This document shows, piece after piece, positions 1 through 64,000 of a DNA stretch of 64,000 nt (the stretch's first letter is position 1; every line of letters begins with the position of its first letter). The notes under the pieces are model-generated. The model made no database searches and had not been told where the DNA came from. It was given only the letters and a program-made list of their open reading frames with translations. The translations under genes and the position numbers were made by a program. Source of the stretch: Fimbriimonadaceae bacterium (GTDB lineage: Bacteria > Armatimonadota > Fimbriimonadia > Fimbriimonadales > Fimbriimonadaceae); the NCBI GenBank assembly GCA_019638795.1, contig JAHBTB010000011.1, positions 1-64,000 of the forward strand, given 5' to 3'.

Positions 1-1
1 C

Positions 2-808
2 GTCCAAGCCGGCATCCTGATGGCCGCGGCGCTGTCGCCGCTGTATTGGAACTTGTTCGCCAAGATGCCCGAGCTCTGGTTCGACGCCGAGAGCTACTAT
101 CAGCACGGACCCCTCGTCCCGTTTGCGGCGGGCTACATCATTTACAAGAAGTGGCCCAAGATCATCCAGACCGACGCCAAACCAACTTGGTTTCCGTTGC
201 TGCTGATGATCCCGCTGCTTCTGCTTGTGGTCGTCGCGGCGCGGACGAACATGATCGGCGTCGCGTCGGGGACGTTAATCCTCGTCCTCTTGCTGACTAG
301 TTGGTGCCTGTTCGGCTTTCGGTGGGCTTTGAAGATGGCTCCCGGGCCGCTCTTCCTGGCGTTTGCATTTCCTTTCTGGAATGGGTTGATCGACAAATAC
401 ACCCTGAACCTTCAGATTTTTTCAACCTCAGGCTCCTACTATATGCTGAAGTTGTTGGGCATGCAGCCTTTCCGGCAGGGGCCGACGGTCATCCAACTGC
501 CAAAGTTTTCCCTCAATATTGCGGCTGAGTGTTCGGGCATGAAGATGACGCTCGCGATGATCGCGTGTGTCACATTTATCGCCCTCGTCTCCAACATCAA
601 GTGGTGGGGCAAGATCTTGCTCGCCGTCATCGCCATTCCCCTGTCCCTCGCGATGAACTCCTTGCGCATCGGACTGATCGGCGTTTTCGGTAATGAAATG
701 GGTCATGACGCCGGAATGTGGATGCATGACTACGGTAGCTACGGTGTCTTGGCCTTGAGCTTCTACATTCTCTACAAAGTCGCCCAGAAACTGGGGTGGG
801 ACGCGTGA
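2..808 (+). CDS. xrt: exosortase (5' partial)
   Basis: Polytopic membrane cysteine transpeptidase-like enzyme that processes C-terminally tagged exported proteins, usually beside exopolysaccharide genes. Numbered from the ATG at 20, the three family residues are visible: Cys171 in AAECSGMKM, Arg216 in MNSLRIGLIG and His236 in MHDYGSYG, among about seven hydrophobic segments. The frame is open upstream to the window edge (codons from position 2), so the true start is probably outside. The stop overlaps the next gene (GTGA at 805), which encodes the usual EpsI partner. No protein in this window shows a PEP-CTERM-like tail, so its substrate lies elsewhere. Confidence 0.9.
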   Translation, partial: VQAGILMAAALSPLYWNLFAKMPELWFDAESYYQHGPLVPFAAGYIIYKKWPKIIQTDAKPTWFPLLLMIPLLLLVVVAARTNMIGVASGTLILVLLLTSWCLFGFRWALKMAPGPLFLAFAFPFWNGLIDKYTLNLQIFSTSGSYYMLKLLGMQPFRQGPTVIQLPKFSLNIAAECSGMKMTLAMIACVTFIALVSNIKWWGKILLAVIAIPLSLAMNSLRIGLIGVFGNEMGHDAGMWMHDYGSYGVLALSFYILYKVAQKLGWDA

Positions 809-1458
809 AAACAATCTACTGGTCTTTGGTCGTCATGTTCTTGGCTTGTGGCCTGTATCGTATCTTCGGGCTCCAGATCCAGAACTTCAAGATGAAGGAC
901 GAAGCATGGCTATTGTCCATTGTTCCGTCGCAGGTCGAGGACTACAACGTGGTTCCGAGTGAGTTCAGTCCCAAGGCCAGCTACCGGATGGACGCAAAGA
1001 CGTACACCGCATTGAAACCGATCGGTATCGCCGGGCAGACGTACCGTGGGCCTAGGGGGACTATGGACGCCGTTGTCATTGCTGGGGACCGGATGGAAAG
1101 CTTCCATGATCAGCGATGGTGCTTTGCTGGTCAAGGTTGGGAGGTCACGGATGAGAAGAAACAAACACTTGATGTCCCAGGCTATGGCAAGGTGCCGATG
1201 TGGACCATGAAACTCCGTCGAGGCAACGAAGAACCCCGTTTGGCGGCGTTCACCTTCAAGACCCCGGTCGGATTCCGTACTGAGTATCAAAAGGGACAGA
1301 TCGACTACTTGGTCAGTGAGTTCAAGACAGGACACCCCAACGTGGGCTTCTCATTCCGTTTCATCGAAATGGACACGAGTATGTCGGAGAAGGACTTCTA
1401 CGACTTCGTCAAGGCCTACTTCGTGACTTCGAAGCAGACTAGCAAGAACGTCCTTTGA
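805..1458 (+). CDS. epsI: exosortase-associated EpsI family protein
   Basis: About 217 residues: one N-terminal membrane segment (roughly residues 4-22) followed by a periplasmic domain. The motif DQRWCFAGQGWEV matches the EpsI (DUF3485) hallmark, a Cys followed by a G-x-GW turn. EpsI proteins accompany exosortases in exopolysaccharide loci, but their biochemical role is not settled. I chose the GTG at 805 because it forms a GTGA overlap with the exosortase stop; an in-frame GTG at 796 is possible. The pair is therefore translationally coupled. Function is inferred from family and context. Confidence 0.82.
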   Translation: MKTIYWSLVVMFLACGLYRIFGLQIQNFKMKDEAWLLSIVPSQVEDYNVVPSEFSPKASYRMDAKTYTALKPIGIAGQTYRGPRGTMDAVVIAGDRMESFHDQRWCFAGQGWEVTDEKKQTLDVPGYGKVPMWTMKLRRGNEEPRLAAFTFKTPVGFRTEYQKGQIDYLVSEFKTGHPNVGFSFRFIEMDTSMSEKDFYDFVKAYFVTSKQTSKNVL

Positions 1459-1480
1459 TCCGTCTTTTGGTCGGCGAGAC

Positions 1481-2641
1481 ATGAGGATCAGTCACATATC
1501 TCTGGGGCGGTTCCATCATTTCTCGTTGTGTCGTCTCCTGCACGAACGGGGGTTGCTAGAAACGTTCTTTGTCGCCTACCCCCAATGGAAGGTCAGGCCA
1601 GACAATCTCCCGATGGACAAGGTCCGTACGTTCCCCTGGATATGGGGCCTCTACCATTTGAGGCTTGGCAAAGAGGATCGCATCACCAAAGACCTTGCTC
1701 TATATGCTAGGAAATCATTGTCGAGATTCGCGGCAACCCGTCTCGGGAATACGACTGCCCTGGTAGCTATGTCGGCGAGCGGCCTGGAGGCAGGTCGTGA
1801 AATGAAGCGGCTCGGGGGAACCTGGTTTTGTGACCGAGGCTCGGCCCACATTCAATATCAGGACCAGTTGCTGAGAGAAGAGCATGCGAAGTGGTCGGTG
1901 CCCTATGAGCACATCGATCCTCGGGTGATTGAACGGGAGTTGGCCGAGTATGAAGAGGCCGACGCAGTATTGGTGCCCTCAGAATTTGCCCGAAGGTCGT
2001 TTATCCAGCAGGGGGTCCATGCGAACAAAGTCATCAAGATTCCGTACGGGGTAGATCTGCGAGACTTCTACCCCGGCGGAGGGCGTCCTGACGGTGTGTT
2101 TAGGATCCTCTTCGTCGGTGGCGTGACGCTCCAAAAGGGAATCCCTTACCTGCTTCAGGCAGTTGGCCGCCTTCATGGCGACGTCGAGCTGGTCATTGTT
2201 GGGGACGACAGCCTGATGCCGGCGGGTGTCCTCGGCCAATTTGACACTGCCAAGGTTCGTTGGCTGGGCAAACAGCCTCGGTCCGAAGTTCGGACGTGGA
2301 TGCAGCAGTCGCACGTCCTGGTTTTGCCAAGTGTCCAGGACGGCTTTGGTCTCGTGATGGCGGAGGCAATGGCATGTGGTTGCACGGTGGTCGCCTCGCA
2401 CAACACGGGCATCCACGACATAGTCGACGATGGTGTTGAAGGGTTTTCGGTACCCGTCGGAGATGCGGTTGCTCTGGCAGAGAGAATACAGTCATTGGTG
2501 GACGATCCGGCTATGACGCGACGTATGAGTGAGGCGGCCATCGCGAGGGTATCGCGGCTTGGCGGATGGAACACCTACGCAGACGGACTGATCTCTGCGC
2601 TGACGGAGGTAGGCGGACTTCACAAGACTCTCGTAAAGTAG
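1481..2641 (+). CDS. glycosyltransferase family 4
   Basis: A 386-residue GT-B fold retaining glycosyltransferase. The C-terminal nucleotide-sugar domain starts near residue 205 (FRILFVGGVTLQKGIPYLL). It carries the GT4 signature PSVQDGFGLVMAEAMACG, in which the first Glu of the E-x7-E motif is replaced by Asp (D-x7-E), a tolerated variant. The N-terminal acceptor domain begins MRISHISLGRFHHF. It lies 22 nt after epsI on the same strand and probably adds a sugar to the repeat unit of the local exopolysaccharide. Donor and acceptor cannot be read from sequence. Confidence 0.88.
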   Translation: MRISHISLGRFHHFSLCRLLHERGLLETFFVAYPQWKVRPDNLPMDKVRTFPWIWGLYHLRLGKEDRITKDLALYARKSLSRFAATRLGNTTALVAMSASGLEAGREMKRLGGTWFCDRGSAHIQYQDQLLREEHAKWSVPYEHIDPRVIERELAEYEEADAVLVPSEFARRSFIQQGVHANKVIKIPYGVDLRDFYPGGGRPDGVFRILFVGGVTLQKGIPYLLQAVGRLHGDVELVIVGDDSLMPAGVLGQFDTAKVRWLGKQPRSEVRTWMQQSHVLVLPSVQDGFGLVMAEAMACGCTVVASHNTGIHDIVDDGVEGFSVPVGDAVALAERIQSLVDDPAMTRRMSEAAIARVSRLGGWNTYADGLISALTEVGGLHKTLVK

Positions 2642-2665
2642 CGAGTGGCGTCGGCAAATTTGCTC

Positions 2666-2709
2666 CGTTGATTTTACTGTTTACGCAAATCTGATATGTT
2701 GGCCTAGCA
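2666..2709 (+). promoter_or_regulatory. AT-rich promoter-like leader of the beta-helix gene
   Basis: The 122-nt gap before the beta-helix gene holds a stretch far richer in A/T than its surroundings. TTTACG (2680-2685) and TAGCAT (2704-2709) are 18 nt apart and could act as -35 and -10 elements. CAGCT-TCTG-AGCTG just downstream can form a small hairpin. The match to consensus is weak. Confidence 0.25.
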
Positions 2710-2763
2710 TTCTTAATTACCGTCAGCTTCTGAGCTGGTGGAACAAGAAGCCCTAGGAGCCCT

Positions 2764-5043
2764 ATGAAAGGTTTGAATGCATCTGTGTTCCGTGTCGGAC
2801 TGACTGCCCTCAGCATGAGCGTGTGCTGCTTTGCCTCTGCCCAGCTGAACCTGTATGTTTCGACCCAAGGTAAAGACACATGGTCGGGGATGCTCAGTGC
2901 ACCGAACTCAGCAGGGACGGACGGCCCCAAAAGGACTCTCGCCGGTGGGCGTGACGCTCTGCGGAAGATCCGAGCGGGCCAGACACCCGGTGGCGTGGTC
3001 AGTGCGGCAGAAGTCTCCGCCGCCAAGCGGACCTTTCTTGGTCGTGGAGCAACCGTGAACGTGGCGAGCGGCGTCTATGACGCCAAGAACCCCATCGTGT
3101 TCGACTCCCGGGACAGTGTCCCCTCGCGGCGCGTGACGATCACGTACAAGGCGACGACCAACCGGGCCGCGGTCCTTGACGCAGGCTATTCGGTGACCAA
3201 CCTGGCCCGACCGAGTGCTGCATTTTGGACTACCGAAACCCGAGTCGACCCAAGTTTTCGGTCGCAGGTCTATGTCGCCGATATTTCCGGGGCGGGGGAC
3301 ATGGGACGGCTGACCTTCCGTATGCCGGGTTGGAACGCGATGTGGTCGGACGTGTCCTTCCGGTTGATCCCCAACTACAACCAGTCTGCGGAGCTGGTCA
3401 TTGACAACGAAGCCATGCATCTGGCCCAATGGCCCAATGAGGGTGTCGTCGATATGAACGGGATGAACGGTGAGCCACGGTTCCACAATGGCCACGCCTT
3501 CATCACGCGACCCGGGCCGTCGAACAACTACTCGGACTCCAACTCCTCCAATTGGATCTATGAGTTCGAGGCCGACTTTCGGGGGCTCAAGACACCTGAG
3601 ACGATTGACGCCAATTCCGACATTTGGGTCCGTGGGTGTATGAACGCCTCCAAGTTTAAGGAGTACTGGGAGCATGTGACCAAACTAGACTTCTCCGGCG
3701 GCCAGTCCGCCGGGCTGTTGCGGTTCGATCCTGTTGCCACATTCTATCAGACAAATGCCGGACGGCAGGTCTCAGGGAACGGTGAACCTGGACGATATAC
3801 CATTGTCAACTCCCTCTATGAACTCGACGCTCCTGGTGAGTACTACATCGACCGTCTGAACAAACGGCTCCTCGTCATTCCGCCCGCAACCTTTGTTCCG
3901 GGTGTCTCGTCAGTCAAGCTGACAATGAACCAGCAGCCCATTATCCAGGCTAATGGCCTGCGTGGAGTCACATTTGACGGTCTCGTCTTGCAAAACGGAC
4001 GCTTTATGGGTGCGTACTTCAAGGACTGCTACAACGTGACCTTCAAGAACGGTACCGTCCAAAATGTCGGTCACAACGGCGTCACGATTGATAATAGCTA
4101 TCGGACCAACGTTCAGAGCAACGTCATCACCGACACCGGTCAGGGTGGCATCGACGTCCAGTCCGGGGACCGCGCGACATTGACCCCAAGTGGCAACGTG
4201 CTTGCAGACAATGTGATCAAGCGCTGGGGCCGCACGATGCGATTCTACACTGGCGCTGTCCGCCTAGACGGATGTGGTAACTCCATGCTCAACAATACGG
4301 TGGCCGACGGCATGGGCGAGGCGGTCGTTCTCCATGGTAACGAGCAGATCATCAGTGGTAACCACTTCTCACATACCACCTATGATGCTGGTGACTCTGG
4401 CGTCATTGTGAACGGACATGATGTGTCGGATCACGGCAACGTGATCAGCAACAACTACTTCGAGGAGATCCGATCCCTGCCCTATAGCACCTGGCCGGTG
4501 ACCGCACTCTTTGTCGATGGCGCCGGCGGCGGTACAACATTTGACAACAACGTTGTCGTCGGGGCCGACAAGGCGGTGAACATCCTCGCCACCTGTGATA
4601 TCAACGTTCGCAATAATGTGTTCATGAACGTGAGTGGCTACGCCGTCCGTGCGAGCAGTTCCCCCTTTGCCCCAAATGGAAACTATGTGACCCGAGCGAA
4701 CCAGATGCCGTGGCGCGGCAGCCTGTGGTCAAAGAAGTATCCGAACCTGGCCGACTGGTTGTCGACCCTGACTCCTGCGCCACGTCACTACAATATCTCG
4801 AACAACATCTACGTCAATTGCGGAGTCGGCCTTGCGGACAAGGTGAGCTGGGGCAAGGTGTTTGCTGTTGGAGGCGTAAACCACTACAATGTAGACCAAT
4901 CAGTCTCACCATTCGTTGACGCTCCCGGTGGCAACTTCACCCTGAGATCCGACAAAGTCGGTTTGGTTCCTGGTTGGACGCCACTGAACACCGACACAAT
5001 GGGTTCTAGGACGATCCCGGACGGAACAGGCTCGGAGTTCTAG
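2764..5043 (+). CDS. secreted right-handed beta-helix protein
   Basis: A 759-residue exported protein. Residues 1-27 form a signal peptide ending near FASAQ. The mature N-terminus begins LYVSTQGKDTWSGML, the typical opening of pectate-lyase-like parallel beta-helix proteins. From about residue 400 to 630 there are repeating coils rich in Asn/Val/Ile (NVTFKNGTVQNVGHNGVTI, NVITDTGQGGIDVQ, NNTVADGMGEAVVLHGNE) that stack into a solenoid. Such proteins include polysaccharide lyases and epimerases, but I see no decisive catalytic signature. Its place among exopolysaccharide genes suggests a periplasmic or surface polysaccharide-modifying enzyme. Confidence 0.8.
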   Translation: MKGLNASVFRVGLTALSMSVCCFASAQLNLYVSTQGKDTWSGMLSAPNSAGTDGPKRTLAGGRDALRKIRAGQTPGGVVSAAEVSAAKRTFLGRGATVNVASGVYDAKNPIVFDSRDSVPSRRVTITYKATTNRAAVLDAGYSVTNLARPSAAFWTTETRVDPSFRSQVYVADISGAGDMGRLTFRMPGWNAMWSDVSFRLIPNYNQSAELVIDNEAMHLAQWPNEGVVDMNGMNGEPRFHNGHAFITRPGPSNNYSDSNSSNWIYEFEADFRGLKTPETIDANSDIWVRGCMNASKFKEYWEHVTKLDFSGGQSAGLLRFDPVATFYQTNAGRQVSGNGEPGRYTIVNSLYELDAPGEYYIDRLNKRLLVIPPATFVPGVSSVKLTMNQQPIIQANGLRGVTFDGLVLQNGRFMGAYFKDCYNVTFKNGTVQNVGHNGVTIDNSYRTNVQSNVITDTGQGGIDVQSGDRATLTPSGNVLADNVIKRWGRTMRFYTGAVRLDGCGNSMLNNTVADGMGEAVVLHGNEQIISGNHFSHTTYDAGDSGVIVNGHDVSDHGNVISNNYFEEIRSLPYSTWPVTALFVDGAGGGTTFDNNVVVGADKAVNILATCDINVRNNVFMNVSGYAVRASSSPFAPNGNYVTRANQMPWRGSLWSKKYPNLADWLSTLTPAPRHYNISNNIYVNCGVGLADKVSWGKVFAVGGVNHYNVDQSVSPFVDAPGGNFTLRSDKVGLVPGWTPLNTDTMGSRTIPDGTGSEF

Positions 5044-5055
5044 CCGAAGTCGGCA

Positions 5056-5110
5056 CCAGAATTGACTATGGTCAGGCCGAAGTTATCGGCTTGACCATAG
5101 TCAATTCTGG
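5056..5110. terminator. long perfect hairpin between convergent genes
   Basis: A 19-bp perfect inverted repeat (5056-5074 with 5092-5110) continues inward, after one G-T pair, into GCCGA/TCGGC, giving about 25 paired positions around a 5-nt AGTTA loop. It sits between convergent genes. Its inner part contains the stop codon and last codons of the minus-strand polymerase gene. There is no clear T-run, so it is either a bidirectional terminator/mRNA 3' stabiliser or a relic element. Confidence 0.6.
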
Positions 5111-6643
5111 GTTCCTCCGTTTCACCAAGGCATTGGACATCCAAAGGAGGGTGACAAACGCAATGCAAACCAATGGGGCGAAGCCAAGGATTTGGCTCGT
5201 GATTGTTGCAATAGATCCCTCAGTAAAGGTCATCGTGGCCTGGAACATGATGCCTAGGGCAGCAGCATTGAACATAAGAGTATGGCCAAAGATGGTCCGA
5301 TAGACCGAAATCATGACAAGTGCAAGAATCATTGACACAAAGAAGATGCCTGACCATCCATAGGAGATCAGTGCGTCAGCAGTGAATCCCATCGAGATCT
5401 GCGTCCCATAGTCGCCGTAATTGACCAAACCCGTTCCCTTATGGGCAAGAAAGTTGGTGGTGCTGACGAGCGGCTTGTCTCGGTTAAAGATGCTGGGTGT
5501 GGCCAGCCGGAATCCCCAGATCGTAGTCTCGGCACCGAGAGGCTCCTTATCAAGATTCGAAGCGATGAGTGAGTCGATAACTGGGAGTAGAGTCAACCGG
5601 TCAAGCGTCCGGTTGTCTGGAAGGCCACGATAATAATAAAGCCTACGAGTGCTGTAAAGTCTCTTGGCCGCTTCACGATCCTTCTTCGAGACGTACAGCG
5701 ACTTGTCTGTCATGAACCTACCCAGTAAGGACATGGCCTTGGGAAGCCGTTCTTCTAGTCGGCCTTCACGGAATTCAGACCGTCCGTACAGGGCAAATGG
5801 AGAGAACGTCGTTTGGTAGAAAACTAACAGTACAGCGAACACCAAGACCTCGCCTAGTCGGAATTTATGCCGGAACAAGAGCGCGGTGAGACCAATGATG
5901 AGGACGGGGCCAATAAAGTTCTGGCGTGAAGCATTGACCGTGGCAAAGAGAAACTCAAGAACGAGGGCGGCGACGAGGAGCGGGCTAAAGATGCGCTTCT
6001 TGTCTAAGATAGATGCCGCGGCGAGGAGGCTCATGCCGATTAGGGCGGCATTTGACACTGTGCGCGCGAACCCGTAGGTGCCACCAGATTGGAAGTAGCG
6101 GGTAACGGGCATGGCGAGAAGAAAAACGATTGCTACGGTTGAAGCGCTGAGCGTCAGTAGGCCGATCATCCTCAAGCGCTTGGAGTCTAGGCGTGGTGGC
6201 AAGATTGACCGCCATGACTCATACTTGAAGAATCTGAGTAGAACCGCGGCGGCCATAAAGCCTGCCATACCGATCACGCAGGCCAGCATTGTGGGGACCG
6301 GGGCGAGCAGATCCTTGTCCGGTGCTTCCATGATCACCGTCTTGATGACCTGGCCAAGGCCAACATGAATGGTGGCGCAGACTGAAATGATGAAGCCGCC
6401 GATGCTAAACGGCCCGCCCAACAGGTGAATCGTGGTCCAAGCAAAGGCACCATAGAGCATCACCAAGAACGCAAAGGTCACATCGGTGCCGATGGCAAGT
6501 TGCGCGAGGAAGAAGACAACGAAAAACGTTGCCGCCAACACATGCCTGACTGGAAGCCGTCGGCGGGCTGGCGTGAGGTCGGTCAACTGTGTCGCTGCTG
6601 CCATGCTCTTGTGGTTCATTATGGCTGAGAACGGGCTGGTCAT
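5072..6643 (-). CDS. O-antigen/EPS repeat-unit polymerase-like membrane protein
   Basis: About 523 residues with some ten to twelve hydrophobic segments (for example VRHVLAATFFVVFFLAQLAI and IGLLTLSASTVAIVFLLAM) and a large hydrophilic loop around residues 310-430, as in Wzy-type polymerases. An upstream in-frame extension exists, but I place the start at the ATG at 6643, where it forms an ATGA overlap with the flippase stop. Wzy sequences diverge so far that the call rests on topology and on coupling to Wzx. It would join lipid-linked repeat units on the periplasmic face. The last codons lie inside a long hairpin. Confidence 0.68.
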   Translation of the reverse strand: MTSPFSAIMNHKSMAAATQLTDLTPARRRLPVRHVLAATFFVVFFLAQLAIGTDVTFAFLVMLYGAFAWTTIHLLGGPFSIGGFIISVCATIHVGLGQVIKTVIMEAPDKDLLAPVPTMLACVIGMAGFMAAAVLLRFFKYESWRSILPPRLDSKRLRMIGLLTLSASTVAIVFLLAMPVTRYFQSGGTYGFARTVSNAALIGMSLLAAASILDKKRIFSPLLVAALVLEFLFATVNASRQNFIGPVLIIGLTALLFRHKFRLGEVLVFAVLLVFYQTTFSPFALYGRSEFREGRLEERLPKAMSLLGRFMTDKSLYVSKKDREAAKRLYSTRRLYYYRGLPDNRTLDRLTLLPVIDSLIASNLDKEPLGAETTIWGFRLATPSIFNRDKPLVSTTNFLAHKGTGLVNYGDYGTQISMGFTADALISYGWSGIFFVSMILALVMISVYRTIFGHTLMFNAAALGIMFQATMTFTEGSIATITSQILGFAPLVCIAFVTLLWMSNALVKRRNPELTMVKPITSA

Positions 6644-8046
6644 CCCTTGGGATCGCGGGTGAGCCAGGCTTTCAACCTGTCGGGGGGCCGCGTCACCTGC
6701 AGCAGAAATGCTGAGGGCTTCATCTCGAGCAAGTGACAGCCGGTGGGCACAATGACTGTGATCATCGCGACCTCGGCCGCCGCCATAAGCGTTGCGGCGC
6801 CCTCTATTCCAAACCTCTGGGCCACAAAGAACGTGGCCACGCAACACCCAAACATCGTGAGGACGTAGGCTGTGCTGGCTTTGGCCGTACGGTTGATCGA
6901 CAGCAGTCCGGCGGCAAGCGGTGACCAAATCGAGTTGAACACGGCGGCAAGAAGCATCGCGGTCAAGCTCCAGAGGTCGATCGTCTTCGTCTTTGTCCAG
7001 AAGTGATAGAAGGGCGGTCCGACCACCATCATCAGGGGCAAGAAACAGACTGCGATCCAAAAGGCCCTTTGCGTGGTGCTCAGGATCAAGGCACGGGCCC
7101 TGGTTATCTCACCGGCCCCGTACATCCGTGAAAACTCAACCGCGGTGGAGAATCCCAGTCCGCCAACGACCTGGTTGGACACCCGGGCCAACTTGCGCGA
7201 ACTGGCCAACACGCCGCCGGTCGCCGCCCCGGTCGCCAGGGCCAGTGCCTGCGCAAATCCTTCGACACTGAGGATCGAGGCACCGGAGTACACGGTGATA
7301 AAGAATGCGGGCCGCATCATTTTGACCGCGATATCACGGTCGAAGTGCTTGTAGCCTGGCCGCAACCACGTGTTGATGCGCCACATGTCCCAAGTGCTGA
7401 CGCTGTACACGAGGAGTCGTGAGGCGAGGACCGCGATGGCCAGCCAAACCATGTGCGGAGGCAAGCTGACGCCGATCAGCAACACGATGGTTTCCAGGGC
7501 CCGCTGGATACTTTGGGTGTACTGATACCGGGAAAAGTGGTGCTCGGTCTGATACCCGGCGAGAATGAAAGTCCCTTGCTGACTCAGCAGGGCGTTGAGG
7601 CCGAAGACCGCGATCACGATTTGCGCCTCCCACCGGGGCGTTGCAGTCAGCTTGAGGATTCTTTCGGCGTCAAAAAACGGCAAGACGACCAGCATGAGTA
7701 GGGCTATCGCCACCGTGATGACGGTGACGGTGAGCCACGTGGACTGGTAGATCGCCTTGGCCCTGGCCTTGTCGCCTCGACCCATGAGCTGGGTGATCTC
7801 GCTGACGGTCGCTGTCCCGAAGCCCATGTCGCCCAGGGTGAGGTAGGCGGGGACGCTGATTATGATCGACCAGTCGAAGTAGACGTCCGCGCCCCACTTC
7901 CGGCTAGCGACAAATTGGAGCAGGAAAGCCGACACAAATGCCACGGCTTGATTGACCAGCGTCGCGGCAAAACTCCGGTTCAGGCGCTTCCTGACGAGCT
8001 CGTCGTCCTGGGGCGTCTGGATCGGGTCGGGGGTCATTCCTGTCAA
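6640..8046 (-). CDS. polysaccharide flippase (Wzx/MOP family)
   Basis: A 468-residue polytopic protein with about 12-14 membrane segments, starting with a cytoplasmic N-terminus and FAATLVNQAVAFVSAFLLQF. The pattern fits polysaccharide transporters of the MOP superfamily that flip undecaprenyl-linked repeat units across the inner membrane. The start at 8046 is preceded by AGGA; a second ATG lies three codons later. It is divergent from the Wzz-like gene across a 109-nt spacer and overlaps the polymerase by ATGA. Wzx, Wzy and Wzz together define a Wzy-dependent export route. Confidence 0.8.
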   Translation of the reverse strand: MTGMTPDPIQTPQDDELVRKRLNRSFAATLVNQAVAFVSAFLLQFVASRKWGADVYFDWSIIISVPAYLTLGDMGFGTATVSEITQLMGRGDKARAKAIYQSTWLTVTVITVAIALLMLVVLPFFDAERILKLTATPRWEAQIVIAVFGLNALLSQQGTFILAGYQTEHHFSRYQYTQSIQRALETIVLLIGVSLPPHMVWLAIAVLASRLLVYSVSTWDMWRINTWLRPGYKHFDRDIAVKMMRPAFFITVYSGASILSVEGFAQALALATGAATGGVLASSRKLARVSNQVVGGLGFSTAVEFSRMYGAGEITRARALILSTTQRAFWIAVCFLPLMMVVGPPFYHFWTKTKTIDLWSLTAMLLAAVFNSIWSPLAAGLLSINRTAKASTAYVLTMFGCCVATFFVAQRFGIEGAATLMAAAEVAMITVIVPTGCHLLEMKPSAFLLQVTRPPDRLKAWLTRDPKG

Positions 8047-8155
8047 TTGTGTCGGTATGTAGGTTCGGTTTATGCACCTGTGCTAGGGTCGAGCGAATCC
8101 CGATTATGGTATATTGGTGGACGCCTGCCGGTACGTCCGCGCGAGAGGTTCAAAC

Positions 8156-10228
8156 GTGAGCGAGTCAAAAGAACGGATTCTTACTCCCAGCATGGCCGAC
8201 CTGAGCTACAAGGAAGTCATTGGCGTCATCGGTCGGCGGAAGTGGATTGTCCTAGGCAGCATCGTCGCCGGCGTCGCGGTCGCTGCTGCAGTTTGCCAGT
8301 TTCTCATTAAGCCCGTTTGGGTGGCATCGGCACAATTGCTCGTTCCCGGACGAACGATCGCAGGTGGGGGCGTAGGCACCGGCCTGATCGACCAACTCGC
8401 CGAGAACCCGATCAACAACTACGACGTCCTCACCCAGATCCAGTTGTTGCAGTCTCAAGAAGTCATTTTCCGGGTCTACAACGAAGCCGGCGTCCAGATT
8501 CCTCGGACGTTCCGCGAAGCGGAGGACGCCCCGAAGATCGACGTCTTCCAACAGGGTGACACCCAGGTGCTCATCGGCCGGGTTTCGGCCCCGACGGAGT
8601 CGATCGCGACGAAGATGGCCCAGGCCCTGCCTATCGTCTATCAGCAGTACATCCAGACGAAGGCCGAAGAAGTTGTCAATGGGTCCATCAGCTTTTTGAA
8701 CACCCGAATGGAAGAAGAGAAGAAACTTCTCGAGGCCGCCCGGACCGACTTGGCCGAATACCAGCGTCAAAACAACGTCTCTGTTTCCGCAGTTGAAGTC
8801 CAGTCCACCTCTACTCTGATCCAAAACGGCCAGGCCGAAGTACGAGCTGCCGAAGCTGGAGTCCAGGGGGCTGAGTCGGCCCTGGCAAAGACACGCGAGG
8901 AGCGGGCCGCAATTCCTGCGACCGTGACCCTGCCCGTGACCCGGTCGAACGTCGCCCTGATCGACCAGGAGAAGCGGAACCTTCAGACCTTGCAGACTCA
9001 GTTGGACGGCTTGCTCGCCCAGTACCTGCCCGAACACCCGCTGGTCAGGGCGGCCAAGGCGCAAGTCGACGGCCAGAAGGCGTATCTTGCCTCCATTCCA
9101 CTCGAGGTCAAGGAACAGCAGGTCGTGCGCAACCCGCAGATCGACGCTTACGATCTTCGAGTCGCCCAAGCCGAAACCGACCTTGCCGCGGCAAGGTCCA
9201 GGCTCAGCACGCTCCAGGCCAAGCAGCGGGAGATCGAGGCGAGGAAAGGCACCGAGGCCGACACGGTCAAGGGCCTGACCGATAAAGAGCGGACGGTCGC
9301 CAACCACGAGACTTCCATCCAGCAGTTGAAGTCGACGCTGGACGCCCTGATGCTCAAGAAGAACAACCTTCAAGCACCCCAACAGCTCAACCGGTCGACC
9401 CTGGCCGAGCAGACCCAGCCCAACTGGCCCGTCTATCTCGGCGCCGGTGCGGTGGTCGGCCTGTTCCTCGGCGTCCTGGGTGCCATGGTCCGTGACTTCA
9501 ACCAAGACAAGGTCATGGGCGGCTCGATGGCGTCGACCATCGCGGACAGTTACGTCCTCGCCAGGGTCCCGCGACGCTTGGCCAGCGCCAAGCCGATCAT
9601 GACCACCGCCGGTGAAGCTCTCAGCTTTGAGTCGTACCGGATTTTGCGGACAAACCTGGTTTCTGGAGAAGGTGGCAAGGGCCTCAAATCGGTCGTCGTC
9701 ACTTCGACCAGCGCGGGCGAAGGCGCGTCGACGGTCGCCGGCAACCTCGCGGTCGCCTTGGCCCAGGAAGGCAAGAAGACGGTCCTGCTCGACGCCAACA
9801 TGCGTAACCCGGTGCAAGACCGATTGTTTGACGTCGCGCCGAACGGCGGTCTGAACCAGGCCCTGTCCCAAGGCACCGACGCGGCCAGCTTGACCATCGA
9901 CACGTCGGTGCCGAACCTGAAGGTTCTCGTCGCCGGTGGCAAGTCCGCCAACGCGACCGAAGCCTTGGCCAGCCCAGCGATGGACGCGGTGCTCACCAGC
10001 CTCAAGGGCTCGTTCGACTACATCGTCGTCGACGCGCCGGCCGCGTTCACCACTGCCGACGCCCACGAGGTCGGCCGCAAGGTCGACGGAGTGCTCTATG
10101 TGGTCGAGTCGGGCAAGCCTTCGCGCTCGCAGTTGGCCGAGAGCATCGCCATGCTCCGCCATGCGGGTGGCAAACTCCTTGGCCTAGTCATGAACAAGGA
10201 CAAAGGCGCCGCCGACCGCCTCTCGTGA
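8156..10228 (+). CDS. Wzz chain-length regulator fused to degenerate BY-kinase domain
   Basis: About 690 residues: Wzz domain with a first membrane segment (WIVLGSIVAGVAVAAAVCQF), a long periplasmic coiled-coil region, a second membrane segment (VYLGAGAVVGLFLGVLGAMV), then a P-loop domain of the bacterial tyrosine kinase type. Such fusions set polysaccharide chain length. The kinase looks inactive: the Walker A Lys is Ala524 (SAGEGAST), Walker A' reads LLDANM (Asp546, Asn548), and there is no C-terminal tyrosine cluster. Walker B Asp626 (YIVVDAP) remains. I chose the GTG at 8156 because GAGAGG (8142-8147) lies 8 nt upstream; the frame is open further up to an ATG at 8114. Confidence 0.85.
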   Translation: MSESKERILTPSMADLSYKEVIGVIGRRKWIVLGSIVAGVAVAAAVCQFLIKPVWVASAQLLVPGRTIAGGGVGTGLIDQLAENPINNYDVLTQIQLLQSQEVIFRVYNEAGVQIPRTFREAEDAPKIDVFQQGDTQVLIGRVSAPTESIATKMAQALPIVYQQYIQTKAEEVVNGSISFLNTRMEEEKKLLEAARTDLAEYQRQNNVSVSAVEVQSTSTLIQNGQAEVRAAEAGVQGAESALAKTREERAAIPATVTLPVTRSNVALIDQEKRNLQTLQTQLDGLLAQYLPEHPLVRAAKAQVDGQKAYLASIPLEVKEQQVVRNPQIDAYDLRVAQAETDLAAARSRLSTLQAKQREIEARKGTEADTVKGLTDKERTVANHETSIQQLKSTLDALMLKKNNLQAPQQLNRSTLAEQTQPNWPVYLGAGAVVGLFLGVLGAMVRDFNQDKVMGGSMASTIADSYVLARVPRRLASAKPIMTTAGEALSFESYRILRTNLVSGEGGKGLKSVVVTSTSAGEGASTVAGNLAVALAQEGKKTVLLDANMRNPVQDRLFDVAPNGGLNQALSQGTDAASLTIDTSVPNLKVLVAGGKSANATEALASPAMDAVLTSLKGSFDYIVVDAPAAFTTADAHEVGRKVDGVLYVVESGKPSRSQLAESIAMLRHAGGKLLGLVMNKDKGAADRLS

Positions 10229-10776
10229 CCGGCGACGTCGGATACGAAACGACCGCCTCAGGACTGATCGTCCTGAGGCGTCTTTCTGTCACCCCAGGCC
10301 CCCGACGGACCGTCTTCTTCGACCGCGACGGCGTGCTCAACGTCGACCGGGGTTACGTGGGGTCCCGTGAGGACTTCGAGTGGAGGCGGGGTGCCGTCGA
10401 GGCGGTGGAGTTGGCCCACGGGCTGGGCTTTTGGACTGTCGTGGTGACCAACCAGTCCGGGATCGGTCGGGGTTACTTTTCCTCCGGGCAAGTGGTCGAA
10501 CTGCTCCGTTGGATCATGGAGGTCGTGCCGCTGGACCTGGTCCTGGCCTGCCCGCACGGGCCCGACGACGGATGCCCCTGCCGAAAGCCCAAGCCGTTCA
10601 TGCTCGAACATGCCGACCAGCTCCTTGGTGTGGTCAAGTCAGGTTCGTTCCTTGTCGGCGACATGGACCGCGACGTGGCGGCGGGGCGGGCCTTCGGTGT
10701 CCCGGGCTACTTGGTCGACGACTCACCGCTGGACACCTTTATCGCCCCGCTCCTCAGCTCTGCAGGAACCTCTTGA
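10225..10776 (+). CDS. gmhB: D-glycero-D-manno-heptose-bisphosphate phosphatase-like HAD protein
   Basis: A 183-residue HAD-superfamily phosphatase. The nucleophile motif FFDRDGVLN (Asp33, Asp35), VVVTNQSGIGRGYF, the zinc-site cysteines CPHGPDDGCPCRKPKP and the late acidic motif VGDMDRD match GmhB/histidinol-phosphatase enzymes closely. GmhB removes the 7-phosphate from heptose bisphosphate on the way to ADP- or GDP-heptose. The GTG at 10225 overlaps the previous stop (GTGA); no ATG or GTG follows before the conserved core. A terminator-like hairpin lies inside the first codons. The 3' end overlaps the convergent manC-like gene by 23 nt. Confidence 0.82.
   Translation: MTGDVGYETTASGLIVLRRLSVTPGPRRTVFFDRDGVLNVDRGYVGSREDFEWRRGAVEAVELAHGLGFWTVVVTNQSGIGRGYFSSGQVVELLRWIMEVVPLDLVLACPHGPDDGCPCRKPKPFMLEHADQLLGVVKSGSFLVGDMDRDVAAGRAFGVPGYLVDDSPLDTFIAPLLSSAGTS
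10254..10287 (+). terminator. terminator-like hairpin inside the gmhB 5' end
   Basis: CGCCTCAGGA (10254-10263) pairs perfectly with TCCTGAGGCG (10271-10280) around a 7-nt loop and is followed by TCTTTCT. It lies 26 nt after the Wzz-fusion stop, so it resembles an intrinsic terminator of that gene. It also falls within codons 10-19 of the overlapping gmhB frame. Confidence 0.6.
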
Positions 10777-11803
10777 CTTCTTGCGCCCGGTGCTTCGGCA
10801 ACACTAAGACACGGCCCTCGGTCACGACGACGACCAAGTCTTCGACCCCCAGCAATGACACGGTCTGGTCTGTGCCGTGGACGTAGACCGTGTTGCCGTT
10901 GGCCTCGATCATGTGCGCCTGGCCTTGGACGACGTTCCCCGCGTCATCGGCCTCGTAGGACCGGGCCAGGGCGTCCCAAGCCCCCAAGTCGTCCCATTCA
11001 AACTCGGCCGGCACCACGAAGACTGGGTCCGCCCGCTCCATCACGGCGTAGTCGATCGAGAGGTTGGGCAGGCTGGCGAACACTTCGTCGGCCCGCTCCT
11101 GCTCCCCCGTCCTGATCAGTTCGGCCAGGGTGCGGGTCGTCGTGGCGACGTCCGGCGCCTGGCGGTCTAGCTCGCGCATGAATGTGGCCAGGGTGTAGAA
11201 AAACATCCCCGAGTTCCACAGGAACGTCCCGGCCGCGAGGAACTCCTCTGCCGTGGCCAAGTCGGGTTTTTCGCGGAACCGGACCACCCGGAGGGCGCTT
11301 CCCGACGGCTCGCCGGACTCGACGTACCCAAACCCCGTTTCGGGTCTGGTCGGGCGCACTCCGATGACGGCGATGCCGCCATGGGCCTCGGCTGCCTCCA
11401 TCGCTTTGGTGACGGTGGACTGGAACCCGGACATCGGGTGGATCCTTTGGTCAGCCGTCAAGACCGCGACCGTCGTCTCGGACCAACCTCCTGGTTCGGC
11501 CGCCATGAGACTGGCGGCGACCCAAACAAGGCATCCCAAGGTGTTTCGTTTGCACGGCTCGGCCAGGATGTTCTCCGCTGGAAGTCCGGGGACGGCTGAC
11601 AATGACCCTTCCACCAAGTGGCGACCCGTCGCAATATAGGTGGCGTCCAGGCCGGCAACGGCCGCCCCCCGCTCGACCGCTTCCGCAATCAATGGCTTCT
11701 CGGGGGAGGCCAAGTGCAAGAACTGCTTGGGTCTCTCCTTGGTCGAGACCGGCCAGAACCGCTCTCCAGAGCCACCCGCCATGATCACCGCGACGCGCTT
11801 CAT
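10754..11803 (-). CDS. manC: mannose-1-phosphate guanylyltransferase
   Basis: A 349-residue nucleotidyltransferase making GDP-mannose from GTP and mannose-1-phosphate. The N-terminus VIMAGGSGERFWPVSTKERP is the diagnostic GMP motif (GGxGxRxWPxS). Also visible are PKQFLHL, the metal/sugar region FGYVESGEP, and FLWNSGMFFYT. It is a single-domain form without the isomerase domain of bifunctional ManC. It starts at 11803 in an ATGA overlap with the upstream lipoprotein gene. Its product is the substrate for Gmd and Fcl at 24.9-26.9 kb, so the two sugar loci are linked metabolically. Confidence 0.92.
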   Translation of the reverse strand: MKRVAVIMAGGSGERFWPVSTKERPKQFLHLASPEKPLIAEAVERGAAVAGLDATYIATGRHLVEGSLSAVPGLPAENILAEPCKRNTLGCLVWVAASLMAAEPGGWSETTVAVLTADQRIHPMSGFQSTVTKAMEAAEAHGGIAVIGVRPTRPETGFGYVESGEPSGSALRVVRFREKPDLATAEEFLAAGTFLWNSGMFFYTLATFMRELDRQAPDVATTTRTLAELIRTGEQERADEVFASLPNLSIDYAVMERADPVFVVPAEFEWDDLGAWDALARSYEADDAGNVVQGQAHMIEANGNTVYVHGTDQTVSLLGVEDLVVVVTEGRVLVLPKHRAQEVKRFLQS

Positions 11804-12168
11804 TCTTTCCGTCGATACCCCCCTTTGAGGAATCGGTCTCCACTGAAGACGACCTCCCGGGGGTTTTTCCAGGAGAACGTCCCTTCGACCTTTTCCGGAA
11901 CGAAGGATTGGGCGATGGCAGCCAGAGGGAGTCCGTCGGGTGGTTGGATGTCGGTCACGACGATCCGGTTGCCCGAGACGGTGTACTTACCTCGAAAACT
12001 CACTCCACCGGCGACATCAAGGGTAAAGACGGCCGTGCCGTCCGGCGCCAGTTCGACAGTGCGACGGCCCACGCCTTCGGACACCCACGTGCCGACCAGG
12101 CTCGGTTCAGTACAGGCGACCAGGAACCCGGTGGCAAGCAAGGCACCGGCAAGGGCCAAGCGTTTCAT
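11800..12168 (-). CDS. small lipoprotein, function unknown
   Basis: A 122-residue protein with a lipoprotein signal peptide: MKRLALAGALLATGFLVAC with Cys19 in the lipobox. The remainder reads like a small beta-barrel (LVGTWVSEGVGRRTVELAPDGTAVF and GKYTVSGNRIVVTD), the pattern of secreted proteins that measure or bind something in a lipocalin-like or DUF-type sheet. No catalytic motif is seen. It overlaps manC by ATGA, so the two are co-translated. Its start is only 23 nt from the divergent nth start, with TACACT 6 nt upstream as a possible leaderless -10. Confidence 0.72.
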   Translation of the reverse strand: MKRLALAGALLATGFLVACTEPSLVGTWVSEGVGRRTVELAPDGTAVFTLDVAGGVSFRGKYTVSGNRIVVTDIQPPDGLPLAAIAQSFVPEKVEGTFSWKNPREVVFSGDRFLKGGYRRKE

Positions 12169-12174
12169 GGGTTC

Positions 12175-12184
12175 AGTGTATCCT
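12175..12184. promoter_or_regulatory. overlapping divergent -10 elements
   Basis: The 23-nt space between two divergent ATGs contains TACACT on the minus strand (12180-12175, 6 nt before the lipoprotein ATG) and TATCCT on the plus strand (12179-12184, 7 nt before the nth ATG). The hexamers share two base pairs. Both transcripts would start at or next to their start codons, that is, be leaderless. No ribosome binding site fits in this gap. Confidence 0.45.
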
Positions 12185-12191
12185 TGGGCCG

Positions 12192-12884
12192 ATGCCGACG
12201 AAGCGGCCTGCCCGGTCTGCCTCCCGGCGGACTGTCGAGGTTCTTGACCGTCTGGAAAGCGTCTACGGCCGTCAGCGCCATGTGCCCCGCTTTGCCCCCA
12301 TGGACGAGCTTGTTTGCTGCATGCTCAGTCAACACTCCGCCGACGTGAACAGTTTCCCGGCCTTCACCCAACTCAAGGAGCGGTGGCCCGAATGGCCCGC
12401 CTTGGCCCAGGCCGACGTCACCGATGTGGTGGCGACGATCAAGAACGCGGGTTTGGCCAACCAAAAGGGCAAGGGCATCCTCGCCACCCTGCAGGCCGTC
12501 AAGGAAGCCTTTGGCGACTACACCCTCGAACCCCTGCGGAGTCGTCCCGTCGAGGACGGACTTGGCTTCTTGCGTGGGTTGCCAGGGGTCGGGCCCAAGA
12601 CGGCCGCGATCGTCATGTGCCTGGCCTTCGGCAAACACGCCGTGCCCGTGGACACGCACGTCCACCGCGTCTCCCTGCGGCTTGGGCTGGTCCCCGACGG
12701 GACGACAGCAGAGCGGGCCCACAGCCTGCTCGACCAGGCCGTCCCCGTGGGCAAGGCCTTCCGATTCCATGTCACCCTGCTCGACCACGGCCGGCAAACG
12801 TGCTTTGCCAAGGCGCCGCTCTGTGGGTCTTGCGTCGTCCGAGATTTGTGCAGCTACCGCCCTCCGGCGAGGAAGGGGTCTTGA
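12192..12884 (+). CDS. nth: endonuclease III
   Basis: A 230-residue DNA glycosylase/AP lyase that removes oxidised pyrimidines in base-excision repair. The helix-hairpin-helix LPGVGPKTAAIVM contains the catalytic Lys. VPVDTHVHRVSLRLG supplies the catalytic Asp. The C-terminal [4Fe-4S] cluster ligands are present with the canonical spacing C-x6-C-x2-C-x5-C (CFAKAPLCGSCVVRDLC). The ATG at 12192 has no ribosome binding site but a TATCCT 7 nt upstream. Its stop overlaps the TTG start of glnE. Confidence 0.95.
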   Translation: MPTKRPARSASRRTVEVLDRLESVYGRQRHVPRFAPMDELVCCMLSQHSADVNSFPAFTQLKERWPEWPALAQADVTDVVATIKNAGLANQKGKGILATLQAVKEAFGDYTLEPLRSRPVEDGLGFLRGLPGVGPKTAAIVMCLAFGKHAVPVDTHVHRVSLRLGLVPDGTTAERAHSLLDQAVPVGKAFRFHVTLLDHGRQTCFAKAPLCGSCVVRDLCSYRPPARKGS

Positions 12885-15487
12885 CCGAGGCGGAGGCGGC
12901 GGCCGTCGCCCGGGTCGAGGCAGTGTCAGGGCGCGACGTGGGCCCCCACTGGGCTGACTGGTCCCGTGACTGCGCGAGGCCGGTCGAGGCGCTTCATCGC
13001 CTCGAGCGTTGGCTGGGGCACCTGTCTTCACCAGGCCTGATGCTGGACCACTGGGTGGCTGTGCCCGTCTTGGCCAGACTGGCGACCGCTGTCCTGGGTG
13101 CGAGCCACCACATCGCCGACGTCGTCGCGCAGAACCCAGAGGCAGGTGCGATCCTGACGGACCCGTCCGAACTCCGGGCCCCGCTGTCAGCCGAGGCCTT
13201 GACCGCCGAGTCGGCCCGCCTTTTGGCAAGCACGGTCAGCTACGCCCACAAGCTGGACCGCTTGCGGTTTCTGAAGCAACGCGAGACGCTGCGTCTCGCC
13301 GCCCTCGACTTGGGCCGGCTTGTGGACGAGCAGACGGTGTGGCGCGGTATCAGTGACCTCGCGGACGTGGTCGTCGCCGCTTTGCGCACCGAGGTCTGGG
13401 CGCAATATGCCACCGGGCGGGAGGTGTCGCCAACCCCACCATTTTCCATCGTCGCGTTTGGCAAGCTGGGGGGGCAGGAACTCAACTACAGTTCGGACAT
13501 CGACCTTGTCTTCGTCCTTGAGCCTGGTCTCGACGAAGATCAGACTAAGCACGCCTACCGGGCATGTGAACTCTATCGGTCGGCGCTTGCCGATAAGATG
13601 GGGCGAGGAGACTTATACAGAGTCGATCTGCGACTCCGGCCGTTTGGGTCGCAGGGGCCGATCGCCAGCCCGATGGGGGTTTATGAGTCGTACTACGACA
13701 AGTACGCCGAGACATGGGAGCATCTGGCCCTTTTCCGGTCCCGGGCCGTGGCCGGCCCACCCGAGGTGGCGGCGGCATGGGAGGAAATGCGCACGGCGAT
13801 CGTCTTCAACCGGGTGCGGAGCGACATGGCCCTCGAAGGGCTCGTCGCGATGCGGGGCCGCATCGAAGAGATCGGCAGTGAACGCGACCTCAAGAGGCGG
13901 GCCGGCGGCATCCGTGACGTCGAGTTCCTGGTCCAGACGATGCAAATGGTTTTTGGCGGGCAAAGTCCCGAATGCCAACTCCGCGCCACCGTCCCCGCAA
14001 TCGCCGCCTTGGCCCGTGCCGGATATCTACGGGCCGAAGACGCGGCGGCCTTGGCGGAGGCGTACGTCTTCTTCCGTCAGACCGAGCACCGTTGCCAAAT
14101 CGTCGGCAACCTCCAGACCCACGAGATCCCTGCTGAACCGGCCGAACTGGCCGCCCTCGCCCACGCCATGTCGTTCGACAGCGTCGAGGGGTTCTCGCGG
14201 ACACTGGACGGCCATTTCGTGGCGGTGCGCGGACTCTACGAGACACTGATGCCAGGGGGCGGGCCGCGTGTGCTGGGTGCCAAACAGATTCCCGCCGTCC
14301 GCAACTGGATCGACCGCCTGCCGGCCAAGGCGGCGCTATGGGCCAGCCTTGCCGAGAACCGTGACAGCTTGGACCGGGTCGTCCGTCTTGCCGAGGACGC
14401 CCCTGAGCTCACCACAAAGTTGGCGACGTCGGCAGTTGTGACCGAGGCCGTGATCAGCGGGGAAGTCCTCGAACAGCCGGTCGGGCTCGACCTGTCCGGT
14501 TTGCAGGCCGAGCCACCAGCTTCCCGGGCGGTCCGGGCCGCCATCGACGCTTGGCTTGCCGCGGTCGTGCGGTGGTGCCTTGGCGCCGGCCCCGTTCTCG
14601 GCGAAGCGCTCGCCACGCGTGACGACGCCGTGATCCGCGAACTTGCCGAGGGCACCGGACTCGACGTCGTCGCCTTGGGAAGCGCGGCGTCGCAGGACAC
14701 GTCGGTGCAGTCCGACGTCGACTTGGTCCTGCTGTGCCGGGACGATGTGGACTGGGCCGTCGCCGAGCGGTCTGCCCAGACTTTGCTCGCCGCCGTACAG
14801 GCGATGCATGCCGCCGGAGACACGCTGGAGGTCGACGTCCGCCTCCGTCCCGAAGGTCGGAAAGGCCACCTTGTCGCCAGCCACGAGGCGTTCCGCCGCT
14901 ACGAAGCCGGCGCGATGGAACTTTGGGAGCGGTTCGCCCTCGGGCGGTCGCGCCTCGTCATTGGCGACGCCGCCGCCATCGAGTCGGTGCGCCAGGCCGC
15001 ATATGGCCGCTACATCGGGAGCGAGGACTTTGCGGCCCTCGCCCACATGAAGCGCCGGATCGAGAACGAGCGGGTGAGCCCCCGCGAGCGGACCCGGCAC
15101 CTGAAACTGGGTTCGGGGGCCCTGGACGACGTCCATTGGGCCGTCCAACTCCTCTTGATGGCGAACCCCGAGGTGGCGCTGGCTTGCGGGTCGGCCCGGC
15201 TCGACCGTCGGCTTGAGGCCTTGGCCGACGCCGGAGCATTGGCCGAGTCAGACCGGCGAACCCTGGCGGCGGCCCATGCGTTTCTCAACGACCTGCGTGC
15301 GCGGGTCTCGTTGCTGGGGTACCCGGCCGACATCCTTCCCGAGAACCCCGACCGACTCCAAAGGATCGCGGGCCTCTTGGGGGTCGCCGACGGCAACGAG
15401 GTCATCCGTCGGCATGCCGACCTGACCACGGCGGTCAGGCAAATCCTGGACGACGTGGTCCGGGGTTGCTGCGCCCGGCAAGGTTGA
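12881..15487 (+). CDS. glnE: glutamine synthetase adenylyltransferase/deadenylylase
   Basis: About 868 residues with two nucleotidyltransferase domains, as in GlnE, which adenylylates and deadenylylates glutamine synthetase according to nitrogen status. The N-terminal deadenylylase half has FGKLGGQELNYSSDIDLVFV and YRVDLRLRPFGSQGPI. The C-terminal half has LGSAASQDTSVQSDVDLVLL and LEVDVRLRPEGRKGHLV. The frame is open far upstream inside nth, but a TTG at 12881 makes a TTGA overlap with the nth stop and is preceded by GAGGAAGGGG, so I start there. It is somewhat shorter than the roughly 950-residue proteobacterial enzyme. Confidence 0.92.
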   Translation: MTEAEAAAVARVEAVSGRDVGPHWADWSRDCARPVEALHRLERWLGHLSSPGLMLDHWVAVPVLARLATAVLGASHHIADVVAQNPEAGAILTDPSELRAPLSAEALTAESARLLASTVSYAHKLDRLRFLKQRETLRLAALDLGRLVDEQTVWRGISDLADVVVAALRTEVWAQYATGREVSPTPPFSIVAFGKLGGQELNYSSDIDLVFVLEPGLDEDQTKHAYRACELYRSALADKMGRGDLYRVDLRLRPFGSQGPIASPMGVYESYYDKYAETWEHLALFRSRAVAGPPEVAAAWEEMRTAIVFNRVRSDMALEGLVAMRGRIEEIGSERDLKRRAGGIRDVEFLVQTMQMVFGGQSPECQLRATVPAIAALARAGYLRAEDAAALAEAYVFFRQTEHRCQIVGNLQTHEIPAEPAELAALAHAMSFDSVEGFSRTLDGHFVAVRGLYETLMPGGGPRVLGAKQIPAVRNWIDRLPAKAALWASLAENRDSLDRVVRLAEDAPELTTKLATSAVVTEAVISGEVLEQPVGLDLSGLQAEPPASRAVRAAIDAWLAAVVRWCLGAGPVLGEALATRDDAVIRELAEGTGLDVVALGSAASQDTSVQSDVDLVLLCRDDVDWAVAERSAQTLLAAVQAMHAAGDTLEVDVRLRPEGRKGHLVASHEAFRRYEAGAMELWERFALGRSRLVIGDAAAIESVRQAAYGRYIGSEDFAALAHMKRRIENERVSPRERTRHLKLGSGALDDVHWAVQLLLMANPEVALACGSARLDRRLEALADAGALAESDRRTLAAAHAFLNDLRARVSLLGYPADILPENPDRLQRIAGLLGVADGNEVIRRHADLTTAVRQILDDVVRGCCARQG

Positions 15488-15522
15488 CGGGTGCCACAAT
15501 GGCCAAGTCAGGAACGTGACGC

Positions 15523-16131
15523 ATGGTCGCAGTCGCCGTCTATCTGGTCGCCTACCTCTTGGGCTCGGTGCCGTTCGGACTCCTCGTCGCCCGTGCCCAT
15601 GGCGTCGACATCCTCTCGACCGGTAGCGGCAACATCGGAACGACCAATATCGGTCGGGTGCTGGGGAAGGGGCCTGCGGCCCTTGTTTTTGTCCTCGACG
15701 TCGCCAAAGGGCTTGTCCCGCCGCTCGTGGCCAAGTCCTTGGTCGCCGACGGAGTGTGGGGAATATCCACTGCCGACCATGCCGTTCTGGTCGGCCTCTG
15801 CGCCATTCTCGGTCACACCGCCAGCCCGTTCTTGCGGTTCAAGGGAGGCAAAGGCATCGCGACGGGGTTGGGGGTCCTCACCGCCGCGACCCCGGGGGTC
15901 GCGGGGACGGCCCTCGGCTCGTTCATCCTGCTCTTTGCCCTGACCCAGACCGTCAGTGTCGCCAGCATCGCGTCCGTCATCGGCATGGTCGCCGGGGCCG
16001 TCGTGCTCCGCCAGTCGCATCTGTGCGTGGTGGTCTACTCCCTGTTGGCCGCTTACGTCGTCTTCAAGCATAGAGCCAACATCGTCCGACTCACCAAGGG
16101 CGAGGAACCGAAGTTCAAGTTCAAGAAATGA
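15523..16131 (+). CDS. plsY: glycerol-3-phosphate acyltransferase PlsY
   Basis: A 202-residue inner-membrane enzyme that transfers an acyl group from acyl-phosphate to glycerol-3-phosphate, the first step of phospholipid synthesis. The family motifs are clear: GSVPFGLLVAR, GSGNIGTTNIGRVLG and LRFKGGKGIATGLGV, between five hydrophobic segments. CAGGAACGTGACGC precedes the ATG. It is the first gene of a tightly overlapping envelope operon; its stop overlaps the next ATG (ATGA). Confidence 0.93.
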   Translation: MVAVAVYLVAYLLGSVPFGLLVARAHGVDILSTGSGNIGTTNIGRVLGKGPAALVFVLDVAKGLVPPLVAKSLVADGVWGISTADHAVLVGLCAILGHTASPFLRFKGGKGIATGLGVLTAATPGVAGTALGSFILLFALTQTVSVASIASVIGMVAGAVVLRQSHLCVVVYSLLAAYVVFKHRANIVRLTKGEEPKFKFKK

Positions 16132-16928
16132 TGTTCACCGAACGCGTGATGGCGACGCCTTGGGTGTTCGCCTTGGGTTGCCTGGTCTGGGTGCCCGTCG
16201 CGGTGTGGACTGTGTCGATGGTCGGTTGGATGGTCCACGGGGAAATCGAAGCCTTGTACGGTGTCTTGGCTCTGGCCGCGATTTACGCCATGGCCTATTT
16301 GACCACACGCCCACCAGACCCGGTCTTCTCACCGTTCCTCTTCGTCGGGGTCTTGGGGACGGTGGTGATGTACCCGGTCTTCCGCAGGTCGTTCGAGGGG
16401 CGAGCCAACCGGCGGATCGACCTCGACCTGATCGCGGGGGCCTACGAGACCCTGGCGGTCAAGCCTGACAACGTCGGTCCCCGTATCCGTATGGCCGAGA
16501 TCGTCGCGTCCCGGGGGATGTATGCGACCGCCGTCCAGATCTTGGAGCCCTGCGTCCCGTCGATGGCGGCCACGGTCTTTCCCAATGAACTCAAGGCATA
16601 CGCGAGTTGGCGTGCTGCCGCCTGGGACGCGAACGCCTACGCCCCGTTACCCTGTCCAGCATGTGGGATGCGCAATCCGCCGGGTGAGTTGTATTGCAGG
16701 CGGTGTCGCGGCCCGTTCGTCCTCGACCGGGCCAGGGTGGCGTGGCTTGGGTCTGGTGTCAGCCGCCGCTTGTTGTCGTCTTGGTTGGTCGGCACCTTGG
16801 TCGTCGTCGGTGTTCCTCTTGTCGCGCAGAGCGGCTGGCCGCCCGCCGTGGTGTTCGTCGTCGTGGTGTCCATGATGGTGTCGGGGCTCTATGTCTTGGT
16901 CAAAGCCTTTGGGGAGCGTGGAGTTTGA
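16128..16928 (+). CDS. membrane protein with zinc ribbon, unknown function
   Basis: A 266-residue protein with three N-terminal membrane segments (about residues 11-35, 44-60 and 67-84), a central helical stretch resembling a tetratricopeptide-like region (residues 95-165), a zinc ribbon (CPACGMRNPPGELYCRRC, residues about 179-196) and two C-terminal membrane segments. I do not recognise a family with known function. It overlaps plsY (ATGA) and lptF (TTGA), so it is co-translated with lipid and LPS-transport genes, which suggests an envelope role. Confidence 0.7.
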   Translation: MMFTERVMATPWVFALGCLVWVPVAVWTVSMVGWMVHGEIEALYGVLALAAIYAMAYLTTRPPDPVFSPFLFVGVLGTVVMYPVFRRSFEGRANRRIDLDLIAGAYETLAVKPDNVGPRIRMAEIVASRGMYATAVQILEPCVPSMAATVFPNELKAYASWRAAAWDANAYAPLPCPACGMRNPPGELYCRRCRGPFVLDRARVAWLGSGVSRRLLSSWLVGTLVVVGVPLVAQSGWPPAVVFVVVVSMMVSGLYVLVKAFGERGV

Positions 16929-18004
16929 GAATCCTCAAACGCCTCGATACATATGTGTTCCGCGACTTATTCCTGCCTTTACTCGCGGGAACTCTCGTCA
17001 TGGCGTTGCTCTTCGAGGCCAACGAGTTCATCGCGCTGTACAAGTACCAAATCAGTCAGATGCCGCCCCTGGCGATCGTCCAACTCGCGGTGGTGAAGCT
17101 CCCGGGCTGGCTGACGCTGTCCCTTCCCGGTGGGCTCGCCTTTGCCGTGGCGCTGGTGGTCTCGCGCCTGGTGCGGGACAGCGAACTGACCGCGATGCGG
17201 GCCGCGGGCATCCCGATCCGGCGGGTGTTGGTGGCGGTCTTGGTCGTGGGCGTCTTGTTCTCGGGGGCCAGCATGCTCCTCATCGAGCGCGTCGTGCCCG
17301 CGGCGAGCAAGAAATTCATGAAGCTGAGCCAGGAGTTCGCCCTGGTCGCGGCAAACCCACGGTTTGAGAGCAACGTGATGATCAAGTTGCCGCCCTATAC
17401 CGCGCGGTTCGGCAGTGTCGCCCGGACGAGTGACCGCGCCCTGGACCTCAAGGACATCCTGCTTGTCGAAGAACCGGCGCCCCGTAGGCTCTGGATCACG
17501 ATGGCGGACTCGGGCACCTACCGTGACGGGGTCTGGACGTTACGGGGGGCACGGTTCTTCGCCGTGGAAGACACGGCCTTGGTCTCGTTCAAGACATTGA
17601 GCGACTTCAAGGTCAACCAGAAGATCGAGGTTCCCGACCTGTTCTCGGCCAGTCTGCCCACCGACGAGACGATCGAGCAACTGTGGAAGCAGATCCAGGA
17701 GGACAAGCGGCTCGGTCGGAGCACCCGCAAGTATGAAGTCCAGTTCTATGCCAAGTTTGCCAACGCGGCGTCGTGCTTCTTCATCGCCCTCGTCAGTGCC
17801 GTCGCCTCGGTGAGGGTGGCCCGATTCGGCGCCTTTGCCGGCGTCTTCGTCAGCCTGGTGATGGCCGTCATGTACTTCAACATGTACGTCGTCGCCACCG
17901 ACATCATCGGCCAGCATGGCTGGCTCCCACCTCTCCCCGCCGCTTGGCTCGCCAACGTGGCCTTTGGGGTGATCGGCCTTGCCCTGGCGGCACGGATGGA
18001 ATGA
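16925..18004 (+). CDS. lptF: LptF/LptG family permease
   Basis: About 359 residues with the LptF/LptG layout: three membrane helices near the N-terminus (LLAGTLVMALLFEANEFIAL, a second, and VLVAVLVVGVLFSGASMLLI), a periplasmic beta-jellyroll (about 120-265) and three C-terminal helices. LptF and LptG form the inner-membrane core of the lipopolysaccharide extractor with LptB. The TTG at 16925 is chosen because it overlaps the previous stop (TTGA) and follows GGGGAGCGTGGAG. Only one LptF/G-type gene is present here. It overlaps the LptD-like gene by ATGA. Confidence 0.87.
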   Translation: MRILKRLDTYVFRDLFLPLLAGTLVMALLFEANEFIALYKYQISQMPPLAIVQLAVVKLPGWLTLSLPGGLAFAVALVVSRLVRDSELTAMRAAGIPIRRVLVAVLVVGVLFSGASMLLIERVVPAASKKFMKLSQEFALVAANPRFESNVMIKLPPYTARFGSVARTSDRALDLKDILLVEEPAPRRLWITMADSGTYRDGVWTLRGARFFAVEDTALVSFKTLSDFKVNQKIEVPDLFSASLPTDETIEQLWKQIQEDKRLGRSTRKYEVQFYAKFANAASCFFIALVSAVASVRVARFGAFAGVFVSLVMAVMYFNMYVVATDIIGQHGWLPPLPAAWLANVAFGVIGLALAARME

Positions 18005-20241
18005 GGGGCGGCCTCTTTGTGCTTTTGGCCCTTGCACCGGTGGCGGTGTGCGGCCAGGTGGGGCTGGCATTGCCCAAAGCGGTCAAGGCCTTCATGTCAC
18101 GTCAGGTGAAGCGGTTGCCGCCCGCGCAGCCCGACGGCGACGACACCCTGCGCATCATCGAGAGCCATGGCCTGCGGTTTGAGGGCGACAAGGTCGTCGC
18201 CAGCGGCGGTTTCCGCGCCCGCCTCCGGGGATATGAGTTTTGGGCAGAGAAGGTCGAGGGTGACCGGGTCTCAAACGTCTTTGTGCTGGATGGCGACGCC
18301 CATGTCGTCGGCAAGGCAGACCGGCTGGCGGCGGAGCGGCTTGTCGTGGATTTTCGGGACGGTTCGTACCGGATCTTTGAGGGCACATCGGAAGTCAGCC
18401 CGGAGCATTCAAAGGGCAGAGTGACGGGGCCGGTCTTCGTGACCGCGAAGGAAGGGCGGGGCAAGGGCGGGTTCTTTGTCGGTACCGACGGGCATGTGAC
18501 GACCTGTGAATACCTGTCGCCGCACTTTTCCATTGAAGCCGAGCGGACAGAGGTTGTCGCCGACCGGTTTGTGAAGCTCCGCCATGTCCGGGTCAAGTTG
18601 TTGGGGCGCACTATCCTCACGCTCCCCGAGTTGGTGATCCCCCTGGAAGAAAGTGCCCGGCGTCTTGTCCCGGAGATCGGCCAGAGCCAGGACGAAGGGC
18701 TGTTTGTCAAGGCCAAGTACTTCATTCCGACCGCGGGGCTCAACTACCTGATCGCGCGGCTCGACTACATGACAAAACTCGGGCTGGGTACGGGCCTTGA
18801 CTATCGCTATCAGGACAGCCGCACAACCGGTGGGGCGACTCTCTATTCCATTCTTGGCAATGACAACACATTGACCGGGACTTGGGCGCACCGACAGATG
18901 TTCGGTTCCAATGTCCTGTCATTTGAAAACACTTACCAACGAAACAACTATCTCACCGCCCCTGACTCGACTCTGTGGAGCTCTCGGGCGCAGATGTCGT
19001 TTAACGGCCGTCAGGGTTCGACAAACATCGGGTTCTTTCGTAACAGTTCGTCATCCAGCGGGTTCGATTCGACAAACCAATCCATCAACTTTGGTCATTC
19101 TTACCGTTGGAACGCGGGCCTGAGCACCAGGCTAGACCTCAATTTCAGTGAGAACAAGTACGCGACTGGAGGGACGACCCAGTCGGACAACGAGCGGGTG
19201 GACATCCGGTTTTTGGCCACGCAAGAATGGAAGCCCCTGACCGCCGAGTTCCAGTACCAACGGTCCGTGTCGGTCGCGGGGACGTCTGACTTGGGCCGCC
19301 AGTCCGACCGGACACCTCAATTGAGTCTGAGGTCGGACACAGGAAGGCTCTTTGGCTCGAAGTGGCCCCGTGACCTTGCCCGGTTCACTGCTGAGATCGG
19401 CGAGTACATCGACACCAGCACGCAACGGCCCCTGACCCGCATGAACTGGGACACCCAGTCCCACCTGATGACCTCGCGAGGGCGAAGCAGTCTCGACTTG
19501 AACGGGAGGTTTGAGCAGGGCCTCTATAGCGACGACACCGCCCAGTACGTCTTGGGTTATGACGCACGATGGAGCTACGAATACGCGGCCCGGTCGAGTT
19601 TCAACTTCAGCTATCGTAATCTGAAGGGGGTCGGGTTCACCCCGTTACCCATCGACCAGACAAGCCGATATGACGCGGTGTCCTTTGACCAGACTTACCG
19701 GCCGGGACGAAACTGGACCTTCAGCCTCCAAACTGGTTATGATGTCTACCAGGGTGCTCAAGGCCAGGTGCCTTGGCAGACCGTCGGATTCTCAAGTGTG
19801 TACAACCCAAACCCGGCGACACGGGTGCAATTCTTCAGCAATTACGACACCTACAGTCGCGCTTGGAGCACATTCCGACTGGACGGCGTGTTCCCCCTGG
19901 GCGGCGCACGGGTCAACCTTGGGGTCCGCTACGACGGGTTGCGCTCACAATGGGCGGCGTTCAACGTGCAGATGTTGGGAATCAAGAGAGGGAAGTTTGA
20001 GCTGGGGTTCCTGGCAGGTTATAACGGATACACCCAGCAGCTTGAGGCGCAACAGTACCAACTCAAGTACGATCTGCATTGTGGTGAGGCCGTGCTCGAG
20101 ATCAGCGACAACCGGGCCGGTTTCCGCTCGGGTCGGACAATCGGCCTGTTCATCCGGATCAAGGCCCTGCCGTTCACGAACAGTTTTGGCGTCGGCCAGC
20201 GCGGCCAGAACGTCTTCGGGTCTAGTGGGATCGGTTACTAG
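18001..20241 (+). CDS. lptD: LptD-like outer-membrane LPS assembly protein
   Basis: About 746 residues. A signal peptide (MRGGLFVLLALAPVAVCGQ) is followed by an OstA/LptA-like jellyroll (residues about 50-200: LRFEGDKVVASGGFRARLRG, VVGKADRLAAERLVVDF). A long C-terminal region with alternating aromatic beta-strands follows (SLRSDTGRLFGSKWPRDLAR, FNFSYRNLKGVGF) and ends in an aromatic residue, as expected for a beta-barrel. The combination is that of LptD, which inserts LPS into the outer leaflet. Sequence is far from proteobacterial LptD, so the call is LptD-like. Start by ATGA overlap with lptF. Confidence 0.75.
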   Translation: MRGGLFVLLALAPVAVCGQVGLALPKAVKAFMSRQVKRLPPAQPDGDDTLRIIESHGLRFEGDKVVASGGFRARLRGYEFWAEKVEGDRVSNVFVLDGDAHVVGKADRLAAERLVVDFRDGSYRIFEGTSEVSPEHSKGRVTGPVFVTAKEGRGKGGFFVGTDGHVTTCEYLSPHFSIEAERTEVVADRFVKLRHVRVKLLGRTILTLPELVIPLEESARRLVPEIGQSQDEGLFVKAKYFIPTAGLNYLIARLDYMTKLGLGTGLDYRYQDSRTTGGATLYSILGNDNTLTGTWAHRQMFGSNVLSFENTYQRNNYLTAPDSTLWSSRAQMSFNGRQGSTNIGFFRNSSSSSGFDSTNQSINFGHSYRWNAGLSTRLDLNFSENKYATGGTTQSDNERVDIRFLATQEWKPLTAEFQYQRSVSVAGTSDLGRQSDRTPQLSLRSDTGRLFGSKWPRDLARFTAEIGEYIDTSTQRPLTRMNWDTQSHLMTSRGRSSLDLNGRFEQGLYSDDTAQYVLGYDARWSYEYAARSSFNFSYRNLKGVGFTPLPIDQTSRYDAVSFDQTYRPGRNWTFSLQTGYDVYQGAQGQVPWQTVGFSSVYNPNPATRVQFFSNYDTYSRAWSTFRLDGVFPLGGARVNLGVRYDGLRSQWAAFNVQMLGIKRGKFELGFLAGYNGYTQQLEAQQYQLKYDLHCGEAVLEISDNRAGFRSGRTIGLFIRIKALPFTNSFGVGQRGQNVFGSSGIGY

Positions 20242-22152
20242 ATGAGCTTCGTCGTCGCCCTCCTTGTCGTGGTCGTCACCGGCTTGGCCGGGCTGCCGCT
20301 CTCTCGCCGGTGGGGATGGTCGGTAGAGGAGCGCCTGGGTGCGGGTGTCCTGGTCGGGTGTGGGGCGCTGGGCACCGCTACGCTGCTGGTCGGATTGTTG
20401 CCCGGCGGTCTCAAGCTGGCCGTCTGGGTGGTCCCCGCCCTCTTCGCATGGCCGGCGTGGAAGGGCTATGGCGAGCTTCGCTCCCTTGAGTTCGGCCGGC
20501 CAAAACCTGACCAGGCCGGCCGGTTCCTCCTTGTCGGTATCGTCCTGCTCGCCTTGTTTTCGCTCGTCGGCGCCCTGTCGTTTCCGGACTCCCTAGAATG
20601 GGACAGCCTGGCTTACCACCTCGCCGTGCCTAAGCTGTGGCTGCACGCCGGACAGATCGGATATGTGCAGGGCATCCACCATTCAAACTTTCCATTTGTC
20701 GTCGAATGTGCGGAGATGTGGGGCTTGGCCGCCGCCGGGTACGCCGGGGCGAAGCTGGTCAGCTGGTCCTTGATGGTGGCCGGGGCACTGACCGTTTATG
20801 GAATGGCCAAGCGATGGTCGGGGCCCGCCGCCGGACATTGGGCGGCCCTGGCGGTGATGGCCTCTCCCGTGGTCGCCTGGGAAGGCGGGACCGCCTACAT
20901 CGACCACGTCCACGGACTGTTCGCCGGCCTCGGAGTCCTCTACCTGGGCGAATGGGTGAAACGCCGTCCTGATGCCAGCGTCTGGCCCGCGGGGATCTTG
21001 CTTGGCCTGGCCTGCGCCTCGAAACTCACCGGCTTGCAGACCTTGGCCGTCGCCGGCGTGGCGGCCCTGGTTTTCGTCTTGCGGTCGCGAGACCGGAAGG
21101 TGGGCCCTCTCTTGGTGGCGGGTGCCCTTGCCTTCGCCATCGCGTCGCCGTGGTTGGTCAAGTCGTTTGTCTACACGGGCAACCCGGTCTATCCCTTCTT
21201 CTATGAGAAACTCGGCGGCAAGGATTGGGACGGGTGGCGGGCCTCGATCTACCGCGACGAACAGCAGTCGTTCGGGGTCGAGCGCACGGCGACGGGCCGG
21301 TCCCCTGCGCTGGTCGGCCACGCCGTCCTCGGGCTCGCTTACCAGCCGGGCCGCTACACAAACCCGCGCCAGACCGAGGGCGGTGGGTCGCCGACCGGTG
21401 CGGTCGGCGCCCTCGCCATAGTGACGCTGTTCCTGCTTGCCGTCAGGGGGCCCCGCGACACGGTGGCGAAGTTCACCCTGACGACGGTGGGGCTGTCCTT
21501 GGCGGCATGGTTCGTCTTGAGCCAGCAGAGCCGGTACCTGGCGACTCTCGCGGTCGTCGCGGCCCCGTTTGTGCCGGTGGTCTATGGCCGAGGAGGGTGG
21601 CAGTGGCTTGGGCGCGTCCTTGTCGCCGGGCAGGCCGCCGCGACCCTCTTTGTGCTTTACACCCTGCAGACCAAGGACCAGATGCAAGTCCTGTTTGGCG
21701 TCGTGCCTCCTGCCGCCTACCAGCGGGCCCGGGTCGGCTTCACCGATCCGGCCCAATACCTGAACGCCGACCCGGAAGTCACCAAAGTCGCCCTTTATGA
21801 CGAGGTCTTTGGGTTTCTCCTTGACAAACCGTACTTCTGGGCGAACCCGGGCCACAGCAAGCTGATTCCCTACGAGACGATCAGCGACGGTACCGGTCTG
21901 GCGGACGCTTTGCGCCGGCTGGGTTTCTCCCATGTCTATTGGAACACGATGTACCTCGCCCCTGACGCTTGGGACAGGTTCTTGGCCGCCAGCGGCATGC
22001 AGCCTGGCGAGCCGTATTCGGACAAGGAGCGCGAGGAGATGTCGCGGGACTTGAACCTCAAGTGGCACATGCTGGTCGCCGAGGCGGTCCGGTCCGGTCG
22101 CCTCGTCCCGGAGAAGGCGTTCGGCCGGCGGCTCATCTTCAAGCTGAATTGA
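20242..22152 (+). CDS. GT-C type membrane glycosyltransferase
   Basis: A 636-residue integral membrane protein with about 11-13 hydrophobic segments. The first large loop holds FPDSLEWDSLAYHLAVPKLW, with acidic residues where GT39/GT83-type polyprenyl-phosphate-sugar transferases place their metal or base site. The C-terminal third is periplasmic. These enzymes use lipid-linked sugars to decorate lipids or proteins on the outer face of the inner membrane. The ATG immediately follows the lptD stop with no spacer. Substrate is unknown; modification of lipid A-like glycolipid is a reasonable guess from its neighbours. Confidence 0.68.
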   Translation: MSFVVALLVVVVTGLAGLPLSRRWGWSVEERLGAGVLVGCGALGTATLLVGLLPGGLKLAVWVVPALFAWPAWKGYGELRSLEFGRPKPDQAGRFLLVGIVLLALFSLVGALSFPDSLEWDSLAYHLAVPKLWLHAGQIGYVQGIHHSNFPFVVECAEMWGLAAAGYAGAKLVSWSLMVAGALTVYGMAKRWSGPAAGHWAALAVMASPVVAWEGGTAYIDHVHGLFAGLGVLYLGEWVKRRPDASVWPAGILLGLACASKLTGLQTLAVAGVAALVFVLRSRDRKVGPLLVAGALAFAIASPWLVKSFVYTGNPVYPFFYEKLGGKDWDGWRASIYRDEQQSFGVERTATGRSPALVGHAVLGLAYQPGRYTNPRQTEGGGSPTGAVGALAIVTLFLLAVRGPRDTVAKFTLTTVGLSLAAWFVLSQQSRYLATLAVVAAPFVPVVYGRGGWQWLGRVLVAGQAAATLFVLYTLQTKDQMQVLFGVVPPAAYQRARVGFTDPAQYLNADPEVTKVALYDEVFGFLLDKPYFWANPGHSKLIPYETISDGTGLADALRRLGFSHVYWNTMYLAPDAWDRFLAASGMQPGEPYSDKEREEMSRDLNLKWHMLVAEAVRSGRLVPEKAFGRRLIFKLN

Positions 22153-22198
22153 GTCCCGGTGCCAGTCTGCTGGCGGCCCCACAATCGGGGCTGCGACG

Positions 22199-22738
22199 AT
22201 GGACCAAGCAGCGTGGGAGAAGGGGCCGTTTCAAAGGGCGTTGAGCGAGGGGGCCGACCTCCCCTCGACCGGTGAGACCGAGTTTGAACGTCCACGGGGC
22301 GTGCACAGCATCCAGGTGCGCGAGGGGTTCACCAACGTCCGCGTCTACGGTCTGTCGGAACCGCTTCCCCAGGCCCGGATCGACGTCTTGGCGGCCGTCG
22401 CCGAACATGGGGTGAGTATCGATTTCTTAAAGTTCACCCCGGACGGACTGTCGTTTGTCGTGCCTGATTCAGACCAACCCGCGGCATCGGCCGCGCTCCA
22501 GTCCAAGGGAGCGATGCAAGAAGCCAAGGGAGACCGCTGCGTGGTCACCGCCCATGCGGTGAACATGCGGGACGAGGAAGGCCTGATCGCCCGTCTGGTG
22601 TCGGCGGCCATCGCCTCGGGCACGGAGATCGACCACATGGGCGACATGCACGACCGGGTGCTTTTCGTGGTGAGCAAGACCGACGTCGGAAAGCTAGAAG
22701 AGGCGCTCCGCACCGGCTCTCAGGAGGAGCAGGCGTGA
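22199..22738 (+). CDS. stand-alone double-ACT-domain protein
   Basis: A 179-residue soluble protein. Residues about 38-105 (IQVREGFTNVRVYGL, LAAVAEHGVSIDFLKFTPDG) and about 108-172 (CVVTAHAVNMRDEEGLIARL, AIASGTEIDHMGDMHDRVLF) read as two tandem ACT-type regulatory domains like the C-terminal half of aspartate kinase, with no kinase domain. It overlaps lysC (GTGA), so it is probably made in step with it and may form or modulate its allosteric site. This pairing is inferred; ACT assignments are by pattern only. Confidence 0.65.
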   Translation: MDQAAWEKGPFQRALSEGADLPSTGETEFERPRGVHSIQVREGFTNVRVYGLSEPLPQARIDVLAAVAEHGVSIDFLKFTPDGLSFVVPDSDQPAASAALQSKGAMQEAKGDRCVVTAHAVNMRDEEGLIARLVSAAIASGTEIDHMGDMHDRVLFVVSKTDVGKLEEALRTGSQEEQA

Positions 22739-24078
22739 AAGTCCGCGTCATGAAGTTTGGCGGGACGAGCGTCCGGACGGCCGAGGCGCGGATGGCCGCG
22801 GCATTACGGGTCATCTCGGCGAAGGAGCAAGGGTTTGCCCCGGTCGTCGTCGTCAGCGCGATCGGCCGGCGCGGCGAGCCCTACGCCACCGACACCCTGT
22901 TGCAATTGGTCCAGGCGGTCGACCCCTCGGTGAAGGCCGACGCCCGCGAACTGGACATGATCATGGCCGTCGGCGAGATCTTGTCGAGCGTGGTCTTTGT
23001 CCAGACGCTCAAGTCATTGGGCCATCGCGCGATGTCGTTCCGGGGTGGCCAGGCAGGCATCCGCACGGACGCGGTCTACGGGAACGCCCGCATCCTTGGC
23101 GTGAACCCGCAGGGTCTCATGGAAGCCCTGATGCGCGGGGTCATCCCCGTCGTCTGTGGGTTCCAGGGCGTGTGGACCCACGGCAAGCTGCCGGGAGGCG
23201 AGCTCAACACCCTCGGCCGAGGCGGGTCGGACACCACCGCCGCCGCGGTGGGAGCCGCCCTGAGCGCCGACGCAGTCGAGATCTATACCGACGTGGACGG
23301 CGTCAAGACCGCCGACCCGGACTTCGTGAAGGACGCCCCGACCCTCCGGCGCGTCACCTACGACGAGGTCGCCGAGATCGCCCACCTTGGCGCCAAAGTC
23401 CTCCACCCCCGCGCGGCGGAGATCGCGATGAAGTTTTCCATCCCCCTGTGGGTGAAAAGCACGTTCACCGACGACTCAGGCACCGAAATCGTCGACGGCG
23501 TCCAACTCCCCGGGCGGCGGGTCACCGGCGTGACCCACACCGGAAAGCTGGTCTACATCCAGATCGACCTGGCTGGCGTGGAGCCCGCCCATCGGACGAC
23601 CTTTGAGGCCCGGATATACGAGACCCTGGCCCGCTACCACGTCAACCTCTACATGACGACACTGACGTCGGGAGGCATCGGGTTCGCCGTCTCGCGTGAC
23701 CAGTTCGCCGAGGTGCAGGACATGTTCGACTCGCTCGTGATGCCGGTCGTGAGCGGAACGACGACGGTCTACCTGGTGCAGTCCAGCGACAAGGAAAGCA
23801 AGGCGTTCGCGACCCAGAGCCAACTCCTCGCCGGGCTCGGCGACGTCCGGGTCGTCAAGCTCCATGTCACCGAAGGTTGCACGATGGTCTCGGTCGTCGG
23901 CAAGGAGTACATCCAGCGTCCCGGCGTCTATCTGGCCGTGCTGAGGGCCCTTCACGAAGCCCAGATTCCCGTCCTGCAGACATGCGACAGCGACTTCTCG
24001 TTGAGCGTCTTGGTCCCGGAATCGGAGTTGCGCCGGTGCGTCGCGCTCTTGCACGAACGACTGACCGAAGATGAGTGA
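22735..24078 (+). CDS. lysC: aspartate kinase
   Basis: A 447-residue enzyme phosphorylating L-aspartate at the head of the lysine, threonine and methionine pathway. The kinase domain starts MKFGGTSVRTAEARM and includes GRGGSDTTAAAVGAALSAD and YTDVDGVKTADP. A C-terminal region (about 300-447) with GCTMVSVVGKEY and two ACT-like halves gives feedback control. A GTG at 22735 starts the gene in a GTGA overlap with the ACT protein. Its 3' end overlaps folP by 8 nt. Confidence 0.95.
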   Translation: MKVRVMKFGGTSVRTAEARMAAALRVISAKEQGFAPVVVVSAIGRRGEPYATDTLLQLVQAVDPSVKADARELDMIMAVGEILSSVVFVQTLKSLGHRAMSFRGGQAGIRTDAVYGNARILGVNPQGLMEALMRGVIPVVCGFQGVWTHGKLPGGELNTLGRGGSDTTAAAVGAALSADAVEIYTDVDGVKTADPDFVKDAPTLRRVTYDEVAEIAHLGAKVLHPRAAEIAMKFSIPLWVKSTFTDDSGTEIVDGVQLPGRRVTGVTHTGKLVYIQIDLAGVEPAHRTTFEARIYETLARYHVNLYMTTLTSGGIGFAVSRDQFAEVQDMFDSLVMPVVSGTTTVYLVQSSDKESKAFATQSQLLAGLGDVRVVKLHVTEGCTMVSVVGKEYIQRPGVYLAVLRALHEAQIPVLQTCDSDFSLSVLVPESELRRCVALLHERLTEDE

Positions 24079-24880
24079 CCGGCCCGTGTGGATCATGGGG
24101 GTGCTCAACGTCACTCCGGACAGCTTCAGCGACGGGGGGCGATACGTGGCCAAGGACCGGGCCGTCGAACACGGCGTCGAGATGTGGGGTCAGGGAGCGG
24201 ACATTGTCGACGTCGGCGGAGAGTCGACCCGTCCTGGTGCCGCTCCGGTCGGCCCTGAGGAAGAAACCCGGCGGGTCCTGCCCGTCGTCGAGGCCCTCGT
24301 CGCCCAAGGGGTCCGCGTGTCGGTGGACACGAGCAAGGGTTCGGTCGCCGAGGCCTGCCTGAAGGCTGGGGCATGGATGGTCAATGACGTCACCGCCGGA
24401 TCAGACCCCGCCCTGTTGGCCGCGACCGCCGACCATGGCGCCCATCTCTGCCTGATGCATATGCAAGGCGACCCGAGGACCATGCAGGTGGACCCCGCCT
24501 ACGGGGACGTCGTCCGCGAGGTGAAGGAGTTCTTGGTCGAGCGGGCGGAGATGGCCACGGACGCAGGCGTGGCCCGCGACCAGATATGGATTGATCCGGG
24601 GATCGGTTTTGGCAAGAATGTGCGGCATAACCTGCTCTTAGTCGAACACTTAGAGGAGTTGGTGGCTACCGGGTTTCCCGTCTTGGTCGGGGCCAGCCGC
24701 AAGAGCTTCCTCGGCAAGCTGGGCGGGGGCGAGTCCGCCGCCGACCGCCTGGCCGCGACCATCGCCGTCCACACTTTGGCCCAGTACAAGGGCGCCCGGG
24801 CCTTACGTGTCCACGATGTCGAGGCGGCGAAGAGGGCCTCAGCCCTTGTCACCGCGACGCAGTCTGCCGACAATCCTTGA
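24071..24880 (+). CDS. folP: dihydropteroate synthase
   Basis: A 269-residue TIM-barrel enzyme condensing p-aminobenzoate with dihydropterin pyrophosphate in folate synthesis, the target of sulfonamides. Signature motifs are all present: GVLNVTPDSFSDGG, DVGGESTRPGA, DPGIGFGKNVRHN and LVGASRKSFLG. It overlaps lysC, forming one transcription unit. A small hairpin (CCTGGT/ACCAGG, 24889-24908) follows the stop. Confidence 0.95.
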   Translation: MSDRPVWIMGVLNVTPDSFSDGGRYVAKDRAVEHGVEMWGQGADIVDVGGESTRPGAAPVGPEEETRRVLPVVEALVAQGVRVSVDTSKGSVAEACLKAGAWMVNDVTAGSDPALLAATADHGAHLCLMHMQGDPRTMQVDPAYGDVVREVKEFLVERAEMATDAGVARDQIWIDPGIGFGKNVRHNLLLVEHLEELVATGFPVLVGASRKSFLGKLGGGESAADRLAATIAVHTLAQYKGARALRVHDVEAAKRASALVTATQSADNP

Positions 24881-24940
24881 GGCGTCCGCCTGGTCTGGTA
24901 AAACCAGGAGAGCAAGGTCGCAAGGACGCATTTGACCACC

Positions 24941-25996
24941 ATGAAAGTCGCGTTGATCACGGGGATCACGGGCCAGGACGGCTCGTATTTGGCTGAACAG
25001 CTATTGGAGAAGGGCTACACCGTCCACGGTATGGTCCGGAGGTCGTCGAGCCTCAACACTTTCCGCATCGACCATCTGTACGACGACCCGGAGATCCACG
25101 GCAAGCGGTTCTTCCTTCACTACGGCGACCTCACCGACAGCAGCAATCTTAACCGCCTGCTCGAAAAGATCGGGCCGGACGAAATCTACAACCTTGCGGC
25201 CCAGAGCCACGTCAAAGTCTCGTTCGAGGTTCCCGAGTACACCGCTGAAGTCGACGGAGTCGGGACCCTCCGCTTCCTGGACGCGATCAAGGAAGTCGGG
25301 CTTAAGGAAAAGACGCGCTTCTACCAGGCGTCGACCAGCGAACTCTACGGCAAAGTCCAGGCCGTCCCGCAGGACGAGAACACACCTTTTTATCCCCGTT
25401 CGCCTTATGGGGTCGCGAAGCTTTACGGCTATTGGATCGTGGTCAACTACCGGGAATCGTACGACTTGTTCGCGGTCAACGGCATCCTCTTCAACCATGA
25501 GTCGCCGCGCCGTGGACGTACGTTTGTCACCCGCAAGGTCACCCAAGCTGCCGCATGCATCAAGCTGGGCCTGCAGGACGTGCTGACCCTGGGCAATATG
25601 GACTCCAAGCGAGACTGGGGCTACGCTCCGGAGTACACCGAAGGGATGTGGCGGATGTTGCAGCAGGACAAGCCGGACGATTTTGTCCTTGCCACCAACG
25701 AGACCCAAACGATCCGCGAGTTTGTGCAGTGGTCGTTTGAAGAGCTTGACATGCCGCTGGAGTTTTGCGGTGAAGGCGACCAGGAGGTTGGCATCAACCG
25801 GAAGACGGGAAAGACCGTCGTCCGTGTCAGTCCACAGTTCTATCGCCCGGCGGAGGTCGATCTTCTCGTCGGCAACGCGGCCAAGGCCAAGCAGATCCTG
25901 GGTTGGGAGGCCAAGACCAAGGCCCGCGCCCTGTGCAGCCTCATGGTGAAAGCGGATTTTGAGGCGGCGCAAAAGTACGGTGTGAACGCCCAATGA
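24941..25996 (+). CDS. gmd: GDP-mannose 4,6-dehydratase
   Basis: About 351 residues of an extended short-chain dehydrogenase that converts GDP-mannose to GDP-4-keto-6-deoxymannose. Rossmann motif [19 protein letters not shown], catalytic YGVAKLY (Tyr-x3-Lys) and the Gmd-typical [16 protein letters not shown] are visible. The family start fits the ATG at 24941; a TTG at 24932 is in frame and better spaced from AAGGA (24922-24926), so three extra residues are possible. It overlaps fcl by ATGA. Confidence 0.95.
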
Positions 25997-26940
25997 AGGC
26001 CCTTGATCCGCGCGACCGCGTCCTTGTCGCCGGCCATCGCGGCATGGTCGGTTCCGCCGTCGTCCGTGCGCTCCGGGCCCGCGGATTCAGCGACGTCATC
26101 GAGGCAGGGCGGTCAAGCGTCGACTTGACAAACCAAGCGGAGACCTTCGCTTATCTTGCCGACAAGCGGCCGGACGTGGTGGTCGTGGCGGCAGCTAAGG
26201 TCGGCGGCATCGTCGCTAACGACACCTATCCGGCCGAGTTCGCCTATGACAACATCGCTATCGCGGCCAACATGATCGAGGGAAGCAAGCGGGCCGGTGT
26301 GGAACGGATGATGTTCTTGGGCAGTTCATGCATCTATCCTAAGTTTGCCGACCAACCGATCAAAGAGTCGAGCTTGTTGACCGGTGCCCTGGAGCCGACC
26401 AACGAGGCGTACGCGGTGGCCAAGATCGCCGGGATCAAGATGGCAGCTTACTACCGCAAGCAGTACGGATTGGACTACCGCAGCGTGCTCCCATGCAACC
26501 TCTACGGGCCGGGGGACAACTACCACCCCACCAACTCGCACGTTCTGCCCGCCTTCATCCGGCGCTTTGTCGAGGCCCACGAGCAAGGCGTGGACGAGGT
26601 GACGATCTGGGGCACGGGAACCCCCCTCCGCGAGTTCTTGCACTCGGACGACTGTGCGGACGGCATCTTGTTTGCCCTCGAGCACCCTGACGCCCCAGAC
26701 ATCATGAACCTGGGTAGTGGTGACGAGATTTCGATCGCGGACCTGGCCCAGATGGTCGCAGGGGTCGTCGGATACCAAGGGAGAACGAACTATGACCCGA
26801 CCAAACCCGACGGCACCCCACGCAAACTAATGGACAACTCGGCCATGAGGAGCCTGGGTTGGACACCCAAAATCAGCTTGCGCGAAGGGATCGCCGGAGC
26901 GGTCGAGGACTTCAGGGCCAACCACCGGGTGTCGGCCTGA
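25993..26940 (+). CDS. fcl: GDP-L-fucose synthase
   Basis: A 315-residue epimerase/reductase that turns GDP-4-keto-6-deoxymannose into GDP-L-fucose. It shows [18 protein letters not shown] (nucleotide binding), [24 protein letters not shown] (Tyr-x3-Lys) and [18 protein letters not shown], all characteristic of GDP-fucose synthase. Overlap with gmd (ATGA) and by one base with the following glycosyltransferase (TGATG) makes a three-gene fucosylation cassette fed by ManC. Confidence 0.95.
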
Positions 26941-28121
26941 TGCGTGTCGTCGTCCACGACTACCCGGGACACATGTTCCCGCTGAGCCTCAGCCGTGAAC
27001 TTGCCCGGCGCGGGCACGAGGTGTTGCATTTGTATTCCGCGTCGTTCGTCAGCCCTCACGGTGAGCTAGTGCGCCGGGCCGACGACTCGCCCCACTTCGA
27101 CATCAAGGGTATCACCCTGGCCGGAGGCGTCTTCGACAAAACGAACCTGTTCCGTCGGCGTCAGGCCGACATCGAACATGGCGAACTTGCCCGACAGGAA
27201 GTCGAAAGGTTCACGGCTGACTGGGTCCTGACGTGCAGCTCGCCGTTGGACGCGGTGAAGGCGATCCAGGCCTCGACCCACCGCCAAGGTGGACGCCACC
27301 TCTTTTGGCTTCAAGACCTTATTGGTATCGCTGCCGACAAGATCATGCGGCACAAGGTGCCGATTGTGGGTGGGGTGATCGGCAAGCTGTTTGTCGGGTA
27401 CGAACGGAGGCTGTTGGCCGACGCCGACGCCGTTGTCGTGATCACCGAGGACTTCCGGCCGTTTGTTCCGGAGGAGCAGACCAACGTCCATGTCGTGGAG
27501 AATTGGTCGCCGATCGATCAGATCCCTCTGAGCGAGAAGCAGAACGAGTGGTCGCGGTCCAAGGGCCTGGACCAGACCACAAACTGGGTCTACACCGGCA
27601 CTTTGGGCATGAAGCATAACCCGGGTCTCTTGCTCAAGCTGGCCGAAGAGCACCGCAGCGACCCGTCGTTCCGGCTCGTCGTTGTCAGTGAAGGTTCAAG
27701 CGTCGATTGGTTGCGCGAAAACGCCGCCGCACGGGGACTTGAGAATGTTGTCCTCCTCCCGTTCCAGTCGGTGGACGATTTCCCCCAAGTCTTGGGCTCG
27801 GCCGACGTCCTCGTGGCGATCCTTGAGCCCTCGGCGGGCGTCTTTTCCGTGCCATCGAAGGTGCTGAGTTACCTCTCGTCGGGTCGGGCGATCCTGCTTG
27901 CCGTCCCGCCAGAGAACCTTATCGCTCGGATCGTGACCGGTCATAACGCCGGTCTCGCTGTGTCGCCGTTGGACGAGGCCGCATTTATCGAGGCGGCGCG
28001 AGAACTCGGGTCAGACCCGGAACGGCGCCGGCAGATGGGCGCGAACGGAAGGGCCTACGCGGCGAAGACCTTCGACGTCGGGGCCATCACCGACCGGTTC
28101 GAAGCCATCTTTAACGCCTAG
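26940..28121 (+). CDS. glycosyltransferase family 4 (WcaI-like)
   Basis: About 393 residues. The N-terminal domain begins RVVVHDYPGHMFPLSLSREL. The donor-binding domain contains WVYTGTLGMKHNPGLLLKL and PSAGVFSVPSKVLSYLSSGR, the variant found in WcaI/WbuB-type GT4 enzymes. It starts at 26940 in a TGATG junction with fcl, so it plausibly uses GDP-fucose made by the two preceding genes, although GT4 donors cannot be fixed by sequence. Its stop overlaps that of the convergent gene by three bases. Confidence 0.85.
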   Translation: MRVVVHDYPGHMFPLSLSRELARRGHEVLHLYSASFVSPHGELVRRADDSPHFDIKGITLAGGVFDKTNLFRRRQADIEHGELARQEVERFTADWVLTCSSPLDAVKAIQASTHRQGGRHLFWLQDLIGIAADKIMRHKVPIVGGVIGKLFVGYERRLLADADAVVVITEDFRPFVPEEQTNVHVVENWSPIDQIPLSEKQNEWSRSKGLDQTTNWVYTGTLGMKHNPGLLLKLAEEHRSDPSFRLVVVSEGSSVDWLRENAAARGLENVVLLPFQSVDDFPQVLGSADVLVAILEPSAGVFSVPSKVLSYLSSGRAILLAVPPENLIARIVTGHNAGLAVSPLDEAAFIEAARELGSDPERRRQMGANGRAYAAKTFDVGAITDRFEAIFNA

Positions 28122-28900
28122 CCGCCGCCCTGGGCCAAGGTGATGCTGACGGGAGTCGCGTCACCCGGGTTGAACGTGAAGTCCGTGGTGCTGGGAGGCG
28201 TAGCGAACTCCATCATCGTCCAGGCCGTCTGCTGGAGTGCGTTGCCCACGACCTTTGACGCCTCGTAGGTCGCCGACGAGAACCAGAGCAACTGGTCGGG
28301 GTCTCGTTGGAACCCATAGGTCAACGTGACCTGCTGCGGTGCCCTGGCGTTGCAGGCGATGCCGAGGCCACTCGTCGTGACCACCGCGGTCGAGAGGTAG
28401 GGCGTCCATGTGTCGGCCACGGCCGCCGAACCGGCTGTCCGGCAGCGGTCGATGTCGGCCAGGAACCCCGACGCGAACTGGGCCGGGCCTGTGGTGACCC
28501 GCTTTAGCGTCGAAAAGAGCCTTGAACCCTGCAGGGCCGGGGTGGGGGCGTCGCCGTACTTGACGACGCTGTAAGTGTTTTTGGCCGCGTCATAGACCCA
28601 GAGGTGTTCTCCGTCGGCCACATAGCGGTGGGTGATCTTTTCCCTTGCCGACACTAGGCCCTCCAGGTAGACCGTCTCCTTGGCGTTCGTCACCACCCGC
28701 TTGACGACCATTTGGACGGCAAAAGGCGACTCGTCGTCGCCGGTCGTGGTCGTGCCGCTCAGGTTGATATGGACGACGTCTTGGAGGGCAAGCCGGCCAT
28801 AGGCTTCGGCGACCATCTGGCGCGCGGTCAGCAGGTCGTCGGCCCACACGGTCGAGACGGCCAAGGTCAGGACGGTCACCAGGACGGCTTTCACGTTCAT
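28118..28900 (-). CDS. secreted LolA-like protein
   Basis: A 260-residue exported protein: signal peptide MNVKAVLVTVLTLAVSTVWA, then a sheet-rich domain. HINLSGTTTTGDD, KETVYLEG and YVADGEHLWVYDAAKNTYSV resemble the half-barrel of LolA/LolB-type lipoprotein carriers and the related DUF2092-like family. A bound lipid or hydrophobic cargo is plausible but unproven. It is divergent from thrS and tail-to-tail with the fucosylation genes. The usual LolA motif cannot be confirmed by eye. Confidence 0.62.
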   Translation of the reverse strand: MNVKAVLVTVLTLAVSTVWADDLLTARQMVAEAYGRLALQDVVHINLSGTTTTGDDESPFAVQMVVKRVVTNAKETVYLEGLVSAREKITHRYVADGEHLWVYDAAKNTYSVVKYGDAPTPALQGSRLFSTLKRVTTGPAQFASGFLADIDRCRTAGSAAVADTWTPYLSTAVVTTSGLGIACNARAPQQVTLTYGFQRDPDQLLWFSSATYEASKVVGNALQQTAWTMMEFATPPSTTDFTFNPGDATPVSITLAQGGG

Positions 28901-28954
28901 CTTTGACTGGCCATGCCCCTGCCTCTGTTCCGGGACTGCATGGACATTGACAAG

Positions 28955-28960
28955 TATAAT
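28955..28960 (+). promoter_or_regulatory. consensus -10 (TATAAT) upstream of thrS
   Basis: A perfect TATAAT lies 41 nt before the thrS ATG. TTGACA occurs at 28947-28952 but only 2 nt from the -10, so it cannot serve as its -35; no good hexamer is found 16-18 nt upstream. GGGAGGG just before the ATG is a strong ribosome binding site. Confidence 0.5.
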
Positions 28961-29001
28961 GCCTCCGACAGCTCAATCCCATTGTCTGGGAGGGAACACA
29001 C

Positions 29002-30849
29002 ATGAACCAAGTACCTTACGAACAGTCCGACCTTTACCGGTTGCGACACTCTGCCGCCCACCTGATGGCCCAAGCCGTCCAGGAACTCTGGCCCTCCGCC
29101 AAACTCTCCATCGGCCCGCCGGTCGAAAACGGCTTCTACTACGACATCGACTTCGAAGAGCCGCTCCAGGAAAAGGACCTCGAGAAAATCGAGAAGCGCA
29201 TGAGGGAGCTGAGCAATCTCAAGCAACCCATCGTCCGGCGTGAGGCCAAAGACCGCGCCGAAGCCCGGGGCATCGTGCTGACGGACGGCGAGAGCCAGGC
29301 CCTCTACAAGCTCCAATTGCTGGACGCGATCCCCGACGGCGAGCCGATCTCTTTCTACGAACAACGTGGGACGGACAAGCAAGGAGTCGAACATGTCTTT
29401 GTCGACCTGTGTCGAGGCCCGCACGTCGACAACACCGCCCAAATCAAGAACTTTAAGCTGATGTCCATTGCGGGGGCCTATTGGCGCGGCGACGTCAAAA
29501 ACAAGCAGCTGACCCGCATCTACGGCACGGCCTTCGAGACGAAGGAAGACCTGGACGCCTACCTTCACCAACTGGAGGAGGCCAAGAAGCGCGACCACCG
29601 CCTGCTGGGCCGGGAGTTGGGCCTCTTCATGTTCTCCCCACGCGTCGGCACGGGCCTGGCGCTGTGGCTGCCCAAAGGGGCGGTGTTGCGCGAGACGATG
29701 GTGGCCTTCCTCCGCGAAGAACAACTGAAACGGGGTTACGAGCCCGTCATCACGCCTCAGCTCGCCAGCATCAAGCTCTACGAGAAAAGCGGCCACATCA
29801 TCACGTTTAAGGACAAGCTGTTCCCCTTCATGGAGGACGAGGAGAAGGAGACCTACATCCTCAAACCCATGAACTGCCCGTTCCACATTGAGATCTACCA
29901 GTCTGCGATGCGGAGCTACCGCGACCTGCCCGTGCGCTACGCCGAGTTCGGCACGGTGCACCGGTACGAGCAAAGCGGTGAGGTCACCGGAATCCTTCGC
30001 GCCCGCGGGTTCACCCAGGACGACGCCCACTTGTTCGTCCGACCCGACCAACTGGTCGACGAGTTCATCGGGGTGGTCGACCTCATGCAGGTTGTCCTCA
30101 AGAAACTTGGCCTGACCAACTTCAAGGCACGATTGGGCACCAAAGACCCGGCCAGCGCCAAGTACATCGGGCATGAGGAGAATTGGACGGCCGCGCAACA
30201 AGCCATCGAGACGGCGTGCCAGAAGATGGGCATGGAATACTTCGTCTCTCCCGGGGACGCCGCGTTCTACGGGCCGAAGCTCGACCTGATCATCAAGGAC
30301 GCCCTAGGCCGGGACTGGCAGATGGGCACGGTGCAGGTGGACTACAACCTGCCCGAGCGGTTCGACCTGGAGTACATCGGCGAGGACAGCAAGCCCCACC
30401 GGCCGATCATGATCCACCGGGCCCCGTTCGGCTCCATGGAGCGGATGATCGGGCTCCTGACCGAGCACTATGCCGGGGCGTTCCCGTTCTGGCTTGCGCC
30501 GGTGCAAGTTGCGGTGCTCCCGATCGCGGACCGGCACAACAAGTACGCCTATGCGGTCGCCTCAGCCCTGCAGGGGTTCCCCTTCAACGCCGCCCACGAC
30601 GAGTCGTCGGAGAGCGTCGCCTTTGCCGCGGTGGAGGGCAGTGCCGGCTTCCGCGTCACGGTAGACGACCGTCGGCAGTCCCTCGGCAAAAAGATCAGGG
30701 ACAACACCCACCTCAAGGTGCCGTACATGCTCGTCGTCGGCGACAAGGACGCGGAGGCGGGGACGGTCGGTGTGCGGTCTCGCGAGGGCGAGGACTTAGG
30801 GGCGACGACCGTCCCAGAGTTGATCAAGAAACTGTCAACCGAGTCCTAG
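29002..30849 (+). CDS. thrS: threonyl-tRNA synthetase lacking the TGS domain
   Basis: A 615-residue class II synthetase. It begins directly with the editing domain (LRHSAAHLMAQAVQELWPSA, the HxxxH motif, and CRGPHVDNT), without the roughly 60-residue N-terminal TGS domain of the E. coli enzyme. The catalytic core has the zinc-site Cys in MNCPFHIEIYQS, motif 2 in VHRYEQSGEVTGILRARGFT and motif 3 near MIHRAPFGSMERMIGLL. The C-terminal anticodon-binding domain follows (VQVAVLPIADRHNKYA). GGGAGGG precedes the ATG. It is probably monocistronic. Confidence 0.96.
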   Translation: MNQVPYEQSDLYRLRHSAAHLMAQAVQELWPSAKLSIGPPVENGFYYDIDFEEPLQEKDLEKIEKRMRELSNLKQPIVRREAKDRAEARGIVLTDGESQALYKLQLLDAIPDGEPISFYEQRGTDKQGVEHVFVDLCRGPHVDNTAQIKNFKLMSIAGAYWRGDVKNKQLTRIYGTAFETKEDLDAYLHQLEEAKKRDHRLLGRELGLFMFSPRVGTGLALWLPKGAVLRETMVAFLREEQLKRGYEPVITPQLASIKLYEKSGHIITFKDKLFPFMEDEEKETYILKPMNCPFHIEIYQSAMRSYRDLPVRYAEFGTVHRYEQSGEVTGILRARGFTQDDAHLFVRPDQLVDEFIGVVDLMQVVLKKLGLTNFKARLGTKDPASAKYIGHEENWTAAQQAIETACQKMGMEYFVSPGDAAFYGPKLDLIIKDALGRDWQMGTVQVDYNLPERFDLEYIGEDSKPHRPIMIHRAPFGSMERMIGLLTEHYAGAFPFWLAPVQVAVLPIADRHNKYAYAVASALQGFPFNAAHDESSESVAFAAVEGSAGFRVTVDDRRQSLGKKIRDNTHLKVPYMLVVGDKDAEAGTVGVRSREGEDLGATTVPELIKKLSTES

Positions 30850-30889
30850 TCGGGCACCAATCAGCCAGGAGCCATGTCTCAATTGTCAG

Positions 30890-30918
30890 GTGTGGACGGA
30901 CGAAAACGCCGTCCACAC
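30890..30918 (+). repeat. hairpin between thrS and the next gene
   Basis: GTGTGGACGG (30890-30899) pairs with CCGTCCACAC (30909-30918), and an inner CG/CG pair closes an AAAA tetraloop after a bulged A. It has no T-run, so it may be a weak thrS terminator or the leader structure of the next gene. Confidence 0.45.
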
Positions 30919-30931
30919 GGAGACCAACCCA

Positions 30932-31420
30932 ATGAAACCGACCTTGCGTATGATCCTGGCTGCCGCTGCCGCCACCATGATGGTGACCGGAGCCTTTGCC
31001 CAGACCCACTCCAAACCTGCGACGACCCACAAGCCAGCAAAGTCGTCCACCGCGAAGTCATCCGAGCACATGAAACTTCCGGCCGGCGACAAGTTCTGGG
31101 GCACGGTCACCAAGGACGCGATCAAGGACGGCAAGTTCACATTCGGCTCGGCGAACAAGCACCAGAAGGGGAGCTTCGTCGTCGACACCACGGGTGCCAA
31201 GATCACGGACAAAGCCGGCAAGTCATTCACGCTGTCTAGCCTGAAACCTGGTTCGAGCGTCACCGTTTTTGGCAAGGCGACCAAGAACGCGATCAAGGCC
31301 AACGCGGTGATCGTCAACTATGTGCCGGGGACCAAGCCGGCGACTTCGGCCAGCAGCCCCAAGTCGCGGTCGGCCAAGACCACGTCCGCCAAGTCGGGCG
31401 GCAGGAGCGGCAAAGGCTAA
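30932..31420 (+). CDS. small secreted basic protein
   Basis: About 162 residues. The signal peptide MKPTLRMILAAAAATMMVTGAFA is followed by a Lys/Ser/Thr-rich linker, a compact beta domain (FWGTVTKDAIKDGKFTFGS, VVDTTGAKITDKAG, LKPGSSVTVFGKATKNAI) resembling the OB-like DUF5666 fold, and a Lys/Ser tail. The in-frame ATG at 30890 is upstream of a hairpin and lacks a ribosome site; GGAG at 30919-30922 supports 30932. A strong terminator follows. Function unknown. Confidence 0.7.
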   Translation: MKPTLRMILAAAAATMMVTGAFAQTHSKPATTHKPAKSSTAKSSEHMKLPAGDKFWGTVTKDAIKDGKFTFGSANKHQKGSFVVDTTGAKITDKAGKSFTLSSLKPGSSVTVFGKATKNAIKANAVIVNYVPGTKPATSASSPKSRSAKTTSAKSGGRSGKG

Positions 31421-31448
31421 GGCACCCGTCACGATCGCTGTGAAGCGT

Positions 31449-31485
31449 GAGAAGACCGCTGGACTGGCGGTCTTCTCTGTTTTTT
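31449..31485 (+). terminator. intrinsic terminator
   Basis: GAGAAGACCGC (31449-31459) pairs perfectly with GCGGTCTTCTC (31467-31477) across a 7-nt loop and is followed by a run of six T (31480-31485). Canonical Rho-independent terminator for the small secreted protein gene. Confidence 0.9.
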
Positions 31486-31486
31486 G

Positions 31487-31515
31487 TTGAGCGGTCAAGA
31501 GACATGGAACATAAA
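31487..31515 (+). promoter_or_regulatory. sigma-70-like promoter of the minimal pilin gene
   Basis: TTGAGC (31487-31492) and CATAAA (31510-31515) are separated by 17 nt, directly after the preceding terminator and 28 nt before the pilin ATG. AGGGAAGGGA near 31526 gives a ribosome binding site. Confidence 0.45.
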
Positions 31516-31543
31516 CCGATAAGAGGGAAGGGACTGTCTCATC

Positions 31544-31861
31544 ATGTCAAAGAAAGGCGGCTTTACGCTCGTTGAGATCATGATCGTGGTGCTGGTCATC
31601 AGCATCATGTTGGCCATCGCTGTGCCTTCTTGGCTCAAAGTAAGGGAGACGAGCAACCAGACTGCCTGCGACGACAACCGCCGCGTCATCAACCAGGCCA
31701 AGCAGATGTGGATCCAAGACCAAGGCAAGGTCGCGACCGACACCGCGACGGCCGCCGATCTCGCGCCCTACATGAAGTCCTTCCCCAAGTGCCCCGAAAA
31801 CGGCATCTACACGATCGGCAACGGCAATGCCGAAGTCCATTGCTCGATCCACTATCCGTGA
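31544..31861 (+). CDS. minimal type IV pilin/pseudopilin (GspG/ComGC-like)
   Basis: A 105-residue prepilin. The short positive leader MSKKGG is cut before FTLVEIMIVVLVISIMLAI, with the Glu5 needed for assembly. The helix continues through LKVRETSNQTACDDNRRVINQ and the small globular part has two Cys. It is the only compact pilin in the window and differs from the six 290-325-residue prepilin-like proteins downstream. It could be a structural pilin or a secretion pseudopilin. Its 3' end is 3 nt from a convergent ABC permease gene. Confidence 0.88.
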   Translation: MSKKGGFTLVEIMIVVLVISIMLAIAVPSWLKVRETSNQTACDDNRRVINQAKQMWIQDQGKVATDTATAADLAPYMKSFPKCPENGIYTIGNGNAEVHCSIHYP

Positions 31862-31864
31862 CGC

Positions 31865-33055
31865 CTATTCGTTGCGGAGACTGACCACTGGGTCTTGACG
31901 CGCCGCCTTGACCGCGGGGACAAGCCCGAAGAGGGTGCCGACCCCGACCCCGACCGCGAACGCGGTCGCCACCGTCCCCGGAGTCAGGAGAGGCTTGATG
32001 CTCGTTGTCTGGGCGATGAGCACGATGGCGACACCGCTCGCGGCGAGCCCGACCAAGACGCCCGCCGTCCCGATGATGGCGCTTTCCAAGAGGAATTGGG
32101 CGAAGATGTCCCCGCGCCGGGCGCCGACCGTCTTGCGGACGCCGATCTCCTTTTGCCTCTCGTTGACCGACATCAGCATGATCGCCATGACGCCGACTCC
32201 GCCGACGAACAGGGCGATACTGGTCAGACCCACCACCAGGGTGCGCAGAACGCTCAGGATCTGGAACACGAGGCCAAGCAGGTCCTCCTGGGTGAGGACA
32301 CTGAACTGGCTGCGGTCGAGGGTGGTCGCGATCCGGTCGCTGACGGCCCGCACAAGGGACTTCGGCTCACGGTGGTTGCTCACCTGCACGAACAGGCGGT
32401 CGATTTGGACGTCGTCCTCCTGCTGCCGTAAGTAGGCGAGGGGGATGTAGGCGACATTGGCGAGGCTGAGACTGGCGAACATGTCGGAACCCGAACTGTT
32501 CTCCCGGGTGACGCCGATGACGGTGTAGTCCCGCGAGCCGATCTTGACCGTTTGACCGACCGCGTCGGCTTTGCCGAACAGTTCGTCCTTGGCGCTGTCA
32601 CCAAGGACACAGACCGGCCTTAACTGCTCAGTGCCGTCGAAGAACCGCCCCGCGACCATCTGGGCGTGATGGACATCTTTCCAGTCCGGTGTCGTGGCCA
32701 AAACAAAGGGATAGGCCTCGCGGCCGTTGTGGGCGACCGAGCCACCGGCAAAGCTGAGCGGGGCGACCCGCTCGACCCCTGCGACCGTGGAGACCGCCCG
32801 GGCGGTCCGCTCGTCCAAGTAGCTCTTGCCTGCCAGGTTGGGGTTGAACGTACCGAACTCGACGTGGCCCGGGACGACGATCAGCAGGTTGACGCCCAAG
32901 GACTCGACTTGCCCGCCGATGTCCTTTTCAACTCCGATCCCGATGCTGACCAAGAGGATGATCGCGACGCTGGCGACAGTCACTCCCACGGCGCTGAGCA
33001 CGGCGCGTTGCCAATGCTCGACCAGGCTTTGTAGCGCGACGCGCAGGTTCCGCAC
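31865..33055 (-). CDS. MacB/FtsX-type ABC transporter permease
   Basis: A 396-residue inner-membrane protein: one N-terminal helix (AVLSAVGVTVASVAIILLVS), a periplasmic MacB_PCD domain (about 45-240; LIVVPGHVEFGTFNPNLAGK, VIGVTRENSSGSDMF) and three C-terminal helices of the FtsX type (LFVGGVGVMAIMLMSVNERQKEIGVRKTVGARR). Such permeases act in mechanotransmitting ABC systems with a LolD/MacB-type ATPase; no ATPase gene is adjacent. A GTG start at 33055 is used. Substrate unknown. Confidence 0.87.
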   Translation of the reverse strand: MRNLRVALQSLVEHWQRAVLSAVGVTVASVAIILLVSIGIGVEKDIGGQVESLGVNLLIVVPGHVEFGTFNPNLAGKSYLDERTARAVSTVAGVERVAPLSFAGGSVAHNGREAYPFVLATTPDWKDVHHAQMVAGRFFDGTEQLRPVCVLGDSAKDELFGKADAVGQTVKIGSRDYTVIGVTRENSSGSDMFASLSLANVAYIPLAYLRQQEDDVQIDRLFVQVSNHREPKSLVRAVSDRIATTLDRSQFSVLTQEDLLGLVFQILSVLRTLVVGLTSIALFVGGVGVMAIMLMSVNERQKEIGVRKTVGARRGDIFAQFLLESAIIGTAGVLVGLAASGVAIVLIAQTTSIKPLLTPGTVATAFAVGVGVGTLFGLVPAVKAARQDPVVSLRNE

Positions 33056-33110
33056 CCTGTCAATGTGGAACGCAGGGGAGGTGCATCATAGGCCCTTGCG
33101 GGCCATGTGG

Positions 33111-33365
33111 CTACTTGCCCGAGACTTTGCTGCCGAAGGTCAGGTCTTTCTTGGACTTGTCCAAATCGGCAGGCGGGAGCGGGTCGTACATGGGGAAGAG
33201 ACCCTTGTCCAGGTCCTTGCCCGACTTCTTGTTGGCGAGGTCCGCCCGTTTTTGAATCTCGGCCGGATCGACCTTGTTTTCGGCGACCTTTTCGCCCGCG
33301 TCGCAGCCCGCTGTCATGAGTAGGGCGAGCGTCGCGCCGGCATAGATGAATGGCGATGCCTTCAT
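33111..33365 (-). CDS. small lipoprotein A1 (cassette A)
   Basis: An 84-residue lipoprotein: signal MKASPFIYAGATLALLMTAGC with Asp after the lipidated Cys. The mature part is charged (AENKVDPAEIQKRADLANKK) and ends GLFPMYDPLPPAD...FGSKVSGK. The LFPxxDPxPPA stretch recurs in the neighbouring lipoprotein A2, so the two are related copies. It lies on the same strand as prepilin A but 166 nt beyond A2, behind a strong hairpin. Function unknown. Confidence 0.68.
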   Translation of the reverse strand: MKASPFIYAGATLALLMTAGCDAGEKVAENKVDPAEIQKRADLANKKSGKDLDKGLFPMYDPLPPADLDKSKKDLTFGSKVSGK

Positions 33366-33491
33366 GGTTTTGTCTAACCCCCAAAACTTTTCTAGGGGCG
33401 CGGGGCACTAAGGCCCCGACACCCCCGATCGCCATGAGAGGAAAAGCTACTTTTGTTGTCGAAGTGTCTCTCGACGACGACCGTTGTTGTG

Positions 33492-33526
33492 GTCGTGTCG
33501 CCGGGCGCGGGCCCCGGCGACACGAC
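33492..33526 (-). terminator. hairpin ending cassette A
   Basis: GTCGTGTCGCCGGG (33492-33505) pairs perfectly with CCCGGCGACACGAC (33513-33526), a 14-bp stem with a 7-nt loop, 5 nt after the stop of lipoprotein A2. There is no T-run on the minus strand, so termination is inferred from position and stem strength. Confidence 0.6.
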
Positions 33527-33531
33527 AGTTG

Positions 33532-33771
33532 CTAGCCTCCGGCCTTTCCGCCGACCTTGATGCCGGCGCCTTTGGCCTCGGCAGGTGGCGGAGGGTCGCT
33601 GACCGGGAACAACGCGTTGTCAGCTTTGCTGCCGTTGTTGTTCGCGCCTGGAGCGGCCGGCTGTTCGGTGGTTTGTTTCACCGATGCCGACGCACCGGCC
33701 CCGTCGCATCCCGCCATGAAGGCGGATGCGACGAGGACAATAGCGAGTCCCACTGTCCAGAGTTTGGCCAT
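33532..33771 (-). CDS. small lipoprotein A2 (cassette A)
   Basis: A 79-residue lipoprotein with signal MAKLWTVGLAIVLVASAFMAGC, Asp at +2, a low-complexity Ala/Gln/Asn linker and the ending ALFPVSDPPPPAEAKGAGIK. The ATG at 33771 is chosen because the signal peptide begins there; the longer frame adds 15 charged residues. Its start is 5 nt after the prepilin A stop, so the pair is co-translated. The proline-rich motif matches lipoprotein A1. Function unknown. Confidence 0.72.
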   Translation of the reverse strand: MAKLWTVGLAIVLVASAFMAGCDGAGASASVKQTTEQPAAPGANNNGSKADNALFPVSDPPPPAEAKGAGIKVGGKAGG

Positions 33772-33776
33772 GTCCC

Positions 33777-34652
33777 TTAGAGCGAGAGGTCGTTGGTCGT
33801 CTCGTCGAGGTCCCACAGGTACTTGGACATGTCGGTGATGACCGCGCCGTGGTTGGCGTTCGTGTAGACCGCACTGCCGTAGTCCGTACCGGCGGCGAGG
33901 GCGGCGTCCTTCATGAACTTGGCGTGGCCGTCGACGAAGCCCACGACTGCGCCACCGAGCGGGTTGACCGCGCGGACGTCAGCCGTGATCTTGCCCTTGG
34001 CGCCGTTGTTGGCGGACCAGTTACCCGATCCTTGCGTGCCGTCCCACCAGATACAGGCGTGCGGCGCAGGGGCGATGATCGGCCAGGCTCCCGGAGGGTT
34101 GGCCGCGTACCAACCGCTGTTCGGGTTCGTGGTGAAGCCCTGGGTGTTGGTGAACATGACCGTGTCGGCCGGGTTCACAGCGGCGGACTCGCCGCGGGCC
34201 AGGCCGTAGTCGCAGTCATACCAGGGTCCCAAGAACAAGTAGTTGTAGCCGTACAGCGGGCGCCGGTTCTGGGTGTAGTACCAAGCGTTCGGGCCGGTGA
34301 TGTTGCCGGCGACGTCACCGATGACGGGGTCGACAAGCATCTGGATGCTCTTGATGTAGGGGGCGGTGATACCGACCCAGGTCATGGACGGGGTCGGCAG
34401 ACCGTCGGCGCAGCCGGTGGAGGTCGGACAACCGAGGTTCCCGTAGCGCCCGCTCATCGAGAGCGGGAACATGTCGTCGTAATCGCCCTGGTAGATCTTG
34501 GCCGCCATGGTCTCCTGCTTCACGTTGGAAAGCGAGGAGGTCTTCTTGGCAGCAAGCTTAGCCTGGGCAAAGACGGGGAAGAGAATGGCCGCGAGGATTG
34601 CGATAATGGCGATCACGACCAGCAGTTCAATAAGAGTGAATGCACGTTTCAT
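33777..34652 (-). CDS. prepilin-like protein A (DUF1559-type)
   Basis: A 291-residue protein with leader MKRA and the type III signal [20 protein letters not shown], Glu5 included. A conserved helix FAQAKLAAKKTSSLSNVKQE follows, then a large beta-rich domain with AVVGFVDGHAKFMKDAALAA, the DGH element of the prepilin-associated H-X9-DG family, and the C-terminal MSKYLWDLDE. This end is shared with prepilin B (LSKYIWDIQ), so A and B form one subtype. A promoter at 34679-34707 and an SD inside a short palindrome (TCAGGAGTCCTGA) precede it. Presumably processed by prepilin peptidase; role unknown. Confidence 0.87.
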   Translation of the reverse strand: MKRAFTLIELLVVIAIIAILAAILFPVFAQAKLAAKKTSSLSNVKQETMAAKIYQGDYDDMFPLSMSGRYGNLGCPTSTGCADGLPTPSMTWVGITAPYIKSIQMLVDPVIGDVAGNITGPNAWYYTQNRRPLYGYNYLFLGPWYDCDYGLARGESAAVNPADTVMFTNTQGFTTNPNSGWYAANPPGAWPIIAPAPHACIWWDGTQGSGNWSANNGAKGKITADVRAVNPLGGAVVGFVDGHAKFMKDAALAAGTDYGSAVYTNANHGAVITDMSKYLWDLDETTNDLSL

Positions 34653-34678
34653 ATCTCAGGACTCCTGAAGATCGAATA

Positions 34679-34707
34679 ACTGTACCATGCAAAAAGTCCC
34701 AAAACAA
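34679..34707 (-). promoter_or_regulatory. promoter of cassette A
   Basis: On the minus strand TTGTTT (34707-34702) and TACAGT (34684-34679) are exactly 17 nt apart, with TG one base before the -10 (extended -10). It lies just upstream of the prepilin A ATG and after the helicase terminator. Confidence 0.5.
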
Positions 34708-34742
34708 GGTGGTTCCCCAATGTTGCGGCACTTTTCAGTAAA

Positions 34743-34766
34743 TGTTTCCGGTAAGCGCTGGAAACA
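34743..34766 (-). terminator. hairpin after the helicase gene
   Basis: TGTTTCC (34743-34749) pairs with GGAAACA (34760-34766) around a 10-nt loop directly after the helicase stop. On the minus strand it is followed by TTTACTG, a short U-tract. Confidence 0.5.
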
Positions 34767-34767
34767 G

Positions 34768-36081
34768 TCAGGCTAGGCCGGCCATCCTGTCGAAATCCCA
34801 AATCCGAGGGTTGACGACGCAGTCGCTGGCCCGGACGGGGCGTCGGAGCGATAGGCCTTCCAGCGTCCGGCAGCGGCTCAGGGCCACATAAAGTTGGCCG
34901 TGGGCGAAGGCCCGGGTGTCGAGGTCGACGACCATCTTGTCGAAGGTCAGTCCCTGCGCCTTGTGGATGGTCACCGCCCATGCGAGTTTCAGGGGGAACT
35001 GGGTGAAGGTCCCGACCGGTTCGGCGACGATCCGGTGGCTGGTGCGGTCCCAGGTGTAGCGCGTCTTGTCCCAGGACTCGCGTTCAACCGTCACGTCCAG
35101 TCCGTCTTCGGTGCGCACACCGACCGCGTCGGGTTCCGCCCACCGCACGGTGCCGAGCGTGCCGTTCACCCACTGCTTGGCGTTCTTGACAAACATCACC
35201 TGGGCACCGGGGGCTAGGCGCAAGACGTGCTCGGTGGGGAGGTCTTTGCCAAATTCGCCGACCAACGTCCCCTCGTGTACCGAAACCGGAGCCTTCAGCG
35301 CCGCCAACCGGGCCATGTTGATCGCCTGGGCGCGGGCGTTGGTCGCGGTCAGGGTGATGATGTGCCCTCCTTCCAACGGCGCTCCGACCCGGGAGTTGAA
35401 GTAGTCGGTTTCGGACGTGTCGCCGCGACGGAGCCGGTTCAGCGCCCAGAGGAACTCCTGGTCTTCCTTCTGTCGGTGGACGGTCTGGAGCTCGATGACG
35501 TCGATGCTCCCGTTGCGGACGGCGTCCGCGTCAAAGAAGAACGGGCTGGCATACCGGTGGCCGATCATCTCGCCCTCCGCGCCGGCGGGCACCACCGGCT
35601 CAAGTTGCCACATGTCGCCAAATGCCACGATCGTCTTGCCCCCGAAGGGCTCGGGCCGGCCGGTGTTCCGCCGCAAGCTCAGGTCAATCGCGTCCATCAC
35701 GTCGGCCCGGACCATGGAGATCTCGTCTATGACGACGAGGTCGAGTGAAGCGATCAGCCGTTGTTTGGGGGCCCCACGCTTGAACGTCGGGACCCGTTCG
35801 GGGTCGTCGTCCAGAGGGCCGAGCTTGAAATTAAAGAACGAGTGGATCGTCTGCCCACCGGCGTTGATCGCGGCAAGGCCGGTCGGGGCGAGGACGACCG
35901 CCCTCAGCGGCGTCTCTGCGACAAGACGGCGCAGGACGGTCGACTTGCCCGTCCCGGCCTTCCCGGTGACGAAGATCATCCGGCCGTAGGTGGGCATGTC
36001 GGGGACGGCCTCCAGGGCGGCCCGCTGGTCGGGGCTCAGCTCGACCCCGTCGGCCAAAGGTGCGGGCCACCGCGTCTCCAT
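34768..36081 (-). CDS. Pif1-like SF1 helicase
   Basis: A 437-residue AAA/superfamily 1B helicase. Walker A FVTGKAGTGKSTVLRRLVAE, motif Ia APTGLAAINAGGQTIHSFF, Walker B LDLVVIDEISMV, motif III TIVAFGDMWQLEPV, and late motifs LKLAWAVTIHKAQGLTFD and YVALSRCRTLEGLSL match the Pif1 family. Pif1-type enzymes unwind 5'-3', including structured or G-rich DNA. The ATG at 36081 has no ribosome site but a TAGAAT 6 nt upstream, suggesting a leaderless mRNA. Neighbours give no further clue. Confidence 0.88.
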   Translation of the reverse strand: METRWPAPLADGVELSPDQRAALEAVPDMPTYGRMIFVTGKAGTGKSTVLRRLVAETPLRAVVLAPTGLAAINAGGQTIHSFFNFKLGPLDDDPERVPTFKRGAPKQRLIASLDLVVIDEISMVRADVMDAIDLSLRRNTGRPEPFGGKTIVAFGDMWQLEPVVPAGAEGEMIGHRYASPFFFDADAVRNGSIDVIELQTVHRQKEDQEFLWALNRLRRGDTSETDYFNSRVGAPLEGGHIITLTATNARAQAINMARLAALKAPVSVHEGTLVGEFGKDLPTEHVLRLAPGAQVMFVKNAKQWVNGTLGTVRWAEPDAVGVRTEDGLDVTVERESWDKTRYTWDRTSHRIVAEPVGTFTQFPLKLAWAVTIHKAQGLTFDKMVVDLDTRAFAHGQLYVALSRCRTLEGLSLRRPVRASDCVVNPRIWDFDRMAGLA

Positions 36082-36087
36082 GCCCTG

Positions 36088-36093
36088 ATTCTA
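36088..36093 (-). promoter_or_regulatory. -10 element of a leaderless helicase gene
   Basis: TAGAAT on the minus strand lies 6 nt before the helicase ATG, so transcription would begin at or next to the start codon. No -35 consensus is visible. Confidence 0.4.
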
Positions 36094-36154
36094 GCCCCAT
36101 GACCTAGACAAAGGTTGACTGCCGGTGCCCCGGGGGCCGATCTGGTGGACAACG

Positions 36155-36487
36155 ATGATCACCTTGCTCAAATCGGGGCGGAACGCTTCTCAAACCGTCA
36201 CGACCACCGTCTTACGAGTCCTCGGGGACACGGGGTGGGCCGGCGCCGACGCCGGCTCGACCCAACAGCGCCACGTCACCCTGTGCGTCGCCACCGGGGC
36301 GACGTGCTACTTCCAAAAGGCCGCGCCGGACGACTCCCTGGCCGGGACGGTTTCGCCGTCGGACTACCTTTTCGCACTCCAGGCAGGTCAGAGCCTCACC
36401 GTCAAGTTGGCGGCGGGAGAGACGCTGGCGGTCGTTTCGGCGGGGTCGGCGACGGTGAGGGCGACCGATGTCGTGGAGGTCGACTAA
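36155..36487 (+). CDS. small protein paired with SGNH hydrolase, unknown
   Basis: About 110 residues: MITLLKSGRNASQTVTTTVL, then mainly short beta-strand-like segments ending ETLAVVSAGSATVRATDVVEVD. No signal peptide, Cys cluster or catalytic motif is evident. The ATG at 36155 is preferred because GGTGGA lies 5 nt upstream; a GTG at 36125 is also in frame. It is followed after 2 nt by the SGNH hydrolase gene. Small beta-sandwich proteins of this type occur beside tail or adaptor genes of phages, but that is only a hint. Confidence 0.55.
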   Translation: MITLLKSGRNASQTVTTTVLRVLGDTGWAGADAGSTQQRHVTLCVATGATCYFQKAAPDDSLAGTVSPSDYLFALQAGQSLTVKLAAGETLAVVSAGSATVRATDVVEVD

Positions 36488-36489
36488 GG

Positions 36490-37713
36490 GTGCTTGGCCG
36501 GCTCCACACCGTCGGCGACACGCGGCCCGAAGTCGCTGGCGTCGCCATTGACGGGGTCGCCCTCTCCCTGACCCGCTTGGCCAGGGCCCCAGAGAACGTG
36601 GCGGGGACGGCCCCGACGGTCAGCACCAGCGCGACGTCGTCGCTCACGTCGGCACTCGCGTACGACACGCCCAACATCGCCTTCGACTGGCCGACGTCAC
36701 GGCTCCAGGACGGAGGCACCTATTGGCGCGGCTCCGTCCTCGGCGCGTCGTCTTACGTCGCCCCGTTCTCGGTGGAGTTCATGCTCTACGGGGACCGGTT
36801 CGAGATGTTCCTCGGCCAACAACTGAATGTCTCGTGCCACGAGCTGTATGTGGACGGGCTCCTTGTGGACAGCAACTACGGGGCCATCGCATCGGGGAAC
36901 GAGTACCGCAAGTGGGTGTTCGCCTCCACGGCCCTCCGTCGCATCAAGATGCGGTTCTACGGGGTCACATACGCCCATACTCGGGTAGACCCCACGGCGA
37001 GCGTCTTCTTGCCGCCGTCGTCGCGGCCCCGGGTGTTCTTCATGGGTGACTCGGTGACGGCGGGCACCGGGGCGACGAACGGCTCCACGCTGCTTGGCTA
37101 TGCGGGGCACTTGGCCCGGCTCTTCGACGCGGACGCCTACATCAACGGCCTTCCGACGACCGGGTTCCTGAACCCGGGGAGCACCAAGACGTTCGTCCAG
37201 CGGGCCTCCACCGACCTTGGTTCACTAGAGCCGGACGTGGTGGTCACGTTCGGCGGCTACAACGACCGGCTGAGCGTGAACGGATCGTACACGGGCGCGG
37301 CGTTGCAGGCGGCGGTGGCCTCGTACTACGGCCTGGTCAAAGCGGCGTTCCCGAACGCGAAGTTCCTCCAGGTCGGCGTCCTGCCCAAGAACGACTCGTT
37401 CAACTCGTCCAGCGACGCCACCGACGCCGACAGCGACGTCAAGACCGCGGCCCTGGCCGCCGGGGTGCCTTTCCTGTCACCGCTCGCGGGGGAGCTCTAC
37501 GACGCGGGCGGCGCCAAGCTCTACGACGAGGGCCGGGCGTGGACGTACGGCACGGGCAAGGTGGGTGGCACGACCGGCGACGGCAACGCCGACCTTCTCC
37601 TGGCCAGCGACGGTGTGCATCCCACGAATGCAGGGCACAAGGTGTTCGCCTTGCACATCGCCCGGGCGGTGGCGACGCTCTTTGCTCCGACGGCTAGGCC
37701 TCCGCTCAGCTAA
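36490..37713 (+). CDS. SGNH/GDSL hydrolase
   Basis: About 407 residues. An N-terminal beta domain (about 1-170) is followed by an SGNH esterase domain: block I FFMGDSVTAGTGATNG (nucleophile Ser), block III TFGGYNDRLS and block V SDGVHPTNAGH (Asp and His). Such enzymes deacylate sugars or lipids. There is no clear signal peptide. The GTG at 36490 follows the previous stop by 2 nt. The next feature is a tRNA-Arg gene in opposite orientation. Two-domain SGNH proteins occur in surface polysaccharide turnover and on phage particles. Confidence 0.78.
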   Translation: MLGRLHTVGDTRPEVAGVAIDGVALSLTRLARAPENVAGTAPTVSTSATSSLTSALAYDTPNIAFDWPTSRLQDGGTYWRGSVLGASSYVAPFSVEFMLYGDRFEMFLGQQLNVSCHELYVDGLLVDSNYGAIASGNEYRKWVFASTALRRIKMRFYGVTYAHTRVDPTASVFLPPSSRPRVFFMGDSVTAGTGATNGSTLLGYAGHLARLFDADAYINGLPTTGFLNPGSTKTFVQRASTDLGSLEPDVVVTFGGYNDRLSVNGSYTGAALQAAVASYYGLVKAAFPNAKFLQVGVLPKNDSFNSSSDATDADSDVKTAALAAGVPFLSPLAGELYDAGGAKLYDEGRAWTYGTGKVGGTTGDGNADLLLASDGVHPTNAGHKVFALHIARAVATLFAPTARPPLS

Positions 37714-37728
37714 GGTCTGGTGGGTGCA

Positions 37729-37804
37729 TGGCCCGGCCGAGAGGATTCGAACCTCCGACTTCTTCCTCCGGAGGGAAGCGCTCTATCCACTGAGCTACGG
37801 CCGG
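37729..37804 (-). tRNA. tRNA-Arg (CCG)
   Basis: A 76-nt cloverleaf on the minus strand: acceptor CCGGCCG/CGGCCGG, D arm GCTC..GAGC, anticodon stem CTTCC/GGAAG around loop CTCCGGA (anticodon CCG, reading CGG), T loop TTCGAAT, discriminator G and an encoded CCA (TGG at 37729-37731 on the plus strand). It lies between the SGNH hydrolase and the TetR gene. Confidence 0.95.
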
Positions 37805-37812
37805 GTGTCCCG

Positions 37813-38436
37813 CTATGATACTTGGACCGGGCTCGGACCGGGGCCGAAGGCCATCTTCATCAAGACGTCGAAGAAGGCCGCTTCGGCCTCTGGGGTCATC
37901 AGGTCACAGCCGACCATGACGCTGTAGAAACTCCTGAACCGGAAGTACCCGTCGACCGCCGACATGACCGCGACCATGAAGGCCATCGGGTCGAGCCCTT
38001 CGGGGATTCCGTAACGCGCCGGGTCGGCCGCCATCTTCTCGCGTACCTTGGCCGCCTTCTCACGGATTTCTGGGGTGGCCAGTCCGGGCTCCAGCGACAT
38101 CCATGCCAAGAACTTGGCAAGGTCAGGGTCGTTCCGGTTCGCCTCGAACTTGGCGCGGAGAAAGGTGCTCGCCTCCATGTCCCCGTCTCCCTCAAGAAAC
38201 CGCCCCGCGGACTCGTGGATGGGTCGAGACCTTTCAAAGATGACCTCGCGCCACAGGGCTTCCTTGGTGGCGTAGTGGTAGAGCACCAGACTCTTGGTCA
38301 CCCCGGCTGCCTCGGCGATGTCGGCCGTGCTTGTCCCGGTGAAGCCCCGGTCGGCAAAGAGCCGTGCCGCGGCCGACAAGATCGACGCCCGTGTCGCCGC
38401 CGGGTCAAGTTGCTTGGCAGGTGGAGTTGACCGCAT
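37813..38436 (-). CDS. TetR family transcriptional regulator
   Basis: A 207-residue repressor. The N-terminal helix-turn-helix is typical (RASILSAAARLFADRGFTGT, STADIAEAAGVTKSLVLYHY, then KEALW); the C-terminal ligand domain (about 75-207) is of the TetR_C type. The start codon itself lies in one of two tandem palindromic operators (38428-38461), so it is very likely self-repressing. No obvious target gene other than itself is adjacent; nuoF on the same strand lies just upstream. Confidence 0.9.
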   Translation of the reverse strand: MRSTPPAKQLDPAATRASILSAAARLFADRGFTGTSTADIAEAAGVTKSLVLYHYATKEALWREVIFERSRPIHESAGRFLEGDGDMEASTFLRAKFEANRNDPDLAKFLAWMSLEPGLATPEIREKAAKVREKMAADPARYGIPEGLDPMAFMVAVMSAVDGYFRFRSFYSVMVGCDLMTPEAEAAFFDVLMKMAFGPGPSPVQVS

Positions 38437-38441
38437 GGTCA
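38428..38441. promoter_or_regulatory. TetR operator 1
   Basis: TGACC-GCAT-GGTCA, a perfect 5-bp inverted repeat with a 4-bp spacer. It contains the TetR start codon (CAT at 38434-38436), so a bound repressor would block transcription of its own gene. Confidence 0.65.
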
Positions 38442-38447
38442 GAAGTT

Positions 38448-38461
38448 TGACCGATCGGTCA
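38448..38461. promoter_or_regulatory. TetR operator 2
   Basis: TGACC-GATC-GGTCA, a perfect 14-bp palindrome with the same half-sites as operator 1. The two begin exactly 20 bp apart, about two helical turns, so dimers could bind side by side on one face. Confidence 0.7.
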
Positions 38462-38508
38462 GTAAGTCCTGGGACAGTTGCCTTGTCAACCGTCCCAATG
38501 CTGCGGCC

Positions 38509-39837
38509 TCAGGCCAAGACGGCTTGCTGCCAGTCTGGCGCCATCGCGACCGACTCGCTGGACGTCACCATGGAACGACCGTGCCGGATGTAGTACTCGA
38601 ACTCCTCAGGGAAGACGCGCAACGCCGCCGCGACCGGCCAGGCCGCCGCGTCGCCGAGGCCGCAGAACGACCTGCCGTCAATCTGTGAGCAGACGTCCTT
38701 GAGGGTTTGGATGTCCTCGGGCTGGCCGTTGCCGGTGATGATCCGTCGCAGGATCTGCTCCATCCAGCTGGTGCCTTCGCGGCAAGGGGTGCACTTGCCG
38801 CAACTCTCGTTGGCATAGAACTGGGATGTACGCCAGATGAAGCTCACGATGCACGTGTGTTCGTTCAAGAACATGCACCCTCCCGACCCCACCATGGACT
38901 TCACTTCGCCCATCTCCTCATAGCCGATGACCGCCTTTTGGCAGTCCTCCGCATTGATGATCGGCACCGAGGACCCGCCTGGCACGCAAGCCTTGAGCGC
39001 TCCGCCCTTCATGCCGCCGGCCATGTCGAGCAGTTCCATCAGGGTCGTTCCGAACTCGATCTCGTAATTGCCCGGCTTGTTGACGTGGCCGCTGACGGAG
39101 AACAGCTTGGTCCCCCGGGAGTTCTTGGTGGACGCACCGAGCTTGGCGTACTCCTCGCCGCCGTGGGTCAGGATGTAGGGCGCACAGGCGTAGGTCTCGA
39201 CGTTGTTGATGACCGTCGGGTGCTCCCAAAGTCCGGCGACGGTAGGCAGGGGGACGTGAGGGAACTTGAGGCGGGGCATGCCGCGTTCGCCCATCAGGCT
39301 GCTCATGAGGGCGCTCTCCTCACCGCACTCGTAACTGCCGGCCCCAAGGTGGACGTACAGGTCGAAGTCCATGCCGCTGCCCTGGATGTTTTTGCCCAAG
39401 TAGCCGGCCGCGTAGGCTTGGTCGATCGCCCGGCGCACCGCACGGGCCGCGTCCACGAACTCGCCCCGGATGTAGATGTACCCACGGTCGGCCTGGGTGG
39501 CCCACGCCGCGATGGTCATGCCCTCGACAAGCAGGAAGGGCGTCTGCTCCATCAGTTGCTTGTCTTTGAAGGTGCCCGGCTCGCCTTCGTCGGCGTTACA
39601 GATCAGGTAGTGCGGCCCCTTCTTGTCCTTGGTGATGCCGTTCCACTTGATCCAGGTGGGGAAGCCGGCCCCGCCGCGACCCCGGAGGCCGCTCGCCTTG
39701 ATTTCATCGACGACAGCCTGCCGCTCGCCGGCCAGCGCCTTCTTCAACCCGGTGTAGCCGCCCTTGGCCAGGTATCCGTCCAGTGTCGCGTAGGCGGGGT
39801 CGTGGGCGTGTTCAAAGAGGAGTTTGCGCTCGGCCAT
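38509..39837 (-). CDS. nuoF: NADH-quinone oxidoreductase subunit F
   Basis: A 442-residue subunit of complex I holding FMN, the NADH site and the N3 [4Fe-4S] cluster. FMN/NADH motifs GLRGRGGAGFPTWIKW, NADEGEPGTFKDK and GAGSYECGEESALMSSL are intact. Cluster ligands are in ESCGKCTPCREG and the later FCGLGDAAAWP. It passes electrons to NuoE and NuoG. Its usual neighbour nuoE lies 2.9 kb upstream on the same strand, separated by two prepilin-lipoprotein cassettes; nuoG does not follow. Confidence 0.97.
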   Translation of the reverse strand: MAERKLLFEHAHDPAYATLDGYLAKGGYTGLKKALAGERQAVVDEIKASGLRGRGGAGFPTWIKWNGITKDKKGPHYLICNADEGEPGTFKDKQLMEQTPFLLVEGMTIAAWATQADRGYIYIRGEFVDAARAVRRAIDQAYAAGYLGKNIQGSGMDFDLYVHLGAGSYECGEESALMSSLMGERGMPRLKFPHVPLPTVAGLWEHPTVINNVETYACAPYILTHGGEEYAKLGASTKNSRGTKLFSVSGHVNKPGNYEIEFGTTLMELLDMAGGMKGGALKACVPGGSSVPIINAEDCQKAVIGYEEMGEVKSMVGSGGCMFLNEHTCIVSFIWRTSQFYANESCGKCTPCREGTSWMEQILRRIITGNGQPEDIQTLKDVCSQIDGRSFCGLGDAAAWPVAAALRVFPEEFEYYIRHGRSMVTSSESVAMAPDWQQAVLA

Positions 39838-39915
39838 CTCGTGTGTCTGTGATTCTACTTAAAGCAGGCAGAGAAACAGCGGGGGCTCATCCCATGTGTC
39901 CCGGCCCATAGAAGA

Positions 39916-39947
39916 CGGACACCCCTGCACGAGTGCAGGGGTGTCCG
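39916..39947 (-). terminator. hairpin ending cassette B
   Basis: CGGACACCCCTGCAC (39916-39930) pairs perfectly with GTGCAGGGGTGTCCG (39933-39947), a 15-bp stem. On the minus strand it is followed by TCTTCTAT. It separates lipoprotein B from nuoF. Confidence 0.75.
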
Positions 39948-39984
39948 CTTTGGGTCAGTCTGCCGTCACCGGCATGACTGGACC

Positions 39985-40203
39985 TTACTGTCCGCCGACC
40001 TTGGAGCCGGTCTGGGGCTGGACGCCGGTCGGTTTGACCATGTCCGGCGAGATGCCTTGCGACTTGCCCTCACCACCCTTGATCGGGGCGGCCTTGGTCT
40101 GCTCGCCATTAGCCTTCGGCGTGCCCTCCGCAGGAGGAGCGTCGCAGGCGGCGATCACGAGGGTGACGGCGAGAACGGCCAAGATAGTCAGGCTTTTCTT
40201 CAT
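39985..40203 (-). CDS. small lipoprotein B (cassette B)
   Basis: A 72-residue lipoprotein: signal MKKSLTILAVLAVTLVIAAC with Asp at +2, then a Pro/Gly/Lys-rich segment without predicted fold, ending TGVQPQTGSKVGGQ. The ATG overlaps the prepilin B stop by one base (TAATG), so its translation should depend on ribosomes finishing the prepilin. The prepilin contains an amber codon, which may uncouple this. Function unknown. Confidence 0.72.
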   Translation of the reverse strand: MKKSLTILAVLAVTLVIAACDAPPAEGTPKANGEQTKAAPIKGGEGKSQGISPDMVKPTGVQPQTGSKVGGQ

Positions 40204-41063
40204 TACTGGATGTCCCAGATGTACTTGGAGAGGTCGGTGACTTGCAGGTCGCCGGGAACCGACGTGGTGGTCCAGGTCGTACCGGCCGCCAGGGCACCGG
40301 CCTTCATCTTCTTGACGTGGCCGTCCATGAAGGCGACCGCCGAAGCGTCTTGGGCGTGGAGCGCGACACCACCGGTGTTGGCGCCACCCGTCACGTTGCC
40401 GGCGTTGACGCCGTCAGCGAAGCCGCCGACACCCCAGTTGTCCGCGCAGTACTGCGGGATGGTGTAGCAGTCGGGCACTTCGACCGACGTGTTGAGCAGC
40501 GGGCTGTCCGTGGTCCACGCGGTGAAGTCGAAGCCCCAGAAGTAGCCGTCGCCGTCGCCGTAGGAACCGCGGTTGGAGAACATGACCGTGTCAGCCGGGC
40601 TGGCGGGCGTGGTCGTGGTGATCGGCTTCTGGCGGCTCGGGCTCTCCGGGCCATAGGGGCTCAGGTACACGTAGTTGTAGCCAAAGCCGGGATAGCTGGT
40701 GAGGCTCAGGACGCGGCTGTTCCAGAAGGTCGGGGTCGACGGGCCCGTCGGGTCGGCCAGGATTTCGCCGTTCTTGAGGTACGGCTGGATCGAGTACGCC
40801 CAGGTGCTGAAGCAGAGGCCGGTGCCGAAGCAGAGCGGGTCGCTGCCCGTGTTCCAGGTGGTGGCCTTGGGCACGGTGTCGTCGTAGTCACCGGCGTACA
40901 TCAGGATGCCGAGAGCGTTCTGCTTGGCGTTGCTGATGTCAGCCGTGCCCTTCGCGGCCTGCTTGGCCTAGGCGAAGACCGGGAAGAGAATAGCGGCGAG
41001 GATGGCGATGATGGCGATCACGACGAGCAATTCGATCAACGTGAAGGCACGGTTTTTATTCAT
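40203..41063 (-). pseudogene. prepilin-like protein B interrupted by an in-frame TAG
   Basis: Reads as a 286-codon prepilin with TAG at codon 32 (40970-40968). The N-terminus [20 protein letters not shown] is complete; after FPVFA the TAG replaces the CAG (Gln) found in all five paralogues, and the frame then continues undisturbed for 254 codons. That part includes ISNAKQNALGILMYAGDYDD, AVAFMDGHVKKMKAGALAAG and the C-terminal LSKYIWDIQ, as in prepilin A. One C-to-T change would explain it. It could be a new nonsense mutation, a suppressed or recoded codon, or a sequencing error. The intact remainder argues for a very recent or readable stop. Confidence 0.78.
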
Positions 41064-41420
41064 GGCAGTTTGTTCCTGTAGCACCCGGCACCCGGCATCT
41101 CCCCGGTCGGGGTGGTGCCCAGTGCCTGACAGAGCTAAGACGCTCTAGTCTGGGTCCTTGTTCGCCGCAAAAAAGTTGCCTTGAGTGAGGGAACAAACAA
41201 AAATAGGCCAAAGTACTTACAAGTTTTGATCTATGCGGTTCCAAAAAGGTCGGGCGAGACAAGCGACAACCAGAAACGACAATGTGCCGAATTCTCGCTG
41301 GTGAACGTTGGTCAAACGACCTGGGCCAATCTACCCGCGCGGGGAAATGCGCCCGGCCCGGTGAATTGACGGATCTGGCCGGAGGGCGTTACATGCCGCC
41401 TTTCCTTGCTTGGCGAAAAG
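41064..41420. other. non-coding gap upstream of cassette B
   Basis: No supported gene. An A/T-rich stretch at about 41160-41260 stands out and may hold the minus-strand promoter of cassette B, but no convincing -35/-10 pair is seen. AGGA lies 14-17 nt before the prepilin B ATG. I looked for a cyclic-di-GMP riboswitch and found no matching core. Confidence 0.4.
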
Positions 41421-41451
41421 ACCGGGGTGCCGCCTCAAGCGGCACCCCGGT
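41421..41451 (-). terminator. intrinsic terminator ending cassette C
   Basis: ACCGGGGTGCCGC (41421-41433) pairs perfectly with GCGGCACCCCGGT (41439-41451) around a 5-nt loop. On the minus strand the stem is followed by CTTTTCG, a short U-run. It is about 50 nt after the lipoprotein C stop. Confidence 0.85.
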
Positions 41452-41501
41452 CCATCGGTCGTCTCCCGGTCGGCGAAGGACGCCGGTCAGGCATGGGGAG
41501 G

Positions 41502-41699
41502 TCAGCCCCCGGCCGGGCCACGTCCCAAGCTACGCTTCATCGATTGGCCTTGGCCACCCTGCTTCTGCCCGACCCCGAAGACCGGGGCGTTCTTGCTTTC
41601 GCCGGGAGGTGGGGTCTTCATGGTCTCCGCGTCGGGTTCCGAGCATCCCGCGCAGAGACCAAGCACGACGACCATGGTCGCGAGCAACACGGCCCTCAT
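41502..41699 (-). CDS. small lipoprotein C (cassette C)
   Basis: A 65-residue lipoprotein: MRAVLLATMVVVLGLCAGC with Ser at +2, then a Pro/Lys/Gly/Gln-rich tail (MKTPPPGESKNAPVFGVGQK, ending GRGPAGG) with no recognisable domain. It starts 3 nt after the prepilin C stop, so the two are co-translated, and it is followed by a strong terminator. The pattern of prepilin, short lipoprotein and hairpin repeats in the neighbouring cassettes. Function unknown. Confidence 0.7.
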   Translation of the reverse strand: MRAVLLATMVVVLGLCAGCSEPDAETMKTPPPGESKNAPVFGVGQKQGGQGQSMKRSLGRGPAGG

Positions 41700-41702
41700 C
41701 GT

Positions 41703-42623
<921 letters not shown>

Positions 42624-42751
42624 GATGGCGTCCGGCTCCTTGCCGGCCAAAGAGGGCCACGCGCAAGAACGCGCAAAGAGAGACTCCACCAATATCGAAT
42701 GAGAAGGCGTGCCCGACTTCTGCAATAAGTTACAGAATGAGCAGGGCCGAC

Positions 42752-42773
42752 TTCGTCACAAAGTGTTGACGAA
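42752..42773 (-). terminator. hairpin after nuoE
   Basis: TTCGTCA (42752-42758) pairs with TGACGAA (42767-42773) around an 8-nt loop, 5 nt after the nuoE stop. No T-run; terminator role inferred from position. Confidence 0.4.
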
Positions 42774-42778
42774 TCTGC

Positions 42779-43393
42779 TTAGTAACGTCCGTCTTTGAGG
42801 TGGCTCTTGACAATCTCGTCGGCCAATTTGACGACCGTGCTTTCGCCGGAACCGCGCAGTTCCTCGATCAGCTTGTCGACATAAGCTGTGTCAACGGGGC
42901 CATGGTATTGGTCGCCCACTTGGAGCACCGGAGCCCGGTCACAGGCGTTCAAACACTCGACTTCGTGCAGGGTGAACATGCCGTCCTCAGTCGTCTCGCC
43001 ATAGTCGACGCCGAGTTTCTGTTTCAGGTAGTCGCCGATCCGGTACGCCCCGCAGACATGGCACGACAGGCAGGTGCACACCTCGATCATGTGCTTGCCC
43101 ACCGTGTGGGCGGTGTTGTACATCGAATAGAACGTCGCGACGCCCTCGACTTCGGCATAGCTACGGCCCAAGCGGTGGGCGACTTCGGCGATTGCGCCCG
43201 GGGACAAGTAGCCGCCGTATTCGCGTTGCGCGATCCAGAGGCCGGGCAGGATGCACGCCTTGTCCTCGGCGTAGTGGGTGCGTAGGGCGTCCAGCTGTTC
43301 GACCGCGGTCGGGCTGAACTTCAGCTCAAGCTCGTCGGCACGCGGCGCGCGGGGCCGCTGGTTGCGGGCGCCAAGCTGGATCAAGTCGCTCAT
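42779..43393 (-). CDS. nuoE: NADH-quinone oxidoreductase subunit E
   Basis: A 204-residue complex I subunit with the N1a [2Fe-2S] cluster. An N-terminal helical part (YGGYLSPGAIAEVAHRLG, VEGVATFYSMYNT) leads to a thioredoxin-like domain with ligand cysteines in CTCLSCHVCGAY and VECLNACDRAPVLQVGD. It pairs with NuoF in the NADH dehydrogenase module. Residues beyond about 175 are a hydrophilic extension. Its normal partners nuoD and nuoF are each 1.8-2.9 kb away on the same strand, with unrelated genes between. Confidence 0.95.
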   Translation of the reverse strand: MSDLIQLGARNQRPRAPRADELELKFSPTAVEQLDALRTHYAEDKACILPGLWIAQREYGGYLSPGAIAEVAHRLGRSYAEVEGVATFYSMYNTAHTVGKHMIEVCTCLSCHVCGAYRIGDYLKQKLGVDYGETTEDGMFTLHEVECLNACDRAPVLQVGDQYHGPVDTAYVDKLIEELRGSGESTVVKLADEIVKSHLKDGRY

Positions 43394-43553
43394 GGGACTG
43401 CCGTGATCTTACCTAGCGTCGCCGGCGTCCTGACGCGTTGTCCTGGTCAGACTGAGAGCCAGAAGGGCCGGACCAAGGAGAGACGAGGAGGTCGACAAAG
43501 AACTCGACGACCGCCAGCAAAGCGCGGTGGACCCTATACATGTCCAGACTAAC

Positions 43554-43591
43554 GTCCGCCCCGGCGGCCTGGTTGCGCGTCCGGGGCGGAC
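43554..43591 (-). terminator. hairpin after htpX
   Basis: GTCCGCCCCGG (43554-43564) pairs with CCGGGGCGGAC (43581-43591), 11 bp, just after the htpX stop. No T-run. The rest of the 204-nt gap before nuoE shows nothing convincing. Confidence 0.5.
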
Positions 43592-43597
43592 CGGAGG

Positions 43598-44473
43598 TCA
43601 CTTCGCCGCTTGAAGGGCGGCGATCCGATCGTCAAGCGGCGGGTGCGACATGAACAGCTTCGTCAGCCCACCCCGGCCGTAGATCTGCATGGTCGCCATA
43701 GACTCGGCCCGGCGGTAGGGCAGGCCCTGGTTCTGCTTGAGCGTCTGCAGGGCACGGATCATGTTCTCCCGGCCTTCAAGCTGGGCGCCACCGGCGTCCG
43801 CGCGGAACTCGCGCCAGCGGCTGAACGCCATCACCACCATCGAGCCGAGGAGGGTCAGGACAGTCTGGAAGACCATGACGGTCAAGAAGTAGACCATGCC
43901 GCTGCGGTCGCGGTCGCCCGCGCCGACGACCGTCGCCAAGACACGGGCGAGAAACACGACGAACGTGTTCACGATCCCCTGGAGCAGGGTCATCGTCACC
44001 ATGTCGCCGTTGGCGACGTGGGCCACTTCGTGGCCGATGACCGCGGCGGCCGCGCCCCGGTCCATGTGCTGGAGGATGCCGGTCGAGACGGCCACGAGCG
44101 AGTTGTTCCGGCCCGGTCCCGTCGCAAAGGCGTTCATTTCTGGCGAGTCGAAGACGCCGACCTCGGGCATCTTCTCGAGGCCGGCACGCCGGGCCGCGTC
44201 GTGGACGGTCTGGACCAGCCACGCGCCCTCGGGGCCGCCGGGCCTGGCGGGGTCGATCACTTGGACCCCCATCACCGTCTTGGCCATCCACTTGCTGATG
44301 AGCAAGGAGACAAACGACCCGCCGAAGCCGACGACAAGCGAGAACACCGCTAGGGTCGGCAGGTTGATTCCGTAGGCGCTCGTGTACCGGTGCAGGCCGG
44401 TCAAGTAGACCACCGCGGTGATCGTCGTCATGACCAGCAGGTTGGTGCCGATGAGGAGGAGGATCCGTTTCAT
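43598..44473 (-). CDS. htpX: membrane metalloprotease HtpX
   Basis: A 291-residue M48 zinc protease that degrades damaged inner-membrane proteins. It has two N-terminal helices (ILLLIGTNLLVMTTITAVVY, LAVFSLVVGFGGSFVSLLI), MNAFATGPGRNNSLVAVSTG, the zinc motif VIGHEVAHVANGDMVTM with Glu acid/base, two more helices and the third ligand region SRWREFRADAGGA. The longer frame to 44566 is rejected because MKRILLLIGTNLLV is the family N-terminus. It is transcribed toward nuoE. Confidence 0.95.
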   Translation of the reverse strand: MKRILLLIGTNLLVMTTITAVVYLTGLHRYTSAYGINLPTLAVFSLVVGFGGSFVSLLISKWMAKTVMGVQVIDPARPGGPEGAWLVQTVHDAARRAGLEKMPEVGVFDSPEMNAFATGPGRNNSLVAVSTGILQHMDRGAAAAVIGHEVAHVANGDMVTMTLLQGIVNTFVVFLARVLATVVGAGDRDRSGMVYFLTVMVFQTVLTLLGSMVVMAFSRWREFRADAGGAQLEGRENMIRALQTLKQNQGLPYRRAESMATMQIYGRGGLTKLFMSHPPLDDRIAALQAAK

Positions 44474-44568
44474 AGGGTCGTACCTACATTGACGGTCGGC
44501 GGGCGGGGGAAGTGCCCGCGGCCTAGCCTGCGGCAGGGCCGGGGCCCGACCCGGTATCCTCCGCACCC

Positions 44569-44673
44569 ATGAAGAAGTCGAACCCGACCCGCCGCATCCG
44601 CCAGAACAGCACGGTCAAGAAGCTGAAGCGGCGCCTCCGCGGCCTCCGCCAGGGCAAGCGGTCCGTCGTTTGA
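44569..44673 (+). CDS. 34-residue very basic small protein
   Basis: A 34-codon frame, MKKSNPTRRIRQNSTVKKLK continuing RRLRGLRQGKRSVV, with about half of the residues Lys or Arg. It resembles nucleic-acid- or ribosome-binding microproteins in composition but I recognise no family. It lies alone on the plus strand between htpX and a GNAT gene. No ribosome site is seen; TATCCT ends 8 nt before the ATG, the same arrangement as at nth and trpD, which supports a leaderless gene. Small size makes chance occurrence possible. Confidence 0.45.
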   Translation: MKKSNPTRRIRQNSTVKKLKRRLRGLRQGKRSVV

Positions 44674-44677
44674 CCCG

Positions 44678-45199
44678 TCAGCCGAGCCGGGCGGCCAATT
44701 CGGGCAGGTCGTCCCAGGACATCAGCACTTCCTCGTAGTCGTGGGCGCCGATGCGCAGGGGCCCGGCATGGAACCGCACCGCTCCGAGGCGTTCATAGAG
44801 TCGCCACGCCCGGGGGTTGTCCCGGAGCGCCCCGATGCACATGCCTTGGTGGCCTTGGGCCGTCGCGTCGGTGACGCAAGCACGGATCAGCGCGGTGCCG
44901 TGGCCCTGGCCCTGGTGGTCGGGATGCACGAACACGGTGTAGAGCATCGCGGGAAACGGCCAGTCCGCTTCATGGTCCACGCCCCAGCGTGCTTGGCCGA
45001 CGATCTGTCCCTCGACAAACGAGGCGAACACCGGCTCACCGTCCAGGAGCCGCTTGCGGAAGATCTCGGTCGCCGACTCGTCGGTGAAGAGGGCGAGGTC
45101 GTCGGGGTGGAGGATGCCCGCATAGGCCTTGGTCAGGCTCCGTACGTGGGCCCGTGCTATCCCCGGGGCGTCTTCGACCACCGCACGGCGGACGTCCAT
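44678..45199 (-). CDS. GNAT family N-acetyltransferase
   Basis: A 173-residue acetyltransferase. The acetyl-CoA motif A is clear: MLYTVFVHPDHQGQGHGTAL (Q/RxxGxG/A), followed by motif B NPRAWRLYERLGAVRF. The N-terminus VRRAVVEDAPGIARAHVRSL is the usual beta1-alpha1 of GNATs. Substrate is unknown. Its ATG is 4 nt after the nuoD stop, so it is co-transcribed with nuoD, an unexpected partner. Confidence 0.88.
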   Translation of the reverse strand: MDVRRAVVEDAPGIARAHVRSLTKAYAGILHPDDLALFTDESATEIFRKRLLDGEPVFASFVEGQIVGQARWGVDHEADWPFPAMLYTVFVHPDHQGQGHGTALIRACVTDATAQGHQGMCIGALRDNPRAWRLYERLGAVRFHAGPLRIGAHDYEEVLMSWDDLPELAARLG

Positions 45200-45203
45200 A
45201 GGC

Positions 45204-46421
45204 TTAACGGTCGATTTCGCCGAGGACGATGTCGATCGACCCGATGATCGCGATGACGTCGGCGATGAGCCGCCCCACCGCCAAGACTTCGAGAGCCTTG
45301 AGGTTCATGAAGCTGGGCGGACGCTCGTGCCACCGGTACGGGCGCGACGTCCCGTCACCGACGACGTAGAACCCCAGCTCGCCCTTCGGGCCCTCGATGC
45401 CGGCGTACGCCTCGCCGACCGGGACGCGGAAGCCCTCGGTGTACAGCTTGAAGTGGTGGATCACCGATTCCATCGAGTTGTCCAACTCTTCCCGGGGCGG
45501 CGGTGCGACCTTGCGGTCCTCCGTCCTCCACGCTCCTTCGGGCAGGCCGTCGATCGCCTGGGTGATGATCTTGTGGCTCTCTTTCATCTCGGCGATGCGG
45601 ACGAGGAACCGGTCGTACACGTCGCCGACTTCGCCGACCGGGATCTGGAAGTCGAATTCGTCGTAGCAACAATACGGGGTCGCCTTGCGCAGGTCGAAGG
45701 CCACGCCGCTCCCGCGGGCGATGGGGCCGCTGCACCCGAGGTCGAGCGCCTGGGCACCGGTCAGGACGCCGACGCCCTGGGTCCGTTCCTTCCAGATCGG
45801 GTTCTCCACCAGCAATCCTTCGACCGCGTCGAGTTCGCTGAGGAAACCGTCGAGGAACCGGCGGAGTTTGATCTCGAACCCTTCGGGCATGTCGCCGCGA
45901 AGCCCGCCGGGCACGATCCACGAGGGCATCATGCGCACGCCGGAGAACATTTCGAACAGGTCGAGGACCAGTTCGCGCTGCTGCATGATATAGAAGAAGG
46001 GCGTCATTGCGCCCAGGTCCAGGGCGTGGGTGCCTAGCCAGACGCAGTGGCTCGCCAGCCGGCTGAGTTCGGCGAGGATGACGCGCAGGTACTGCCCGCG
46101 CCGTGGCACTTCGACCTGCAGGAGCTTTTCTACGGCCAAGGCGTGGGCGAGGTTGTTCCCGTTGGCGTTCAGATAGTCCATGCGGTCGGTCATGACGACG
46201 CACTTGTGATAGGTCTGGTACTCAGCCTCCTTCTCCATACCGGTGTGGAGGTAGCCGATGACCGACTTGCACTGGACGATGACCTCGCCCTCCAGTTCGC
46301 AGATGACGCGCAGCACGCCGTGGGTGCTGGGGTGCTGCGGCCCCATGTTGACGACCATCGTGTTCTCGCCGGTGCGTTGGAAGACGGTCTCTGTGGAGGG
46401 GATGAACGTGTGCTGGCTCAT
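45204..46421 (-). CDS. nuoD: NADH-quinone oxidoreductase subunit D
   Basis: A 405-residue 49-kDa-type subunit of complex I that forms the quinone pocket with NuoB. Typical blocks are NMGPQHPSTHGVLRVICELE, IGYLHTGMEKEAEYQTYHKC, WLGTHALDLGAMTPFFYIM and the C-terminal DIVLGEIDR. The ATG at 46421 fits the family N-terminus; an upstream frame adds 37 unrelated residues. It lies 4.5 kb from nuoC with three prepilin-lipoprotein cassettes between, and a GNAT gene follows directly. Confidence 0.96.
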   Translation of the reverse strand: MSQHTFIPSTETVFQRTGENTMVVNMGPQHPSTHGVLRVICELEGEVIVQCKSVIGYLHTGMEKEAEYQTYHKCVVMTDRMDYLNANGNNLAHALAVEKLLQVEVPRRGQYLRVILAELSRLASHCVWLGTHALDLGAMTPFFYIMQQRELVLDLFEMFSGVRMMPSWIVPGGLRGDMPEGFEIKLRRFLDGFLSELDAVEGLLVENPIWKERTQGVGVLTGAQALDLGCSGPIARGSGVAFDLRKATPYCCYDEFDFQIPVGEVGDVYDRFLVRIAEMKESHKIITQAIDGLPEGAWRTEDRKVAPPPREELDNSMESVIHHFKLYTEGFRVPVGEAYAGIEGPKGELGFYVVGDGTSRPYRWHERPPSFMNLKALEVLAVGRLIADVIAIIGSIDIVLGEIDR

Positions 46422-46539
46422 AGGGGCTTGGCCTGGTTCCAAGATACCCGGGCCAGGGCGTCTTCGAAAGGTGGCCGGGCCCCGGTGTGACAGTCCTGAC
46501 TTAGCTCGGGCGAAGGATTGGACGACGGACATATAGAAA

Positions 46540-46567
46540 GTCTCCCCGCCTGGTCCGGCGGGGAGAC
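46540..46567 (-). terminator. intrinsic terminator ending cassette D
   Basis: GTCTCCCCGCC (46540-46550) pairs with GGCGGGGAGAC (46557-46567) across a 6-nt loop. On the minus strand it is followed by TTTCTATAT. It separates lipoprotein D from nuoD. Confidence 0.8.
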
Positions 46568-46589
46568 AGTGGTCTGTCCAGGGACGCCG

Positions 46590-46757
46590 TCAGTCGAGAC
46601 TAGGCTGGGGCAGGCCCTTGCCCTGCCGACCTTCTTTGCCCGCCCCCTGGTCGGTAGCGGTTTTTGTCTCGCCGGTGTAGGTCGTCTCTTCCTTCTGGCA
46701 CCCGGTCATGACCATGACCCCGAGCACGAGCAGGACGGCGAAGATGCGCTTCAGCAT
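46590..46757 (-). CDS. small lipoprotein D (cassette D)
   Basis: A 55-residue lipoprotein: MLKRIFAVLLVLGVMVMTGC with Gln at +2, then KEETTYTGETKTATDQGAGK and a short Gly/Lys/Gln tail ending LPQPSLD. The mature peptide is only about 36 residues and has no fold visible from sequence. It starts 7 nt after the prepilin D stop and is followed by an intrinsic terminator. The upstream alternative start (46778) would overlap prepilin D and lengthen the signal unnaturally. Confidence 0.68.
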   Translation of the reverse strand: MLKRIFAVLLVLGVMVMTGCQKEETTYTGETKTATDQGAGKEGRQGKGLPQPSLD

Positions 46758-46764
46758 GGTGGGT

Positions 46765-47742
46765 CTAGCCACCTCCAAAGTCGCAGTCGGCTGCGGTGTA
46801 GGTGTCCTTGTCCGGGCGGAAGTAGCCCGGATAGAACGTGTTCACGCCGGGGTTTTTGCCCGAGCCCGGGGCGACGCAGTCGGTCATCCAGTAGGCGACG
46901 CCCGGGGCGGGGTCGCTCGGGTCTCCGGCCGACCACGGGTTGCTGTTGACGTTCTCGGAGTAGTTCGGCCACTTGGGGAAGGTCAAGGGAATGAACTTCG
47001 TGTGGGTGTCCGCATAGGTGAACGGCATCCCGTTCCCGTACATTTGGACGTTGGTCGGATATCCGAGGCCCCACCACACATACCCGTAGGCGGCACCACC
47101 GCAGTAACCGAACTGGTCGCTCTCCGACGGCCTGGCCCCCGGATTGAAGTGACAAGAAGCGCCGGAGCAACAAAGGCTCGGGTTGCTGATCGCCGCCCCC
47201 CGGAGGTTCTTGTTGTAGGCCCCACCCCATGCCAGAGGCACGTCGGCCGGTTTGTTGACCGCCGTCGCGTTGTAGGCGTGGAGCAAGCCGTTGGGGAAGG
47301 CGCTGACCGACGGGGGTTGGTATCCCGCCGTGGCGGCGACGAACCCAGGGTCTTGGACTCCCTTGCCGGCCGCTTCAAAGAGCCCATAGCTCTTCATATA
47401 GGGCTGGATGCTGTTGTGGAAGATCGCGCCCTCCTCGGACCTCCGAGGTTCGACGTTGCGACCGCCGTTGGTCGCCCAACCGTTGGGCACCACGTAGTAG
47501 TAGCCGTAGCGCCACACGTTGCCGGCGGCGGAGCTGTTCCACAGCATCAACGGGAATGTGTCGTCGTTGTCCCCCAAGTAGATGGCGCACGCCGTGCCCA
47601 TCTGCTTCTGGTTACTGATGGTTTGAGTCTTCTTGGCGGCTTCTTTGGCCTGTGCGAACACAGGGAACAGGATCGCCGCCAAGATCGCGATGATCGCGAT
47701 CACGACAAGTAGCTCGATGAGAGTGAATGCTCGTTTCTTCAT
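46765..47742 (-). CDS. prepilin-like protein D
   Basis: A 325-residue protein, leader [25 protein letters not shown] and [20 protein letters not shown]. The globular part has [20 protein letters not shown], the cysteine motif [28 protein letters not shown] in place of DSSAK, and [20 protein letters not shown] with an extra C-terminal Cys. It is the most divergent member of the C-F subtype. A near-consensus promoter (47830-47859) drives it, and its leader shares CGGAAGTGTTGA with prepilin E. Forty upstream in-frame codons lie in the leader and are excluded. Confidence 0.87.
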
Positions 47743-47829
47743 GATGTCAACACTTCCGAACGAGATCTGACCGGACGTGCAAGAACGCCCGGTTGACTTG
47801 CACACAGCTTCGTCTGCACGTCCAAACCG

Positions 47830-47859
47830 ATTGTATGCGAGTTTTGACCGTAGTGTCAA
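47830..47859 (-). promoter_or_regulatory. near-consensus promoter of cassette D
   Basis: On the minus strand TTGACA (47859-47854) and TACAAT (47835-47830) are 18 nt apart. This is the best sigma-70-type match in the window and would give a leader of roughly 80 nt before prepilin D. Confidence 0.7.
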
Positions 47860-47922
47860 CAATTGTCACCAGTCAATGGCCAGGGAACAAAGACGTGCCA
47901 ATTGCCGGGTCAACAAATGGAC

Positions 47923-47952
47923 CGGCCCAAGCAGAGCAGTCTGCTTGGGCCG
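47923..47952 (-). terminator. hairpin ending cassette E
   Basis: CGGCCCAAGCAGA (47923-47935) pairs perfectly with TCTGCTTGGGCCG (47940-47952) around a GCAG loop. On the minus strand GTCCATTTGTTG follows. It lies 35 nt after the lipoprotein E stop. Confidence 0.7.
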
Positions 47953-47987
47953 AGTTCTGTTCGGAGGCGTCTCCGCAGCGACGCCGC

Positions 47988-48197
47988 TTACTGGGTCTGG
48001 GCCGCTTGGGTGCCGCCGGCTTCTGCCGCGGCGCCCCCGCCACCGCCGCCACCAGCGGGCATGACCTTGCTGGGCGACGGGCCGCCGTCGCCCGGATGGC
48101 CGACGGGGATCTTCGGGTTGTCTTCCGGCGGGGAAGAGCATGCGGTGAGGCCGACCACGGTGGTCAGGGCCATGGCGAGGATGAGGAGTCGCTTCAT
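47988..48197 (-). CDS. small lipoprotein E (cassette E)
   Basis: A 69-residue lipoprotein: MKRLLILAMALTTVVGLTAC with Ser at +2, then PPEDNPKIPVGHPGDGGPSP and a Gly-rich run leading to a tail of Ala, Gly, Thr and Gln. The start at 48197 begins the signal peptide; the frame opens 14 codons earlier. Unlike cassettes A-D it is 88 nt from its prepilin, with a 15-bp hairpin between, so it may have its own promoter or depend on read-through. Function unknown. Confidence 0.68.
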   Translation of the reverse strand: MKRLLILAMALTTVVGLTACSSPPEDNPKIPVGHPGDGGPSPSKVMPAGGGGGGGAAAEAGGTQAAQTQ

Positions 48198-48241
48198 GTT
48201 TCTGGATTGTTGATGGGTAAAGCTGTCGAGATTGGACAAAG

Positions 48242-48271
48242 AAGAGTCCGGGCCAGCTGGCCCGGACTCTT
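48242..48271 (-). terminator. 30-bp perfect palindrome between prepilin E and lipoprotein E
   Basis: AAGAGTCCGGGCCAG (48242-48256) is followed immediately by its exact reverse complement (48257-48271). On the minus strand CTTCTTTGTCC follows, so it can act as an intrinsic terminator or attenuator within the cassette. Confidence 0.78.
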
Positions 48272-48285
48272 GGTGACCGTTTGGC

Positions 48286-49188
48286 TTACTGGCTGCGGTC
48301 GGGGCGGAAGTAGCACCAGGCCGAACCGGCGCCCTGACCGGCGAACGTCGAGTCGCACGGCCACAGGCTCAGAGGAATGCCTTGGGCGTCGACACCGGCC
48401 CACGGGTCCATGAGCTTGCCGTCCCATGAGACATAGTTCGGATCCTTGGTCGTGCCGATCGGCTGGACCTTGGCCGAGGAGTCGCAGCGGACATAGACGC
48501 CCTTGGAGCCGTACTGCCAGGTGGTGTGCGTGAAGTCATACACGTAGTAACCGCCGTTCGAGGAGCCGGACTCGCCGTTCGGGTTGCCGCCGGGGTTGAA
48601 CAAGCAGCTCGTGAAGGTGCCTGCGCAGACGAGGGTCGGGGTCGAGAGACCGCGGCCCACGAAGTTGACGGCCTGCACGTTCCAGAACATCGGGACGACC
48701 GACGGGTTGTTGACCTGGGTCGTGCTGTAGGTGTGCAGGTAGCCGTTCATCGTCAGACCCATGCGGGCCGGCTTGACGGCGGGGTTGTAGGTTTCGCCGG
48801 CGACCTGGGCGTCGACGCCGGTGGGCATCTGGAACAGGTCGTAGTTCTTCATGTACGGCTGCAGGGAGTTGCCCCAGAAGCAGCTGGCCTGGTGGATGCG
48901 GGCCGGGTCGGTCCACGGGGCGGTGGTCACCACGTTGGCGGGCACCGGGTGGACGCCGCCGTAGAACCACGTGCCGACCGGGCGGCGGACAAAGGCCTGG
49001 GCGAACTGGTCGTCGTTGTCACCCGCATAAATCAGCATCGACAAGCCGATCTGCTTGTAGTTGCTGATGTGCTGGGTCTTCTTGGCGGCGACCTTGGCTT
49101 GGGCAAAAACGGGGAAGAGGATCGCCGCCAGGATGGCGATGATCGCGATGACGACAAGAAGCTCGATAAGGGTGAATGCTCGTTTCAT
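48286..49188 (-). CDS. prepilin-like protein E
   Basis: A 300-residue protein, leader [44 protein letters not shown]. The globular domain has MNGYLHTYSTTQVNNPSVVP, the motif CAGTFTSCLFNPGGNPNG, CDSSAKVQPIGTTKDPN and the end WCYFRPDRSQ, like C and F. The leader contains CCGGAAGTGCTGAACTC before the ATG, nearly the same as in D. A weak -35 (TTGACT, 49302-49297) lies about 110 nt upstream with no clear -10. Confidence 0.87.
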   Translation of the reverse strand: MKRAFTLIELLVVIAIIAILAAILFPVFAQAKVAAKKTQHISNYKQIGLSMLIYAGDNDDQFAQAFVRRPVGTWFYGGVHPVPANVVTTAPWTDPARIHQASCFWGNSLQPYMKNYDLFQMPTGVDAQVAGETYNPAVKPARMGLTMNGYLHTYSTTQVNNPSVVPMFWNVQAVNFVGRGLSTPTLVCAGTFTSCLFNPGGNPNGESGSSNGGYYVYDFTHTTWQYGSKGVYVRCDSSAKVQPIGTTKDPNYVSWDGKLMDPWAGVDAQGIPLSLWPCDSTFAGQGAGSAWCYFRPDRSQ

Positions 49189-49365
49189 GAGTTCAGCACT
49201 TCCGGATGAGACAAATCACTGCCCCCATTTGGGAGTAGTGGCCGATGGACCTAGGCCCACGCGGCATCTCTATTTTGCCCTGGTTTTGCTGAACTTAGTC
49301 AAGATTTGTCAGAAATGACCGGGTTGGAAACACAGTCCCCCGAAAACATTCTGGGGTCAATGTGG

Positions 49366-49398
49366 AAAACCCCTCCGACGAATCATCGTCGAAGGGGT
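49366..49398 (-). terminator. intrinsic terminator ending cassette F
   Basis: On the minus strand ACCCCTTCGACGA (49398-49386) pairs with TCGTCGGAGGGGT (49381-49369), 13 pairs including one G-T, and runs into TTTT (49369-49366). It lies 24 nt after the lipoprotein F stop. Confidence 0.85.
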
Positions 49399-49422
49399 CT
49401 GGTGAAGGGGCACCGGCAGGCT

Positions 49423-49617
49423 TCAGGGAGCCGTGGCCGTCTGGTCGGGAGCCGTTTTGGCTGGCTTACCGGCACCCTCGCTGTCCTGGAGTCCGGCGGG
49501 AGCCTTCTCCTTCGGGACGACACTGGAGGTGTCGGCGGCGGGTTCGGACGAGCAACCGACCAGCACCACCGTGCTGAGGCTGGCGACGACGAGCAGAGTT
49601 CGAATGATGGTTCGCAT
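49423..49617 (-). CDS. small lipoprotein F (cassette F)
   Basis: A 64-residue lipoprotein: MRTIIRTLLVVASLSTVVLV followed by GC and Ser at +2, then EPAADTSSVVPKEKAPAGLQ and an Ala/Lys/Pro/Thr tail. As in cassette E, it is separated from its prepilin (60 nt) by a hairpin. The ATG at 49617 is preferred over one five codons upstream. Function unknown; sequence beyond the lipobox is not alignable by eye with the other cassette lipoproteins. Confidence 0.67.
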   Translation of the reverse strand: MRTIIRTLLVVASLSTVVLVGCSSEPAADTSSVVPKEKAPAGLQDSEGAGKPAKTAPDQTATAP

Positions 49618-49639
49618 TGGGTTTGGGTTCAATAAACGG

Positions 49640-49661
49640 AGGGGAGGGCTCGCCCTCCCCT
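49640..49661 (-). terminator. hairpin between prepilin F and lipoprotein F
   Basis: AGGGGAGGGC (49640-49649) pairs with GCCCTCCCCT (49652-49661). On the minus strand CCGTTTATTG follows. It matches the position of the palindrome in cassette E. Confidence 0.62.
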
Positions 49662-49677
49662 GGAGTCCATGCTGTCC

Positions 49678-50631
49678 TTACTGGTCCCGGTCGGGCCGGA
49701 AGAAGCAGACGTACCGGTAGCCGCCCGACGTGTTTTCGTCCGTCAGGTTGCCGCACTGGTTGTCGTTGGTGCCCCAGTAAGCCCAGCTCTGCCCCTCGAT
49801 CGGAGTGGCGCGGACCAGCGCGTAGGGGTCTTTGTCGGCCGCAAGGTTGACGTTGGGGTCAAGCGCGACGCCGACCCGCTGGTACTTCGCCGAGCTGTCC
49901 ACCCGCGAGAAGACCACGCCGCCGTTGGTGTGGTTGTTGCCGAACGTCCACACGTGGTAGCTGCCGGAGTAGTTTCCGTAGCCAAAGAAGGCGGTCTGGT
50001 TGCCTTCCGCCAAGCCGGCCTGGACCGGCCCGCCCGGATTGAAGTGGCACGGGCCCGAGGTCGTGCAGCGCAACGCTGGGTTCGAGGTCGAACGGCCGTT
50101 CAGCGAGGTGTTGCCCGTTCCCGTCCAGATCAACGGCACGACGCTTGGGTTGTTGACCCCGGTCATGCTGAAGGTGTGGAGCAGGCCGTTGTAGGTCGAA
50201 CCGACGGTGGCCGGCTTGACCGTGTTGGTGAAGACTTCGCCGGGGATCGTCACCGCGTTTTGAGACGGCGAGTTGAGGATGTCCCAGTTCTTCATGTAGG
50301 GCTGCATCGCGTTGGCCCACTGGCTGGCGACCTGGCTCATGATGAGGGGGTCGTCCCAGCCCGAGGCGATCGCACCGTTCGGGGTCGGGTGGATCGTGCT
50401 GTAGCGGTGGGTCCCGTCGGCCCGGATCGAGTGCGCCAGAGGCAACACGTCGTCGTAGTCGGCGGTGTAGATGTTGAAGGCGGTCCCCAGTTGCTTCTGG
50501 TTGCTGATCGTCGCCGCTTTCTTGGCGGCGACTTTAGCCTGGGCGAACACCGGGAACAGGATGGCGGCGAGAATCGCGATGATCGCGATCACGACCAGGA
50601 GCTCGATAAGAGTGAATGCTTTTTTGATCAT
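49678..50631 (-). CDS. prepilin-like protein F
   Basis: A 317-residue protein, leader [45 protein letters not shown]. The globular part contains YNGLLHTFSMTGVNNPSVVP, CTTSGPCHFNPGGPV, VDSSAKYQRVGVALDPNVN and the end VCFFRPDRDQ, as in C and E. No ribosome site is obvious before the ATG at 50631. It lies about 270 nt beyond nuoC, behind that gene's T8 terminator, so the cassette is a separate transcription unit. Confidence 0.87.
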   Translation of the reverse strand: MIKKAFTLIELLVVIAIIAILAAILFPVFAQAKVAAKKAATISNQKQLGTAFNIYTADYDDVLPLAHSIRADGTHRYSTIHPTPNGAIASGWDDPLIMSQVASQWANAMQPYMKNWDILNSPSQNAVTIPGEVFTNTVKPATVGSTYNGLLHTFSMTGVNNPSVVPLIWTGTGNTSLNGRSTSNPALRCTTSGPCHFNPGGPVQAGLAEGNQTAFFGYGNYSGSYHVWTFGNNHTNGGVVFSRVDSSAKYQRVGVALDPNVNLAADKDPYALVRATPIEGQSWAYWGTNDNQCGNLTDENTSGGYRYVCFFRPDRDQ

Positions 50632-50841
50632 TGCAAGCGTCCATCCGTCGCATGCGACGGTGCCACCGCAACCGGCGAGGGTCTCTGTTCCTCAAAAAGC
50701 AAAAACTCCACACTGACGCCAAAAACGACGCAAAATCACCGCACGAAAGCGATAGTTAAGATGGGTACGGACGGACTGGGCTAGATAGTTCCCAGATAAT
50801 CAGCAATTTCGTGGAATGACGACTCTCACTGGGGGAAAGTC

Positions 50842-50882
50842 AAAAAAAAGCGGGCAGGGAACCGAAAGAGTTCCCTGCCCGC
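50842..50882 (-). terminator. intrinsic terminator after nuoA-nuoC
   Basis: GCGGGCAGGGAAC (50850-50862) pairs perfectly with GTTCCCTGCCCGC (50870-50882) around a 7-nt loop. On the minus strand it runs straight into eight T (50849-50842). It ends the nuoA-nuoC unit, so nuoD cannot be reached without a new promoter. Confidence 0.93.
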
Positions 50883-50898
50883 CAGATCGGATAGGTCG

Positions 50899-51504
50899 TC
50901 AGCGTCCGCCGAAGTCTTCGCTGCCCGTCTTGCCCTCGAAGCTCTCGCCCGCGTGGGGCCTTTGGAGGTCTTCGACGGCCGGGCCCGTCATCCCTTCATG
51001 GAAGACGACGTCTTCGCCGCCGAGGGGATATTCCTTCCGCAACGGGTACCCCGCCCAGTCGTCAGGCAGGAGGAACCGCTCGCCTTCCCGGGGGCCGTTG
51101 CCCTCGAAGATGACGCCGTAGAGGTCTTGGATCTCACGCTCGGGGTACTCGGCGCCCAGCCAGACGTCTTTCAAGGTCGGGACCGTCTCGCCGTCGTCGA
51201 CGGACGTCTTCACAAAGACCCGTGAGTTGTTCTTGGTCGAGAAGAGGTTGTAGACGACTTCAAAGCGGCCTTTCAGGTCGCGGTCGTGTTTCCATGCGCT
51301 GTAGTCGACGCCGACGCACTCGACAAAGTAGGTGTACTCCAGTTCGGGGTCTTCCTTCAGGAACTTCGCGACGGCGACAAGGTCGGCGGGAGCCACGCAC
51401 ACGTAAAGCTCACCCAGTTTGTCGACGCAGGCCACACCTTCGCCGAACGAGGCGGCCAGCCGCACGGCCTCAAGCCGCTGGTCGTCCAGCATCGGGGCCG
51501 GCAC
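50899..51504 (-). CDS. nuoC: NADH-quinone oxidoreductase subunit C
   Basis: A 201-residue 30-kDa-type subunit of the complex I peripheral arm. The diagnostic block AEYPEREIQDLYGVIFEGN and the following LLPDDWAGYPLRKEYPL are present. The C-terminal 25 residues are a hydrophilic tail (PHAGESFEGKTGSEDFGG). It starts one base after the nuoA stop, so nuoA and nuoC are translationally coupled with no nuoB between, and ends at a strong terminator. Confidence 0.96.
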   Translation of the reverse strand: MPAPMLDDQRLEAVRLAASFGEGVACVDKLGELYVCVAPADLVAVAKFLKEDPELEYTYFVECVGVDYSAWKHDRDLKGRFEVVYNLFSTKNNSRVFVKTSVDDGETVPTLKDVWLGAEYPEREIQDLYGVIFEGNGPREGERFLLPDDWAGYPLRKEYPLGGEDVVFHEGMTGPAVEDLQRPHAGESFEGKTGSEDFGGR

Positions 51505-51505
51505 G

Positions 51506-51937
51506 TCAGTTCACCTCCGGTGCGGGAGTGGAACCCAGCTTTTCCGGCTGCAACGAGGTCGTCTCGTCCCAGTCGATCGCCCCGACACGCAGGACATAGG
51601 CGTAGCCGACGATCCAAGTCGACAAGTACACCACGACCTCGACGAAGCTGAAAACCTTGAACGAAATGTCCGTCGCCGGGTTGTTGAAGACGGTCAGCCA
51701 ACTCCACAGGAAGACGACCTCGATGTCGAACATGACGAAGAGGATCGCGACCAGATAGAACTTGATCGGGAACCGTTCGTTGGCGTTGCCCGAGGGTTCG
51801 ACGCCGCACTCATAGGGCGACGACTTGTAGGGAGTGTTCTTCTTGGGCCCGAGCACCCAGCTCAACGTCACCATCGCCGTGCAGATCACCGCTGCGACCA
51901 CCATGAGGATCAGCAACGGGACGAAGTCGTTCTGCAT
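51506..51937 (-). CDS. nuoA: NADH-quinone oxidoreductase subunit A
   Basis: A 143-residue three-helix membrane subunit: FVPLLILMVVAAVICTAMVT, then the conserved loop PYECGVEPSGNANERFPIKF and FYLVAILFVMFDIEVVFLW, ending in a third helix VVVYLSTWIVGYAYVLRVG. The frame is open far upstream across trpD, but MQNDFVPLLIL at 51937 is the family start. TAACAT lies 7 nt before the ATG, suggesting a leaderless mRNA. Divergent from trpD. Confidence 0.95.
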   Translation of the reverse strand: MQNDFVPLLILMVVAAVICTAMVTLSWVLGPKKNTPYKSSPYECGVEPSGNANERFPIKFYLVAILFVMFDIEVVFLWSWLTVFNNPATDISFKVFSFVEVVVYLSTWIVGYAYVLRVGAIDWDETTSLQPEKLGSTPAPEVN

Positions 51938-51944
51938 ATCACGG

Positions 51945-51970
51945 ATGTTACCCACGGCGTCCAGTACAAT
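51945..51970. promoter_or_regulatory. back-to-back -10 elements of nuoA and trpD
   Basis: The 40-nt gap between the two ATGs holds TAACAT on the minus strand (51950-51945, 7 nt before nuoA) and TACAAT on the plus strand (51965-51970, 7 nt before trpD). Both genes would be transcribed from their start codons. There is no room for a trp attenuator or leader peptide. Confidence 0.45.
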
Positions 51971-51977
51971 CCGACCG

Positions 51978-53006
51978 ATGCTCGCCACGGACGCCCTCGC
52001 CCTTCTCCTGGCCCGCCGCGACTTGGCGCCGGCCCAGGCGGAGGCCCTGATGGAGCAGTTCGTCGAGGGCGGCCTTCCCGACGGCCTTGTCGGCGGTCTC
52101 CTTGTGGCTGTCCAGGCCAAGGGCGCGACCGGGGCCGAGCTGGCCGCTTTCGCCAGGGTCATGAGGCGGCATGCCCGGCCGCTGGACCATGGCATGTCGG
52201 GCCTGCTCGACACCTGCGGCACCGGTGGAGGCAAGACGACGTTCAACCTCAGCACCGCCGCGGCCCTCGTCGCCGCCGCGGCCGGGGCCAAGGTCGCCAA
52301 ACACGGCAACCGGGGGGTCACGAGTCCGTGGGGCAGTGCCGACGTGCTGGAGCACCTGGGGGTCGACCTCGCCTCCGACGGCGACCACCAGGTCGCGTGC
52401 CTCCGCGAGGCCGGGGTCGCGTTCCTCTTCGCCCAGGCCCACCACCCGGCGATGCGCCATGTCGGGCCTGTGCGCCGGTCGCTGGGGGTGCGCACCGTCT
52501 TCAACCTGCTCGGCCCATTGTCCAACCCTGCCGGGGCGACCCGCCAACTCATCGGCGTCTACGACCAACGGTTTGTCGTCCCGGTCGCCGAGGCCCTGGT
52601 CCAGCTCGGGGCGGAGGAGGCGATGGTCGTCTACGCCGAGGAAGGCATGGACGAGGTGTCGGCCTGCGGGGCGACCCGGGTGGCCGCGGTCAAAGACGGC
52701 GGAATCCGGATCACGCGCCTGAAGCCCGCCGACTTCGGTCTGGAGCCGCTGCCCGCCTCGGCCCTGGAGCCCGGGCCCGACCTGGCCTCGAACGCCGACA
52801 TCCTGCGTGAGGCGATCGGCGACCCCGACTCCCCCCGGTTCAACGCCCTTGTCCCCAACGTGGCGGTCGCCCTCGTCATCGCGGGGGTCGCGTCCGACTT
52901 CGCCGACGGAGCGCACCGGGCCCGGGAGGCGGTCCGGCAAGGTCTCGCACTCGCAACCCTGGACAAACTCGCCCGGTTGTCCCAGAGCAAAGGGGCGCTG
53001 ACGTGA
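51978..53006 (+). CDS. trpD: anthranilate phosphoribosyltransferase
   Basis: A 342-residue enzyme joining anthranilate to PRPP in tryptophan synthesis. The glycine-rich PRPP loop DTCGTGGGKTTFNLSTAAAL, the block KHGNRGVTSPWGSADVLEHL and RTVFNLLGPLSNPAGATRQL are standard. The start at 51978 matches the family N-terminus; the longer frame runs through the nuoA promoter. First gene of trpDCF, with a GTGA overlap to trpC. Confidence 0.96.
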   Translation: MLATDALALLLARRDLAPAQAEALMEQFVEGGLPDGLVGGLLVAVQAKGATGAELAAFARVMRRHARPLDHGMSGLLDTCGTGGGKTTFNLSTAAALVAAAAGAKVAKHGNRGVTSPWGSADVLEHLGVDLASDGDHQVACLREAGVAFLFAQAHHPAMRHVGPVRRSLGVRTVFNLLGPLSNPAGATRQLIGVYDQRFVVPVAEALVQLGAEEAMVVYAEEGMDEVSACGATRVAAVKDGGIRITRLKPADFGLEPLPASALEPGPDLASNADILREAIGDPDSPRFNALVPNVAVALVIAGVASDFADGAHRAREAVRQGLALATLDKLARLSQSKGALT

Positions 53007-53785
53007 CGGTCCTCCAGAAGATTTTTGAATCCAAGCGGGCCGACTTGGAGACTCTGAAAGCGTCCCGCCCGTTGGCCGAAGTGCGCGCCATGGCCGCGGA
53101 CGCGGCCCCGACCCGCGGGTTCCACCGTGCCTTGGTCGAGAGCCCGCACCCGACCAGCCTGATCGCCGAGGTCAAGAAGGCAAGCCCGGTCAAGGGGACG
53201 TTGCGGGCCGACTTCGACCCGGTGGCGATCGCCACCGCTTACGCAAGGGCCGGGGCCGACTGCCTCAGCGTCCTCACCGACGTCGAATACTTTCAGGGAT
53301 CACCCGACTACCTTGTCCAGTGCCGGGCGGCCACGTCGTTGCCGGTGCTGCGCAAGGACTTCACCACCGACGCCTACCACGTGTACGAAGCGCGGGCGAT
53401 GGGGGCGGACGCCGTCCTGCTCATCGTGAACGGCCTCTCGCCGGCCCAACTGCGCGAGTACCGCGAACTGGCCGGTTCGCTCGGCATGGACGCCCTGGTG
53501 GAGGCCCATACCCTCGACGAGGCCGAAGTCGCCCTTTCCAGTGGAGCGACCCTGGTCGGGGTGAACAACCGCGACCTCCAGACCTTTGAGACGAACATCG
53601 CCCACAGCGCGAGGGTCGTCCCCCTCCTTGCGCCGCGGGCCACCGTGGTCAGCGAGAGCGCCCTCCACTCTCCGGGTGACGTCCGGCAAGTGGCCCAGGC
53701 CGGTGCCCGCGCCGTCCTGATCGGTTCAGCTTTCAGCCTGTCAGCCGACATTGAGTCGGCAGTGAAGGAGATGATGGGGTGGTGA
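53003..53785 (+). CDS. trpC: indole-3-glycerol phosphate synthase
   Basis: A 260-residue TIM barrel closing the indole ring. Visible are the N-terminal helix MTVLQKIFESKRADLETLK, SLIAEVKKASPVKGTLRADF with the catalytic Lys, FQGSPDYLV, LPVLRKDFTTDAYHVYEAR, LVGVNNRDLQTFE and VSESALHSPGDV. GTG start in a GTGA overlap with trpD; the 3' end overlaps trpF by 7 nt. Confidence 0.96.
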   Translation: MTVLQKIFESKRADLETLKASRPLAEVRAMAADAAPTRGFHRALVESPHPTSLIAEVKKASPVKGTLRADFDPVAIATAYARAGADCLSVLTDVEYFQGSPDYLVQCRAATSLPVLRKDFTTDAYHVYEARAMGADAVLLIVNGLSPAQLREYRELAGSLGMDALVEAHTLDEAEVALSSGATLVGVNNRDLQTFETNIAHSARVVPLLAPRATVVSESALHSPGDVRQVAQAGARAVLIGSAFSLSADIESAVKEMMGW

Positions 53786-54399
53786 AGGTCAAGGTGTGTG
53801 GATTGACCCGGATGGAGGACGTGGTCGCCGCGACCGAAGCGGGTGCCGACGCCCTTGGCTTTGTGAAGGAGCCCTCCAGCCCAAGGTTCCTCAGCGACGT
53901 CTACCCCGTCGCCAACTTCCACAAGGTGGCCCCGTTTGTCCCGCTCGTCGCGGTGTTCGGCCCCTACCGGGCCGGCGTCCCGTTGGTCGCCTACAGCCAC
54001 GTCCAATGCATGGACGCCCCGCCGGCAGGGGAGAACCACCGCTGGGTCCGCACCATCCAGGTTTCGACCGAAGACACATTGGAATCGTTGATGGCTAGGA
54101 CAAAGAAGGAGAGTGTCGTCCTTCTCGACGCGGTCGGCCCTGGATACGGCGGCACGGGCAAGCGGTTGGACTGGGGGCTGGCCGGAGACTTTGTCGCGGT
54201 GTCCCGACACCTGAAGGTCGTTTTGGCGGGTGGGCTGGGCCCCGACAACGTCGCCGAGGCGGTCGAGCGTGTCCGGCCGTATGCCGTCGACGCCAGCAGC
54301 GGGCTGGAGTCCAGCCCGGGGGTGAAGGACCACGCCAAGCTCAGGGCCTTTGTCGAGAACGCCAAGGCGGCGGCGCGCGAGATCGGGCACGATTCTTGA
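53779..54399 (+). CDS. trpF: phosphoribosylanthranilate isomerase
   Basis: A 206-residue TIM-barrel isomerase. Catalytic Cys7 lies in VKVCGLTRMEDV and the acid Asp in VLLDAVGPGYGGTGKRLDW; phosphate-binding loops are LAGGLGPDNVAEAV and VDASSGLESSPGVKD. The usual KxCG(I/L)T and SGVE-like motifs are present in slightly altered form (SSGLE). GTG starts at 53779 or 53782 (GTGA). It ends the trp unit; trpA, trpB and trpE are not nearby. Confidence 0.93.
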   Translation: MVKVKVCGLTRMEDVVAATEAGADALGFVKEPSSPRFLSDVYPVANFHKVAPFVPLVAVFGPYRAGVPLVAYSHVQCMDAPPAGENHRWVRTIQVSTEDTLESLMARTKKESVVLLDAVGPGYGGTGKRLDWGLAGDFVAVSRHLKVVLAGGLGPDNVAEAVERVRPYAVDASSGLESSPGVKDHAKLRAFVENAKAAAREIGHDS

Positions 54400-54431
54400 G
54401 CGGTCTGCGTTATGTGCTCAGGGCAGACCGC
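54400..54431 (+). terminator. hairpin after trpF
   Basis: GCGGTCTGC (54400-54408) pairs perfectly with GCAGACCGC (54423-54431) around a 14-nt loop immediately after trpF. No T-run. A TAGAAT at 54471-54476 further on may be the -10 of the ABC operon. Confidence 0.45.
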
Positions 54432-54508
54432 CGCCGCGAACCACGGCCCCCAGGGGCAGGCTCGCGATGGTAGAATGCGCGAGCACTTTTTGGGAGGCCA
54501 TCTAAGCT

Positions 54509-55486
54509 TTGAGCCTGGCTATCGAGACGCGAAACCTATTCAAGACGTACAAGTCCCGGGGCGGGCAGTCAATCAACGTCGTCCATGACCTGAACCTTCA
54601 GGTCGAGCGCGGCGAGATCTTCGGCTTTCTTGGCCCCAACGGCGCCGGCAAGACGACGACGATCAAGATTCTGCTCGGCATCATCTACCAGTCCTCTGGC
54701 GAGGCGTTTGTCCTCGACAAGGAGGCGGGCGACATCGAAGCCCACCGCAAGCTGAGCTACCTCCCGGAGAAGCCGTACTACTACGAGCACATGACCGGCC
54801 TTGAGATCATGGAGTTCTACGCGTCGCTGTTCGGCATCCGCGACCGGGCCCTGTGCGAACGGCTCCTGGAGCGCGTGAACCTGTCTAACGACAAGAACCG
54901 GGCGATCAGCCAGTACTCGAAGGGTATGCAGCAACGTGTCGGATTGGCCCAGAGCCTCCTCAACGAGCCCGACCTTATCTTCCTCGACGAGCCGACCGGT
55001 GGCCTCGACCCCATCGCGCACATCGAGGTCCGCGATCTCATCCTGCAGTTCCGTGAGGAGGGCAAGACCGTCTTCATCTCCAGCCACGAGTTGAGCGACG
55101 TCGAGCGCATCTGCGACCGCGTCGCGATCATCAACAAGGGCGAGGTCGTCCAGCAGGGCAGCCTCGACTCGCTTCTCGCCGGTGGACGGCTGGAGATCAC
55201 CGCTTCCGGTGTCGACCAGGCCTTCGCCGACTCGCTCAAGCAAGAGGACTACATCGTCTCCCACAGCGGCGACCGGTTGATCCTCGACATGCCGGACACG
55301 GGCGACATCAACAGCGTCCTCCAGGGCGTGCTCAGCAAGAAGGGCACCGTCGTCAGCGTCGTGCCCCGCCGCAAGCGCCTGGAAGACCTCTTCTTGGAGT
55401 CTGTGGCCAGCGACAACGTGGCCAAGGGCCGCCGTCTCTTCAAGATGACCGACAAGGTCGACCCCACCGACGAGGTGAAAGCTTGA
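54509..55486 (+). CDS. ABC transporter ATP-binding protein
   Basis: A 325-residue ATPase of an ABC-2 type exporter. Walker A FGFLGPNGAGKTTTIKILLG, the signature YSKGMQQRVGLAQSLL, Walker B LIFLDEPTGGLDP and the switch His in ISSHELSDVERICDR are intact. The C-terminal 100 residues form the extra domain seen in ABC-2 ATPases. A TTG at 54509 with GGGAGG at 54492-54497 is used as start. It overlaps the permease gene by TTGA. Confidence 0.93.
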   Translation: MSLAIETRNLFKTYKSRGGQSINVVHDLNLQVERGEIFGFLGPNGAGKTTTIKILLGIIYQSSGEAFVLDKEAGDIEAHRKLSYLPEKPYYYEHMTGLEIMEFYASLFGIRDRALCERLLERVNLSNDKNRAISQYSKGMQQRVGLAQSLLNEPDLIFLDEPTGGLDPIAHIEVRDLILQFREEGKTVFISSHELSDVERICDRVAIINKGEVVQQGSLDSLLAGGRLEITASGVDQAFADSLKQEDYIVSHSGDRLILDMPDTGDINSVLQGVLSKKGTVVSVVPRRKRLEDLFLESVASDNVAKGRRLFKMTDKVDPTDEVKA

Positions 55487-56274
55487 ACGCCATCCTTTCC
55501 ATCGCCAAAACCACCGTCGGCGAGGCCATCCGCCGCCGCGTCCTCCTTGTCATCCTGCTGATCGGCGTGCTCTTCCTCGTCGTCGCACCGGGTCTGAGCG
55601 TGCTGACGGCCCGCCAGAGCTACACCGTCCTCACCAGCTTCACGCTCGGCGTCATCCAGCTCACCAGCGCGGTCATCGCCATCGTCTTGACGGTGTATCT
55701 GATCCCCAACGAAATCGAGCGTCGGACGATCTACACGATCCTCTCGAAGCCGGTGCAACGTTGGCAGTTCTTGGTCGGCAAGTTCCTCGGCGCCGTCGGC
55801 GCCTTGGCGTTGATGATGACCCTCATGACCGTCACGATGGGCGTGGTCTTCCTGATCATGCAGTCGGGCATCGGCATGGACAAGATCGGCGGGCTCTTCC
55901 GGGTCTCGCTCATGTTCTTCGTGCAGATGAGCCTCCTCGCCGCGGTCGCGGTCTTCTTCTCGACGTTTGTCTCGCCGATCGTCAACTTCTTCTTGTCCGG
56001 CGGCGTTTACATGGTCGGGACGTTCTTCAACCCGCTGTTCGACACGTTCAGCAAGAACGAGAACCTGCATCCCTTCGTGAAGGGCGCCGCGACGATCATC
56101 CACACGATCGTCCCCAACTTCGCCAGCTTCAACGAGGCTAACGGGGTCATCAACCCGGGCTCGGTGATCACGAACGAGACGATGTACAACATCCAGTTGG
56201 TCGCCTACGCGGTGTTCTACGTCCTCGTCTTCCTGATCGGCGGCATCTTGGTCTTTGACCGCAAGGAGGTCTAA
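55483..56274 (+). CDS. ABC-2 type permease
   Basis: A 263-residue membrane protein with about six helices (VLLVILLIGVLFLVVAPGLS, LGVIQLTSAVIAIVLTVYLI, MSLLAAVAVFFSTFVSPIVN), the transmembrane half of the preceding ATPase. The cytoplasmic motif LIPNEIERRTIYTILSKPVQ is typical of ABC-2/NatB-like permeases. TTG start overlapping the ATPase stop. Five bases separate it from the next gene, so the three products probably work together at the membrane; cargo unknown. Confidence 0.87.
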   Translation: MNAILSIAKTTVGEAIRRRVLLVILLIGVLFLVVAPGLSVLTARQSYTVLTSFTLGVIQLTSAVIAIVLTVYLIPNEIERRTIYTILSKPVQRWQFLVGKFLGAVGALALMMTLMTVTMGVVFLIMQSGIGMDKIGGLFRVSLMFFVQMSLLAAVAVFFSTFVSPIVNFFLSGGVYMVGTFFNPLFDTFSKNENLHPFVKGAATIIHTIVPNFASFNEANGVINPGSVITNETMYNIQLVAYAVFYVLVFLIGGILVFDRKEV

Positions 56275-56279
56275 TCGGG

Positions 56280-57782
56280 ATGCAGGTCAACCGACCCAAG
56301 ATGATCGGCGCCTTGGTCGGCTGCCTCGCGGCGGCCGCGGTGATCCACGGCACGATGATCTTCCCGTTCTGGCGGAAGCACTACGCGGTGAAGTCCATTG
56401 CGGGCGAGCAGGCCAAGGGGCTTTCTGCCGACCAACTGCTCTTCGCCCTCGCCGGCTTCCGCGAGTTGGTCGCCGGCATCCTCTGGGTGCGGGCCGACTC
56501 GTTCTTCGACGAAGGAAACTACGACGCCATCCTGCCGATCATCCGCCTGGTCACGTGGCTTGACCCCCACGAGATCGACGTCTATGCGACGGGCATGTGG
56601 CACATCGGCTACAACTTCACCGACGAAGAGTCTCGCTCCGACCGCCGCTACATCCCCTCGGCCTTGGCCTTGGGCAAGGAGGGGGCACGGGCCAACCCCA
56701 ACACTTACGAGCTCTTCTTTGAGACAGGGTGGATTTGGTACCACAAAGTGGACGACGACTACGACAAAGCCGTCTACTGGTGGGAGCAGGCCGCGCAGCG
56801 GGACGACATCCAGCCCGCGCGTCGCAATATCTTGGCCAGCGCCTACATCCGCGACGGCAAGGTGGAGAAGGCCCTTGGCCTCTACGAAGACTTGCTGGCC
56901 CGCGCCGAGAAGCAGTTCGGCAAGAGCGACGAGTTTCAGAACCGCCAGAACCGCGACACCATCGAGAGCAACCTGGACAACCTCCTCGTCCGCATGGGCC
57001 AACGCGGTTACTTTGCCCAGAAGGGTGGGTACTACGACCAGGGCGACTACGACACCAAGCCGCCGTTCGACGTGGGATTCAGCGCCCGCGTGACGGTCGA
57101 AGACCCCAAGGTCATTAAAGTGGAAGGCACCTGGAACGTGTTGCCAGTCGGCACCCGTGTCCGCATCGTGCTCCGCGACAAGAACCTCAAAGGGGCGAAG
57201 TACGCAGAGATGGATTGGGACGCCTCCGACGCGGTCAACCTTGACCCGGACAAGGAGATCACGTTCATGCAGGACCAGCTCTTCGTCAAGAACCAGCAGT
57301 TCCGTCGCCGGATCGACATGAGCCGGGACGCGACGATGTACCCGTTCTTGGCGAACGACTACGTCATCGAGTTCTACTACAACCCGCGCTCCGCACCGGC
57401 CCACATCCAGGACAAGTTCGGGTTCAGCGGAGAAGGCATGACCGACCAGAACTTCCTGAACCTGGACGCCAGGCCTGGTCAACGTGTCATCTACACCACG
57501 CTTGAGTTCTCCAAGGACGAGCTCCTTCGCCGGGGCAAGTACGCGGTGGGCAAAGAGACGCCGGTCAAGCAGACCGCGAACTTCAAACCGCTCGGTGCGG
57601 CCTCGTTCGGCGACGCCATCCAAGTCCCTGGCCTCCGCACGGAGAAGCCTCAGACCCAGAACAGCCCGATCCCTGGCCAGCGGCCCAAGACGATGCCGGT
57701 CCCGCGTGGACTCCCTGGCGCGCCGGGTAGCCCGGGCTCCGGCGTCCGGACCCCGATGCCAGGGCCAGCCGGGCTGCAATAG
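56280..57782 (+). CDS. membrane-anchored TPR-like protein
   Basis: A 500-residue protein with an N-terminal membrane anchor (ALVGCLAAAAVIHGTMIFPF), a helical repeat region (about 45-235; YELFFETGWIWYHKVDDDYD, RRNILASAYIRDGKVEKALG) resembling tetratricopeptide repeats, a beta-rich domain (about 265-425) and a Pro/Gly-rich tail (VPRGLPGAPGSPGSGVRTP). The bulk is probably periplasmic. It follows the ABC-2 genes by 5 nt and may be a scaffold of that exporter. No named family recognised. Confidence 0.68.
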   Translation: MQVNRPKMIGALVGCLAAAAVIHGTMIFPFWRKHYAVKSIAGEQAKGLSADQLLFALAGFRELVAGILWVRADSFFDEGNYDAILPIIRLVTWLDPHEIDVYATGMWHIGYNFTDEESRSDRRYIPSALALGKEGARANPNTYELFFETGWIWYHKVDDDYDKAVYWWEQAAQRDDIQPARRNILASAYIRDGKVEKALGLYEDLLARAEKQFGKSDEFQNRQNRDTIESNLDNLLVRMGQRGYFAQKGGYYDQGDYDTKPPFDVGFSARVTVEDPKVIKVEGTWNVLPVGTRVRIVLRDKNLKGAKYAEMDWDASDAVNLDPDKEITFMQDQLFVKNQQFRRRIDMSRDATMYPFLANDYVIEFYYNPRSAPAHIQDKFGFSGEGMTDQNFLNLDARPGQRVIYTTLEFSKDELLRRGKYAVGKETPVKQTANFKPLGAASFGDAIQVPGLRTEKPQTQNSPIPGQRPKTMPVPRGLPGAPGSPGSGVRTPMPGPAGLQ

Positions 57783-57826
57783 AGAAAGACAAGAGGCGCC
57801 CTCGGCGGGATGCTATCATGAAGCGT

Positions 57827-57930
57827 CCCGCCGGGAACTGCGCGGCAGTAGCACGGTGAACCCCGCCAGGGCCGGAAGGCAGCAACGGTAAGCCGCCGCT
57901 CTGGGCGACGCACCATTCCCGGCGCCTCTT
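57827..57930 (+). ncRNA. ffs: signal recognition particle RNA (4.5S, small type)
   Basis: The conserved helix 8 and tetraloop region is plain: CCGCCAGGGCCGGAAGGCAG followed by CAACGGTAAG, containing the GGAA tetraloop and the Ffh-binding internal loops. The outer stem CGCCGGGAA (57830-57838) pairs with TTCCCGGCG (57917-57925). TATCAT at 57815-57820 is a fitting -10. The exact ends are estimated. It sits directly before dnaX. Confidence 0.9.
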
Positions 57931-57962
57931 GCCCTCTCCGTGGACATTAAGGAACGCAGGAC

Positions 57963-59624
57963 TTGGCCCACGTCGCCCTCTACCGCAAATACCGAAGCCA
58001 GACGTTCGACGACCTGGTCGGCCAAGACCATGTCGTCCGGACATTGCGCAACGCGATCGCCCAGGGCAAGATCGGCCACGCCTACCTGTTCACCGGCCCC
58101 CGGGGCACGGGCAAGACCTCGACCGCCCGCCTCCTGGCCAAGGCGGTCAACTGCACCGACGGCCCGTCGCCCGAACCGCGGGAGGACGACCCGATTTGCA
58201 TCAGCATCACGAACGGCAGTTGCATGGACGTCATCGAGATCGACGCCGCCAGCGAGTCGGGCGTGGACAAGGTGCGCGAGAGCATCGTCGAGGCGAGCGA
58301 GTACCGGCCCGCCGAATGCCGCTACAAAGTCTTCATCATCGACGAGGTGCACGACCTCTCCGCCAAGGGGTTCGACGCGCTGCTGAAGACCATCGAGGAG
58401 CCGCCCGGGCATGTGATCTTCGTCCTCGCCACCACCGAGGCGCACAAGGTGCCCCCCACGGTCCGATCCCGGTGCCAGCGGTTCGAGTTCTATCGGGGGA
58501 CCGTCCATGACCTTGTCTCACGCCTGACCCACGTCGTCAAGAGCGAAGGCATCGAGGCCGAACCCGCCGCCCTGCACGCGATCGCCCGCATGGCCGACGG
58601 CGGGTACCGGGACGCCCTCACCCTGTTGGAGCAGGCGATGTTGACCGCCGACGGTCAGGTCACCCGCGACCACGTGTACACGCAGCTTGGGCTTGTCGCC
58701 GACGACCAGGCCGACGCGCTCCTGGAGGCGATGGCCCAGGGAGACGTCGCCGGCACGGTGACCGGCCTGGAAGCCATGTACCTCCAGGGCCGCGACCCCC
58801 GGGCGATCTTGGAGTCCCTGCTGTACCGGCTCAGTGACCTCACCCGGGCGGCCTACCATGTCAATGTCGGGGCGAGCAACGACGGCCCCCAAGAGGCGGG
58901 GCTCGCCGCCACGGCAGGTCGGTTTGGCGCGGACCGTCTCCTTGAACTCCGGTCGGCCGTGGCCGAAGCCCACAAAGACATCCGGGACATTTCCCTGCCC
59001 CGCCTCTGGCTTGAGGCCGAACTGGTGCGGATCGGCCAGGTCGTGAAGGCCGGGCCGACGCGGAACACCGTCGCCGCCGCGCCGGCGGCCCGCGCCGCTG
59101 TCAGCCCCGTGGCGGTCCCGTCCTCCCCCGAACCGCGGGAGTCACCACGGAACGAACCAGTGCCGACCCCCAACGTGGAGCCGGCGGTCGTCAAGACCAG
59201 GGAGCCCAACAGTCCCGACGACGCGGTGTGGCAGACAATCGTCGCCGAGATCTCCGCCCAGTCGAAGACGGCGGCGGCAAGGCTTCCCAAGTCCAGTGTC
59301 GGGTCGGTGGCCGACGGCCAGGTCACGATCGAGTTCGAGCGCATCAGCGACGCCGACTGGGTGCGCGAGAAGGGCCCGCTGGTCAAGGCGATCGCCGCGG
59401 CGTGGCGTGACAAGACGGGTAAGGACGCCGCTTTCCAGTTTGTCGTCGCCCAGGGTCGCCCGGCCCCGAAGCCGCCGCGCTCGGCCACGACGACCACGGT
59501 AGAATCACCCCTCGAAGGTGACCGCCTGTACGAGGCTGCCCGCGACATCCTGCTGGGAAACGACGAGCGTGGCGCGAAACCAGAGCCTGGTCTCAAGCGA
59601 GAAGACAACGATGAAACTGCCTAA
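57963..59624 (+). CDS. dnaX: DNA polymerase III subunit gamma/tau
   Basis: A 553-residue clamp-loader ATPase. Walker A is TGPRGTGKTSTARLL (about 44-58), Walker B VFIIDEVHDLS, then sensor 1 LATTEAHKVPPTVRSRCQRF and the helical lid and collar domains. The zinc module between them looks incomplete: only Cys64, Cys79 and Cys87 occur, and the usual PCGxC pair is replaced by PREDD. The C-terminal part (about 375-553) is a Pro-rich linker plus tau-like domain. The TTG at 57963 follows AAGGA. Its end overlaps ybaB by 14 nt. Confidence 0.95.
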   Translation: MAHVALYRKYRSQTFDDLVGQDHVVRTLRNAIAQGKIGHAYLFTGPRGTGKTSTARLLAKAVNCTDGPSPEPREDDPICISITNGSCMDVIEIDAASESGVDKVRESIVEASEYRPAECRYKVFIIDEVHDLSAKGFDALLKTIEEPPGHVIFVLATTEAHKVPPTVRSRCQRFEFYRGTVHDLVSRLTHVVKSEGIEAEPAALHAIARMADGGYRDALTLLEQAMLTADGQVTRDHVYTQLGLVADDQADALLEAMAQGDVAGTVTGLEAMYLQGRDPRAILESLLYRLSDLTRAAYHVNVGASNDGPQEAGLAATAGRFGADRLLELRSAVAEAHKDIRDISLPRLWLEAELVRIGQVVKAGPTRNTVAAAPAARAAVSPVAVPSSPEPRESPRNEPVPTPNVEPAVVKTREPNSPDDAVWQTIVAEISAQSKTAAARLPKSSVGSVADGQVTIEFERISDADWVREKGPLVKAIAAAWRDKTGKDAAFQFVVAQGRPAPKPPRSATTTTVESPLEGDRLYEAARDILLGNDERGAKPEPGLKREDNDETA

Positions 59625-59952
59625 GAAGTTTGGGATGCCCGGTGGCGGTATCCAAGACCTGATGGCCAACGCCCAGCAGGCTATGGCCCGTGCCCAGAGC
59701 TTGGACCAGGAGTTGGCCGCCGAACCGATCTACGTCGACCGAGGACCGGTCAAGCTGGTCTTCAACGGGCTCGGGGAACTCCAGACCCTGAAACTCGACA
59801 AGAGCGTGGTCGACCCCGAGGACATCGAGGCCCTCGAAGACCTGATCGTCGGCGCCGTCCGCGACGGTTTCGCCCAGGCCACCACCCTCCGCGAGGCAAA
59901 AGTCAAGGAGATCATGCCGAACGTGCCTGGTCTCGACAAGATGGGCTTCTGA
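59611..59952 (+). CDS. ybaB: YbaB/EbfC nucleoid-associated protein
   Basis: A 113-residue DNA-binding protein of the YbaB family. The N-terminal Gly/Met-rich stretch (KKFGMPGGGIQDLMANAQQA) and the central VKLVFNGLGELQTLKLDKSV and VDPEDIEALEDLIVGAVRDG match. It sits between dnaX and recR as in most bacteria. The ATG at 59611 lies inside the dnaX 3' end, so translation is coupled; the longer frame starting at 59518 is out of character. Confidence 0.93.
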   Translation: MKLPKKFGMPGGGIQDLMANAQQAMARAQSLDQELAAEPIYVDRGPVKLVFNGLGELQTLKLDKSVVDPEDIEALEDLIVGAVRDGFAQATTLREAKVKEIMPNVPGLDKMGF

Positions 59953-59959
59953 GCCGCCG

Positions 59960-60556
59960 ATGCAGTTCGCCCGGCCGCTTGCCGACCTGATCGCCCAGTT
60001 GGAGCGCCTCCCCGGTGTCGGCCCTAAGTCGGCCCAACGGCTGGCCTTCCACATCCTCCGCACCCCGGAGGACGACGTCCGGCGGTTGGCTGAGGCGTTG
60101 CGCCACGCCCGCGAGGCGTTGCGCCTGTGCCTCAAGTGTCAGAACGTCAGCGAGAGCGAGGTCTGCCCGATCTGTGCGGACCCGACCCGCCACCAGCGTG
60201 AGATCTGCGTCGTCGGCGAGGCCCGCGACATTGCCAGCATCGAGCGGCTGAACGAATACAAAGGGCTGTACCACGTCCTGCACGGGCTTTTGAACCCCCT
60301 TGACGGAGTCGGCCCCGACCAACTCAAAATGCGCGAACTTCTGACCCGACTCGAAGGGGACACCGTCCAAGAAGTCATCCTGGCCACGAACCCGACGGTC
60401 GAGGGTGACACCACCGCGCTCTACTTGGCCAAGCTCATCAAACCCCTCGGGATCAAGGTCACCCGCCTGGCCCACGGAATGCCCGTCGGCGGCGAGCTCG
60501 ACTACGCCGACAACGCCACCCTCCTGAGCGCCCTTGAGTACCGGAGGGAAATGTGA
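59960..60556 (+). CDS. recR: recombination protein RecR
   Basis: A 198-residue protein of the RecFOR pathway that loads RecA at gaps. Helix-hairpin-helix LERLPGVGPKSAQRLAFHIL, C4 zinc finger CLKCQNVSESEVCPIC, Toprim domain EICVVGEARDIASIERLNEY and the C-terminal Walker-like region TRLAHGMPVGGELDYADNAT are all present. Seven bases after ybaB; its stop overlaps the purD GTG (GTGA). Confidence 0.96.
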   Translation: MQFARPLADLIAQLERLPGVGPKSAQRLAFHILRTPEDDVRRLAEALRHAREALRLCLKCQNVSESEVCPICADPTRHQREICVVGEARDIASIERLNEYKGLYHVLHGLLNPLDGVGPDQLKMRELLTRLEGDTVQEVILATNPTVEGDTTALYLAKLIKPLGIKVTRLAHGMPVGGELDYADNATLLSALEYRREM

Positions 60557-61800
60557 GGGCACTGGTCGTCGGGTCCGGCGCGCGGGAACACGCCCTGTGC
60601 TGGAAGCTCGCCCATGAGGGCGAGGTCTTGTGCGCCCCGGGCAATGCGGGTGTCCAGGACGAGTTCCCGACCTTCGACGTCTCGGTCCGCGACCATCCGG
60701 GGTTGGTCGGGCTGGCCCGTCGGACAGACCCGGACTTCGTCGTCGTCGGTGCCGAAGACCCCTTGGTCGAAGGTTTGGCCGACGCCTTTCGGTCGGCCGG
60801 GTTCCCTGTCGTCGGGCCCGGCCAAGCCTGGGCCCGCATCGAAGGGTCAAAGGCTTTTTCTAAGGACCTGATGGCCTCGGCCGGTGTCCCGACCGCGCGG
60901 GCCCTGACCACGGCTGACCCTGGCGCGGCGCTGGCCCACGTGCGACGGGAATACGCCGAGGGCCGCCAAGTCGCGGTCAAGGCCGACGGGACGGCCTTGG
61001 GCAAGGGTGTCGTCGTCTGCGACACGTTAGAGCAGGCCGAAGACGCCGTCGAACGCTTCATGGTCCACGGCGAGATCGGCGACTCGGGCCGGACCCTCGT
61101 CCTGGAAGAACGGCTGGTGGGGCGCGAGTTCAGCCTCATCTGTCTGTGCAACGAGACCGGCTTCCAGAGCCTGCCCGTCGCCCAAGACTACAAACGCGCC
61201 TTTGATGGAGACGAGGGCCCGAACACGGGGGGCATGGGGGCATACTCGCCGGTGACGTGGGTGTCCGAGGATGCCGTCCGTCAGACCGAAGACGAGGTGG
61301 TCGCCCCGCTCCTTGCCGAAGTCAAGCGGCGCGGCGGGCTGTTCCGTGGGGTCCTGTTCGCCGGCCTGATGGCGACGGCGCAAGGGGTCAAATGCCTGGA
61401 ATACAACGTCAGGTTCGGCGACCCCGAGATTGAGACGCTTGTGCGCCGCCTGGGCGCCGGGTTCGCCGACGCCTTGGCTTCGGTGGCCAATGGGTGGCCG
61501 CTCCCTGCTGTCGACGTGTCGCCCGAGGCGGCCGTGACCGTCATGGTGGCAAGCGGGGGCTATCCCGGTGCCTACGAGAAGGGCAAGCCCGTCACGGTGG
61601 GCCGGATGCCCGACGGCGTCGTCGTCTTCCATGCCGGCACGGCGTACCTGGGCGACGAGGTCGTCACGGCGGGAGGGCGTGTCCTCGCCGTCACCGCGAC
61701 CGGGTCTACCGTCGGGGAGGCCAGGGAGCTCGCCTACCGTGGGGTGGCCCAAGTCAGCTTTGACGGAATGCAACACCGCTCGGACATCGCGTCGTCGTGA
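60553..61800 (+). CDS. purD: phosphoribosylamine-glycine ligase
   Basis: A 415-residue ATP-grasp enzyme for the second step of purine synthesis. The N-domain MRALVVGSGAREHALCWKLA, FVVVGAEDPLVEGLAD, the ATP-grasp loop YAEGRQVAVKADGTALGKGV, GPNTGGMGAYSPVTWVSE and LEYNVRFGDPEIETLV are as in GARS. GTG start in overlap with recR, tying it to the DNA repair operon. Confidence 0.96.
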   Translation: MRALVVGSGAREHALCWKLAHEGEVLCAPGNAGVQDEFPTFDVSVRDHPGLVGLARRTDPDFVVVGAEDPLVEGLADAFRSAGFPVVGPGQAWARIEGSKAFSKDLMASAGVPTARALTTADPGAALAHVRREYAEGRQVAVKADGTALGKGVVVCDTLEQAEDAVERFMVHGEIGDSGRTLVLEERLVGREFSLICLCNETGFQSLPVAQDYKRAFDGDEGPNTGGMGAYSPVTWVSEDAVRQTEDEVVAPLLAEVKRRGGLFRGVLFAGLMATAQGVKCLEYNVRFGDPEIETLVRRLGAGFADALASVANGWPLPAVDVSPEAAVTVMVASGGYPGAYEKGKPVTVGRMPDGVVVFHAGTAYLGDEVVTAGGRVLAVTATGSTVGEARELAYRGVAQVSFDGMQHRSDIASS

Positions 61801-61849
61801 GTCGCCGCCCCGGTAGGGGGCGGTCGCGCCAGGTACCCTGCCTCCCTGG

Positions 61850-63118
61850 ATGATCGACCGCTACACCACCCCCGCCATGACCGCCATTTGGAGCCGAGAG
61901 GCCAAGTACCGGCGGTGGATGGAGGTCGAGGTGGCCATCTGCCAGGCTCACATGGAGGCGGGCACGGTGCCTGCCGCCGATTTCGAGCAGATCAAGGCCA
62001 AGGCCGCGTTCAGCCTGGAACGATGTGACGAGATCGAGAAGGAGACGCGCCACGACCTCGCCGCCTTCGTCCGGAACCTGGAGGAAAACATCGGCCCCGC
62101 CGGGAGGTGGGTGCACTTCGGCGTCACCAGTTACGACGTCATCGACACGGCCTTGGGCATGATGCTCCGGGACTCGTGCGACGTCTTGCTCAAGGACATC
62201 GACGGCTTGCTTGTCGAAGTGACCCGCCTGAAGGCCGACCACGTCGAGACGCCGATGATCGGCCGCACCCATGGTATCCATGCCGAACCGATCACCTTCG
62301 CGTTCAAGTGCGCCAGTTGGGAAGAGGAGCTCCTTCGCAACCGGGCCCGTGTCGAGCGCACGAGGGCCGAGGTCGCCTTCGGCAAAGTGAGTGGCGCGGT
62401 CGGCATCCACGCCCACGTGTCCCCCGCCATGGAGGCCAGGGTGTGCGAGATACTCGGGCTGTCGCCCGAACCGGTGAGCACCCAGATCATCAACCGCGAC
62501 CGGCATGCGTTCTTCATGAACAACCTCGCTCTCCTTGGGGCTGGGCTCGAACGGGTCGCCACCGAACTCCGCAACCTGCAGCGCACCGAGATTTTGGAGG
62601 TCCAGGAGGCCTTTGCCGCCGGCCAGACCGGCAGCAGCGCGATGCCCCACAAGCGCAACCCCTGGAACAGCGAGACCGTCGTCGGGCTCTCCCGCCTCCT
62701 CCGCGGCAACGCCCATGCGATGCTCGAGAGCGTCGCGACTTGGCACGAGCGCGACCTGACCAACTCAAGCCTCGAGCGTGTCGTCTTTCCCGATTCGTGC
62801 CACTTGGCCGACTTCATGCTCGTCCGCCTGACCCGCATTCTTCAGGGCTTGGTCGTGTTCAAGGACAACATGGGCAAGAACCTGCGTTTGATGGGCGACC
62901 TCGTCTTCAGCGAGCACCTGATGTCGGCGTTGATCCTCAAGGGCCTAGGTCGACGCGAGGCCTATAAGATCGCCCAGCGGCACGCCGCCGCCACGTGGGA
63001 CGGGGCCGACTTCAAGACAAGCGTCACCACCGACCCGGAGGTGAGTGCGGTCTTGGACGAGAAAGAACTCGCCGAGGTCTTCAGCCTTGCCCATCACTTG
63101 CGCCACGCTCCGCGCTAA
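61850..63118 (+). CDS. purB: adenylosuccinate lyase
   Basis: A 422-residue fumarase-superfamily lyase acting twice in purine synthesis. FGVTSYDVIDTALGMMLRD, IGRTHGIHAEPITFAFK with the catalytic His, and the signature GQTGSSAMPHKRNPWNSE are conserved. It begins MIDRYTTPAMTAIWS, the usual N-terminus. TACCCT ends 10 nt before the ATG and no ribosome site is obvious. 49 nt after purD. Confidence 0.96.
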   Translation: MIDRYTTPAMTAIWSREAKYRRWMEVEVAICQAHMEAGTVPAADFEQIKAKAAFSLERCDEIEKETRHDLAAFVRNLEENIGPAGRWVHFGVTSYDVIDTALGMMLRDSCDVLLKDIDGLLVEVTRLKADHVETPMIGRTHGIHAEPITFAFKCASWEEELLRNRARVERTRAEVAFGKVSGAVGIHAHVSPAMEARVCEILGLSPEPVSTQIINRDRHAFFMNNLALLGAGLERVATELRNLQRTEILEVQEAFAAGQTGSSAMPHKRNPWNSETVVGLSRLLRGNAHAMLESVATWHERDLTNSSLERVVFPDSCHLADFMLVRLTRILQGLVVFKDNMGKNLRLMGDLVFSEHLMSALILKGLGRREAYKIAQRHAAATWDGADFKTSVTTDPEVSAVLDEKELAEVFSLAHHLRHAPR

Positions 63119-63165
63119 GGGACATCGGTGCCGCCAGAGTAACCACGGCGGCCAGTACCCCGTAG

Positions 63166-63171
63166 GATAAT
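63166..63171 (+). promoter_or_regulatory. -10 element of the final gene
   Basis: GATAAT lies 5 nt before the ATG at 63177, so the mRNA would begin at the start codon. No -35 consensus or ribosome site is visible. Confidence 0.4.
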
Positions 63172-63176
63172 GGCGT

Positions 63177-64000
63177 ATGTCTGCCTTTGTCCTTGCGTCA
63201 GTGTTGCTGGCCAGCCAAGCCGCTCCAGCGTCCCAGACAAAAGTCTCTGTCCAAGTGCGCGGGGCCGCCGCTCCCCTTGTGGTCGAGCAGATCGCCAAGC
63301 AGACGGGCCTGAAGCTAGGGGCCGACCGCAACATGTGGCGGGACTACCTCTGCCTCTCGGTCAAGGACGTCGATTCTCAGACTCTCCTAGACAAGGTCGC
63401 GGAGGCGTGCCAGGCCCGCTGGGTCATAGTCGAAGGCGTCAAGACCCTTTTGCCGGACTACAACCTCCGCGAGCGCGCCGTGTCTGCCGCTGTGACGAGG
63501 CGCACGGCCGCATACGCCAAGTCGATCAAGAACCTGGTCGCGTCGCTGGATCCCAAGCCGCCCAAGAGTCCGTCCGGCGAAGGCAGTGACCAGCCCGCCC
63601 GGCCCGGTGGTGGTGAAGACGACATTGAGACTCCGTTTGGGCCCGCGGGGACGGGCCGCCGTCTTCTTGCCGCCTACATCACGGCGATCGGCCCGGCGTT
63701 CTTTGCCCGCCTTGAACCCGAATCCCGCGTGGTCTTCTCGTCATCCCCGACCCGGATGCAGCGGGGCTTGCCCAATGTCAACTCTGTCCCATACCTGGCA
63801 AAGTGGGTGCAGGAGCACAACGACATGGTCAAGGTCATGGCCCAAGGCGCCTCAGAAGATGGTGAGGTCGACGACTCGTACATGGACGAGATGCAAAAGA
63901 TCATGGAAGAGCTTGGCCTGCAACGCGACTTCGCCGAAAAGCCGAAGGCCATCGAAGCCATGCCGGCCAAGCTCCTCTTGGTCGTGACCAGCCAGAAGAT
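63177..64000 (+). CDS. secreted STN-like domain protein (3' partial)
   Basis: Open from 63177 to the window end (274 codons visible). A signal peptide MSAFVLASVLLASQAAPA is followed by VQVRGAAAPLVVEQIAKQTG and LSVKDVDSQTLLDKVAEACQ, the fold of the secretin/TonB N-terminal short (STN) domain. After a Pro/Gly-rich linker (about residues 124-150) comes a helical, acidic part (MDEMQKIMEELGLQRDFAEK). It could be the periplasmic part of a secretin-related or signalling protein; the end is missing. Confidence 0.72.
   Translation, partial: MSAFVLASVLLASQAAPASQTKVSVQVRGAAAPLVVEQIAKQTGLKLGADRNMWRDYLCLSVKDVDSQTLLDKVAEACQARWVIVEGVKTLLPDYNLRERAVSAAVTRRTAAYAKSIKNLVASLDPKPPKSPSGEGSDQPARPGGGEDDIETPFGPAGTGRRLLAAYITAIGPAFFARLEPESRVVFSSSPTRMQRGLPNVNSVPYLAKWVQEHNDMVKVMAQGASEDGEVDDSYMDEMQKIMEELGLQRDFAEKPKAIEAMPAKLLLVVTSQK

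Follow-up and report, generated by a model that had tools for sequence, protein, structure and literature searches.

The co-polymerase Wzc of Escherichia coli, a PCP-2a tyrosine autokinase, requires in its canonical form phosphorylation cycling. Mutation of the P-loop lysine abolishes the phosphorylation of Wzc, with the K540M variant being a homogeneous octamer (PMC8285477), and Wzc K540M derivatives have been solved with MgADP (PMC11986026). In Staphylococcus aureus, CapA1B2 with the K55M substitution has been crystallised as an octamer with ADP-Mg, and the EX2RX2R motif and the tyrosine cluster contribute roughly equal halves of the interface in the CapB2 octamer (PMC3795738). BY pseudokinases have been described as well: the stand-alone EcpK of Myxococcus is essential for EPS synthesis (PMC12004946), and Cuthbertson et al., cited in the same paper, have pointed out fused PCP-2/BY pseudokinases, namely SMc01795, Mlr8439, VV1_2305 and BCETI_6000729. 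EcpK raises the question of PCP-2 co-polymerase function without phosphorylation cycling.

The window, i.e. the entire stretch of 64,000 nucleotides from a Fimbriimonadaceae bacterium analysed here, encodes a 690-aa protein in which a polysaccharide co-polymerase (Wzz) is joined to a bacterial tyrosine kinase (BYK) domain. Most probably, this protein is the PCP-2a (Wzc-type) co-polymerase of a polysaccharide locus linked to an exosortase, and its cytoplasmic BY-kinase domain is catalytically dead and kept as a structural part. As in EcpK/EpsV of Myxococcus xanthus and HfsB/HfsA of Caulobacter, a BYK fold is found with a PCP-2 protein without catalytic residues and tyrosine tail, and a phosphorylation-independent scaffold is proposed in each case. 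However, the pseudokinases EcpK and HfsB are separate proteins while the one in the window is fused, and while all Walker motifs are gone from EcpK, the window protein keeps Walker B and lacks in Walker A essentially only the lysine. The proteins listed by Cuthbertson et al. likewise unite a Wzz part and a pseudokinase in one polypeptide; they are from other phyla and are likened to the window protein by description, not by sequence. The window protein adds to these already noted fusions a representative from a phylum not named in PMC12004946.

The fusion protein and its active site

The gene and its predicted membrane topology comprise the following features.

8143–8148, plus strand: ribosome-binding site GAGAGG, 7 nt upstream of the coding sequence
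8156–10228, plus strand: PCP-2a-type Wzz co-polymerase fused to a putative BY pseudokinase domain, 690 aa (coding sequence, profile matches)
8240–8302, plus strand: predicted first transmembrane helix, residues about 29–49 (AlphaFold2 helix 29–49)
8312–9424, plus strand: periplasmic region with long helices, about residues 53–423 (AlphaFold2 helices 148–206, 211–251 and 328–402)
9425–9493, plus strand: predicted second transmembrane helix, residues about 424–446 (AlphaFold2 helix 424–451)

The reading frame has a GTG start, at the position where the same-genus orthologue also begins, and no internal stops. The matches to Wzz (PF02706, residues 19–109, 35.6 bits versus a cut-off of 25.5) and to the BY-kinase profile TIGR01007 (145 bits versus a curated cut-off of 108) both exceed their thresholds, and the Wzz domain, the two predicted transmembrane helices flanking the periplasmic region and the fused BYK-fold domain make up a PCP-2a architecture. 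The motifs of the cytoplasmic domain are as follows.

9629–9649, plus strand: EX2RX2R oligomerisation motif E492-SY-R495-IL-R498, intact (alignments)
9707–9733, plus strand: degenerate Walker A, TSAGEGAST, with GCG (Ala524) replacing lysine at 9725–9727 (sequence, alignments)
9791–9802, plus strand: Walker A', D546-A-N548-M, second Asp changed to Asn (AAC) (alignments)
10019–10039, plus strand: Walker B, YIVVDAP, Asp626 retained (alignments)
10202–10225, plus strand: C-terminus KGAADRLS without tyrosine cluster, predicted as a short helix, not a flexible tail (sequence, AlphaFold2)

The P-loop reads TSAGEGASTVAGN with alanine as residue 524, and the Walker A' context is LLDANMR, where D546 and N548 align to D77 and D79 of CapB2 and to D562 and D564 of Wzc (ungapped offset from the P-loop lysine). 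Of the features of an active BY-kinase, the P-loop lysine, the Walker A' DxD and the C-terminal tyrosine cluster are absent, while the TIGR01007 score and the Walker B aspartate D626 are present. The Wzz-kinase fusion with lysine replaced by alanine, asparagine for the second Walker A' aspartate, an intact Walker B and no terminal tyrosine cluster, as read in the earlier note, is in all these points borne out. By the definition used for EcpK, a BYK fold from which catalytic residues and tyrosine tail are gone, the domain would be a BY pseudokinase, though Walker B is kept.

With Wzc, the window protein shares architecture, fold and EX2RX2R motif, and Wzc Lys540 and Asp564 correspond to its Ala524 and Asn548; it differs in having neither a tyrosine tail nor an adjacent wzb or wza. 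The solved structure closest by fold and sequence is CapA1-CapB2 K55M (2ved), in which the same lysine is missing and which is still an ADP-bound octamer. However, CapB2 K55M is an engineered mutant and CapB1 is inactive as a kinase despite its intact active site, and both possess the tyrosine cluster that the window protein lacks. At the EX2RX2R columns, canonical kinases have E492 in 37/37, R495 in 34/37 and R498 in 36/37 cases. Of the octamer interface, the EX2RX2R half is present in the window protein and the tyrosine-cluster half absent.

Loss of the P-loop lysine in the nearest orthologues

At the position of the P-loop lysine, the orthologue of the same genus (G044, MAG SZAS-4, 61% identity) has serine (TCC) and the one of the next genus (G054, Prado032, 42–43% identity) valine (GTC). 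In G044 the first Walker A' aspartate is also changed, to glutamate. Named relatives, matched in an alignment scan of genome contigs after a scan with a single sequence had found nothing, place the window in Fimbriimonadaceae within the Armatimonadota. Lysine occupies position 524 in every lysine-retaining relative within the subclade (22/22) and in every canonical BY-kinase sampled from the phylum (37/37). As presence of the lysine was in part a criterion for choosing the canonical set, the independent count is 22/22. No other column is invariant in both sets yet altered in all three genomes of the window clade (A/S/V). As GCG, TCC and GTC each lie two or three substitutions away from AAA/AAG and come from three independent genomes with differing non-lysine codons, an error in reading or assembly is ruled out, and so is a lesion confined to one strain. 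The alignment of orthologues, suggested in the earlier note as a check for clade-wide loss, hence finds the lysine gone throughout the window clade, and the refuting condition set in the note, that lysine-retaining orthologues would point to a lesion of the strain, does not hold in that form, as distant orthologues keep the lysine and both nearer ones have lost it. Asn548, on the other hand, is not peculiar to the window protein; asparagine is the rule in the group, lysine-retaining orthologues included.

A kinase that is still active, with another residue standing in for the lysine at 524 and with phosphorylation of an external substrate in place of its own tail, would be compatible with the intact Walker B and with the ability of CapB2 without its tyrosine cluster to phosphorylate CapO. 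The alignment shows no compensating P-loop lysine common to the three lysine-less genomes, though, mutation of the same lysine abolishes Wzc phosphorylation and the Walker A' aspartate is lost too, which makes residual activity highly improbable.

Order of the losses

Homologues were gathered from the family, the order and the phylum, and trees were built without the motif and tail columns, the most careful one with 57 rows under LG+C20 PMSF. In this tree, the window protein and its orthologues from G044 and G054 form one clade (support 100/100), nested within a 37-row tyrosine-less Fimbriimonadaceae clade (100/100) that is itself embedded in the phylum's canonical Wzc-like kinases (GEGKS, DxDLRRP, tyrosine tail). 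Across the tyrosine-less clade the tail has been lost once (one change) and the lysine at least five times; the Walker A' Asp/Asn state requires at least three changes on the tree. Walker A' asparagine is general in the 25-row subclade of the window (one His, one Asp), also in lysine-keeping proteins, and the Asn548 column is Asn in 20/22 sisters.

The most economical order deduced from these sequences is loss of the tyrosine tail, then of the Walker A' aspartate and then of the lysine. The lysine was lost last, as most other orthologues retain it while tyrosine tail and second aspartate are already absent, and as the asparagine is general in the clade, catalysis had probably ceased by the time the lysine disappeared. 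That the lysine was free to go after the loss of the tyrosines is read from the order on the tree and not from an independent-pairs test of the two losses, which with five pairs is underpowered (median p 1). A search of the order (113 genomes) with the canonical kinase domain of L103 (G007) gave proteins of more than 300 bits in only three genomes and at most 146 for everything else.

Maintenance of the domain and nucleotide binding

Purifying selection maintains the dead domain. Identity to the orthologues is higher in the BYK domain than in the periplasmic part (70% versus 54% for G044, 53% versus 38% for G054), and the NG86 estimate of dN/dS for the domain is about 0.17 (0.216/1.277, with dS near saturation). 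Within residues 447–690, 44 of the 60 positions strongly conserved in lysine-retaining sisters are unchanged in all three lysine-less genomes, among the unchanged elements being EX2RX2R, T516, E522, G523, R550, D626, D635 and N680, and none of the lysine-less orthologues examined is truncated. These data weigh against a decaying relic, in which the kinase domain is functionless and heading for loss and only the Wzz part matters; that several lineages lose active-site residues and a paralogous clade is without the whole P-loop would fit with such decay, which nevertheless appears improbable.

The AlphaFold2 model of residues 447–690 is of high confidence (pLDDT 87.4, pTM 0.88), with CapAB K55M (2ved) as its best PDB match (TM 0.86–0.88) and CapAB and Wzc also among the best. 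For the full-length protein, local confidence is good (pLDDT 82.4) but pTM is low (0.42), so that the arrangement of the domains is not readable from it. With lysine, second Walker A' aspartate and tyrosine tail gone, the lysine loss fixed in the clade, and purifying selection, fold and EX2RX2R kept, the assignment as a pseudokinase in the earlier note is supported.

As a structural part, the domain would form or guide the ring on the cytoplasmic side of the co-polymerase oligomer via protein contacts alone, so that tyrosine phosphorylation would no longer drive assembly and disassembly, nor, through these, the length and export of the polymer. A dead kinase is predicted to be still able to oligomerise, because Wzc K540M and CapB2 K55M form octamers, but ring formation cannot be assumed, as the tyrosine-cluster half of the CapB2 interface is absent here. 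Against the structural reading also stands the need of canonical Wzc for phosphorylation cycling. From EcpK we infer that the pseudokinase may be required for polysaccharide synthesis.

With respect to the nucleotide, the earlier note had suggested chain-length regulation through nucleotide-independent oligomerisation. Regulation through oligomerisation is plausible by analogy; the nucleotide independence, however, is not supported, as CapB2 K55M and Wzc K540M, missing the same lysine, are ADP-Mg-bound octamers. Nucleotide binding is therefore not predicted to vanish with the lysine, and a nucleotide may still bind to the domain as a structural ligand. In a nucleotide-gated variant, ATP/ADP-Mg would be bound without the lysine and binding rather than phosphotransfer would switch the ring; lysine-retaining DxN orthologues would then represent an ATP-bound, non-hydrolysing state. 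Besides the ADP-Mg bound by the two mutants, the conservation of the pocket outside positions 524 and 548 (the seven residues from T516 to N680 listed above, in all three genomes) and the holding of position 548 as asparagine, without drift, argue for such a switch, but the change of the first Walker A' aspartate to glutamate in the same-genus orthologue suggests a relaxing pocket and the residue in place of the lysine varies freely; overall, we regard gating in the window protein as unlikely. A further reading, speculative and of low probability, is that Fimbriimonadaceae swapped the phosphorylation cycle for a nucleotide-binding switch when tyrosine tail and Walker A' aspartate were lost and that some lineages, including the one of the window, then dropped the switch, which would leave, mostly at one orthologous locus, natural proteins graded from an active kinase down to a pure scaffold.

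Locus and genome context

The gene is surrounded by the following genes.

20–808, plus strand: exosortase (profile, synteny)
796–1458, plus strand: EpsI-like protein (profile, synteny)
1481–2641, plus strand: GT4 glycosyltransferase (profile, synteny)
5072–6640, minus strand: no family match, a candidate for the Wzy polymerase or a ligase (position only)
6640–8046, minus strand: probable Wzx, flippase-like (MatE match weak and below cut-off; syntenic, 56% identity in L109, the G044 locus)
10225–10776, plus strand: HAD-IIIA phosphatase (GmhB/histidinol-phosphatase-like), overlapping the stop of the co-polymerase gene, conserved neighbour (profiles, synteny)
10754–11803, minus strand: ManC-like mannose-1-phosphate guanylyltransferase, conserved neighbour (profile, synteny)

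The order co-polymerase, HAD phosphatase, ManC is common to the tyrosine-less relatives examined, usually with GlnE and Lpt genes beyond, so that the tyrosine-less co-polymerases occupy one orthologous locus; the canonical kinase of L103 (G007) is located elsewhere. The HAD gene, which adjoins the co-polymerase gene across the relatives examined, possibly encodes a dedicated sugar-phosphate phosphatase. Beside the exosortase genes, a 759-aa right-handed beta-helix protein is encoded (2764–5043, plus strand); as its homologues lie next to the co-polymerase gene, in opposite orientation, in several relatives, it may belong to the polysaccharide system, for example as a lyase or epimerase.

No second active BY-kinase that might act in trans was found in the 99% complete genome of the window (G000), which favours a fused pseudokinase scaffold. 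The only other TIGR01007 match was considered for such a role and rejected, as it is Mrp/ApbC-like and its P-loop, GKGGVGKST, is normal. The structural reading is weakened by a weakly supported Wzx, a Wzy proposed by position only and the location of the three Poly_export (Wza) genes found in the genome, all on contigs other than that of the window. One of these (C10:15647–15868) lies about 16 kb from the gene of a second Wzz-like protein (L003/L101, C10:32188–33069; open frame of about 489 aa), which matches the Wzz part only; the remaining two lie on C5 and C15. The genome also has one gene for an LMW tyrosine phosphatase, on another contig, but this family is general and of little informative value.

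Other lineages

The Fimbriimonadaceae locus offers graded intermediates, i.e. tyrosine-less DxN proteins with and without the lysine, with canonical relatives elsewhere in the phylum. The roles of tail, aspartate and lysine in ring assembly are thereby separable using natural proteins instead of engineered mutants, and the special value of the group lies in this graded orthologous series combined with repeated loss of the lysine.

Altered P-loops are also seen in other Wzz-BYK fusions. A separate Fimbriimonadaceae clade (L045–L072 except L054; G027, G075, G076, G040, G069 and others) has a lost or scrambled P-loop (e.g. VGEDVDST, IKTAMTTYS), the last arginine of EX2RX2R is gone and the Walker B aspartate is missing in several members. 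In families f2–f5 of the order (L073–L092), every sampled fusion has arginine for the P-loop lysine (e.g. EPNVGRST), with DxD kept, few tail tyrosines and no EX2RX2R. Distant in the phylum, L149, L150 and L154 (G169, G191, G198) show the P-loop GQGGT, with glycine for lysine and DxD kept; the protein of G191 has a tyrosine-rich tail despite GQGGT, and the three are possible independent pseudokinases still carrying the tail.
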